39,320 nt of DNA, taken from NCBI GenBank assembly GCA_009923495.1, contig RFTJ01000005.1, positions 1 through 39,320 of the forward strand, in the 5' to 3' direction. A model generated the notes under the pieces. That model made no database searches. It was not told the origin of the DNA and was given only the letters and a program-made list of their open reading frames with translations. Origin of the DNA: Actinomycetota bacterium (GTDB lineage: Bacteria > Actinomycetota > Actinomycetes > S36-B12 > UBA5976). Below, in pieces: positions 1 through 39,320 of this stretch (its first letter is position 1; every line of letters starts with the position of its first letter). Made by a program: the position numbers and the translations under genes.

Positions 1-22
1 CGACAATCACTGCTGTTTTCAT
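1..22 (-). CDS. 5' end of an unidentified gene running off the window
   Basis: Only the first seven codons are inside the window. On the minus strand an ATG at 22-20 is followed by codons for MKTAVIV. A clean AGGAG Shine-Dalgarno lies at 33-29, six bases from the ATG. The start and ribosome site are what the sequence shows. The Lys/Ala-rich gene ends 71 bp upstream on the same strand. A hydrophobic first beta strand after MKT fits many nucleotide-binding or kinase-like folds, but seven residues cannot identify the family. Confidence 0.5.
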
Positions 23-93
23 TTTGATCTCCTGATGCTGAAGTTGTTCTTCTAGTCTGCCTTCTGGGTTAATAAACAACACAATCGAACTAA

Positions 94-645
94 CTAGGGG
101 CTTATATTGGTCTCCAACGAAGCCTCTTGATCAGACAATTTAACGATATTGAAATGCAAATTGAATAAGACAACCAAGATACTTCTCGCAATCAGAATAA
201 TTGAGCGTCCCGAACCCGTTGAAGACACCCCTGCTTTGCGGTCGCTTATAGGCGCTGCAACTTCTTTAACCGATTTCGCCTTAGGTTCAGAAGCCGACTT
301 AACTGCAGTAGCTTTTGTCGCTTTCGCTTCTTTCTTGATCGTCGGCGCTTTAGTTACGGGAGCTGCTCTCTTGGCAGGAGCTGCCTTCTTTACTGGGGTT
401 GCTTTCTTGGCTGCCTTCTTTGTTGGTGCTGCTTTCTTGGCTGCCTTCTTTACTGGGGTTGCTTTCTTTGTTGGTGCAGCTTTCTTGGCTGCCTTCTTTA
501 CTGGGGTTGCTTTCTTGGCTGCTTTCTTTGTTGGTGCAGCTTTCTTTACTGGAGTCGCCTTCTTTGCTGGCGTAGCTTTCTTTACTGGAGCTGCCTTTTT
601 GGCAACCTTCTTTGCCGGTGCCTTCTTTGCCGAGTTACTCGCCAT
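94..645 (-). CDS. Lys/Ala/Pro-rich histone H1-like protein with hydrophobic C-terminus
   Basis: The 183-residue product is very basic and of low complexity. Residues 7 to about 100 are built from five-residue blocks such as KKAAP, KKATP and PVKKA. A more mixed Lys/Ala/Ser part runs to about 130. The composition matches bacterial H1-like proteins and the C-terminal tail of actinobacterial HupB, which bind DNA or RNA without sequence specificity, so a nucleoid role is the natural inference. The globular HU domain is absent. The last 45 residues are unlike the rest: residues 148-164 (SIILIARSILVVLFNLH) are strongly hydrophobic and could span a membrane, followed by a short acidic tail. Either the protein is membrane-tethered or the true end lies elsewhere because of a frameshift. 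The ATG at 645 has AAGGAT/AAGGA upstream. Confidence 0.7.
   Translation of the reverse strand: MASNSAKKAPAKKVAKKAAPVKKATPAKKATPVKKAAPTKKAAKKATPVKKAAKKAAPTKKATPVKKAAKKAAPTKKAAKKATPVKKAAPAKRAAPVTKAPTIKKEAKATKATAVKSASEPKAKSVKEVAAPISDRKAGVSSTGSGRSIILIARSILVVLFNLHFNIVKLSDQEASLETNISP
376..585 (-). repeat. In-gene tandem repeat encoding (A/T)PxKKAAKK blocks
   Basis: Within the Lys-rich gene the DNA repeats with a 15-base (five-codon) period and a longer period in which near-identical 45-60 bp blocks recur, encoding for example AAKKATPVKKAAKKAAPTKK and close variants. Such arrays change length by slippage, so copy number probably varies between strains. Confidence 0.8.
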
Positions 646-736
646 AATCCTTATCCTTTAGTTACTTCCAATTGCCTGACTCTACCGACATTCTGCGAAC
701 TTTTTGGAGCACGTTACGCGAAAATTAGACAAAATT

Positions 737-850
737 CCAATTTTCCCGCTGAAATTGGGGTGAAATTGCAACTTTGAGCGCTAACCCCAATGGCTATTGC
801 CCGCTGTAATCCTTAGCGGATTGGCGAGGGCACGTTGGCTAATCGGGCAG
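737..850 (+). promoter_or_regulatory. Hairpin-rich region upstream of ileS (candidate leader)
   Basis: The 270 bp between the Lys-rich gene and ileS hold no gene. Several inverted repeats occur on the ileS strand: CCAATTT 737-743 with AAATTGG 752-758; ATTGGGG 754-760 with CCCCAAT 785-791; CCGCT 801-805 with AGCGG 815-819; AATCC 808-812 with GGATT 818-822; TGCCCG 798-803 with CGGGCA 844-849. Some share bases and exclude one another, as in attenuators. No T-box core (GGTACCGCG-like) was found, although actinobacterial ileS genes often have one. A regulatory role is inference. Confidence 0.3.
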
Positions 851-915
851 ATTGTTGAGTAATCTTACTTGAGTTAAGCATTAAAAATTACCCACAACTT
901 GGAGCTGGCCACTAA

Positions 916-3900
916 ATGACCTATCGCGAAGTCCCAGCCAAAATCGACCTTCCAGCGATGGAACGCGAAATTCTTGCGTTTTGGCAGCAGGAGCAAATTT
1001 TTGCAAAGTCACTTGCCAAAAGTGCAGGCGGACCGACTTGGGTTTTTTACGAAGGTCCCCCAACCGCAAATGGCAAGCCCGGAACTCATCATGTTGAAGC
1101 ACGGGTTTTCAAAGATGTATTTCCCAGATTTCGGACAATGAAGGGTTATCACGTTCCACGAAAGGCAGGCTGGGATTGCCACGGGCTCCCTGTCGAACTA
1201 GCAGTTGAGAAGGAACTTGGCTTCTCCGGCAAGCAAGACATTGAAAAGTATGGGATAGCTGAATTTAATGCTCGCTGTCGCGAATCAGTGCTAACACACG
1301 TCGACGAATTCGAAGCCATGACTGAACGCATGGGCTATTGGGTAGACATGAACCAGGCGTACTGGACTATGGATGCCGATTATGTGGACAGTGTTTGGTG
1401 GAGTTTAAAGAGAATTTTTGAGAAGGGCTTACTTGTTCAAGATCACCGAGTTTCGCCCTATTGTCCACGATGTGGCACAGGACTGTCCGACCATGAACTT
1501 GCACAAGGATACGAAGATGTGACAGATGCCTCTGTCTACGTCAAATTTCCGATCACATCTGGTCCGTTGCTTGAGAGATTTCCCGGCATCTCGCTGCTTG
1601 TTTGGACAACGACACCATGGACATTAGTTTCGAATACTGCCGCAGCAGTAAATCCAAAGGTCAGCTACGAAATATCTCGCACCAGTAATGGTGAAGTTTT
1701 TATTGTTGCTCAGCAATTGCGCGAATCCGTGCTCGGTGAGGATTCCATCGTTTTGGACACTGTCCTCGGAGCAGATCTTGAGGGAACCACCTATGAGCGG
1801 CCGTTCGATTGGGTGGAATTTCCTGAGACAGATGCACCTATCCATAGTGTTTTAGTTGCGGATTATGTGACGACCGAGGATGGAACTGGAATTGTCCACC
1901 AATCCCCGGCATTCGGTGCTGAGGACATGCAGATTTGTCGACGCTATGGATTGCCCGTAGTTAATCCTGTAGAACCAAACGGTGAATTCAATCTACAGAT
2001 ACCGGAGGTTGGCGGAGTCTTTTTCAAAACAGCTGACTTAAAACTGGTAGAAATATTGCAGACTTCAGGCAAGTTGTACCGCCACCTACCTTACGAACAT
2101 TCTTATCCGCATTGTTGGCGTTGTCACACCGCGTTGATTTATTACGCACAACCATCTTGGTACATCAAGACCACCGCGATCAAAGATCAGTTACTCGAAG
2201 CGAACGAAAAGACTAACTGGTTCCCTGAGACCATCAAGAATGGTCGTTTCGGTGACTGGTTAAACAACAATGTCGATTGGGCGTTATCCCGAAACCGCTA
2301 TTGGGGAACGCCACTGCCAATCTGGCGCTGCGATGAATCACATCTAACCTGCGTTGGCGGCCGGACGGAATTAGCCAAGCTCGCAGGCGACCAAGCCTTA
2401 GCGGTAGACCCGCATCGCCCGTTTGTCGATGAGATTACCTTCCCTTGTCCCGAGTGCGGATTGCCCGCCAATCGGGTTCCTGAAGTGATTGATTGCTGGT
2501 TTGACTCTGGAGCCATGCCTTTTGCCCAATACGGTTACCCGAAAACGAATGCCGATATTTTTGAAGTCGCTTACCCCGCCGATTTCATTTGCGAAGCAAT
2601 TGACCAGACTCGTGGTTGGTTTTACACATTGATGGCAATCGGTACCTTGGTTTTTGATCAGTCGGCATACCAGAATGTCTTGTGTCTCGGTCACATTCTT
2701 GATGAAGATGGCCGCAAAATGAGCAAGCATCTTGGCAATGTCCTTGAGCCAATTCCATTGATGGATGAGCATGGTGCGGACGCGTTGCGCTGGTTCATGG
2801 CCGTAAGTGGTTCACCCTGGCAAGCCCGTCGAGTTGGCCATACCACGATTGCTGAAGTTGTGAGAAAAACGTTACTGACCTACTGGAACACCGTAGCGTT
2901 TCAGAGTCTCTATGCACGAAGCAGTAACTGGGATGGCACGCAGTTAGATTTTTCAAACCAATCCGACCTTGATAAATGGGCTATCAGTGAGGCCTACCGA
3001 CTAGCGCGCGATGTCGATAATTCGCTCGAACATTTTGATACGCAAAAAGCTGGTCGATTAATCGCCGAGTATGTAGATGACTTATCCAATTGGTACGTCC
3101 GCAGATCTCGACGGAGATTCTGGGATGGCGACTTTGCAGCGCTTAGTACTCTTCATCGCTGTCTAAAGATTGTGACACAAGTGATGGCGCCGTTCACTCC
3201 ATTTATCACTGAGCGAGTTTGGCAAGATCTCTTTGTGACCAATGACGAAACATCAGTCCATTTGACTCTTTGGCCCGATTGGCAGGGTGCTCAGATTGAT
3301 GATGACCTACGAGATCAGGTTGCGCTTACTCGCCGCATTGTTGAATTAGGGCGGGCGGCTCGAGCGACTTCAGGCGTTAAAACTCGTCAGCCTTTGCAAC
3401 GAGCATTAGTTGCAGCCACCGGCTGGTCTGACATTCCGGAGAGCCTACAAGAGCAAATTCGTGATGAAGTAAATGTCCTCGCACTCGAAGAACTCGGTGA
3501 ATCTAGCGAGTTAGTCGAAGTGACCGTAAAGGCAAACTTTAAATCGCTAGGCGCGCGATTCGGAAAGCAAACTCCTGAGGTCGCCAAAGCAATTTCTGAA
3601 CAGCCTCCTGCCGAATTTGTCGCAGCGCTTCGATCAGACAGTGCAGTCATCTTAATCGGTGGGCAAGAACAGCAAATTTCCCTCGACGATGTCGTAATTA
3701 CGGAAGCTCCTCGTGAAGGCTGGACAGTTGCTTCAGCCGATGGTGAATCTTTGGCTCTTGACCTAGCGTTAACCGACGACCTAATTGCGCAAGGAATTGC
3801 GCGGGACATTACGCGAATGATTCAAGATGCCCGGAAGTCGGCTGGCTTTGACATTTCAGATCGCATTCAAGTTACCTGGAACGCTAATTCGCGCAATTCA

Positions 3901-4035
3901 CTTCAAGCCCTCACTAGTTATGGCGACAAGATTGCTGCGGAAGTGTTGGCTACCACATGGAAACAGGGTGACACCAGTGGTGCCACCCTGCAAGATGATG
4001 AATTAGGGGTTTCGTTTACCCTGACGAAAGCTTAA
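916..4035 (+). CDS. ileS: Isoleucine--tRNA ligase
   Basis: IleRS activates isoleucine with ATP, charges tRNA-Ile in the cytoplasm and edits misactivated valine. The 1039-residue product has the class I core. The first signature is PPTANGKPGTHH at 48-59, where GTHH stands in place of the usual HIGH, a variant I recall from actinobacterial enzymes. The second is KMSKH at 601-605. The CWRCHTALIYYAQPSWY and RNRYWGTPLPIW blocks are typical of IleRS, as is the GWDCHGLPVE block. The length fits the roughly 1040-residue eukaryote-like type. Cysteine pairs (CPRCG, CPECG) suggest zinc sites. The ATG at 916 has GGAG at 901-904, a rather long 11-base spacing. The gene stands alone on the plus strand, and its TAA overlaps the divIVA stop codon. 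Confidence 0.97.
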   Translation: MTYREVPAKIDLPAMEREILAFWQQEQIFAKSLAKSAGGPTWVFYEGPPTANGKPGTHHVEARVFKDVFPRFRTMKGYHVPRKAGWDCHGLPVELAVEKELGFSGKQDIEKYGIAEFNARCRESVLTHVDEFEAMTERMGYWVDMNQAYWTMDADYVDSVWWSLKRIFEKGLLVQDHRVSPYCPRCGTGLSDHELAQGYEDVTDASVYVKFPITSGPLLERFPGISLLVWTTTPWTLVSNTAAAVNPKVSYEISRTSNGEVFIVAQQLRESVLGEDSIVLDTVLGADLEGTTYERPFDWVEFPETDAPIHSVLVADYVTTEDGTGIVHQSPAFGAEDMQICRRYGLPVVNPVEPNGEFNLQIPEVGGVFFKTADLKLVEILQTSGKLYRHLPYEHSYPHCWRCHTALIYYAQPSWYIKTTAIKDQLLEANEKTNWFPETIKNGRFGDWLNNNVDWALSRNRYWGTPLPIWRCDESHLTCVGGRTELAKLAGDQALAVDPHRPFVDEITFPCPECGLPANRVPEVIDCWFDSGAMPFAQYGYPKTNADIFEVAYPADFICEAIDQTRGWFYTLMAIGTLVFDQSAYQNVLCLGHILDEDGRKMSKHLGNVLEPIPLMDEHGADALRWFMAVSGSPWQARRVGHTTIAEVVRKTLLTYWNTVAFQSLYARSSNWDGTQLDFSNQSDLDKWAISEAYRLARDVDNSLEHFDTQKAGRLIAEYVDDLSNWYVRRSRRRFWDGDFAALSTLHRCLKIVTQVMAPFTPFITERVWQDLFVTNDETSVHLTLWPDWQGAQIDDDLRDQVALTRRIVELGRAARATSGVKTRQPLQRALVAATGWSDIPESLQEQIRDEVNVLALEELGESSELVEVTVKANFKSLGARFGKQTPEVAKAISEQPPAEFVAALRSDSAVILIGGQEQQISLDDVVITEAPREGWTVASADGESLALDLALTDDLIAQGIARDITRMIQDARKSAGFDISDRIQVTWNANSRNSLQALTSYGDKIAAEVLATTWKQGDTSGATLQDDELGVSFTLTKA

Positions 4036-4883
4036 CCTTCGTGGGACTGATCAGGACCTGATTCGAGTTCAATGTCGAGACGCTTAGCCTCAAGCTCGCG
4101 CAACTGGCCTTCCAGGTAACTGCGCAGACGACCACGATATTCGCGCTCATAAGCCCGTAGCTCTTCAATCTTGCGATCGAAGCTGAGTTGCTTTTCCTCA
4201 AATTCGCGAGTGATGTTGGCGATGTTGCTCGTGGTCTCCGCCAGAAGACGCTCGGCTTCTGATGATGCGGCACCAAGAACTTGATCGCTTTCCACCCGAG
4301 CGCTCGCAATAGTCTCGTCAGCGGTGCGCTGGGCAATCTCAAGAAGGCGAACGGCGGCTGTACTTGCATCGTTACCGGAAATGTTCGCAACTGCGGTGCC
4401 CTGAGAAAGTTCCTCGTTGTGGGCAGTTAACTTCTCGACCTGAGAAAGTAACTCGGACTTCTCATTCTCTAAGGACTGCTTCTCTGCTTCGAGAGCAGCG
4501 AGTGCCTGCTGCACATTTGCTAGCTCTTGTGCGGTAGCAGCTAGCTGATTGTTCAGTTCTTCTGAGACAGCAGCATCACCTTCGCTGCTTGCAACTGCAA
4601 GTTGTGCATTTTGAGCGCGTAAAGTTTCTACTTCTGCTTGTGCGCTGGCAAGACTAGCGCTGAGCGTTTCATTCTCTGAAGTTAACTCATCAATCTTGGC
4701 TGTGATTGATGCCGGAATTTCGCCACGAGTTGCTGACTGTAAGTCAGCTACTTCTCGAACTAACGCTGAAACCGTAATTTCGATTTCATCTAAGAAATCA
4801 TCAACCTCGTCTAAGTCGTAGCCCTTTTTGAATGTTGAGACATTGAAGGTTTTGTTGTGAATTTCTTCGGGAGTCAGCGCCAT
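4032..4883 (-). CDS. divIVA: DivIVA/Wag31 polar growth and septum-site protein
   Basis: DivIVA (Wag31 in mycobacteria) is a coiled-coil scaffold that binds negatively curved membrane at poles and septa and directs actinobacterial wall growth. The 283-residue product begins with the hallmark N-terminal domain: MALTPEEIHNKTF, then the GYDLDEVDDFLDEIE helix. After it come long heptad-rich stretches: residues about 60-160 rich in Ala/Glu/Leu/Gln, and about 195-275 rich in Glu/Arg. The C-terminus is charged (ESGPDQSHEG). An AAAGGG ribosome site precedes the ATG at 4883. The gene is last in the dcw cluster, after yggT, as in most Actinobacteria, but 151 bp separate them and a promoter-like pair lies between. 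Confidence 0.96.
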   Translation of the reverse strand: MALTPEEIHNKTFNVSTFKKGYDLDEVDDFLDEIEITVSALVREVADLQSATRGEIPASITAKIDELTSENETLSASLASAQAEVETLRAQNAQLAVASSEGDAAVSEELNNQLAATAQELANVQQALAALEAEKQSLENEKSELLSQVEKLTAHNEELSQGTAVANISGNDASTAAVRLLEIAQRTADETIASARVESDQVLGAASSEAERLLAETTSNIANITREFEEKQLSFDRKIEELRAYEREYRGRLRSYLEGQLRELEAKRLDIELESGPDQSHEG

Positions 4884-4945
4884 AGTCGGACCCTTTCATT
4901 TCGTACTGCGGTCAGAGCAGACACTCTACCAAACTGCTGGACACT

Positions 4946-4974
4946 AGCGTAGAGATATCTGCTCAGAATGTGAA
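4946..4974 (-). promoter_or_regulatory. Candidate promoter of divIVA
   Basis: On the minus strand TTCACA (4974-4969), a 17-base spacer and TACGCT (4951-4946) give one mismatch to the -35 consensus and a TAnnnT -10. Transcription would start near 4939, leaving a leader of about 55 bases before the divIVA ATG. Confidence 0.4.
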
Positions 4975-5017
4975 ACTGCACTCAAGTTAGACAGCTGGCC
5001 AGCGCTAGGTGAACCCG

Positions 5018-5034
5018 TTTTGCCTTGGGCAAAA
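5018..5034 (-). terminator. Hairpin directly after the yggT stop
   Basis: TTTTGCC (5018-5024) and GGCAAAA (5028-5034) form a 7-bp stem with a 3-base loop, touching the yggT stop codon. No U-run follows on the minus strand, so it may act as a processing or stability hairpin, or a weak terminator separating yggT from divIVA. A second palindrome, GCTGGCCAGC, lies at 4994-5003. Confidence 0.3.
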
Positions 5035-5319
5035 TTAGCGACTACCCAAAATCCATTGCAGGAAGTTGATTCCGAGTAGCAAAATTATGAAGGTGATGTC
5101 GAGACTTACCGACCCAATCCGCACCGTTGGAACAATCTTGCGAACCAGACGCACTGGTGGATCTGTCAGCGAATAAACCGCGGTAGCGAGTACCAAAAGT
5201 GGCCCACGCGGGCGCCAAGAAGGAGAAAAAGCTGGAATCCACTCAAAGATCAGCCGAGCCACCAGGATGTACCAGTAGATGCCCAGGGCAAACGAAACTG
5301 GGCCGGCAACTGCGGACAT
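5035..5319 (-). CDS. yggT: YggT family membrane protein
   Basis: A 94-residue integral membrane protein of the YggT (YlmG) family. Two hydrophobic segments are visible, residues about 5-25 (FALGIYWYILVARLIFEW) and about 72-91 (ITFIILLLGINFLQWIL). Between them is the conserved TDPPVRLVRKIVP loop. YlmG/YggT proteins sit next to sepF in Gram-positive dcw clusters and have been linked to division and osmotic fitness, but no biochemical activity is settled. It starts 9 bp after sepF, with AAGGAC before the ATG, so it is probably co-transcribed and placed at the septal membrane with SepF. Confidence 0.92.
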   Translation of the reverse strand: MSAVAGPVSFALGIYWYILVARLIFEWIPAFSPSWRPRGPLLVLATAVYSLTDPPVRLVRKIVPTVRIGSVSLDITFIILLLGINFLQWILGSR

Positions 5320-5328
5320 TGTCTGTCC

Positions 5329-5784
5329 TTAGCGCTGATTAAAGAACGGCTCGTCGCGTAGTTGAGCCCGTGCCGCCATTGAAACATCGATGTTTGCAGG
5401 TGATAGCAAGAACACTTCCTTGGCAACTTTTTCAATCGTTCCCTGTAGGCCATGAACTAGGCCTGCAGAGAAGTCGACTAATCGAATTGCGTCTGCGTGC
5501 TCGAGTTCACTCAGGTTAAGAATCACTGGAGATCCTGAACGGAATTCTTCGCCAATGCGACGAGCATCGTTGAAGGTAGTTGGCTGAATGCTGACGATCC
5601 GGTAAGGGTCAATTGGGGGTAGCGAAGCGGTTATCACTGGAGCATTCTGTTCGGTTACTGCCTGCAGGTTAGGTCGATCCGCCTGTGTTTGGTGATCTAC
5701 CTGCTGATAAGTCTCTTCAGCTACATAGCCATCGCCATCAACTAGGCCTAAATACTCTGCAACTTTGCGCAATGCACTTGCCAT
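5329..5784 (-). CDS. sepF: Cell division protein SepF
   Basis: SepF polymerises on the membrane and anchors FtsZ; in Actinobacteria lacking FtsA it is the main membrane tether. The product (151 residues) has an N-terminal amphipathic anchor helix (MASALRKVAEYLGL), a variable acidic and Gln-rich linker to about 65, and the DUF552 core with the PTTFNDARRIGEEFRSGSPV and NLSELEHADAIRLVDFSAGL segments and the VFLLSPANIDV strand. I chose the ATG at 5784 because AGGAG (5798-5794) lies nine bases upstream. The in-frame TTG three codons earlier abuts that AGGAG and cannot use it. It lies between yggS and yggT, the standard order. Confidence 0.95.
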   Translation of the reverse strand: MASALRKVAEYLGLVDGDGYVAEETYQQVDHQTQADRPNLQAVTEQNAPVITASLPPIDPYRIVSIQPTTFNDARRIGEEFRSGSPVILNLSELEHADAIRLVDFSAGLVHGLQGTIEKVAKEVFLLSPANIDVSMAARAQLRDEPFFNQR

Positions 5785-5835
5785 AATTGCCAACTCCTAT
5801 CGGGGAAAGTTCTCCCTACGAAGTTACCTGCAAAA

Positions 5836-6525
5836 TCAACGATGACCGAGTATTGCCGAGCCTAACCGTAGGTGTGTCGCGCCATATTTCAGGGCGATTT
5901 CATAGTCTGCACTCATTCCCGCGGAGATGAATTTGGCAGTCGGTATTTGCGTAACAAGGTCTTCTGAGATGTCGGCCAACTTAGCAAAAGCCGGTTCGGG
6001 GTCCTCATTCAATGGCGCTACCGCCATAACGCCAAGCAGATTTAAGTTTGGCACCTCAAGAACCTGCTCAGCCAACGCCATAACTTCCTGTTGACGCAAT
6101 CCCCCGCGAATATCATTTGTTTGCGGGTCCAGATTCACTTGGATGAACACCCCGAGCTCAGTGTTCTGGTTACCAAACACTTTGGCAAAAGCCGAAACGA
6201 GTTCGGGACGGTCGACGCTGTGGACCACATTGGCCCATTGCGCAATACTTTTGACCTTATTCGTCTGAATCTGGCCAATTGCATGCCAAGTCAAGTCCCT
6301 CGCCGATACCTCAAGTTTCTTGGTAGCGGCTTCTTGATCGCGATTTTCCCCAATGTTTTGAACGCCGACCTCTGCGAGCAGGTCAACATCGCTAGCCGGC
6401 CAAGTTTTTGTGACTGCAATTATCTGCACCTCGGAGAAGTCCCGGCCAAGTTGTTGGCACGTGGCCAGTACCTGCCCAGTTACCTCAGACCAGTTTGTGG
6501 CCAATTCTGTTAAACGGTCAGTCAC
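5836..6525 (-). CDS. yggS: YggS family pyridoxal phosphate homeostasis protein
   Basis: YggS/PLPBP is a single-domain alanine-racemase-like TIM barrel that binds PLP and keeps its level balanced, with side effects on amino-acid metabolism; it has no proven catalytic activity. The 229-residue product shows the PLP lysine at K40 in IIAVTKTWP, the GENRDQEAATK motif, the WHAIGQIQTNK strand and the C-terminal SAGMSADYEIALKYGATHLRLGSAI block that binds the phosphate. It uses a GTG start two bases after the pgeF stop, with GGAGG about 12 bases upstream, so the two are probably coupled. Confidence 0.95.
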   Translation of the reverse strand: MTDRLTELATNWSEVTGQVLATCQQLGRDFSEVQIIAVTKTWPASDVDLLAEVGVQNIGENRDQEAATKKLEVSARDLTWHAIGQIQTNKVKSIAQWANVVHSVDRPELVSAFAKVFGNQNTELGVFIQVNLDPQTNDIRGGLRQQEVMALAEQVLEVPNLNLLGVMAVAPLNEDPEPAFAKLADISEDLVTQIPTAKFISAGMSADYEIALKYGATHLRLGSAILGHR

Positions 6526-6527
6526 AA

Positions 6528-7247
6528 CTAATTGTCGCCTCCGTGGCGGACAGCAGCAAGTGCATGCCGTCCAGTAACTCGATTTCTACGGAATGAATAG
6601 AGTTCGTTGGATTCAAATGTGCAGGCCGCAATCTCGTCTATTGAAAAGCCAAATGATTGGAGTTCCGCTCGTACTCCAGCTGCAATTGCCAGATGTCTTT
6701 GATCTCGAACTGCCGCCGGACAAACTCTTTCCACTGCGTCAACGCGTTGCGCAGGTACCTCATAGCAAGAAGCACAGATCGCCGGACCAATAACTGCCAC
6801 TGAAGTATCAGCTCGGCCGCCTTGTCGTTCAAATTCGAGAATTAATGACATTGGCAACTTGTTAACAAGCCCTTGCCAGCCACAATGACCAACAGCAATG
6901 ACTCCAGAATGTTCGTCCAAGAGCGCCAAGGGGACGCAGTCGGCTGCTAGTGCCACTAAGCCAACATCGGCGCAGTTGGTTACCAAGCCATCGCCCGGTA
7001 GCACTTTAGATTCATCGGTAACAACCTGGACTTGGTTCCCGTGTGTGGCGGACAAGATCTTTAACTGTTTTGCTTCCAACAATGACCTCAACTGTTGCTG
7101 GTTCGCTGCTACCGAACGACTGTCGTCGCCAACGTAATCCGCAAGATTGAACTGGCCATATGGAGCAATGCTTTGGCCACCAAAGGTGTTGGTGACTAGT
7201 ACTGAAATTGAACCGTAGGTTCGACTTGCGAAAAGGTGTGGAATCAC
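6528..7247 (-). CDS. pgeF: Peptidoglycan editing factor PgeF (YfiH, multicopper-oxidase-like fold)
   Basis: PgeF enzymes remove mis-incorporated L-Ser from UDP-MurNAc-peptide precursors (shown for E. coli YfiH) and keep peptide stems correct. The 239-residue product has the expected metal-site triad: H69 in ATHGNQV, C104 in AADCVPL and H121 in GHCGWQG. Further family blocks are VIGPAICASCYEV and the C-terminal FRRNRVTGRHALAAV. It starts with a GTG that overlaps the ftsZ stop (GTGA), so translation is coupled to ftsZ. The linkage with the mur genes fits a quality-control role in wall synthesis. Confidence 0.93.
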   Translation of the reverse strand: MIPHLFASRTYGSISVLVTNTFGGQSIAPYGQFNLADYVGDDSRSVAANQQQLRSLLEAKQLKILSATHGNQVQVVTDESKVLPGDGLVTNCADVGLVALAADCVPLALLDEHSGVIAVGHCGWQGLVNKLPMSLILEFERQGGRADTSVAVIGPAICASCYEVPAQRVDAVERVCPAAVRDQRHLAIAAGVRAELQSFGFSIDEIAACTFESNELYSFRRNRVTGRHALAAVRHGGDN

Positions 7248-8449
7248 CGCAAGAAATCAGGAACTGACAAACCGTCGTCTTCAGCCTCAGCAACAACTTC
7301 TTGCTCAGCTGATTCTGGATCGCCGAAGAGTGCATCAAAAGTATCCCTTTGCACATCCACTTCAGTTGGCTGCAATTCAGAGGCAACTGGAATAACTGGC
7401 GTTTCACCTTCTTTTGCTACCGCGTGGGCAGCTGCTGCGGCAAGCGGAGTCTCGGCCAAAACTTTTCGAGAGTAAGGTGATGAGCCCTTGTAAGAAGGTG
7501 GCTCGCCGCCATCAAAGCCGGCGGCAATCACAGTTACCTTCACCATGTCACCTAGGGTGTCATCGATGGCAGTGCCGAAGATGATCTGGGCATCTGGATG
7601 AACGGCATTTTGGATCATGCGAGCAGCTTCATTGATTTCGAAAAGACCAAGGTCGCTTGCGCCAGATACCGCAATTAGTACACCGCGCGCGCCCTCAATA
7701 CTTGCCTCCAAAAGTGGGCTAGCAATGGCCAGGCGAGCAGCTTCGATAGCTCGTTCCGGTCCACGCGCTTCTCCAACGCCCATCAATGCAGAGCCTGCGT
7801 CCTTCATGATGCTGCGCACATCCGCATAATCCAAGTTGATTAAGCCTGGGGTGGTAATTACATCCGTAATTCCGCTGACACCTTGAAATAGCACCGAGTC
7901 AGCATGACGCCAGGCATCAACTGCGCTGATGGTGCTATCTGAAACTTCAAGTAGTCGATCATTTGGAATGACGATGAGCGTATCGACTTCACTTCGCAAA
8001 GCCTCAATGCCGACGCTAGCCCGCTCGGCACGAGTTTTGCCTTCAAATCCAAATGGACGTGTTACCACGCCAATAGTGAGTGCTCCAGAACTGCGCGCAA
8101 TTTCTGCGACAATTGGTGCGCCACCGGTTCCCGTTCCGCCACCTTCCCCAGCAGCGACGAAAACCATGTCTGCACCTTTGAGCACATCTTCAATGTCCTG
8201 TCGGTGATCTTCAGCGGCTTGTCGACCGACTTCAGGATCTGCGCCAGCACCAAGTCCACGAGTGAGATCACGACCAATATCGAGTTTCACATCAGCATCA
8301 CTCATTAGCAGATGTTGCGCGTCGGTATTGATTGCGACAAATTCAACACCTTTGAGTCCGTACTCAATCATGCGATTAACAGCATTGACGCCGCCGCCGC
8401 CGATGCCAACTACTTTGATAACGGCCAAATAATTCTGTGGTGCCGGCAT
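7244..8449 (-). CDS. ftsZ: Cell division protein FtsZ
   Basis: FtsZ is the tubulin-like GTPase that forms the Z ring. The 401-residue product has the Rossmann-type start VVGIGGGGVNAVNRM, the tubulin signature GGGTGTGG at 103-110, RPFGFEGKTR, and the T7 catalytic loop NLDYAD at 205-210. After a variable linker of about 70 residues the tail DDGLSVPDFLR matches the actinobacterial conserved C-terminal peptide that binds SepF and FtsW. The ATG at 8449 has a strong AAGGAGG. A 137-bp gap before ftsQ holds a candidate dedicated promoter, consistent with the need for high FtsZ levels. Confidence 0.98.
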   Translation of the reverse strand: MPAPQNYLAVIKVVGIGGGGVNAVNRMIEYGLKGVEFVAINTDAQHLLMSDADVKLDIGRDLTRGLGAGADPEVGRQAAEDHRQDIEDVLKGADMVFVAAGEGGGTGTGGAPIVAEIARSSGALTIGVVTRPFGFEGKTRAERASVGIEALRSEVDTLIVIPNDRLLEVSDSTISAVDAWRHADSVLFQGVSGITDVITTPGLINLDYADVRSIMKDAGSALMGVGEARGPERAIEAARLAIASPLLEASIEGARGVLIAVSGASDLGLFEINEAARMIQNAVHPDAQIIFGTAIDDTLGDMVKVTVIAAGFDGGEPPSYKGSSPYSRKVLAETPLAAAAAHAVAKEGETPVIPVASELQPTEVDVQRDTFDALFGDPESAEQEVVAEAEDDGLSVPDFLR

Positions 8450-8482
8450 TTTGCCTCCTTGGTGTTGCGGACAAACTATGAA

Positions 8483-8511
8483 CCTCTACAAGAGCGTTAT
8501 AGTTATGTCAA
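8483..8511 (-). promoter_or_regulatory. Candidate ftsZ promoter
   Basis: In the ftsQ-ftsZ gap the minus strand has a perfect TTGACA (8511-8506), a 17-base spacer and TAGAGG (8488-8483). The -35 is strong and the -10 only fair. Its position, 33 bp before the ftsZ ATG, fits a short-leader ftsZ transcript. A TATAAC inside the spacer is an alternative -10. Confidence 0.45.
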
Positions 8512-8586
8512 CCTGTAACAAGTAGAAGTTAGCGGGCGAGGCTTTAAAACTGGGTATTTATCTAGTCGGCGTGTCGGAATGAATGG

Positions 8587-9279
8587 TTATTTGCGCAACG
8601 TTGGATTAGTTGGGGTGCTCACATTTATGTGGGTGAATTTATTTAACAATAAAGATCGGGCAACCCGAACTTTCAATCGGGCCTGCTCCCCTGATCCAAA
8701 AATAATCGTCTCGCCAGATGTCAGCGTAGCCACAACGCTATTTGGATATTCAGCGGTGATTTTGCTGACCTTCCAAGTTTGTGGAATGGCTAGGGCAATC
8801 TGCACTGCCGACTTCATCGCAGCCGAGTTTGGCTTTGCGAAAATAATCCGCATTCGTTTCGGTTTTTTAGCAGTTGTGCCAGCCAACATTCCTTCATCGT
8901 CAATCAAGTTGAACCCTGATTTGGCTACTGAAACGGCAACTGGTGAACGCTCAGTCACTTTCAGTAAAACGGAGTGTGGCCAACCCCGCTCCACCTGAAC
9001 GCTCTTTATCTGCGTGATTTTCTCAAGTCGACGGGAGATCTTGCCAGGATTAGCCGATATCAATGGCTGGCCTATTTGTACATCGGCGAGTTGAATTACC
9101 CGAGCTTGATTTAGGCGTTTTACACCCTGAACTTTGATGTCTTCAATCAGGAACCAGCGAGACTGGTATAGGGCCCACCAGATAACGATTAACAGAATGC
9201 CAACTAGCCACAACAACCAAGGTAGCCTTGACCGGCGTTTTCGAACCACTTGTCCCTGTCGTATTGTTGTCCCGCTCAT
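8587..9279 (-). CDS. ftsQ: Cell division protein FtsQ
   Basis: FtsQ (DivIB) is a bitopic divisome scaffold that bridges early and late proteins. The 230-residue product has a basic cytoplasmic N-terminus (RKRRSRLP), one transmembrane helix at about 20-39 (PWLLWLVGILLIVIWWALYQ), a POTRA domain from about 42 (FLIEDIKVQGVKRLN to VLLKVTERSPVAV) and a beta domain to the end. Its ATG overlaps the murC stop as ATGA, indicating coupling. Sequence conservation in FtsQ is low, so the assignment rests on topology, the POTRA pattern and its place between murC and ftsZ. Confidence 0.93.
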   Translation of the reverse strand: MSGTTIRQGQVVRKRRSRLPWLLWLVGILLIVIWWALYQSRWFLIEDIKVQGVKRLNQARVIQLADVQIGQPLISANPGKISRRLEKITQIKSVQVERGWPHSVLLKVTERSPVAVSVAKSGFNLIDDEGMLAGTTAKKPKRMRIIFAKPNSAAMKSAVQIALAIPQTWKVSKITAEYPNSVVATLTSGETIIFGSGEQARLKVRVARSLLLNKFTHINVSTPTNPTLRK

Positions 9280-10676
9280 TGTTCTCGCCTACTCAATAAG
9301 TCCAAGATCTGTGGACACATCATGCCAATGTCGCCAGCTCCTAAGGTAATGATGAGGTCTCCGTTTCGGGCATTGTTCACTAAGTGGCTCGGAACGGCAG
9401 ACCAAGAAGGTTCAAACACCACTGCATCGTCCTCTAGCGGCACATTGCTTGCCATCACGCTGCCTGATGCGCCTGGAATCGGAGTTTCGCCTGGGGCAAA
9501 TACTTCTAGGACTACAACAAAATCGGCAAGGCCCAGAGCTTGACCAAATTCTTTTGAGAAAAGTGCGGTGCGGTAGAAATGGTGCGCTTGAAAAGCGACC
9601 AGCACTCGCGCGCCATTTGCAACTACCCGAGCAGCTTTCAGAACTGCGTTGATTTCAGTGGGATGATGCGCGTAATCATCAAAAACACGTACGCCAGCAA
9701 CTTCGCCACGAAACTCAAACCGTCTGTGTGTTCCAGTAAATTCTGATAGTCCAGTTTTTGCTAGTTCAGCCGAACAACCCAACTCTAGAGCTGTCAAGAA
9801 AGCAGCCGAGGCATTTAACGCATTGTGCTCTCCGGGTACTGCAAGTTGGATTGGACCATACACCTGTCCTTGATAAGTAATAGTGAAAACTGCACCTGCA
9901 GTTTCGCTTGGCAAAATCGCAACCTTTGCGTCATTTTCGGCATTCACGCCATAGGTGATAACTCGAGCCCCTCTTGAACTTGCAAGTTCACCCACTTTGC
10001 GCGCGCCTAGGTCATCACCACAGACAACTGCAAATCCTTCGTACTTTGCGGTACTGACAACGAAGTCTACGAATGCTTGTTCAAGAGCTTCAAAAGTCTT
10101 CCAGTAATTCAGGTGGTCGGGTTCAACATTGGTGACGATGGCTGCAGTTGTCGGCAGAGTAAGAAAAGTACCGTCGCTCTCATCTGCCTCGACCACAAAC
10201 AAATCGCCAGTGCCTTGATGTGCGTTGCTACCAGATTCATTCATTTCAGAGCCGATGACAAATGATGGATCTTTGCCGGCATTCTGCAGAATTACCGTCA
10301 GCATTGAAGTGGTTGTCGTTTTGCCATGAGTTCCAGCAACACTGATGCCGATTGAACCACTGACCAGTTCAGCTAGGGCGGTTGCTCGATTCACTACTGG
10401 AATACCTAAATCATGGGCAGCTTTAACTTCTAGGTTGTTCTGTCCGATTGCGGTAGAAATTACCAATACATCTGGTTTGCCACTTTGTAGCATTGCTTCG
10501 ACGCTATGACCAACATAAACCTGCGCGCCTAGTGGAATTAATGAAGTCAACCGGCGAGATTCCTTTGCATCGCTTCCACTAACGCTCACTCCGCGCGCAA
10601 GGAGTACTCGGGCAATCCCACTCATACCAGCTCCGCCAACGCCAACTATGTGAACTCGACCTGCTAAAACGCTCAT
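9276..10676 (-). CDS. murC: UDP-N-acetylmuramate--L-alanine ligase MurC
   Basis: MurC adds L-Ala to UDP-MurNAc, the first peptide step of peptidoglycan synthesis in the cytoplasm. The 466-residue product has the UDP-binding glycine loop GVGGAGMSGIARVL at 12-25, the ATP P-loop GTHGKTTTT at 115-123 and the Mur central-domain VVEADESDGTF and VTNVEPDHLNYW blocks. GTHRRFEFRG and FDDYAHHPTEI begin the C-terminal ligase domain. Length is normal for the family. It overlaps murG upstream and ftsQ downstream by ATGA junctions. Confidence 0.97.
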   Translation of the reverse strand: MSVLAGRVHIVGVGGAGMSGIARVLLARGVSVSGSDAKESRRLTSLIPLGAQVYVGHSVEAMLQSGKPDVLVISTAIGQNNLEVKAAHDLGIPVVNRATALAELVSGSIGISVAGTHGKTTTTSMLTVILQNAGKDPSFVIGSEMNESGSNAHQGTGDLFVVEADESDGTFLTLPTTAAIVTNVEPDHLNYWKTFEALEQAFVDFVVSTAKYEGFAVVCGDDLGARKVGELASSRGARVITYGVNAENDAKVAILPSETAGAVFTITYQGQVYGPIQLAVPGEHNALNASAAFLTALELGCSAELAKTGLSEFTGTHRRFEFRGEVAGVRVFDDYAHHPTEINAVLKAARVVANGARVLVAFQAHHFYRTALFSKEFGQALGLADFVVVLEVFAPGETPIPGASGSVMASNVPLEDDAVVFEPSWSAVPSHLVNNARNGDLIITLGAGDIGMMCPQILDLLSRREQ

Positions 10677-11737
10677 CGGGAACCTGCAATTACCTGATCA
10701 ACTAAATCAGCAATTTGCGCACTGGCATCTGGATTCCCAAGTTCAGCCGTTTTTTTTGCCATTAGCGCTAATTGATCCGGGTGTTGCAGTATCGGAAGAA
10801 TTTCTCGTGCTACATATTCAGCAGTGAAGTCGGCATCTGAAATACAGAGCGCTCCACCGGCAGCTACTACCGGCTGAGCATTCAACCGCTGTTCACCGTT
10901 GCCAATCGGTAAAGGCACATAACAAGCAGGTAGGCCTACTGTTGAAAGTTCAGCGACTGTCATTGCCCCAGAGCGGGCGATAACAAAATCGGCGGCAGCG
11001 TAAGCCAGGTCCATCCGGTCGATGTACGCGAGTGCGTGGTAGGTCTGGGAATCTGCCTCAGGTAGCGGATTTTTTACGCCTACTGCGTGGATCACTTGCA
11101 CATTGGTCAAAAGTCCCTGGTCTTGGCAAGTCTGCAACACAGTATTTAACTTAACCGCACCTTGCGAGCCGCCAAAAACTAGAAGTACTGGCGTTTGCGC
11201 AGTGAGATTGAAATGTGCACGCGCCTGCTCACGCAAATGTGTCCGATCAAAATTAGCTAAATTTGCCCTTAGTGGGATACCAATTCGCCGAGCACCTGGC
11301 AGTGAGCCAGCAACTGTCTCCACTACTGCCGTCGCAAACTTTGCGCCGACTCGATTAGCTAGTCCAGCCCGAGCATTTGCCTCATGAACAATGATTGGAA
11401 CTCTGCCCCGAGCTGCTAAGTAAGCAGGAAGAGCCACATATCCACCAAATCCGATCAGGGCATCTGCCCCGGCCAAAACTTGCCGACATTGTTTAATAGC
11501 TGTTCTCAGTTTCCTTGGTAATGCAAATAGCGATGCATCGGGTTTTCGCGGAAGGGGCACAGCTTCAATTAGTTCTAGTTGGTAACCCCGACTTGGCACC
11601 AAAGATGTTTCCAAACCGCGAACTGTTCCAAGTGCAACAATCTGGGCCTGCGGATGTCTTTGTCGGATAGCATCGGCCACGTTTAATGCTGGTTCTATGT
11701 GTCCAGCAGTTCCGCCACCAGCCACAACTACTTTCAT
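10673..11737 (-). CDS. murG: UDP-N-acetylglucosamine--lipid I GlcNAc transferase MurG
   Basis: MurG is the peripheral GT-B glycosyltransferase that converts lipid I to lipid II on the inner face of the membrane. The 354-residue product has the N-terminal GGGTAGHIEPAL loop at 7-18, the SLFALPRKLR region, IVHEANARAGLANR, the FGGSQGAVKLN loop of the second domain and the donor-binding VIARSGAMTVAEL and YVPLPIGNGEQRLNA blocks. ATGA overlaps join it to ftsW and murC. All expected motifs are present and the length is typical. Confidence 0.97.
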   Translation of the reverse strand: MKVVVAGGGTAGHIEPALNVADAIRQRHPQAQIVALGTVRGLETSLVPSRGYQLELIEAVPLPRKPDASLFALPRKLRTAIKQCRQVLAGADALIGFGGYVALPAYLAARGRVPIIVHEANARAGLANRVGAKFATAVVETVAGSLPGARRIGIPLRANLANFDRTHLREQARAHFNLTAQTPVLLVFGGSQGAVKLNTVLQTCQDQGLLTNVQVIHAVGVKNPLPEADSQTYHALAYIDRMDLAYAAADFVIARSGAMTVAELSTVGLPACYVPLPIGNGEQRLNAQPVVAAGGALCISDADFTAEYVAREILPILQHPDQLALMAKKTAELGNPDASAQIADLVDQVIAGSR

Positions 11738-12906
11738 ACGGGCTGTTCCGAGGCTCTGGCTTGCGTTCTGGCAAAAGACAATAAAATGCCGAGTGCAGCC
11801 AAGGTTGGAATCAATGAAGAGCCTCCGTAACTAACTAATGGCAGCGGAACTCCAGTGATAGGCATAATTCCTAACACTGCACCAATGTTGACAAAGGCTT
11901 GAGTGGCAATCCAAGTCACGATGCCAAGCGTAACTAATCGAGTAAAAAGGTCATCGCTCAACCGAGCAATCCGCAAGGCAGCCAAAATAATTGCAGCGAA
12001 GAGACCCAGAATGGTCACTGTCCCAAACAATCCGGCCTCTTCACCAATCACTGCATAGATGAAATCGGTATGCGCCTCTGGAAGTGTCCCCCACTTTTCC
12101 TTCGAACCACCTAGTCCAGCGCCAAGTAAACCGCCAGAGCCCAAAGCTCGTTGGCCATGAATCAACTGATATCCCGTACCCTGCTGATCGGCATAAGGAT
12201 TGAGCCATGAAGTGAAGCGAGCAACTCGGTACGGGGCCACAACTGTAGCTAGCAAAATCAATCCCAGACAGGCAGCGCCAATGTAGGCAAACCAGCGTTT
12301 GGGCGCTCCAACAAAGTAGAGAGCCGATGCCATAATCGGCATCAAGATCATTGCTGTGCCTACATCCTTTTCCATTCCGACTAAAAAAATCACCGTTAAA
12401 CAGGCTATGCCGTAAGGGCTGAGCAATCTCTTCTTGATGTGAAGTTCGTTTTCTCGTTTGGCAAAGATCGTCGCACCGTACAGAACAATGCCAAGCTTTG
12501 CAAATTCAGAAGGTTGAAATCTGATAAACGATCCGAATTCAATCCAGTTTTTTTGACCATTAACCGAGGTTCCGATGAGTAAGACTGCAACAAGAAGTAC
12601 AACTACGCCTGCTAAGTAAAGGGCCGATATGCGTTTAAGAAATTTAGTGTCACATCGAATTAAAATCACCATGAAAAAGAAACCAATAATGGCAAAAACG
12701 AATTGTCTTTCAAAAAGCGCCCATTGATTCCCGTTGTAAGTGTTGTAGGCAAAGATGCTCGAGGCAGATGCCACCATCACCAGTCCAGAAATCAAAAGCA
12801 CTACGGTGCACCCATAAATGAGTTTGTACAGAGCATGTGGATGTTCTAATCTCTGCCATACCGTTTGGGACTCATTCTGTTTAAGAACATCTTGGGTGGT
12901 GGTCAT
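11734..12906 (-). CDS. ftsW: Septal peptidoglycan polymerase FtsW (SEDS family)
   Basis: FtsW is the SEDS glycosyltransferase that polymerises lipid II at the septum with its partner FtsI. The 390-residue product shows about ten hydrophobic segments beginning near residue 30. Family motifs are present: the GMEKDVGTAMI block carries the catalytic aspartate; SWLNPYADQQGTGYQLIHGQRALGSGG is interrupted only by normal variation; EAHTDFIYAVIGEE is intact; and the end has the TGVPLPLVSYGGSSL motif. The order murD-ftsW-murG distinguishes it from RodA. The ATG overlaps the murD stop. Confidence 0.96.
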   Translation of the reverse strand: MTTTQDVLKQNESQTVWQRLEHPHALYKLIYGCTVVLLISGLVMVASASSIFAYNTYNGNQWALFERQFVFAIIGFFFMVILIRCDTKFLKRISALYLAGVVVLLVAVLLIGTSVNGQKNWIEFGSFIRFQPSEFAKLGIVLYGATIFAKRENELHIKKRLLSPYGIACLTVIFLVGMEKDVGTAMILMPIMASALYFVGAPKRWFAYIGAACLGLILLATVVAPYRVARFTSWLNPYADQQGTGYQLIHGQRALGSGGLLGAGLGGSKEKWGTLPEAHTDFIYAVIGEEAGLFGTVTILGLFAAIILAALRIARLSDDLFTRLVTLGIVTWIATQAFVNIGAVLGIMPITGVPLPLVSYGGSSLIPTLAALGILLSFARTQARASEQPV

Positions 12907-14345
12907 AGCATTCCTAACTCTCGAACGGCTTGAGCGAAAGCATCGCCTCGATGTGCGTAATCACGGAACATGTCCCAAGACGCACATCCCGGTGCGAGTA
13001 AAACGGTGTCGCCCGCACTTGCCAATTCAGCTGCCTGCTGCACCACAATCTTCATTGCTGAAACTTCGGTACTGTGCACACGACGAACTGGGACTGTCGG
13101 AGCATGTAGGGCAAGTGCGGTAGCAATTAATTCCTGATCTTCGCCGAGAAGCACTACCCCACGAAGCCGGCTTGCAGATTTTTCGACCAGTTCTGCGAAA
13201 TCCTGACCCTTGGCTAGCCCACCGGCAATCCAAATGACAGACTCGAATGCCCGAATGGAAGTAAATGCGGCATGAGTGTTTGTTGCTTTTGAATCGTCCA
13301 CATAATCAACATCGTGCACTCTTGCTATTTGTGTGATTCGGTGTGGCTCTGGTTGCCATTTCATTAAACCGGCCTTGATAATGGCTGGCTCAATGTCAAT
13401 TGATCTAGCCAGCGCTATGGCAGCTAATGCATTTTGCACATTATGTGGCGCAATGCTGGGCAATTCACCGAGATCCATAATCGGAATTGCGGTACTTTCC
13501 CGCTCGGCCAGAAATGCGCGGTCAGCAAGAATTTCATCTACTAAACCGACCATTGATTTATGCGGAATACTCAAGGTGAAAGCGATCGCCCGGCAACCTT
13601 CGATGACGTCTGCTTGCTCAACCATGCGTTCAGTTTCAATGTCCTGCTCATTGTAAATTGCAGCCACTTGGGTCTTGTTGTAAACCCGAGACTTGGCGTC
13701 GCGGTAGGCCGCAAAACTGCCAAAGAAATCGATGTGATCTTCTGCCAGATTGAGACAAACTGATGCTACGGGAGACATTGATTCGACGAAAGGTAGTTGC
13801 GGCGCGCCAACTTCAACAGCGATGGCCGCAAACGGAGTCGGGTTCATGACGACCTCGCACATCGGGACTCCGATATTTCCGGCTGCCACTACAAATTCAG
13901 CACCAAATTTCTCGGCCAGAATTGATTCCAACATTCGCGTTGTCGTTGTCTTCCCATTAGTTCCAGTGATTGCCAACCAGGGAGCAGGGTTTTCCAAATC
14001 GCGTAAGCGCCAGGCGAGTTCAAGTTCACCCCAAATGGGCAGGTTTTTAGCTTTAGCCGCTTGGATAATGTCTGAATTTGGCGAGACACCAGGTGAGACA
14101 ATTAAGACGTCCAGCCTGTCAGGCAATGTTTTGTCGTCCTCGAATTGAAAGGTGGCACCGAGGATTTCTAGAAGTTGCGCCTTATCCGCAAACTTTTCTC
14201 GGCCCGATCCTTCAATGACTACAACATTGGCATCTAATTGCAGAAGTGCATCAGCGGCAGCAAATCCTGCTAAGCCAAAGCCAACTACGCCAGCACGAAT
14301 TAACCGCCAATCAGAAGATCTGTTCAGTTGCGCTACATCATTCAT
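12903..14345 (-). CDS. murD: UDP-N-acetylmuramoyl-L-alanine--D-glutamate ligase MurD
   Basis: MurD adds D-Glu to UDP-MurNAc-L-Ala. The 480-residue product has a Rossmann-like UDP domain starting GVVGFGLAGFAAADAL, the VSPGVSPNSDII block, the P-loop GTNGKTTT at 128-135, the LNLAEDHIDFFGS central motif, HRITQIARVHDVDYVDDSKATNTHA entering the C-terminal domain (read with normal spacing), and GCASWDMFRDYAHRGDAF near the end. It starts 12 bp after mraY and overlaps ftsW by ATGA. Family length is usually about 440-490 residues. Confidence 0.97.
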   Translation of the reverse strand: MNDVAQLNRSSDWRLIRAGVVGFGLAGFAAADALLQLDANVVVIEGSGREKFADKAQLLEILGATFQFEDDKTLPDRLDVLIVSPGVSPNSDIIQAAKAKNLPIWGELELAWRLRDLENPAPWLAITGTNGKTTTTRMLESILAEKFGAEFVVAAGNIGVPMCEVVMNPTPFAAIAVEVGAPQLPFVESMSPVASVCLNLAEDHIDFFGSFAAYRDAKSRVYNKTQVAAIYNEQDIETERMVEQADVIEGCRAIAFTLSIPHKSMVGLVDEILADRAFLAERESTAIPIMDLGELPSIAPHNVQNALAAIALARSIDIEPAIIKAGLMKWQPEPHRITQIARVHDVDYVDDSKATNTHAAFTSIRAFESVIWIAGGLAKGQDFAELVEKSASRLRGVVLLGEDQELIATALALHAPTVPVRRVHSTEVSAMKIVVQQAAELASAGDTVLLAPGCASWDMFRDYAHRGDAFAQAVRELGML

Positions 14346-14357
14346 TAGGTACGCGCC

Positions 14358-15425
14358 TCACTGTCTGACCCACTCGGCATAAAAGATGGCCATAGCCGCC
14401 GCTACGCAAACGCCTTGAATGATCCAAAATCGAACCACAATCAAAATCTCTGGCCAACCAAGCATTTCAAAGTGATGATGAAGTGGCGCCATTCGCAAGA
14501 CACGCTTGCCCGTGAGTTTGTATGAACCCACTTGGGCAATAACCGACAATGTGATGATGACAAACAGTCCACCGAAAAGAGGTAACAGTAATTCCGTGCG
14601 CGTTAGGGTTGCCAGCGCAGCAATCGCTCCACCAAGAGCCAATGAACCCGTATCGCCCATGAAGATTTTCGCTGGACTGGTATTCCACCACAGGAAACCG
14701 AAACAGGCACCCGCACAGATCGCAGCGAAAATTGCTAAGTCCAGTGGATCTCGAACTGTGTAGCAGCGAGCCACATCACCGAACTGACAGTTTTGTCCAT
14801 ACTGCCAAACGGACAAAACTGTGTATGCGATAAACGCCATAATGGCTGCGCCACAGGCAAGGCCATCTAGCCCATCAGTTAAGTTAACTCCATTAGTGAT
14901 ACTTGCAATCAACAGCCAGATCCAAAGCAAAATAACCGCTGTTGGCAAAAGCCAAGGCAGATCGCGCACAATTGAAATCGCATGAGAAAGTGGATGACGA
15001 CCTTGCTCGTCTGGAAACTGCAAGCCAAGCCAAGCGAAACTCAGAGCAACAATAGCTTGGCCGATTAATTTTGTTCTCGCCCTGATACCAGTGCTTCGTT
15101 GTTTGAAGATTTTCAAATAATCGTCAGCAACACCGACTAGCCCAAGTCCTACCATTAAATAAATCGCTAAATATCCAGATGCGGTGGGAGCAGTCCAAGT
15201 AACTAAGTGAGTACAGGCGTAGGCAAGAACTACCGAGACCAGGATGGGCAAACCGCCCATTGACGGGGTTCCTTTTTTTTCGGCATGATCGGGAAAAGGT
15301 AGACCTTCGGCCGATTCGCGGATAGCTTGGGAAAGTCCCCTTCTGTTAAGTAGCTTAATAAAAACGGGAGTGAAAATTAGCGAGAAAACTGCAGAAAACA
15401 CTCCGGCGAGCACAACCAACTTCAT
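14358..15425 (-). CDS. mraY: Phospho-N-acetylmuramoyl-pentapeptide transferase MraY
   Basis: MraY moves phospho-MurNAc-pentapeptide onto undecaprenyl phosphate to make lipid I, the first membrane step. The 355-residue polytopic product carries all active-site motifs: the D101-D102 pair in GVADDYLK, NLTDGLDGL with D184 and D187, FMGDTGS with D258, and the APLHHHFE histidine cluster. KKGTPSMGGLP at 50-60 is the first cytoplasmic loop signature. It overlaps murF by ATGA and precedes murD by 12 bp. Confidence 0.97.
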   Translation of the reverse strand: MKLVVLAGVFSAVFSLIFTPVFIKLLNRRGLSQAIRESAEGLPFPDHAEKKGTPSMGGLPILVSVVLAYACTHLVTWTAPTASGYLAIYLMVGLGLVGVADDYLKIFKQRSTGIRARTKLIGQAIVALSFAWLGLQFPDEQGRHPLSHAISIVRDLPWLLPTAVILLWIWLLIASITNGVNLTDGLDGLACGAAIMAFIAYTVLSVWQYGQNCQFGDVARCYTVRDPLDLAIFAAICAGACFGFLWWNTSPAKIFMGDTGSLALGGAIAALATLTRTELLLPLFGGLFVIITLSVIAQVGSYKLTGKRVLRMAPLHHHFEMLGWPEILIVVRFWIIQGVCVAAAMAIFYAEWVRQ

Positions 15426-16837
15426 TGGGAACTCACCTCATCTGTTAAAGATTCACTGACTAATTGGGCCAGTTCTTCAAAGCGACCAATACGAGATGCC
15501 TTGAAGAGCAATACGTCCGGGCTAGCAACCCTTTCTAAAATGTAATCGCAGGCAGAACTAAATTCGGGAAACCACACCGCTTCTGCGTTGAATGAACCTT
15601 CTTGAAGTGCCCCCAAGTACATCGCCTTAGCCGACAGTCCCACCACCACGAGATGCGCAATATCAAGACGAACTGCAAGTCGACCTATCGCATCGTGCTG
15701 CTCCAGGGAGAACTCACCAAGTTCGGCCATTTCGCCCAGTACTGCCCACGAATGACCAGTTGGTGCGATAACCGACAGTGCACGCAGTGCAGCCGCCATA
15801 GATTCTGGATTCGCGTTGTAGGCATCATTAATGATGGTGACACCAGATGGAAGTACCTTCTTTTCCATCCGCCACGGACTCTTTGACTTAACCGTAGAAA
15901 GTGCCTGGCAAATCTGAGCAATTTCCATACCGCAAATCGATCCAACGCCAATCGCTGCTAAAGCGTTGAGCACATTATGTTCACCGAGCAAGGGAAGTCG
16001 CACATTATTTTCTTCGTTTTCAAATTGAACATCGAAGGCATATGTACCGTCTGGCATGGTCTGTAAGTTCGTGGCACGAATATCCGCACCAGTACCGAAA
16101 CCATATGTAATTACCTGGGCACTGGTCACTTCGCGCATTGCGATTACATTTGGGTCATCATGGTTTAGCACTGCCCAGTCAAAATGTCCGAGCCCTTGGA
16201 CGATTTCTGATTTCGCCTTTGCAATGTTCTCAATAGACCCAACTTCACCGATGTGTGCCTGGCCAACATTTGTTACCACAGCGATGTTGGGTCGGGCAAT
16301 TTCGCATAGATAACTGATGTGGCCAAGTCCGCGCATGCCCATTTCTAATACCAAATTTTTCGTCGTTGTAGGTGCCGAAAGAATGGTCAGAGGTAAACCC
16401 AATTCGTTATTCGGCGAACCTGGCGGGGCAATTGTTTCTCCCGAAGTAGCCAAGACTTGTCCAATTATGTCCTTCGTTGAGGTCTTACCCGACGATCCCG
16501 TAATGCCAATTACATTGGCCTTTGAAAGTTCTGCCCGGTAGTGTGCTGAGATTTTTCCTAGGGCATAAACGACCGGATCTATTTCCGAATTTAGAGCTGG
16601 TACTACCACTCCAGGACCGGTAATTTCCCGCGAGACCAGCGCGGCAAGTGCGCCATTTTTGGCAGCCTGCGCCACAAAGTCATGTCCGTCAACTCGCTCG
16701 CCGACAATTGCAGCAAATAGTCCATCTGAACTCTTCGTCCGAGAATCGGTCGAAACAGACTTTATAACTAAATCTGCATCGCCAACTACTCGCCCACCAG
16801 TAATTTGCGCAATTTGACCAAGAGTGAAGTTAAGCAT
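15422..16837 (-). CDS. murF: UDP-MurNAc-tripeptide--D-Ala-D-Ala ligase MurF
   Basis: MurF completes the cytoplasmic pentapeptide by adding D-Ala-D-Ala. The 471-residue product has the STDSRTKSSDGLFAAI entry motif, the P-loop GSSGKTSTKD at 114-123, LVLEMGMRGLGHI, NVGQAHIGEVGS with the metal-site histidine and INDAYNANPESM in the C-terminal domain. GSSGKTSTK is diagnostic of MurF against MurC, MurD and MurE. Its ATG lies inside the last codons of murE (8-base overlap). Confidence 0.97.
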   Translation of the reverse strand: MLNFTLGQIAQITGGRVVGDADLVIKSVSTDSRTKSSDGLFAAIVGERVDGHDFVAQAAKNGALAALVSREITGPGVVVPALNSEIDPVVYALGKISAHYRAELSKANVIGITGSSGKTSTKDIIGQVLATSGETIAPPGSPNNELGLPLTILSAPTTTKNLVLEMGMRGLGHISYLCEIARPNIAVVTNVGQAHIGEVGSIENIAKAKSEIVQGLGHFDWAVLNHDDPNVIAMREVTSAQVITYGFGTGADIRATNLQTMPDGTYAFDVQFENEENNVRLPLLGEHNVLNALAAIGVGSICGMEIAQICQALSTVKSKSPWRMEKKVLPSGVTIINDAYNANPESMAAALRALSVIAPTGHSWAVLGEMAELGEFSLEQHDAIGRLAVRLDIAHLVVVGLSAKAMYLGALQEGSFNAEAVWFPEFSSACDYILERVASPDVLLFKASRIGRFEELAQLVSESLTDEVSSQ

Positions 16838-18305
16838 CCGAAAGACTTTCTAAAATCACGGCAACATCATCGAATTCAGCAATCACACCATTTGCCTCTT
16901 GACCTAGCTCATGCCCTTTACCCAAAACTGCGATCACATCTCCAGTCTGCGCTATAGAAAGTGCGTGATTAATAGCAGCCCGTCGATCACCAATTTCAAT
17001 TACCTGGGTTGGCAGACCAACGGTGCCTTTAAATATTGCGGACCGGATTTCTGCTGGATCTTCGAATCGTGGATTATCATCGGTGATTATCAAGACATCC
17101 GATAATTCAGCCGATACTTGACCCATTATTGCCCGTTTACTGGAATCGCGGTTACCGCCACAACCCAGAACTGTTATTAAGCGAGTTGGGTTTGCATTTC
17201 TAATTTCACTTAGCACTTTTTCGACCGCATCCGGTGTGTGTGCGTAGTCCACCAGGGCTAATGCACCATTTCGTTGCCCGACTATCTGCATCCGACCCGG
17301 GACTTGAGCCAAATTTGCGAACGCGACTTTCACCTCATCAGGATCAATACCTAAGTTGGCGCACGCCGCTAAACAGAGCGATGCATTTACGGTGTTAAAT
17401 AATCCATACATTGGAAGTTCAATTGAATAAACCCCACTGGGTCCGTGTAGCGTGAAAGTGGTGCTGCCAGCAAGTTCCGTTTTTGCTGAAGTAATCTGCC
17501 AATCACCATCTTGGCCAACCGAGATGATGGATTCTGCGTCAGTAACATTGAGTAACTGCCGGCCCCAATTATCATCTCTGTAAATAACTGCGATCTTGCT
17601 TTTTCCGCCAGTAAATAGTTTGGCCTTTGCCCAGAAGTAATGCTCCATTGTTCCATGGAAATCCAAATGATCCTGCGTTAAATTTGTGAAGATTGCCAAA
17701 TCGAAAGTGATACCAGCAACTCGCTCTAACTCCAATGCGTGGCTTGAAACTTCCATGCAAACAGTGTCCACATTTTTTGCCACCATCTCAGCAAGGATTG
17801 AAAAAAGATCTGTGGATTCGGGAGTAGTTCTGGCGCTTGGAATTTTATATTCGCCAATGAAAGCGCCAAGCGTGCCGATGGTACCAACGCTACTCCCATG
17901 TTCGCTAAGTAAAGATTGCATCATCTGAGTGACAGTTGTCTTTCCATTAGTTCCCGTGACGCCAATTATCCGCAATTTAGACTGCGGATTCCCGTATAGC
18001 TCAGCGGCAATGGTAGCCATGTCGGCTCGAGGTGATGAAAGTTTTAGCCAAGGGAAATTCTCTTTTGCAAGAATCTCGCAACCATGTGCATCGCTAGCCA
18101 CTGCAACCGCTCCTCGGCTAACCGCCTCAGCAAGAAATTCGATTCCATGATGAGTTAGTCCCGGGATGGCGACATAAAGGAAACCAGGTTGAACCGCTCT
18201 AGAATCATGAGTCAACCCAACTATTTGTGCATCTAATGCATGTTCAAATTCAAGTTCTCTGGCTAACTGCGCAAGAGTCGTTGGCTGCACCAAATTCGCG
18301 GACAC
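16830..18305 (-). CDS. murE: UDP-MurNAc-L-Ala-D-Glu--meso-diaminopimelate ligase MurE
   Basis: MurE adds the third peptide residue. Visible motifs are THDSRAVQPGFLYVAIPG, the P-loop GTNGKTTV near 118-125, the STDLFSIL and EVSSHALELERVAG blocks and NLTQDHLDFHG. The D410-N-P-R413 motif marks the meso-DAP-adding type, so the wall is predicted to contain meso-diaminopimelate. I use the GTG at 18305, four bases after the ftsI stop, giving MSANLVQP and 491 residues. An in-frame TTG at 18326 would add seven residues inside ftsI but has no ribosome site. Neither start has a good Shine-Dalgarno, so the start is less sure than the function. Confidence 0.95.
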   Translation of the reverse strand: MSANLVQPTTLAQLARELEFEHALDAQIVGLTHDSRAVQPGFLYVAIPGLTHHGIEFLAEAVSRGAVAVASDAHGCEILAKENFPWLKLSSPRADMATIAAELYGNPQSKLRIIGVTGTNGKTTVTQMMQSLLSEHGSSVGTIGTLGAFIGEYKIPSARTTPESTDLFSILAEMVAKNVDTVCMEVSSHALELERVAGITFDLAIFTNLTQDHLDFHGTMEHYFWAKAKLFTGGKSKIAVIYRDDNWGRQLLNVTDAESIISVGQDGDWQITSAKTELAGSTTFTLHGPSGVYSIELPMYGLFNTVNASLCLAACANLGIDPDEVKVAFANLAQVPGRMQIVGQRNGALALVDYAHTPDAVEKVLSEIRNANPTRLITVLGCGGNRDSSKRAIMGQVSAELSDVLIITDDNPRFEDPAEIRSAIFKGTVGLPTQVIEIGDRRAAINHALSIAQTGDVIAVLGKGHELGQEANGVIAEFDDVAVILESLSDA

Positions 18306-18309
18306 TGTG

Positions 18310-20088
18310 TCACCACTTAACAGCAATGGTTGGCCGCTTTTGACTTGATGGCGGAACTTTGCGATGAGCTAATGAATACATCATCACCTCACGGAAAACT
18401 GGACCTGACAACAAACTACCGAAATGCAATCCGCCGGGAGTGTGAATCATGACTGCCACCACTAGCGCTGGATTTTCCGCCGGGGCCATACCGACAAACG
18501 AGGCTGTATAACCGCTGTAACCGGGTCCATCAACGCGAGACCGGTTTGCAGTTCCAGTCTTACCAGCAACCCGATATCCAGGAATTTGGGCCGCCGGCGC
18601 CGTGCCTTCTGCAGAGACAACACTTTCCATCATCTCCCGAACCGTCTTGGCGGTCTTAGCGCTAATTACTCGCGTAGCAGTGGGTGGATCAGCTGGCGTA
18701 AACACTCCTTCATTGCTAGTTGTTCCAGCGATTATTTGAGGTTGCATCCGAATTCCATTGTTGGCGATGGTCGAGTAAATAGCGGCTACCTGTAATGCCG
18801 TGACCGATAGGCCTTGGCCAAAAGCAAGTGTTGGAAACGTGGTATCTGACCACTGATTTGGGTTTTTTGGGTCAGGTAAGAGTCCGGCCTGTTCGCCGTA
18901 AATTTTCGACCCAGTTGTCTGGCCGATTCCGAATTTGCGAAGGTAACTGACTAGCTTGTCTTGACCAATTTTATCAGCAGCCATAATCGAGCCGATGTTG
19001 CTTGACTGAGCTAAAACCCCGTTGAGTGTTAACCGTAGCGTTCCGTGTGGATCATGGTCGGTGAAATTTGTCCCGCCTTTTCGAATCCTTGGCGGAATAA
19101 TCATCTTGCTAGTTGGTTTGAGTGCACGCTCTTCCAGCACTGCTGCCATAGTCATAACCTTGCTAGTCGAACCAGGCTCAAAGGTGTCTTGAACGGCGCT
19201 ATTCCTAGTTTGAGAAGTCCGATACTGACTTGGATGATTCGGATTGAATGTGGGATAAGTAGCCATAGCTAAAATTTGGAAAGTCTTTGGGTCCATAACA
19301 ATGACATCGCCACCGATTGCTTTCTCGGCTCGAACCTGTCGGGCAAGAGCGCCTTCGGCAACCGCCTGAATTGAATGATCAATTGTTAATTGAAGTGAGC
19401 CGCCATCAACAGCCTCGATACCTGAGTTTGGACCAGTAGGAATCTGTGCACCATTGACCATTTCAACAGTTTGCTTGCCATCGGTTCCCGCCAAAATTGA
19501 GTCATAGGTTTGCTCTAGCCCGACCAATCCATGTCCATCAAATCCGGTAAATCCGAGTAAATTGGCGGCCAGGCTCCCCTCTGGATAAATCCGCAAGGAA
19601 CTCGGTTCACTTAAGATTCCTCGCAGATTTAACTTGTCAATTTTGTCCCACAACTCTGGCGTGACATTCCTGGCTACATAATTGAACCGCAATTTCCCGG
19701 TTAACTTTTTTTGGATTACTCGAACCGGCATTTTCAGATAAGGCGCTAATGCTTCAGCAGTCTTTCTAGCATCCAAAATCAAGGTTTGGTCTACCGTGAC
19801 ATTGCGTGCCTTTATCGTCATAGCGATTGGGCTGCCGTTTAGGTCGGTGATGGAGCCGCGAATAGCCGGCACTACGTAAGTTTGGAGGCGTGAATTTTCG
19901 GACTGCTTCGCTAATTCCGAAGAGCGAATAACCTGCAGATCAATAAGTCGGAGTAGGCAAAGCAGAATAAAAAAAATTATTAAAGCAGTAAATACTCTGA
20001 TTCGCTTGCCTGGATTACCAAGGTGCACCACAGCGGGAGCAGTTGCTACCGGGCCATAAGGCGCTGGCGGAACTCCCTGGTTAGCCAT
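18310..20088 (-). CDS. ftsI: Septal penicillin-binding protein FtsI (PBP3, class B)
   Basis: FtsI is the monofunctional transpeptidase that crosslinks septal peptidoglycan with FtsW. The 592-residue product has a short cytoplasmic segment, one transmembrane helix at about 31-52 and the PBP dimerisation domain with RGSITDLNGSPIA. In the transpeptidase domain the catalytic motifs are S307-T-S-K310 in FEPGSTSK, S362-S-N364, and K510-T-G-T in VAGKTGTAN. This is a complete active site. The gene follows ftsL by one base and ends within the sequence where murE begins. Confidence 0.97.
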   Translation of the reverse strand: MANQGVPPAPYGPVATAPAVVHLGNPGKRIRVFTALIIFFILLCLLRLIDLQVIRSSELAKQSENSRLQTYVVPAIRGSITDLNGSPIAMTIKARNVTVDQTLILDARKTAEALAPYLKMPVRVIQKKLTGKLRFNYVARNVTPELWDKIDKLNLRGILSEPSSLRIYPEGSLAANLLGFTGFDGHGLVGLEQTYDSILAGTDGKQTVEMVNGAQIPTGPNSGIEAVDGGSLQLTIDHSIQAVAEGALARQVRAEKAIGGDVIVMDPKTFQILAMATYPTFNPNHPSQYRTSQTRNSAVQDTFEPGSTSKVMTMAAVLEERALKPTSKMIIPPRIRKGGTNFTDHDPHGTLRLTLNGVLAQSSNIGSIMAADKIGQDKLVSYLRKFGIGQTTGSKIYGEQAGLLPDPKNPNQWSDTTFPTLAFGQGLSVTALQVAAIYSTIANNGIRMQPQIIAGTTSNEGVFTPADPPTATRVISAKTAKTVREMMESVVSAEGTAPAAQIPGYRVAGKTGTANRSRVDGPGYSGYTASFVGMAPAENPALVVAVMIHTPGGLHFGSLLSGPVFREVMMYSLAHRKVPPSSQKRPTIAVKW

Positions 20089-20089
20089 T

Positions 20090-20551
20090 TCACTTCCCCG
20101 CTTCCGCAGGCTGCGGAACTCCTAGAATCTTGTGATCTGAAAGACGCAAGAATGCTGGTGTTGCTGCTGGAACCATGCCCATTTTCTGAGCAACTATTAA
20201 CAATTGGCCGGGTGACTCTTTGAGGGCAACTTGCCGTTGCAACTGCTGTTCCTGCGCTGTTAGCTGCGCAACCTGTCGTTGGAGTTGGCGTTTCTCAAAT
20301 GAGGCCTTCGCGGTGAAGGTATTTACAAGTAACAATCCAAGAAGTCCAAGACTCACCAGGCCAAGGACAATAAAACTAAATACCTTAGTGTTAGCGCGAC
20401 CTTCAGGTACTGCATCATGTATTACTTCAAGCGTAGGGCTGATTACCTGCTTGAACTGTTTAACTGTTCGTTTGTGCTGAGATTTCTTTGCTACTGGCTG
20501 CGGTTTCACTGGCCGAGTGATTTGTGGTGCTCTTGCCGGCATCGCGCTCAT
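20090..20551 (-). CDS. ftsL: FtsL-like divisome protein
   Basis: FtsL is a small bitopic protein that forms the FtsQ-FtsL-FtsB complex and activates FtsWI. The 153-residue product has a basic Pro/Lys-rich cytoplasmic region to about 55, one transmembrane helix at about 57-79 and a Gln/Leu/Arg-rich coiled coil at about 85-112. It ends with the [11 protein letters not shown] segment seen in actinobacterial FtsL. Sequence is poorly conserved in this family. Topology plus the slot between rsmH and ftsI make the call. The ATG overlaps the rsmH stop, and GGAG lies inside the rsmH end. Confidence 0.88.
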
Positions 20552-21501
20552 GCGGCCACTCCTATTCGCATAGCCGCACGGAGTCGAACTGACGCCGCAC
20601 GGGAGTTCCGAGATACTTCCTCGTCTGATGCAGTTTCGGCTCCGCGGGTAAGCAACTCAAGCCAGGGCTGATCTTCTGAAGTAGAAAAAGGTAAGTCAAT
20701 CGGCGTCTTTGATGTTGCACCTTCTCGAAGTGCCAACTTAACGATGCGATCTTCTAGTGACTGATAGGACATAACCACGATGCGACCCTTGAGCGCTAAA
20801 CAATTAAGCGCTGCTGGAATTGCGCGTTCCAGAACCGCTAGTTCATCATTCACTTCGATTCGCAGCGCCTGAAAAGTTCGTTTAGCAGGATTGCCTCCTG
20901 TGCGGCGAGTGGCCGCTGGAATTGCATCGCGCACAACTGCAACCAGTCGAACGCTGTCAGCAAAAGGCTGGACTTCACGTTCCCGAATTATGGCACTAGC
21001 GATTCGTCCAGCAAATCGCTCTTCACCGTAAGTTCGTAATATCCGAGCTAGGTCGGCGTGCGAGTAATTGTTCACCACATCTGCCGCTGTTTGGCCAGTT
21101 GAACTATCCATTCGCATATCAAGTGGTGCATTTTTCGAATAGGCAAAGCCACGCTCCGCGTTATCTAGTTGCATTGAGGACACGCCAAGATCAAAGAGGA
21201 TTCCATGGACTGCCTCAATTTCTAATTCAGCAAGGACTTTTTCAATCTGGTCGTATACGGCGTGCACCAAAGTAACGCGACCTTCAAATTCGCTCAACCT
21301 CTCGCGACTGATTGCCAAAGCAGACTCGTCGCGATCAAGGCCAATAATTTTCACGTCTTTGAAGGTTTTTAGAACTGCCAGGCTATGCCCGCCCAGACCA
21401 ACCGTTGCATCTACGAAAACTGCGTCTTGGCTTTGCAATGCAGGGGCAAGCAACTCAAGGCAGCGTTCCTGTTTTACTGGCACATGTTCGAATTTCAACA
21501 C
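20548..21501 (-). CDS. rsmH: 16S rRNA (cytosine1402-N4)-methyltransferase RsmH (MraW)
   Basis: RsmH methylates N4 of C1402 in the ribosomal P site using SAM. The 317-residue product starts [15 protein letters not shown], has the SAM loop [11 protein letters not shown] at 30-40, [39 protein letters not shown] and the [20 protein letters not shown] block, all diagnostic. The start is a GTG at 21501 with only a weak GGTGG upstream. A structured 118-bp gap separates it from mraZ and may control its translation. It overlaps ftsL by ATGA. Confidence 0.97.
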
Positions 21502-21536
21502 TTGCCACCACTTAACTGGAAAGCCACCTCTAGTCC

Positions 21537-21600
21537 TCGGCCATTGCTGAGCCTGGCACCGGGGAAGGTGTGACAGGAGTCAAACAATGGCCGAAGGCCA
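21537..21600 (-). ncRNA. Structured RNA between mraZ and rsmH (candidate mraW RNA motif)
   Basis: On the minus strand a 10-bp perfect stem pairs TCGGCCATTG (complement of 21585-21594) with CAATGGCCGA (complement of 21537-21546). Inside it CACC/GGTG and CTG/CAG form a second stem around a 6-base loop. A competing hairpin, TGGCC-TTC-GGCCA (21600-21588), uses the same 5' arm, so two states are possible. From memory, an actinobacterial cis-regulatory 'mraW motif' has been described upstream of mraW (rsmH). Position and the stem with internal loops fit, but I could not compare it with a covariance model. Confidence 0.5.
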
Positions 21601-21619
21601 CAGATGGTTTCCGAAAAAA

Positions 21620-22045
21620 TCATGGTCGGACAATCTCCTCATCAAGAGATGCAAAGCCCGGTTCTTGGACAGCTAGGTACTGACTCCACGCGACTGAATC
21701 CCAAATTTCAATACGGGTATCCGCACCGATTACTACTAGTTCGCGATCTAATCCCGCCCATTGGCGCAGTTGTGCGGGAATAGTAACTCGGCCCTGCTTG
21801 TCAGCAACATCATCAAAGGCCGATGAAAAGAAGACGCGAGTAAATGCGCGAACCTTTTCGTTATTTTGTGAGCGGGCACGTAATGATTCGGCATATTCAG
21901 CAAATTGCTCTTGGGCCCAAATAACCAAGCATCGTTCTTGGCCTTTGGTCATCACCAGGCCAGCTGTTAGTGATTCGCGGAATTTGGCCGGAAGAATCAG
22001 GCGGCCCTTTTCATCTAATTTCGGGGTATGTGTGCCTAAAAACAA
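21620..22045 (-). CDS. mraZ: Transcriptional regulator MraZ
   Basis: MraZ is a ring-forming DNA-binding protein of the SpoVT-AbrB fold that represses its own dcw operon. The product (141 residues) holds two copies of the family motif: THTPKLDEKGRLILPAKFR near the start and DVADKQGRVTIPAQLRQ in the second half. I take the TTG at 22045, giving MFLGTHTPK, the usual MraZ start, with AGGTG five bases upstream. A GTG at 22090 would add 15 residues but lies only about five bases after the predicted transcription start. Its target boxes are visible directly upstream. Confidence 0.94.
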   Translation of the reverse strand: MFLGTHTPKLDEKGRLILPAKFRESLTAGLVMTKGQERCLVIWAQEQFAEYAESLRARSQNNEKVRAFTRVFFSSAFDDVADKQGRVTIPAQLRQWAGLDRELVVIGADTRIEIWDSVAWSQYLAVQEPGFASLDEEIVRP

Positions 22046-22097
22046 GGTGACACCTACTTCCCCGACAATGGCGACCCTTCCCCAGGTCACCGTGTTG

Positions 22098-22123
22098 TCC
22101 CAGAATACTCCACTTCACTCCAC
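22098..22123 (-). promoter_or_regulatory. MraZ operator (three boxes with 10-bp period)
   Basis: On the minus strand GTGGAG (22123-22118), GTGGAG (22113-22108) and CTGGGA (22103-22098) are spaced exactly 10 bp apart. Known MraZ sites are TGGRN-type repeats with about 5-bp spacers in front of mraZ. The boxes fill the promoter spacer and the -10 region, so bound MraZ would block polymerase: classic autorepression. Confidence 0.85.
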
Positions 22124-22129
22124 TGTCAA
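22102..22129 (-). promoter_or_regulatory. Promoter of the mraZ/dcw operon
   Basis: A perfect TTGACA (22129-22124), a 16-base spacer and TATTCT (22107-22102) on the minus strand. The start would fall near 22095, giving a leader of about 50 bases to the mraZ TTG. It overlaps the MraZ boxes. Confidence 0.8.
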
Positions 22130-22193
22130 GCACTTTTTTGCCACAATTTTCCCTTGTGTCGCAGATATGTCCATAAAAAGCAGTTAATTATTG

Positions 22194-22209
22194 GTGGAGC
22201 ATAATGGAG
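22194..22209 (+). promoter_or_regulatory. Second pair of MraZ-box-like repeats
   Basis: GTGGAG (22194-22199) and ATGGAG (22204-22209) sit 10 bp apart on the plus strand, about 70 bp upstream of the dcw promoter and facing the other way. They match the MraZ half-site spacing. No gene or convincing promoter starts here on the plus strand. The rest of 22130-22293 shows nothing else. Confidence 0.3.
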
Positions 22210-22293
22210 TAATTTTTCGCAGATTGGCTAATAATGCCCAGAATTTACCGCGGACCAAGATTTGAACTAAAAACTGTAAGGTTTAGCCGGCGC

Positions 22294-23094
22294 TTAAGGG
22301 CGAGAAACAAGTCCTGCTGGCGACCCACAAATGATGTTTCGGTCTAGCCAACCAGACTCATACCTGGCAACAAACTGCACGATGGCAGGTTTGCGACCGC
22401 CAAAGTTAGCGCGGGAACATGCTGCCTTAGCAGCAGCAACTCCAGCTGAGATCTGTTGGTACTTGCCTAGTCCGAGCCAGGTTGGAATAGTGACTGGCGC
22501 TGACAATGTGATGTTAAACCAGTGCACGGGCACCGAATAAATGCCAACAGGATGGCCGCCTGTTGAGAGCACTCGAAGCACTTCATTGATGAGCGCAACT
22601 GCACGATTCGGACTAGTCCAGTCATTATCTATTTCAATGTCTAGCCAAATTGGTACATCTTGAGCTATCTGCAAATCGGCTAACCGATCAAGTGTGTCGC
22701 GACCAATTTGAGTTCCTCGCTTAACCGGCGACCCTTTTCCGGGATCAGAAACATTGATGTATATGGCACGAGCACTGTGCGAATTCGCCCAGGTCCATTG
22801 TCGTGCAAAACATGGATTAGCAGTGAAAGGCCGACCGTTATTGAGCCCAATAATCACAAAGCCAACAGACCTCTGAGAAAGTTTTTGATGACACTGCGGG
22901 AATGAAACGTCATAACCACTGTTGTCGATGGATCCAGAAAACTTTGGCAGTTGATAGCTTTCAATGCCAATGCTTGGAGTTGTTATTCCTAAGTTTGTAT
23001 TTGAGGCCAGCCAAGTCTGTATACCTAAATATGCAAGGAGTGAAAATCCGGCCAGAGCCAAAACCGTGACAGCGCAACTAAAGAATCGGCGCAA
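22294..23094 (-). CDS. Membrane-anchored glycoside hydrolase-like TIM-barrel protein
   Basis: The 266-residue product has one N-terminal hydrophobic segment (about 6-27, signal anchor or uncleaved signal) and then an extracytoplasmic domain. The domain resembles actinobacterial glycoside hydrolase family 25/DUF1906-like TIM barrels: it opens with GYDVSFPQC, has FVIIGLNNGRPF and NPCFARQWTWA, a YINVSDPG strand, IWLDIEIDNDW with acidic residues where a catalytic pair could lie, and VGIYSVPVHW. Four or more cysteines may form disulphides. Murein or glycan hydrolysis is inference from fold and from its place just upstream of the wall cluster. The start is a TTG at 23094 with no strong ribosome site, 17 bp after the DUF3040 gene, so it is probably co-transcribed with it. 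Confidence 0.75.
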   Translation of the reverse strand: MRRFFSCAVTVLALAGFSLLAYLGIQTWLASNTNLGITTPSIGIESYQLPKFSGSIDNSGYDVSFPQCHQKLSQRSVGFVIIGLNNGRPFTANPCFARQWTWANSHSARAIYINVSDPGKGSPVKRGTQIGRDTLDRLADLQIAQDVPIWLDIEIDNDWTSPNRAVALINEVLRVLSTGGHPVGIYSVPVHWFNITLSAPVTIPTWLGLGKYQQISAGVAAAKAACSRANFGGRKPAIVQFVARYESGWLDRNIICGSPAGLVSRP

Positions 23095-23111
23095 GATGTA
23101 CTCTGATCAGA

Positions 23112-23477
23112 CTAGTTTTCAGAGCGGTTATCCCAGCGCTCTTCCAGACCCTGCATGAATGATTTTTTAGGTTTTTTTGACTTGGTTGCTGGCTTTTCTT
23201 TCTTTCCTAGTCCGCTTACTAGGGCACTTACCGAAAAGACAATAACGACAAATCCGAATACGCCTAGAACTGGAAGTGAGATTGTCACGGCAGTCAGTAA
23301 AGCTACGACACCCACCAAGATGCCAGTAATAATGACACCCGGATGTAACGCCGATTGCGACTTCTTGCCGACTTGCTTGATGGTGTCGCGAAACGTCGAA
23401 GCAAATCTCGGGTCTTCGGTCAGAATTGCCCGCTCCATCTGATCTAGCAGTCGTTGTTCATGCTCAGATAGTGGCAT
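23112..23477 (-). CDS. DUF3040 family membrane protein
   Basis: A 121-residue protein with the DUF3040 signature MPLSEHEQRLLDQMERAI at the N-terminus, two adjacent hydrophobic helices at about 45-85 and a basic tail (KKEKPATKSKKPKK). DUF3040 proteins are common in Actinobacteria, often upstream of mraZ, and have no known function. I chose the ATG at 23477, nine bases after an AGGAG. The TTG three codons earlier abuts that AGGAG. Confidence 0.9.
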   Translation of the reverse strand: MPLSEHEQRLLDQMERAILTEDPRFASTFRDTIKQVGKKSQSALHPGVIITGILVGVVALLTAVTISLPVLGVFGFVVIVFSVSALVSGLGKKEKPATKSKKPKKSFMQGLEERWDNRSEN

Positions 23478-23577
23478 ATCCTTCAACTCCTTAATTTCTA
23501 GTCAGATTCCCTATCTCTAGGATACGACCAATTTCTGACTTTTTGCACCCCAAAAAATTTGGTTGCAGGGGTTTCGC

Positions 23578-24825
23578 TCATTCACCAGCATCGCCTATGA
23601 AATCTGGACTATCTACATAATTTGGCGAAATCAGCCGCGCTTGGCGCAACTTATTCTGGCCAAATTTACCCGCGACTTTATCTAAGACACTTTCGGCTTC
23701 CCGCCAGCCCGCTGCTCGATCGCCTAGTTGCAACTGCGTGGAGATGTCAGAATCTGGGACTAAGTTTTCGGCCCTAACACCAACAAGGCGGATGCGGATT
23801 CGCTGCAAATTCATACTAGTGATTAGGCTCTGGGTCACTTGAAAAATCTCATGGGCCAAATTTGTTGGATTGGCCAATGTTTTACTGCGAGTTACCGTTT
23901 TAAAGTCTGAGAATCTGACCTTAATTGAAATCGTTCGAGCAGCATTATTCGAGTGACGAAGTTTGCGCGCAACAGTATCGCTTAGTGCCATGAAATGATT
24001 TGCTAACTCGGCAAGGTCATCGGTATCGCTATCAAAAGTGCGCTCTGCCCCAATACTTCGCTCGGTATGCTCTGGAGTTACGTTTCGCAAATCGCGCCCC
24101 CAAGACAGTTCGTGTAACTGCGTTGCGTGTGCCTGGCCGATTACTCGGGCCAAAGTTTTTACTGGTGTGTTTGCTATATCAGCCACGGTAGTCAACCCAA
24201 GTCGCCCAAGTTGTTCGGCAGTTTTTGCTCCAACTCCCCACATGGCAGTTATCGGCAACGCATGTAAAAACTCAATAACTTGATCTGGGGTAATCACGTA
24301 AATGCCATCGGGTTTTGCTTTGTTCGTGGCTAGCTTTGCAACGAACATCGTGGGCGCGATCCCTACTGAACAGGTAATTTGTTCTTGATTCCATACTTGT
24401 TTGCGAATTTCACGAGCAATATGCAAGGGACTACCAATTAACTTTGTTGCGCCACTTACATCTAAAAAAGCCTCATCGATTGATAGTGGCTGAACTAATG
24501 GAGTCATCTGATGAAAGATTTCCATCACACGCTTTGACACCTTTGCATACTTGCTCATGTCAGGCGCGATTACTACTGCATCCGGTGCAAGGCGAAGCGC
24601 TCTAGACATCGGCATGGCACTGTGTACTCCGCGAGCTCGGGCTGGGTAAGTGGCAGAAAGTACAACGCCACGTCCACCTTCATGGCCAATAATTACCTGC
24701 TTGCCAGCAAGTTCAGGTCGGCTACTGACTTCAACCGATGCAAAAAAAGCATCCATGTCGATGTGCAGAATATGACAGGGCGCATCTTTCAGATTTAGCT
24801 CGGCAGTGCTGTTCTGGTTAGACAT
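23578..24825 (-). CDS. dinB: DNA polymerase IV (Y-family translesion polymerase)
   Basis: DinB copies past damaged bases with low fidelity. The 415-residue product has catalytic D23 in HIDMDAFFASVE (second F, residue 28, is the likely steric gate), D117-E118 in SIDEAFLD, the SVGIAPTMFVAKLATNKAKPDG palm block in parts, the GVGAKTAEQLGRLG helix-hairpin-helix, and a little-finger domain. A QLQLGD segment near the C-terminus resembles a sliding-clamp binding motif. Its ATG overlaps the dnaE stop (TAATG), so both polymerases are made together. It is the last gene of the LexA-controlled operon. Confidence 0.95.
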   Translation of the reverse strand: MSNQNSTAELNLKDAPCHILHIDMDAFFASVEVSSRPELAGKQVIIGHEGGRGVVLSATYPARARGVHSAMPMSRALRLAPDAVVIAPDMSKYAKVSKRVMEIFHQMTPLVQPLSIDEAFLDVSGATKLIGSPLHIAREIRKQVWNQEQITCSVGIAPTMFVAKLATNKAKPDGIYVITPDQVIEFLHALPITAMWGVGAKTAEQLGRLGLTTVADIANTPVKTLARVIGQAHATQLHELSWGRDLRNVTPEHTERSIGAERTFDSDTDDLAELANHFMALSDTVARKLRHSNNAARTISIKVRFSDFKTVTRSKTLANPTNLAHEIFQVTQSLITSMNLQRIRIRLVGVRAENLVPDSDISTQLQLGDRAAGWREAESVLDKVAGKFGQNKLRQARLISPNYVDSPDFIGDAGE

Positions 24826-27800
24826 TAGCCGCCGACCCCCGCAGATTGCCGACTAATGGCTTGAGTGTTTCCAACTGGAATAACGTCGCTAAATAAAGAT
24901 TGCTTAAATCCACTGGCATGCTCCCAAACCTGACTAGTCGGAGGCGTTTCAGTTCCATCGTAGGGCTGCTGGTTCAATAATTCGTGCACTGCCGATACCC
25001 CGCCACTACGCCAATGCTCGTACACAGTAGCTAGTTCCCAGCAACCGACTGCTTGTACTGAAATTCCCCTAGGCCCAGTTCGCCTAGTTTTTCCCTTAAT
25101 TAAAACCAGCCATGAGTGGAAAAGTGTTGTGGCGTAATGTTCTTGTGCTTCATCAAAAAATGCAACGTCAATCGGGCCAGTTGAATCATCTAGTGTGACA
25201 AAAACTACTCGCTTACCTGATCGAATTGGTGGAGTCTGAGTGGATACTTTCACTCCAGCAACAAGCACTTGAGATTGCGATCTAACTTTTAATAAATGAC
25301 TTGCTGGAATTACTCCTAAGTCCCTAAGCATCGGGATATAGAAACTGACAACATGTGCTGAAACATCAATCCCTAAAATTTCAACTTCATTTTTTACCTG
25401 ATCTGCTAGCGACATTGGCTTTAAGCCAGTTCTCTCTGGCTGCCAAACTTCTTCATCCGAGAACGCTAGTTGTAATCCAACTCTTTTTGAAGAATCTGTG
25501 CCAGTCAGGTCTAGTGCATGGAAAAGTAAATCGTTTCTCGCCGCTTGCCCAATGTGCAATCTATCGAATCCGCCAGCCAGGATTAATCTTTGGACTATTG
25601 GCTGAGATGCCCCAGAGCGATAAACGAAATCGTAAAGAGATTTGTATGGCTGGCCAGCAACAATACTTACTACCTCGGCTTCGCTGATCCCCTTTACTTC
25701 ACTAAGTGCAATCCGCACGCCATACTTAATGACTTCATTTTGCTCAATCACTTCGACAACATAGCTGGACTTTGAGGCGTTGACATCCAACCCAAGAATC
25801 TCAATGCCACAGCCACGAGCATCATCGACAATCAACCGCTTTGGATACATGCCGGGATCATGGGTCAGCACTCCAGCAAAGAAAGCTGCTGGGTAATGCG
25901 TCTTTAGCCAAGCAGACTGATAAGTGGGCAATGCAAAAGCAGCACCGTGTGCTTTACAAAACCCAAATGATGCAAAGGCGCGTAGAACTTCCCAAACATC
26001 TTCAGTTACCTGCAATGAATAATTGCGGCTACGCAATTTTGCGTAAAACCATTCACGTATTTCATCTAATTTTCCGTGATCGCCCATATTGCGGCGTACC
26101 AAATCTGCATACTCAAGTGAACAGCCAGTCATCTTCGCGACTATTCGCATTACCTGTTCGTGAAAAACCACTACGCCATATGTCTCTTGCAAAATTGGCT
26201 CTAGGTCGGGATGTAAATATCTGGCGGGCTCCCAGCCTTGGCGAGCTCGTAAAAATGGACCAATCATGTCGCTCTTAACTGGACCAGGGCGAAATAGTGA
26301 GATATCTACAATCAGGTCATGGAACTCTTTTGGCTCATATTTCCCAATTAGTTCGCGTTGTCCTGGTGATTCGATCTGAAAGCACCCTAAAGTCTTAGTG
26401 CTTTGAATCAGTGAAAAAGTTTGGGTATCAGTCAATGAAATCTCATCAAGATTTATTGACTCTAGATTTCCAGATTCAGTTCCTAATCGATCTATTTCAG
26501 AAACTGCATAACTTAATGCCGACTGCATCCGGACACCAAGGACATCTAGTTTGAGTAGCCCCATAACTTCAACATCATCTTTATCAAATGGTGTCATTGA
26601 ATAGCCTTGGGCACTTGCCTGAACTGGGGTACGGTCAAGTAGTGACGAGTCTGAAAGTACGATTCCACACGGATGCATTGCAATTTGCCTAGGCAATGAG
26701 TCAAGACCTTCAACTAAATCTAAAAACTGATCTAGGTAACCACGACTAGCCCGAGCTGCTAATCCAGTACGGCGTAATTCTGGAAGTTCGGCTAAGGCGC
26801 TTCGGACATACTTTGCTCTGATATGCGGAAAAGACTTTGCCATGTCGCCTATTTCACCAGCAGGCATACCTAGTGCTGCGCCAACATCTCGGATTGCATG
26901 ACGCACTCGATATGTCTCATACATCGCTACACAAGCAACTCGCTCGTCACCAAATTCAGAAAATATTGCATCATAAACTTCAAGACGCCGATGTGACTCG
27001 ACATCAATATCTACATCAGGCAGACCGGGTCGCAGAGTAGATATAAAACGCTCCATTAATAAGTTATGTTCAATTGGATCTACCCCGGCGATGCCAAGAA
27101 GGTGATTTACAAAGCTGCCAGCACCAGAACCTCGCGCAGCTACTCGAATGCCCATTTTGCGAATCATGTTTACCACTTTGGTAATAGTCAGGATGTAACC
27201 AGCTAGTCCCATTCGGGTTAACACCTCAAGTTCGGCTTCGGCACGATTGTGCGCTTCGTGGCGGCGATCAGGATTTCGACTTAAATACGAATCAAGGCCG
27301 ACAGCACACTGACTTCGTAATAGTTCAATTGCGGATAGGTCGATTCGTTCGGTAACCATTGATAACTCTGGGACATAAACAGCGCCTAGGCCTAGGTCAG
27401 CTTGTGGATCTAACACTGAATTTTCGGCTAAATCTTGGGTTTTGGTTAACAGCAATTTTGCAATATCTCGCGGATCACCAACCATGTTTGCTAGGCGATA
27501 CGCGACCTGGTGCATATGCATGGAATCAGCAAGGAAAGCTTGATCAGTACTACCCTGTCGATGCTTTTCACTTAATGGGACTTGCAACCTGGCAGCATCA
27601 AGTACATCGGCCAGCCGATTTTGACTCGGGACTAAATAGCGAACCATATTGGTTAAAACTGCTGGCGTTCGCTGACTAATTGCCCACTGCAACATACGAG
27701 CTGCAAATGCATCAGAGAGTTGCATGCCAGTTGGCTTAGCGCGATGTGTGACAATTTCAACGTGTGGCAACACATCATGAGCGCGCCACTCATTCAAATA

Positions 27801-28292
27801 ATTAGTTGCTTGATCAAAGCGACGCTGTGCAATATGCCACCCGAGCATTGATTGGGGTCCAAGTAAAACTGTTAAACCATATTCGCTAGCCAACTGCATC
27901 AGATCTGATTCGGATATCTCCGCAAATCTATGTTCAGAACTTTGGGCGACGCTCAAGGTTTTGCATAAGCCTGCCCAACTTGTTTTATCGTGAGCTAAGA
28001 CAGTAACTCTAGGCTGAACGCTACGTAGCCAAGTCCCGCCATGCATCGGTGTGACTTTTCTATCATGGTCGATTGCAATAGTTAAGTCCAAGCCCAAAAT
28101 GGCAGAAATGTCTGCGCTTTGACATGCCTGCACAAATCTAACGGCACCAGACACACTGTCCAGGTCGGTCAGTGCCAATGCTGGTTGTTCAAGTCTGGCT
28201 GCTTGCGCAACTAACTGCTCGGGGGTGGTAGTTCCGTACCGAAGCGAGAATGCGGAAGCAACATGGAGGTGAACAAAGGAATTTATCGACAT
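24825..28292 (-). CDS. dnaE: DNA polymerase III alpha subunit, accessory type with decayed PHP site
   Basis: A 1155-residue C-family polymerase. Palm catalytic aspartates are present: LPDVDID at 424-430 and D583 in LKLDVLGVR. The PHP domain opens FVHLHVASAFSLRYG: compared with active PHP (HNH, LDG, TDH as recalled for mycobacterial DnaE1), the second histidine is A12, the aspartate is Y19, and TDH reads TDL at 42-44. Metal-dependent proofreading in cis is therefore unlikely. A helix-hairpin-helix, an OB-fold (VLVAGVKVST) and a C-terminal QSLF that resembles a clamp-binding motif follow. SOS control and dinB linkage point to a damage-tolerance role like dnaE2 or the second Streptomyces dnaE rather than the main replicase. 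No strong ribosome site is seen at the ATG 28292. Confidence 0.92.
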   Translation of the reverse strand: MSINSFVHLHVASAFSLRYGTTTPEQLVAQAARLEQPALALTDLDSVSGAVRFVQACQSADISAILGLDLTIAIDHDRKVTPMHGGTWLRSVQPRVTVLAHDKTSWAGLCKTLSVAQSSEHRFAEISESDLMQLASEYGLTVLLGPQSMLGWHIAQRRFDQATNYLNEWRAHDVLPHVEIVTHRAKPTGMQLSDAFAARMLQWAISQRTPAVLTNMVRYLVPSQNRLADVLDAARLQVPLSEKHRQGSTDQAFLADSMHMHQVAYRLANMVGDPRDIAKLLLTKTQDLAENSVLDPQADLGLGAVYVPELSMVTERIDLSAIELLRSQCAVGLDSYLSRNPDRRHEAHNRAEAELEVLTRMGLAGYILTITKVVNMIRKMGIRVAARGSGAGSFVNHLLGIAGVDPIEHNLLMERFISTLRPGLPDVDIDVESHRRLEVYDAIFSEFGDERVACVAMYETYRVRHAIRDVGAALGMPAGEIGDMAKSFPHIRAKYVRSALAELPELRRTGLAARASRGYLDQFLDLVEGLDSLPRQIAMHPCGIVLSDSSLLDRTPVQASAQGYSMTPFDKDDVEVMGLLKLDVLGVRMQSALSYAVSEIDRLGTESGNLESINLDEISLTDTQTFSLIQSTKTLGCFQIESPGQRELIGKYEPKEFHDLIVDISLFRPGPVKSDMIGPFLRARQGWEPARYLHPDLEPILQETYGVVVFHEQVMRIVAKMTGCSLEYADLVRRNMGDHGKLDEIREWFYAKLRSRNYSLQVTEDVWEVLRAFASFGFCKAHGAAFALPTYQSAWLKTHYPAAFFAGVLTHDPGMYPKRLIVDDARGCGIEILGLDVNASKSSYVVEVIEQNEVIKYGVRIALSEVKGISEAEVVSIVAGQPYKSLYDFVYRSGASQPIVQRLILAGGFDRLHIGQAARNDLLFHALDLTGTDSSKRVGLQLAFSDEEVWQPERTGLKPMSLADQVKNEVEILGIDVSAHVVSFYIPMLRDLGVIPASHLLKVRSQSQVLVAGVKVSTQTPPIRSGKRVVFVTLDDSTGPIDVAFFDEAQEHYATTLFHSWLVLIKGKTRRTGPRGISVQAVGCWELATVYEHWRSGGVSAVHELLNQQPYDGTETPPTSQVWEHASGFKQSLFSDVIPVGNTQAISRQSAGVGG

Positions 28293-28311
28293 TGACCATT
28301 AACCAGATGCC

Positions 28312-28806
28312 TTACTGCTTTTTATTTCGATTGATTGCAATCACATTTCCTGGCTGACCAACTTGGCTTTGGTGCCGGGCCAAGTCTTGAACATGCTTAG
28401 GCAATATGAGTTGTTGAGTTACCCCAAGTTTTTCTGCAACTAGCGAAATAAATTCGTAGGCATCACGAACTAGGTCATCAGCTTCTCGTGGAGTAACCGC
28501 ACCACCTAGGCCAGCGGCAGCAGCAGCTCGCTTGCCAGATCCAGCAGCAAAGAATGCTGCCCACTCAGAAAATTCCGGAACTACTTTTGCAATGAGCACC
28601 CAAGCACTTGTTGGCTTACGGGTGTTGGGTTGCGCGTGCGCGGCAAGTAATGCGGCGGCGGCAGATAAGGCAGACAGATGGGCAGTTACATATTTTTCAC
28701 CAGCTCGTTGGGCGACGATTGCTTCGTCTAAACTGCGTAATGCGCTGGAAAGTAAATCGATACTGACTGGAGTTACGCGTGCTTCATGTGTTGGTTGTGC
28801 GCTCAT
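28312..28806 (-). CDS. SAV_6107-type HEPN domain protein
   Basis: A 164-residue, mostly helical protein. The core has an amphipathic helix SALRSLDEAIVAQ, the GEKYVTAHLSALSAAAALLAAHA helix pair and a RxADDLVRDAYEFISLVAEKL helix (residues shown in parts). This matches the SAV_6107 group of HEPN domains found in Actinobacteria. HEPN domains are often RNases or nucleotide-binding adaptors. The RNase motif Rx4-6H is not clearly present, so catalytic activity is doubtful. It lies 12 bp after the DUF6504 gene and 19 bp before dnaE, in the SOS operon. The ATG at 28806 has GAGG seven bases upstream. Confidence 0.8.
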   Translation of the reverse strand: MSAQPTHEARVTPVSIDLLSSALRSLDEAIVAQRAGEKYVTAHLSALSAAAALLAAHAQPNTRKPTSAWVLIAKVVPEFSEWAAFFAAGSGKRAAAAAGLGGAVTPREADDLVRDAYEFISLVAEKLGVTQQLILPKHVQDLARHQSQVGQPGNVIAINRNKKQ

Positions 28807-28818
28807 TTCGTTTCCTCA

Positions 28819-29142
28819 CTAATCCATAACTTGACGAATAGACCAACTGGCATCGCTTTGGGCAATGTCATAAATGCCTGAGGAAGTTGGCAGCTTTTGA
28901 GTAGCGCGTGACTGAGCACGGGAAGAGTCGCTTTGGCGGATAGCAGCGTCTGATGCAGTGCTAGCTTCTACTCGCCAGACTGAGTAGTCGCGACCATCTC
29001 GCCACCAAACTGCAGACTCGAGCCAACTCAGCAGCACGGCGATTACCACGTACTTGCGGCCTCGCCATGCGAACCTCGTTGGCACCCCCGATTCGTCTAC
29101 AGCGACATCAGTCAAAGCTTGGGTGCGATAGCTATGTGCCAT
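28819..29142 (-). CDS. DUF6504 family protein, first gene of the SOS operon
   Basis: A 107-residue protein whose centre, GVPTRFAWRGRKYVVIAVLLSW, followed by WWRDGRDYSVWRVEA and a C-terminal WSIRQVMD, fits the DUF6504 pattern of small Trp/Arg-rich beta proteins found beside actinobacterial dinB/dnaE pairs. Function is unknown; a polymerase or DNA partner role is inference from context. I chose the ATG at 29142 (MAHSYRTQ), with AAAGG six bases upstream. A longer frame to 29193 would be translated across the LexA box and start upstream of the predicted transcription start. Confidence 0.75.
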   Translation of the reverse strand: MAHSYRTQALTDVAVDESGVPTRFAWRGRKYVVIAVLLSWLESAVWWRDGRDYSVWRVEASTASDAAIRQSDSSRAQSRATQKLPTSSGIYDIAQSDASWSIRQVMD

Positions 29143-29152
29143 CTTTAGCCTT

Positions 29153-29168
29153 TCGAACATTTGTTCGA
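29153..29168 (-). promoter_or_regulatory. LexA-binding SOS box
   Basis: TCGAAC-ATTT-GTTCGA is a perfect 6-4-6 dyad (extended to 18 bp by flanking T/A) and fully matches the actinobacterial LexA consensus TCGAAC-N4-GTTCGA. It lies directly downstream of the -10 of the DUF6504-HEPN-dnaE-dinB operon and over its predicted start site. Confidence 0.93.
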
Positions 29169-29170
29169 AT

Positions 29171-29201
29171 AACATACACCCTACCCCCGACATCTCGTCA
29201 A
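29171..29201 (-). promoter_or_regulatory. Promoter of the SOS operon
   Basis: TTGACG (29201-29196), a 19-base spacer and TATGTT (29176-29171) on the minus strand. The start would be near 29164, inside the LexA box. The spacer is slightly long. Confidence 0.55.
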
Positions 29202-29275
29202 GGGCTAGTTTCCCCTTGCCCTATCGGGCTAAACCCAAATTTTGGCCAAATCCCTGTGTCTGAATTGAGGAAATA

Positions 29276-29755
29276 TCAGTGGGTTAGATGGGGTTCAAAC
29301 TCAGTGGCCAAATCCTCACTCGAAATCAAAACTCGAGAATTCCGAACGACCCGATCAACTAAAAGCAGTCCGAGTGGCACAACAATATCAGTGACGGCAA
29401 ACCATGGATTCTCCGTTAAGTAACTGAAGTACCAGCGATTATTTTGAAAATACAAAGTAAATTGAATCGCTAATACGCTAGCCGGATACAGTAACGCCAC
29501 AAACCACAAGTACCGCAACTGAGCGTCATCTACCAAGAGCATTCGAATGGCTATCCCGACTGGGCCGACACAGAGCAGAATCCACCCAGCGATGAACGCT
29601 ATGAGCTCAGCGCGACGCAGCATATCGGAGGTATCAAACGGGTGAACCAAAAAAGCGCTTTTATGGGTTGTCACAACTAGCGAAGCTAGCCAGCCAAAAC
29701 AGAATAGTGCAGCAATTACTTGCTCATAGGTGGCGACTGGAAGTTTTGATTTCAT
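29276..29755 (-). CDS. Four-helix membrane protein of unknown function
   Basis: I do not recognise this 159-residue protein. It has four hydrophobic segments at about 9-27, 50-75, 82-105 and 118-138, short loops and an acidic C-terminal tail (SSEDLATEFEPHLTH). Loop residues such as the HPFDTSDMLRR segment and YFSYLTENPWFAVTD recall small polytopic proteins with lipid-like ligands, but nothing diagnostic is seen. The ATG at 29755 has GTGAGG five bases upstream; an extension to 29791 lacks a ribosome site. It is divergent from the APC permease and followed 106 bp later by the SOS promoter, so it is probably a single-gene unit. Confidence 0.7.
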   Translation of the reverse strand: MKSKLPVATYEQVIAALFCFGWLASLVVTTHKSAFLVHPFDTSDMLRRAELIAFIAGWILLCVGPVGIAIRMLLVDDAQLRYLWFVALLYPASVLAIQFTLYFQNNRWYFSYLTENPWFAVTDIVVPLGLLLVDRVVRNSRVLISSEDLATEFEPHLTH

Positions 29756-29811
29756 TGGTACCTCACTTGATTTGATTGCTGTTTTCAGCATGCCAAGTTG
29801 GTAGCAAAAAT

Positions 29812-29826
29812 GGTAAAAGTTTTACC
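29812..29826. promoter_or_regulatory. Palindrome in the permease intergenic region
   Basis: GGTAAAA-G-TTTTACC is a perfect 7-bp dyad with one central base, between the divergent membrane gene and APC permease. Size and symmetry fit a dimeric repressor site. It is 43 bp before the permease ATG. Confidence 0.45.
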
Positions 29827-29868
29827 GATTATGAGAGTCTGCCTTCAATAATTGCTAAAGTTTTGCAG

Positions 29869-31479
29869 ATGAGCAATGAATCATGGGTGAACCCTGAATC
29901 TGAAGTAGCGCACGAAAAAGGCTTGCGGTCGAAGAGCCTTGGCTTGTTCTCAAGTATCGCAATCGGAGTATCCTCGACTGCCCCAGGTTATTCACTAGCA
30001 GCAACTCTGGGATTTGTTGTTACCTGCGTTGCCTACCAATCTCCAGCAATCATCTTGCTCGCCTTTATTCCAATTTTGTTCATTGCCTACGCCTATCGCG
30101 AATTAAATCGCGAGACGCCAGATTGTGGCACAACATTCACTTGGGCAACCCGAGTATTCAATCCTTGGGTTGGCTGGATGGGTGGCTGGGGTCTGGTCGC
30201 TGCCGGAATGATCAGCATGGCAAGTGTTGCCCAAATTGCTGGTCAATATTTTTTCTTAATGTTCGGTAGTTCGCTGGCAGATAGCACTCTTTGGGTAACA
30301 GCTGCTGGCTGTAGCTGGATTGTTTTATTGAGTTGGGTTTCATATCGGGGAATCAATGTTTCTGCACGACTGCAGCAATGGCTACTGGCTGCCGAAATGG
30401 TGGTTTTAATTTGGTTTAGTGTTGTTGCTCTCTACAAGGTTTACACGGGCAAAGCCGGTGAAGCTGCAGTTAAGCCGGCCTTGGCTTGGTTTAATCCCTT
30501 TGCCACCACAAATGGTGCCGGCCTATCGTTTAGTGCACTATCTGCCGGCGTACTTCTAGCAATCTTTCTTTACTGGGGCTGGGATACTACTGTTTCACTC
30601 AACGAGGAGACTGACGAGCCTAATAAAGTTCCAGGTCGCGCAGCACTTATTAGCACCTTAATTCTGCTTGTTACTTACGCGCTAGTTGCTGTTGCTTGTT
30701 TAGCATTTGCTAGCGCTACGCCACTTGAAGAAAAAGATGATGTACTTGCGTTCATTGGTGCCCAAGTGCTTGGAACAAACCTTGATAAATTCTTGATTTT
30801 TGCAGTACTTACCTCGGCTGCGGCAACAACGCAAACCACAATCATGCCAAATGCGCGCACCCTACTCTCTATGGGAGCATACGACGCGCTGCCACGGAGA
30901 TTCGCAATGATTCATCGCAATTACAAAACTCCAGGCTTTGCAACACTGGTTACGGCAGCTATCTCTATTTTGTTTTACGCTGGCTTAACTGCAGTGAGCG
31001 AAAATGTACTCGGCGATGCTCTCGAAGTTGTTAGTTTGCTCGTGGCTTTCTATTACGGACTCACTGGATTTTCAGCGGCCTGGCACTTCCGCAAGAACCC
31101 TGGCTCAGGCTTGCGTCAAGTTGCGGCCAGAGTTTTAATGCCGCTAATTGGTGGCGCCACCTTACTTAGCGTGTTCTTGAAGACCCTCACTGACGATCTG
31201 GACCCAGAGAATAGCTCCACCGTGGTATCGATTTTTGGCACCAAACTCGGTGGAATTTTTGTTATTGCGGTTGGGACTTTCTTGCTTGGCGCTATTTTGA
31301 TGTTGATTATGTCCCAGGTATCTCCAGCTTTTTTTGCCGGCAAAACTCTTAATCGCCATACACCAATCATCGTGGCCGAGCATGTTTATGCCGCTACGGA
31401 TCGTTTTGGTGTGCCAGATGCCGCAATTGATGAAAATACGGTTATCCCGCCAGGTGTCGAACCTTTCAAAAAAGACTAA
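29869..31479 (+). CDS. APC superfamily amino acid/polyamine permease
   Basis: A cytoplasmic-membrane importer of about twelve helices, 536 residues. It has the APC entry motif GLFSSIAIGVSSTAPGYSLAATLG in the first helix (unwound substrate loop), the PDCGTTFTWATRVFNPWVGWMGGW segment of helix 3 in parts, the GWDTTVSLNEETDEPNKVPGRA loop (GWD..NEE type) and TTQTTIMPNARTLLSMGAYDALP near helix 8. These blocks recall actinobacterial amine/putrescine-type permeases. Substrate is inferred from the amine-catabolic neighbours. The ATG at 29869 gives MSNESWVNP; an open frame back to 29776 overlaps the divergent gene and palindrome and is rejected. It converges with the flavoprotein gene, two bases between stops. 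Confidence 0.9.
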   Translation: MSNESWVNPESEVAHEKGLRSKSLGLFSSIAIGVSSTAPGYSLAATLGFVVTCVAYQSPAIILLAFIPILFIAYAYRELNRETPDCGTTFTWATRVFNPWVGWMGGWGLVAAGMISMASVAQIAGQYFFLMFGSSLADSTLWVTAAGCSWIVLLSWVSYRGINVSARLQQWLLAAEMVVLIWFSVVALYKVYTGKAGEAAVKPALAWFNPFATTNGAGLSFSALSAGVLLAIFLYWGWDTTVSLNEETDEPNKVPGRAALISTLILLVTYALVAVACLAFASATPLEEKDDVLAFIGAQVLGTNLDKFLIFAVLTSAAATTQTTIMPNARTLLSMGAYDALPRRFAMIHRNYKTPGFATLVTAAISILFYAGLTAVSENVLGDALEVVSLLVAFYYGLTGFSAAWHFRKNPGSGLRQVAARVLMPLIGGATLLSVFLKTLTDDLDPENSSTVVSIFGTKLGGIFVIAVGTFLLGAILMLIMSQVSPAFFAGKTLNRHTPIIVAEHVYAATDRFGVPDAAIDENTVIPPGVEPFKKD

Positions 31480-31481
31480 AT

Positions 31482-32900
31482 CTAGGAATCAAAGCCCATG
31501 CCGAGGCGATCTAATAGGCGTAACCACCAGTTTCGTTTGCCTTGATTGCGATCAGCTTGATCGAGCGACCAACGAGTGAAATTAATCGTTGCAGAACGCA
31601 ATGGTTCGGGCGGAAATGGTTTTGGCAAAGTTCTAGTCATTTCGAAATCTAGATCGGGATTGGCCCAATCAAAAAGTTGGTCTAGCGCAACACGTGCGCC
31701 AAACCTAGAGGCGCCAACTCCCAATCCCGTATACCCAGCGACATAAGCGACTTTACGTTGCATGGCCAAACCCCAAAATGCACTAAAGCGCGTGCAGGTA
31801 TCAATAGCACCACTCCAGCCGTACTCAAATTTCAAGTCTGCTAATTGGGGAAACGTGATAAAGAAGTGGTCGGCAAGTTTTGGCCAAGAAGCGGTGGATT
31901 GTTCAAATTCCTTTCCGAATCCGCTTCGATAATGATAGGTGGCGTCATATCCCCCCCAAAGAATTCGACCATCTTCTGTTGGCCGATAGTAATGAAATTG
32001 ATTACCTGAATCGCTAATTCCCTCGTTAGATTTCCAACCAATGTCTGCGCGCATTTGGGGCGATAGTGGCTCGGTTACTAAAACCGAATCATAAACGGGA
32101 ACTATCAAATTTTTGAGCCGCTTTAGTAGTGCTGGGTAGGCATTAGTTGCTAGTAGCACCTTAGGCGTACGCAGAGTGCCAAACTCACATTGCAGCTCAA
32201 CAAAGTCTGCTTTGTCAGAAATTTCCCGAACTGGTGTGTGCTCATAGATCTGAACGCCCAGGGCAATTGCAACATCGCGTAGTCCCCAGGCAAGTCGAGC
32301 GGGATCGCAAATCGCGACACTGTCTGGGTCAAAAAGACCCCCGACATATGTTGGTGAATTTATTTTTGCTCGTACTTGAGGTTGATCAAGCCAAACTAAC
32401 TGCTCGCCATAATTTGCTGCCTGTTCAATAAATGATTGAAGGACATCAACTTGATACTGCTCTGTTGCCACGTCAATTTCCCCGACTCGTCGCCAGTCAC
32501 AGTCGATGTTGTGTTTGATGACAAAGTCTTCGATGGCGTCGAGATTTTCGTGTCCGGCGGCAACTAACCGTTCAAGTTCGGTAGGCCAGCGAGCGAGTCC
32601 ATTAGCGAAACCGTGCGTCAGAGAAGCGGCAACAAAACCACCGTTTCGACCACTTGCTCCATGTGCAATCGCCTCCCCCTCCACCAGCACAACATCGAGT
32701 TCTGGATTACCGGTCTTTGCCTCTATGGCGGCCCATAATCCCGTGAATCCACCACCAACAATGACTAAATCTGAAGTTATCGTGCCAATTAACCGAGACC
32801 TATCTTTTGGTGCATCAATATCATCCAGCCAATAGCACTGATTTTTGATGTCAGCCAATGACGGTAAAACTTTGGTGGATGCCGAATGAGAAAAAACCAT
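31482..32900 (-). CDS. FAD-dependent amine oxidoreductase (DAO/PuuB-like)
   Basis: A 472-residue flavoprotein of the D-amino-acid oxidase fold. The FAD dinucleotide site is GGGFTGLWAA at 49-58, with E74 at the end of the second strand and the SGRNGGF motif at 83-89. Later blocks include LLATNAYPALL and the C-terminal AYVAGYTGLGVGASRFG, which is the closing FAD loop. Relatives include gamma-glutamylputrescine oxidase (PuuB), and oxidation of a primary amine to an aldehyde with H2O2 release is the likely reaction. No PuuA (glutamyl ligase) is in the window, so free amines may be used. The start ATG (32900) lies inside a long helix predicted in the leader. Confidence 0.85.
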   Translation of the reverse strand: MVFSHSASTKVLPSLADIKNQCYWLDDIDAPKDRSRLIGTITSDLVIVGGGFTGLWAAIEAKTGNPELDVVLVEGEAIAHGASGRNGGFVAASLTHGFANGLARWPTELERLVAAGHENLDAIEDFVIKHNIDCDWRRVGEIDVATEQYQVDVLQSFIEQAANYGEQLVWLDQPQVRAKINSPTYVGGLFDPDSVAICDPARLAWGLRDVAIALGVQIYEHTPVREISDKADFVELQCEFGTLRTPKVLLATNAYPALLKRLKNLIVPVYDSVLVTEPLSPQMRADIGWKSNEGISDSGNQFHYYRPTEDGRILWGGYDATYHYRSGFGKEFEQSTASWPKLADHFFITFPQLADLKFEYGWSGAIDTCTRFSAFWGLAMQRKVAYVAGYTGLGVGASRFGARVALDQLFDWANPDLDFEMTRTLPKPFPPEPLRSATINFTRWSLDQADRNQGKRNWWLRLLDRLGMGFDS

Positions 32901-33060
32901 AGTGAAAGTCCTTTATTTGGGTGAGCATTAGCTCACTGGTGTCAACATAAATTGCTGAATACATCAGCAGGCTGTTGTATTTCGGGTCGTCGCACTAAAG
33001 CGAACCCCGGATCCCACCAGTCCCTTTCACTATGCGTGGCTTGCCCTAATGCCTAGCCAC
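32898..33060 (-). promoter_or_regulatory. Candidate structured RNA leader sequestering the flavoprotein start codon
   Basis: Minus-strand RNA, 5' to 3'. A hairpin GTGGCT/AGCCAC (33060-33036). CATAGTGAAAG (33034-33024) pairs perfectly over 11 bp with CTTTCACTATG (32908-32898), whose last three bases are the start codon. Inside that, ACTGGTG (33021-33015) pairs with CACCAGT (32941-32935), closing a loop with two hairpins: a bulged CGGGGT-TCGC/GCGA-ACCCG stem (about 33012-32985) and AATACA-a-CAG / CTG-a-TGTATT (32981-32958). A final hairpin, GTGAGC-taat-GCTCAC (32936-32921), shares two bases with the closing stem. AAAGGA eight bases before the ATG is the ribosome site. No known riboswitch class is recognised. 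A possible promoter, TTGACT (33074-33069) with CATTAG (33051-33046), is weak. Paired protein operators are the alternative. Confidence 0.5.
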
Positions 33061-33139
33061 CAATCGGCAGTCAAACAGACTACCCCTTGCCCTCGTATGG
33101 TAACTCAGAAAGTGAAGCAATCCTTGCCTTTGACACGAA

Positions 33140-34576
33140 TTAATCTAATGAAGCCATTACGTGCTTAATTCTGGTGTAATCCTCAAGGCCATACATGGAC
33201 AAATCTTTGCCATAGCCCGAATGTTTGAAACCACCATGCGGCATTTCGGCCACCACTGGAATGTGAGTATTAATCCAAACGCAGCCAAAGTCCAAAAGTC
33301 GCGACATGCGCAAACCAACTCCAATGTCCCGAGTCCAGACCGAAGATGCCAGACCATATTTGACATCGTTTGCCCAAGCGAGCGCTTGGGCTTCGTCTGT
33401 GAACTTCTGAACTGTCATGACTGGGCCAAAGATTTCACTTTGAATCATCTCGTCAGTCTGCTGTAGGTCACTAATCACCGTTGGTTCAATGTAGTAACCC
33501 CTGTCCCCAATCCGCTTTCCACCTGCTACTACTTGAGCATGACCGGGTGTGCGATCGATGAAGCCAAGTACCTTCTCGAGTTGTGCGGCATTATTAACTG
33601 GGGGAACTAATGCATCTTCATCGCTTGGTCCATTTTCAAAAGTTGTAACAGTTTTGCGAGCTTGCTCTGCTAGCGCTGCCACGAATTCGTTGTAAATTCC
33701 TTCTTGGACCAGAACACGGGTTGCTGCAGTGCAGTCTTGACCCGCATTGAAGTAGCCGGCAACTGCCAACCACTCTGCTGCTGCAGCGATGTCGGCATCA
33801 TTAAAAACTACAACTGGGGCCTTGCCACCAAGCTCTAGGTGGACTCGTTTCACATCGCGCGAAGCACTCGCTGCAACTTCCATGCCAGCACGAACTGATC
33901 CAGTAACTGCTACCATTTGTGGCGTTTGGTGTTCAACAAGGGTTCGACCAGTATCGCGATCACCAGTAACTACATTGAATACGCCCGGTGGCAAGATTTG
34001 TCCCATCAGCTCGGCCATTCGCACTGTAGAGGCTGGCGTTGTATCCGATGGCTTTAAGACAACACAGTTGCCAGCAGCTAGAGCTGGCGCGAACTTCCAC
34101 ACAGCCATCATCATCGGATAATTCCATGGAGTTACTTGACCAACGATCCCTACGGGTTCGCGTCGAATCATTGAAGTAAAGCCCTTCATGTATTCACCTG
34201 ATGAACGTCCTTCAAGAACCCGAGCTGCGCCCGCGAAAAAGCGAATCTGATCTAACATCGGCGGCAACTCTTCCGACATTGTCACAGGAATCGGCTTGCC
34301 AGTGTTCTCCGATTCGATCGCGACTAACTCGTCGCCATGCGCTTCAAATAGATCGGCGATGTCGAGTAACATTTTCTGGCGCTCAGCCGGCGTAGTGTCT
34401 CGCCATGATTCAAATGCCTTACTTGCAGCAGAGTAGGCGCGGTCGATATCTTCGGCGTTAGATAGCTGTGCTTGTGCGAAGACTTCGCCAGATGACGGGT
34501 TAATAAGGTCGGTGGTCTGGCCGGTTACACCTTCGACCAATTCGCCATTGATGAAGTTTTTCAATACCTTTGCCAC
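33140..34576 (-). CDS. Aldehyde dehydrogenase, 4-aminobutanal (gamma-aminobutyraldehyde) type
   Basis: A 478-residue NAD(P)-dependent aldehyde dehydrogenase. Active-site residues are N152 in VTPWNYP, E248 in LELGGKAP and C282 in GQDCTAAT; the NAD-binding GSVRAG loop is at 226-231. GQDCTA and the length fit gamma-aminobutyraldehyde dehydrogenases (PatD/PuuC group), which turn 4-aminobutanal from putrescine into GABA. It sits between the two amine-oxidising modules. The GTG start at 34576 has a very good AGGAGG eight bases upstream. It faces away from the Lrp gene across a dyad-rich region. Confidence 0.9.
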   Translation of the reverse strand: MAKVLKNFINGELVEGVTGQTTDLINPSSGEVFAQAQLSNAEDIDRAYSAASKAFESWRDTTPAERQKMLLDIADLFEAHGDELVAIESENTGKPIPVTMSEELPPMLDQIRFFAGAARVLEGRSSGEYMKGFTSMIRREPVGIVGQVTPWNYPMMMAVWKFAPALAAGNCVVLKPSDTTPASTVRMAELMGQILPPGVFNVVTGDRDTGRTLVEHQTPQMVAVTGSVRAGMEVAASASRDVKRVHLELGGKAPVVVFNDADIAAAAEWLAVAGYFNAGQDCTAATRVLVQEGIYNEFVAALAEQARKTVTTFENGPSDEDALVPPVNNAAQLEKVLGFIDRTPGHAQVVAGGKRIGDRGYYIEPTVISDLQQTDEMIQSEIFGPVMTVQKFTDEAQALAWANDVKYGLASSVWTRDIGVGLRMSRLLDFGCVWINTHIPVVAEMPHGGFKHSGYGKDLSMYGLEDYTRIKHVMASLD

Positions 34577-34692
34577 TGCTGCGGCCTCCTTAGTGCGGAA
34601 AATCTAGTTATTTAATAGCACTTTAGTGAATACCCTGCGCATTGTCTGCAGGTTTTCCACGATTTCCTAGTCATTCGGTACGAGCAAATACG

Positions 34693-34728
34693 GATTTCGT
34701 AGAATTTAGCGAAATTTAATACGAAATC
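34693..34728. promoter_or_regulatory. Dyad operator between aldehyde dehydrogenase and Lrp genes
   Basis: GATTTCGTA (34693-34701) and TACGAAATC (34720-34728) are perfect 9-bp arms, with a further GCGAAATT (34710-34716 region) between them, so the core CGAAAT/ATTTCG occurs three times. The site lies in the shared 189-bp divergent region and is AT-rich, as Lrp/AsnC targets are. Binding by the adjacent Lrp protein is inferred. Confidence 0.55.
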
Positions 34729-34765
34729 GCTTGATTTGTTTGCTAAAACCGCGGAAAATGAGGTT

Positions 34766-35224
34766 ATGAGTAAGTCTCGGATAGTTGATGATGTTTCGCT
34801 TCGAATCATCGAGCAACTACAAGAAGATGGTCGTCGGCCCTATGCAACTATTGGCAAGGCGATTGGACTTTCCGAAGCTGCAGTGCGCCAACGAGTCACC
34901 AAATTGGTTGATTCTGGCGTAATGCAAATTGTTGCTGTTACTGATCCATTGCAAATTGGCTACAACCGTGCAGCAATGATCGGTATCGCGATTGAAGGGG
35001 ACTTGGAAAAAACTGCTGACGAATTAGCAAAAGTTCCTGAAGTCGATTACGTCGTGATAACTGCAGGGAGTTTTGACTTACTCATAGAAGTTACCTGCGC
35101 AGATGACGCAGCGTTGTTGGACGTGCTGAATAACAAAGTACGAACTTTACCAAATGTTATTCGCACCGAAACTTTCGTCTACCTAAATCTGCGCAAGCAA
35201 AGTTACAACTACGCAATCCACTAA
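34766..35224 (+). CDS. Lrp/AsnC family transcriptional regulator
   Basis: A 152-residue regulator with an N-terminal winged helix-turn-helix (SLRIIEQLQEDGRRPYATIGKAIG, recognition helix SEAAVRQRVTKLVDSG, shown in parts) and a C-terminal RAM/AsnC ligand and oligomerisation domain (AAMIGIAIEGDLEKTADELA, VDYVVITAGSFDLLIEV). Members bind amino acids or amines and act as octamers on several half-sites. It is divergent from the aldehyde dehydrogenase gene and runs 14 bp before the aminotransferase gene, so local control of the amine locus is likely. I prefer the ATG at 34766; an in-frame TTG at 34736 would add ten residues. The ribosome site is poorly defined. Confidence 0.9.
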   Translation: MSKSRIVDDVSLRIIEQLQEDGRRPYATIGKAIGLSEAAVRQRVTKLVDSGVMQIVAVTDPLQIGYNRAAMIGIAIEGDLEKTADELAKVPEVDYVVITAGSFDLLIEVTCADDAALLDVLNNKVRTLPNVIRTETFVYLNLRKQSYNYAIH

Positions 35225-35238
35225 ACATTGGAATAATC

Positions 35239-36624
35239 ATGGAAGCACATCACGAATACGACACCTTCTCACTCTCGCAGAAGGCACGAGACAATCTCTG
35301 GCTTCACTTCGCACGACATGGAGTGTACGAGAACGGCGCCGACGTCCCAGTAATTGTTCGGGGGGAAGGAGCATACATTTGGGATAGTAATGGGAAGCGC
35401 TATTTGGATGGCTTGGCAGGTTTGTTTACCGTGCAGATCGGTCATGGCCGCACTGAGTTAGCTGAAGCTGCTGCCAAGCAGATGTCGCAACTGGCTTACT
35501 TCCCACTTTGGTCATACGCACATCCAAAGGCGATTGAACTTGCAGAGCGTCTCGTGAGTTATGCGCCGCCAAATCTAAATCGTGTATTCTTCACAACCGG
35601 CGGGGGTGAAGCAGTTGAAACTGCCTGGAAAGCCGCGAAACAGTACTTCAAGTTAACTGGTAAGCCGATGAAGCATAAAGTAGTTAGTCGTTCAGTGGCC
35701 TATCATGGCACGCCGCAAGGTGCCCTTGCGATCACTGGGATTCCCGAAGCTAAGAAGTTTTTTGAGCCGTTAACCCCAGGCGGTTTTCGCGTTCCAAATA
35801 CCAATTTCTACCGGGCGCAATATCACCAAGACGACTACAAAGCATTTGGTCGCTGGGCTGCTGATCGCATCGAAGAAGCGATTTTGTTTGAAGGTCCCGA
35901 TACGGTTGCTTGCGTATTTCTGGAGCCTGTCCAAAACTCTGGTGGCTGCTTCCCACCACCACCTGGCTATCTAGAGCGGGTTCGGGAGATTTGTGACACA
36001 TACGATGTATTGCTAGTTGCCGATGAAACCATTTGTGCATTCGGCCGGATTGGTGACATGTTTGCGATGAACCGGTTTGGTGTTGAACCGGACATGATTA
36101 CTTGCGCAAAGGGTATGACCTCGGGCTACTCGCCTATCGGTGCCTGCATTGTCAGCGATAAAGTCTTTGAGCCGTTCAAAGTGGATAAAACTGCGTTCTA
36201 CCACGGCTACACATTTGGTGGTCATCCAGTTTCTTCTGCAGTTGCGCTTGCCAATTTGGACATCTTTGAAAAGGAAGGCATTAATCAGCATGTTCGGGAT
36301 AACGAAAATGCTTTCCGTCAGACTTTAGAGAAGTTAAAAGATCTTGACATCGTCGGTGATGTGCGTGGTGATGGCTTCTTCTACGGCATTGAGCTGGTTA
36401 AGGACAAGGGAACTAAAGAGACATTTAACGACCTTGAAGCTGAACGCCTACTTCGTGGCTACCTATCAAAGGCGATGTTTGAAGAAGGTCTCTACTGCCG
36501 TGCAGATGATCGTGGCGACCCAGTTGTACAACTGGCTCCACCGTTGATTATTGGCCAGCCAGAGTTTGACCTGATTGAACAAACTTTGCGCCACGTGCTT
36601 AGTACCGCGATGAATCACCTCTAA
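35239..36624 (+). CDS. Class III PLP aminotransferase, putrescine--pyruvate type
   Basis: A 461-residue fold-type I omega-transaminase. The PLP lysine is K291 in CAKGMTSGYSPIG; the DETICAFGR block with the cofactor aspartate is at about 257-265, and FTTGGGEAVETAWK binds the phosphate. LWLHFARHG and the FPLWSYAHPKAIELAE region recall SpuC-type putrescine:pyruvate (or polyamine:pyruvate) aminotransferases. The product, 4-aminobutanal, would feed the adjacent aldehyde dehydrogenase. Related beta-alanine or taurine transaminases cannot be excluded. The gene follows the Lrp gene by 14 bp and precedes a flavoprotein gene by seven; all three appear to form one operon. Confidence 0.9.
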   Translation: MEAHHEYDTFSLSQKARDNLWLHFARHGVYENGADVPVIVRGEGAYIWDSNGKRYLDGLAGLFTVQIGHGRTELAEAAAKQMSQLAYFPLWSYAHPKAIELAERLVSYAPPNLNRVFFTTGGGEAVETAWKAAKQYFKLTGKPMKHKVVSRSVAYHGTPQGALAITGIPEAKKFFEPLTPGGFRVPNTNFYRAQYHQDDYKAFGRWAADRIEEAILFEGPDTVACVFLEPVQNSGGCFPPPPGYLERVREICDTYDVLLVADETICAFGRIGDMFAMNRFGVEPDMITCAKGMTSGYSPIGACIVSDKVFEPFKVDKTAFYHGYTFGGHPVSSAVALANLDIFEKEGINQHVRDNENAFRQTLEKLKDLDIVGDVRGDGFFYGIELVKDKGTKETFNDLEAERLLRGYLSKAMFEEGLYCRADDRGDPVVQLAPPLIIGQPEFDLIEQTLRHVLSTAMNHL

Positions 36625-36631
36625 TTAATTG

Positions 36632-38008
36632 ATGAGCCCAGCCGTTTCCAATTCTTTGTGGTCGGATACGGCTGGGCTCAATCGCGTTCACCGACAAAGT
36701 CTCTCCGAAGACTTAGCGGTTGACGTAGCAATTGTAGGGGCCGGATTCACTGGACTATGGACTGCTTACTATTTGGCCAAACGAGCACCGCAGTTAAAAG
36801 TGGTAATCCTTGAGGCCAATGAAGTTGGTTTTGGCGCTTCCGGCCGCAATGGTGGGTGGTGTTCTGCCTTATTTCCCACGGCATTTTCAAAGTTGGCCAA
36901 TTCCCATGGGCCAGTACAAGCCAGACGAATGTACGACGCAATGGTACAAAATATTTCAGAAATCCAGAACGTCATAACTGTTGAAGAAATTGATTGCGAC
37001 TGGACGCTGGGTGGGACCATCGTCGCCGCTCGCAATCAGGTGCAGTTGAACAGAGCCAAAGCCGAGGTTGCTGAACATCGGAGTAACGGCCTGCCAGAAA
37101 GCGATTTGCAGTTACTTACGGCCGCTGAATTGGAAAACCAAGCTCATTTTTCTAGCGCGCTCGGTGGAACATTCACGCCACATTGCGCCGCAATTAATCC
37201 GGCCAAATTAGTACATGGTCTTGCCAATGTTGTAGAAAATCTTGGTGTAAAGATTTATGAGCAAACTCGTGTCGACAGAATCGAACCAAACCTGATTGGC
37301 ACAGAGAAAAATGTAGTGAAAGCAAAATATGTGGTTAGAGCGACCGAAGGTTACACCTCGGCCCTGGCAGATAAAAAGCGAGAAGTCGTTCCGGTGTATT
37401 CGCTTATGGTTGCAACTGAACCAATTCCCGGGGAAGTTTGGTCGGATTTAGGATTAGCAAATCGGCAGACTTTCAGTGATTTTAGAAACCTAGTAATTTA
37501 CGGACAGCGCACTACCGATAACCGAATCGCCTTTGGTGGCCGTGGCGCTCCATATCATTTTGGCTCAAGGATAAGTCCAGGCTTTGATCAAGTGCGGAAA
37601 GTACATGAATTACTTCGACGAACTTTGGTTGAGCTATTTCCAGCACTGTCCGAGGTTCAAATCACGCACCAGTGGGGTGGCGCGCTAGGTATTACGCGCG
37701 ATTGGATGGCATCGTGTGGTTTGGATCCAAAAACTGGCCTTGCTTGGGCTGGTGGCTATGTTGGTGATGGCGTTACTACGAGTTCGCTAGCTGGACAGAC
37801 GCTAGCTGCTTTAATTTCCGGGTTAGATACACCAATAACTTCCTTAGCTTGGGTTAACCATCAAAGTCCAAAATGGGAACCAGAGCCACTGCGCTGGCTC
37901 GGCATTAATTCAGCATTAGCCGCGGTGAAATTCGCCGATCGAGTTGAATTAAGGCGCGGTCGTGAGGCCAGGGCAGTAAAAGTTTTAAACCGACTGATTG
38001 GTGGCTAA
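36632..38008 (+). CDS. Second FAD-dependent amine oxidoreductase (DAO family)
   Basis: A 458-residue DAO-fold flavoprotein, distant paralogue of the one at 31482-32900. The FAD site is VGAGFTGLWTA from 35, with E61 and SGRNGGW at 70-76. VPVYSLMVATEPIP, an FGGRGAPYHFG block and the C-terminal WAGGYVGDGVTTSSLAG loop follow. The two share domain order and the SGRNGG motif but differ in much of the substrate domain, so distinct amine substrates are likely. It is seven bases after the aminotransferase stop. The ATG at 36632 lacks a clear ribosome site, suggesting coupling. The stop overlaps that of the convergent Pr6Pr gene by four bases. Confidence 0.85.
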   Translation: MSPAVSNSLWSDTAGLNRVHRQSLSEDLAVDVAIVGAGFTGLWTAYYLAKRAPQLKVVILEANEVGFGASGRNGGWCSALFPTAFSKLANSHGPVQARRMYDAMVQNISEIQNVITVEEIDCDWTLGGTIVAARNQVQLNRAKAEVAEHRSNGLPESDLQLLTAAELENQAHFSSALGGTFTPHCAAINPAKLVHGLANVVENLGVKIYEQTRVDRIEPNLIGTEKNVVKAKYVVRATEGYTSALADKKREVVPVYSLMVATEPIPGEVWSDLGLANRQTFSDFRNLVIYGQRTTDNRIAFGGRGAPYHFGSRISPGFDQVRKVHELLRRTLVELFPALSEVQITHQWGGALGITRDWMASCGLDPKTGLAWAGGYVGDGVTTSSLAGQTLAALISGLDTPITSLAWVNHQSPKWEPEPLRWLGINSALAAVKFADRVELRRGREARAVKVLNRLIGG

Positions 38009-38733
38009 GGCAACGGGAATTCAGGGTGACCTTGAGTCTGATTATTTGGCAACCACCGGTCGATTGCCCAAAAAATTGCCATTAAAACTGCAGCCGCAGT
38101 CAAGATAATGGCCACGAACTGAAGCACTGCAGCGTAGCCGTAGGTCACAACATCGAGAAAGTCGTACGGATACATGTTGATGACTGCGCCACGCAGCAAG
38201 GTGTAAGCCGCATAAGCAACTGGCAACAAGAGCGCTAAGCCAAAAGTCTTTAAGTTGATCCAACCGCGCGGTCCGGCAATTAAAAAGACCAAGATGGTAA
38301 GTATTGGTGTGAGTGTGTGTTCAAAGAAACTTGAATAAACATACAGACCAACGGGCGGGTAACTTGGGGCAATCATGGCGTTGTAGACAATGCCAGTAAC
38401 GGCAATCATCAGCACACTATCTAAGCGAAATACCCGGAACCATTTTCCATCTCGAGAGATGTTGAGAAATAGCAAAGTGGCAACGACACCAACGACGACC
38501 TGACTCCAGATTGTGAAGTAGCTAAATAGATCGATTAATCTTGCTGGCGCACCAGCGATCCCGTCTGCGTAATGACCATAATAAGCAAACTGGGAAGTTG
38601 GAATGGGTGTTTTTGGTGGCTCCGGCTTTACTAAGCCTAAGGTTTCGAGAACAACAGACATTCCCAGTCCGAGCCAAGCCGAGACTGCATTTATGCCAAA
38701 AAGCCACTTCCGCGTGTTTGTTGAAATCTTCAT
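38005..38733 (-). CDS. Pr6Pr family membrane protein
   Basis: A 242-residue polytopic membrane protein with about six hydrophobic segments and features of the Pr6Pr group: FSYFTIWSQVVVGVVATLLF in the second to third helix, APSYPPVGLYVYSSFFEHTLTPIL with the conserved HTLTP, and GAVINMYPYDFLDVVTYGY. Function is unknown. It is convergent with the amine locus and close to rlmN, so it is probably unrelated to amine use. The ATG at 38733 has a GGGG run close upstream. Confidence 0.85.
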   Translation of the reverse strand: MKISTNTRKWLFGINAVSAWLGLGMSVVLETLGLVKPEPPKTPIPTSQFAYYGHYADGIAGAPARLIDLFSYFTIWSQVVVGVVATLLFLNISRDGKWFRVFRLDSVLMIAVTGIVYNAMIAPSYPPVGLYVYSSFFEHTLTPILTILVFLIAGPRGWINLKTFGLALLLPVAYAAYTLLRGAVINMYPYDFLDVVTYGYAAVLQFVAIILTAAAVLMAIFWAIDRWLPNNQTQGHPEFPLP

Positions 38734-38791
38734 AGCCCCAGATTAGATTGCCGGGTCAGAAAATTAGACAAAACATGATGTGACACGCACA

Positions 38792-39320
38792 CTAAACGCT
38801 GGCTGCAAGTTGTCCGCAAGCGCCGTCTATTTCCCGGCCCCGGGTATCTCGAACAGTGGCTGCTACCCCGTGTTCCTGCAAAATGCGCACAAATGCCCGC
38901 TCATCTTCCGGGCGAGATGCCGTCCAAATCGAACCTGGTGTTGGATTCAATGGAATTAGATTTACATGTACCAGGTGACCTTGAAGTAGTTTGCCCAAGA
39001 GTTCGGCTCGCCATGCCTGATCATTAATGTCCTTGATCAAGGCATACTCAATTGAGACTCGCCGACCGGTGACTTCGGCATAGTTCCAACATGCTTCTAA
39101 TACTTCGGCGATTTTAAATCGGTTATTTATCGGCACCAAAGTATCGCGGAGTTCGTCATCGGGACAATGCAATGAAACGGCCAGTGTTACTGGAATTCCC
39201 TCTTTGGCTAAATCGTAAATTCGGGGAACCAATCCAACAGTGGATACGGTGATGCCACGAGCTGACAGGCCAAGCCCGGCAGGTTGGTCATCGGTAAGTC
39301 TGCGAATGGCGCTGATTACA
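38792..39320 (-). CDS. rlmN: 23S rRNA (adenine2503-C2)-methyltransferase RlmN, C-terminal part
   Basis: A radical SAM enzyme that methylates C2 of A2503 in 23S rRNA (and A37 of some tRNAs). About 176 codons of the 3' end are present and the frame stays open to the window edge. Diagnostic blocks are [62 protein letters not shown] and the end [15 protein letters not shown], which carries the second catalytic cysteine. The CxxxCxxC cluster lies outside the window. Confidence 0.96.

Follow-up and report, generated by a model that had tools for sequence, protein, structure and literature searches.

A probable cis-regulatory RNA leader before an amine oxidoreductase gene in Nanopelagicales

Comparison of related genomes showed a predicted leader RNA in which a near-invariant core is followed by a covarying hairpin, at a fixed position ahead of the start of a gene for an amine-type FAD oxidoreductase (DAO). 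In the genus of the window, by which we mean the whole 39,320-nucleotide stretch of DNA that was analysed, this family form is larger, having gained a P2 domain that contains two hairpins and two further hairpins upstream. We consider it probable that the leader belongs to a new cis-regulatory RNA family controlling translation of a putrescine-type polyamine oxidoreductase in the Nanopelagicales, which is very probably the order of the window genome (1.45 Mb).

The leader in the window

The leader and its flanking genes lie on the minus strand and are listed in the order in which that strand is read.

33140 to 34576, minus strand: aminobutyraldehyde dehydrogenase gene, upstream of DAO on the same strand (NF010000, 700.6 bits, above the cut-off of 615)
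33097 to 33102, minus strand: -10-like hexamer TACCAT; a transcript start would be expected at about 33090
33060 to 33089, minus strand: domain A, CAA-GG-hairpin-GA-UUG, which covaries; its flanking CAAGGGG and GAUUGG hardly vary within the genus
33036 to 33060, minus strand: hairpin 2, GUGGCU/AGCCAC in the window; stem sequence varies between subclades
33024 to 33034, minus strand: 5' arm of the start-codon helix, CAUAGUGAAAG
33012 to 33024, minus strand: core GGGAYUGGUGGGA, the same across families except at Y
33015 to 33021, minus strand: 5' strand of P2, ACUGGUG; each pair formed in 17 to 19 of 19 distinct sequences
32983 to 33009, minus strand: hairpin 3, behind the core; covaries in the genus
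32943 to 32977, minus strand: hairpin 4; two-sided changes in 8 of 9 pairs
32935 to 32941, minus strand: 3' strand of P2, CACCAGU
32923 to 32934, minus strand: hairpin 5, GAGC/GCUC; when extended, it competes with the end of P2
32909 to 32914, minus strand: Shine-Dalgarno-like AAAGGA, 8 nt 5' of the start codon
32898 to 32908, minus strand: 3' arm of the start-codon helix, CUUUCACUAUG, including the AUG
31482 to 32900, minus strand: DAO gene, FAD-dependent amine oxidoreductase of 472 aa (Pfam DAO, 5e-59)

An earlier note on this DNA had described an 11-bp helix ending in the DAO start codon, unlikely to arise by chance, with a 7-bp pair nested inside it. Both were found: CTTTCACTATG (32908-32898, minus strand) is perfectly complementary to CATAGTGAAAG (33034-33024), with 115 nt between the arms, and ACTGGTG/CACCAGT (33021-33015 and 32941-32935) lies within. 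When both arms were shuffled with the ATG kept, about 0.1% of trials equalled the native duplex energy, in agreement with the low chance that had been claimed. The 181-nt leader RNA folded at -68.1 kcal/mol compared with -49.0 +/- 4.2 in dinucleotide shuffles (z -4.53), beating all 200 of them, and a longer leader of 207 nt gave a z of -5.26. With these results, we conclude that the 11-bp start-codon helix is real and above chance.

The rest of the described layout required revision. The junction does contain two hairpins, but neither is the proposed 9-bp stem with a symmetric mismatch; they comprise 4+4 bp (33009-32983) and 5+6 bp (32977-32943), each with an asymmetric loop. The last hairpin, GUGAGC/GCUCAC in its long form (32936-32921), overlaps the nested 7-bp stem rather than the closing stem with which it was said to share bases. 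The element also reaches upstream of the described 32898-33060, with two more conserved hairpins at 33060-33036 and 33089-33060 and a -10-like box.

TANNAT was present at the matching place in 16 of 20 leaders of the genus, counted by eye, and in the compact leaders found outside it -10-like boxes lay upstream of the core in 13 of 33, compared with 4.0 expected from shuffling. A stricter -35/-10 scan found no promoter at TACCAT of the window leader. The boxes suggest a transcript that starts shortly before the core, and the conservation of the box argues against, though does not disprove, a transcript start downstream of 33024.

Conservation in the genus and the order

Of 23 genomes in the genus, 20 gave the leader in a DNA search and with a covariance model, each time directly before DAO. 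These 20 are all the genomes whose DAO start is intact: of the remaining three, one holds a C-terminal fragment of the gene and two gave no DAO match at the cut-off. Hairpin 2, the core GGGACUGGUGGGA and hairpin 5 were present in all 20 leaders, hairpin 5 in a rearranged form in L008, as were hairpins 3 and 4, which lie inside P2; domain A is common to 18, L011 and L014 having a different hairpin at that place. Hairpin 2 folds in every leader with differing stems, for example UCUGC/GCAGA, CAGGC/GCCUG and GUGAG/CUCAC. In L008, about 47 nt containing partial repeats of GCTCACCAAT are inserted between hairpin 5 and the start codon, and the leader is thereby set apart from the start codon.

Covariation in the genus model scored 0.240 compared with 0.097 when shuffled (every measure, 0 of 500 shuffles), 90.7% of alignment cells pair and 15 of 30 pairs show two-sided change, values that come from an alignment fitted to the model's structure, which therefore leans towards it, and from shuffles that ignore relatedness. 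Sliding the partners by 1 to 3 columns lowered the score to 0.047 or less. Domain A, examined in a gap-free alignment made without the model, scored 0.426 compared with 0.208 when shuffled (0 of 500), and slid structures reached 0.12 at most. P2 gives no covariation information because it is almost invariant; its 3' strand is altered without compensation in L011 and L014. The homologous leaders and the covariation that the earlier note had proposed to look for were thus both found, the latter in several helices.

The start-codon helix measures 11 bp in the window, 9 bp in L002 and L019, 11 bp with G-U in L027 and 9 bp with G-U in L011, and it is short or displaced in the rest. It is kept with different sequences in three branches of the genus (CAUAGUGAAAG, CAUGUUAGG and CAUGGAAAG), and native arms pair better than arms swapped between species (p = 0.0012). 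The long helices are spread over three separate branches of the DAO tree, a pattern consistent with an old feature that was repeatedly lost or replaced. The helix is absent or weak in L008, L014 and L016 and in the largest subclade of the genus, which retains the protein, the core and the hairpins while most of its members have no long helix. The earlier note had held that homologues keeping the protein and losing the complementarity would speak against its proposal; this is true of the largest subclade, but long helices occur elsewhere in the genus. Because it was lost in other branches, the helix is not a defining element of the family. We conclude that it is one version of a start-site element, a real part of the leader and not a defining one. 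In leaders of the L003 subclade, GCAAGGG at the 5' end of the RNA is a potential alternative partner for the stretch preceding the start codon (GCAAGGG/CUUUUGC, 7-8 bp, G-U rich, with a nearly invariant 5' arm).

DAO orthologues are present in 116 of the 162 genomes of the order. Upstream DNA was taken for 60 of them, and among the 59 that were usable, 30 carry [A/G]GGA[C/T]TGGTGGGA before DAO. The core GGGAYUGGUGGGA precedes DAO in 67 of the 162 genomes, in 3 families and 14 genera (20 in the window's genus, 3 in the rest of its family, 41 in family f6 and 3 in family f7), a count obtained by comparing coordinates, with L298 and L299 added, and admitting cores at most about 150 nt upstream of DAO or of a 38-44% identical relative. 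The distance from core to start is 60-72 nt in 23 of 29 measured leaders. Behind the core of these compact leaders lies a 7-bp hairpin, the counterpart of hairpin 3, whose stem covaries strongly (0.556 compared with 0.230 when shuffled, 0 of 500) and whose loop is often GNUCG. The core forms the 5' boundary of the compact form, since nothing upstream of GAAGGG is conserved. The shortest leader, that of L299, has about 40 nt from core to ATG; the DAO relative behind it is only 38% identical. Where orthologues lack the core, they often lie close behind the upstream gene.

The compact-form model matched 58 of the 162 genomes. Across 395 genomes of the class, strong matches occurred in this order only; those outside it were weak, and none of the nine weak ones inspected adjoins DAO. 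Strong matches precede DAO relatives only, matches cut off by contig ends aside, and not several unrelated pathway genes as is usual, though not required, for riboswitches; this single gene type under the leader counts against our favoured reading. A model of genus g31 gave no match among the other leaders tried. Two sets of matches were set aside: those that the 16-mer GGGACTGGTGGGATCC gave in public genomes, mostly chance among the matches listed, and some core matches in relatives that encode an in-frame protein phrase, G-D-W-W-D. Ahead of seven DAO orthologues of family f7 (L242, L245, L251, L253, L255, L266 and L267) lies another conserved leader, GGCCGUNNCGUCCGGAGGACCCGGGGCGGC, which includes a GUCC-GGA-GGAC hairpin and has no Rfam match.

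Polyamine context, known RNA classes and rival explanations

The best NCBIfam match of DAO, Phn_aa_oxid, is far under its cut-off, and no solved relative was found by sequence at E 1e-10. The gene upstream of DAO encodes an aminobutyraldehyde dehydrogenase in the window and a succinate-semialdehyde dehydrogenase type in two other genus-mates tested. The arrangement in genus g31 is PotA-PotB-PotC-leader-DAO-agmatinase-carboxynorspermidine synthase-like-GABA transaminase (GabT), the last on the other strand, with PotA and PotB named by eye from sequence. Because the neighbours are polyamine genes (PotABC, agmatinase, GabT and aminobutyraldehyde dehydrogenase), polyamine breakdown is the natural theme, and acI bacteria are predicted to use polyamines (PMC5574706). 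On its plus strand the window also holds a divergent cluster (34736-38008) that encodes an Lrp/AsnC regulator, a class III aminotransferase and another oxidoreductase of DAO type. This paralogue is not preceded by the core motif, of which the window genome contains a single copy. An mraW RNA motif (RF01746) lies at 21511-21616 on the minus strand (56.2 bits, above the gathering score).

A search of Rfam 15, also at relaxed thresholds, gave a few weak matches, all far under the gathering score, and no bacterial riboswitch at the leader, which bears out the earlier note's remark that it knew no class with this layout. In the open-access literature we found no report of the sequence and no putrescine riboswitch. 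The leader gave no SAM-I match up to E 10, and its helix plan differs from the four-stem SAM-I aptamer; GGGACUGG occurs in SAM-I aptamers too. The spermidine riboswitch is a SAM-I variant that binds spermidine and rejects SAM, and it acts with the four-stem fold by transcription termination before biosynthesis genes in Gram-positive genera such as Bacillus and Oceanobacillus (PMC10853860). Like it, the present leader is tied to polyamine genes, but it stands before a catabolic gene and has no SAM-I match. The potC RNA motif is a candidate RNA linked to polyamine transport. This marine motif (Rfam RF01751, listed in PMC2864571) has different hosts and its covariance model did not match the leaders; the g31 RNA sits behind potC and before DAO. 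The gabT RNA motif of Pseudomonas (Rfam RF01738, listed in PMC2864571) resembles the leader as a candidate leader for a gene of the same pathway, but it comes from another phylum and matched none of the leaders here. With translational riboswitches generally, the leader shares a core near the 5' end and a helix over the Shine-Dalgarno or AUG; it differs in that the sequestering helix is not uniform across the family and the ligand is only conjectural. A conserved, structured 5' leader with covariation, one of the general marks of a riboswitch, was found.

Two forms of attenuation were rejected. For a leader peptide there is no consistent upstream frame, a start without a stop before the core occurring in only 8 to 21 of 33 leaders per frame. 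The 5' end of the L003 group, ATG AAA GGG CAA GGG GAT CAC CTG TAG, could encode an 8-residue peptide; the frame is absent in the window (L001), L005 and L013 and is therefore probably incidental. For transcription attenuation there is no intrinsic terminator: the gene's strand has only a weak stem that lacks a real U-run.

In one rival explanation, an RNA-binding regulator, or DAO itself, would recognise the core and hairpin and block or open the start site. A short invariant single strand beside a variable hairpin, with little else conserved in the compact leaders, fits a protein as well as an aptamer, as does a leader of only about 40 nt from core to start in L299. We nevertheless regard a protein site as unlikely, as no co-conserved candidate regulator was identified and a protein site would rarely need extra domains as elaborate as those of the genus version. 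It is improbable that a regulator binds the core as DNA, with the hairpins incidental: the core does lie downstream of -10-like boxes in many leaders and an Lrp-type regulator gene is nearby in the window, but the hairpins covary strongly and the core is non-palindromic, in a single orientation and at a fixed distance to the start codon.

The window helix covers the start codon itself, as it would in a thermometer-like or constitutive stable leader setting a low or temperature-dependent translation rate, but this leaves the invariant 13-nt core across families and the compensated hairpins unexplained, and we think it distinctly improbable. We give very little weight to a standby or decoy ribosome site in which the G-rich core mimics a Shine-Dalgarno sequence; AAGGGA and GGUGGGA may pair weakly with the 16S 3' end, but the core appears more strictly conserved than ribosome binding requires, and core-to-start distances vary in frame. 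Chance complementarity would account for the absence of the 11-bp match from most members of the largest subclade, but it is hardly credible given its rarity in shuffles and the recurrence of helices of at least 9 bp over the start codon, with other sequences, in two further branches.

Proposed control of DAO translation

Our preferred reading is that of a translational leader RNA. The earlier note's proposal of a structured leader able to limit DAO translation is supported by the genus homologues, the covariation, the polyamine context and the lack of a match to a known class. In the mechanism we infer, the G-rich core or the segment just 5' of it would pair with the stretch from Shine-Dalgarno to start (CUUUCACUAUG in the window) and turn initiation off, and a signal acting on the core would alter this pairing. 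We take the invariant core as the putative site of signal action. Because the gene is catabolic, an amine or a derivative would be expected to free the start site, making the leader an ON switch.

CCC adjoining the start codon was found in 19 of 29 orthologues with the core compared with 6 of 27 without it (p = 0.0014, relatedness ignored), and in many minimum-energy folds CCC near the start pairs with GGGAY or GGUGGG of the core. Start-site pairing occurs in many leaders, not all. Predicted core-to-start pairing in the compact leaders exceeded shuffles only marginally (p = 0.077, relatedness ignored) and was absent in genus g31. We therefore rejected the core as a uniform start-site blocker, with g31 a clear exception, and, given the marginal test and this exception, conclude that start-site control of DAO translation is likely but not uniform.

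The signal could be a small molecule bound directly, a protein or a small RNA. Direct binding, which would make the leader a riboswitch, is a serious possibility that we hold tentatively. The earlier suggestion that the leader senses an amine, product or flavin-related ligand is conjecture. In its specific form, the core of a new riboswitch class would bind putrescine, 4-aminobutyraldehyde or GABA and free the polyamine oxidase start, its minimal and expanded forms, of about 65 and about 190 nt, occurring in the same order; this too is plausible, short of probable.

Taken together, good comparative support points to a cis-regulatory RNA family that is real and apparently uncatalogued. The Nanopelagicales (acI) are freshwater bacteria of wide distribution, whose predicted use of nitrogen compounds includes polyamines (PMC5574706). 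An RNA that regulates polyamine breakdown in this order would be a new family outside Rfam. If the ligand is bound directly, the leader may be a naturally occurring RNA that senses a simple diamine or GABA; to our knowledge, no such sensor has been validated. The minimal and elaborated forms, side by side, may show how a leader RNA can expand around an unchanging core.
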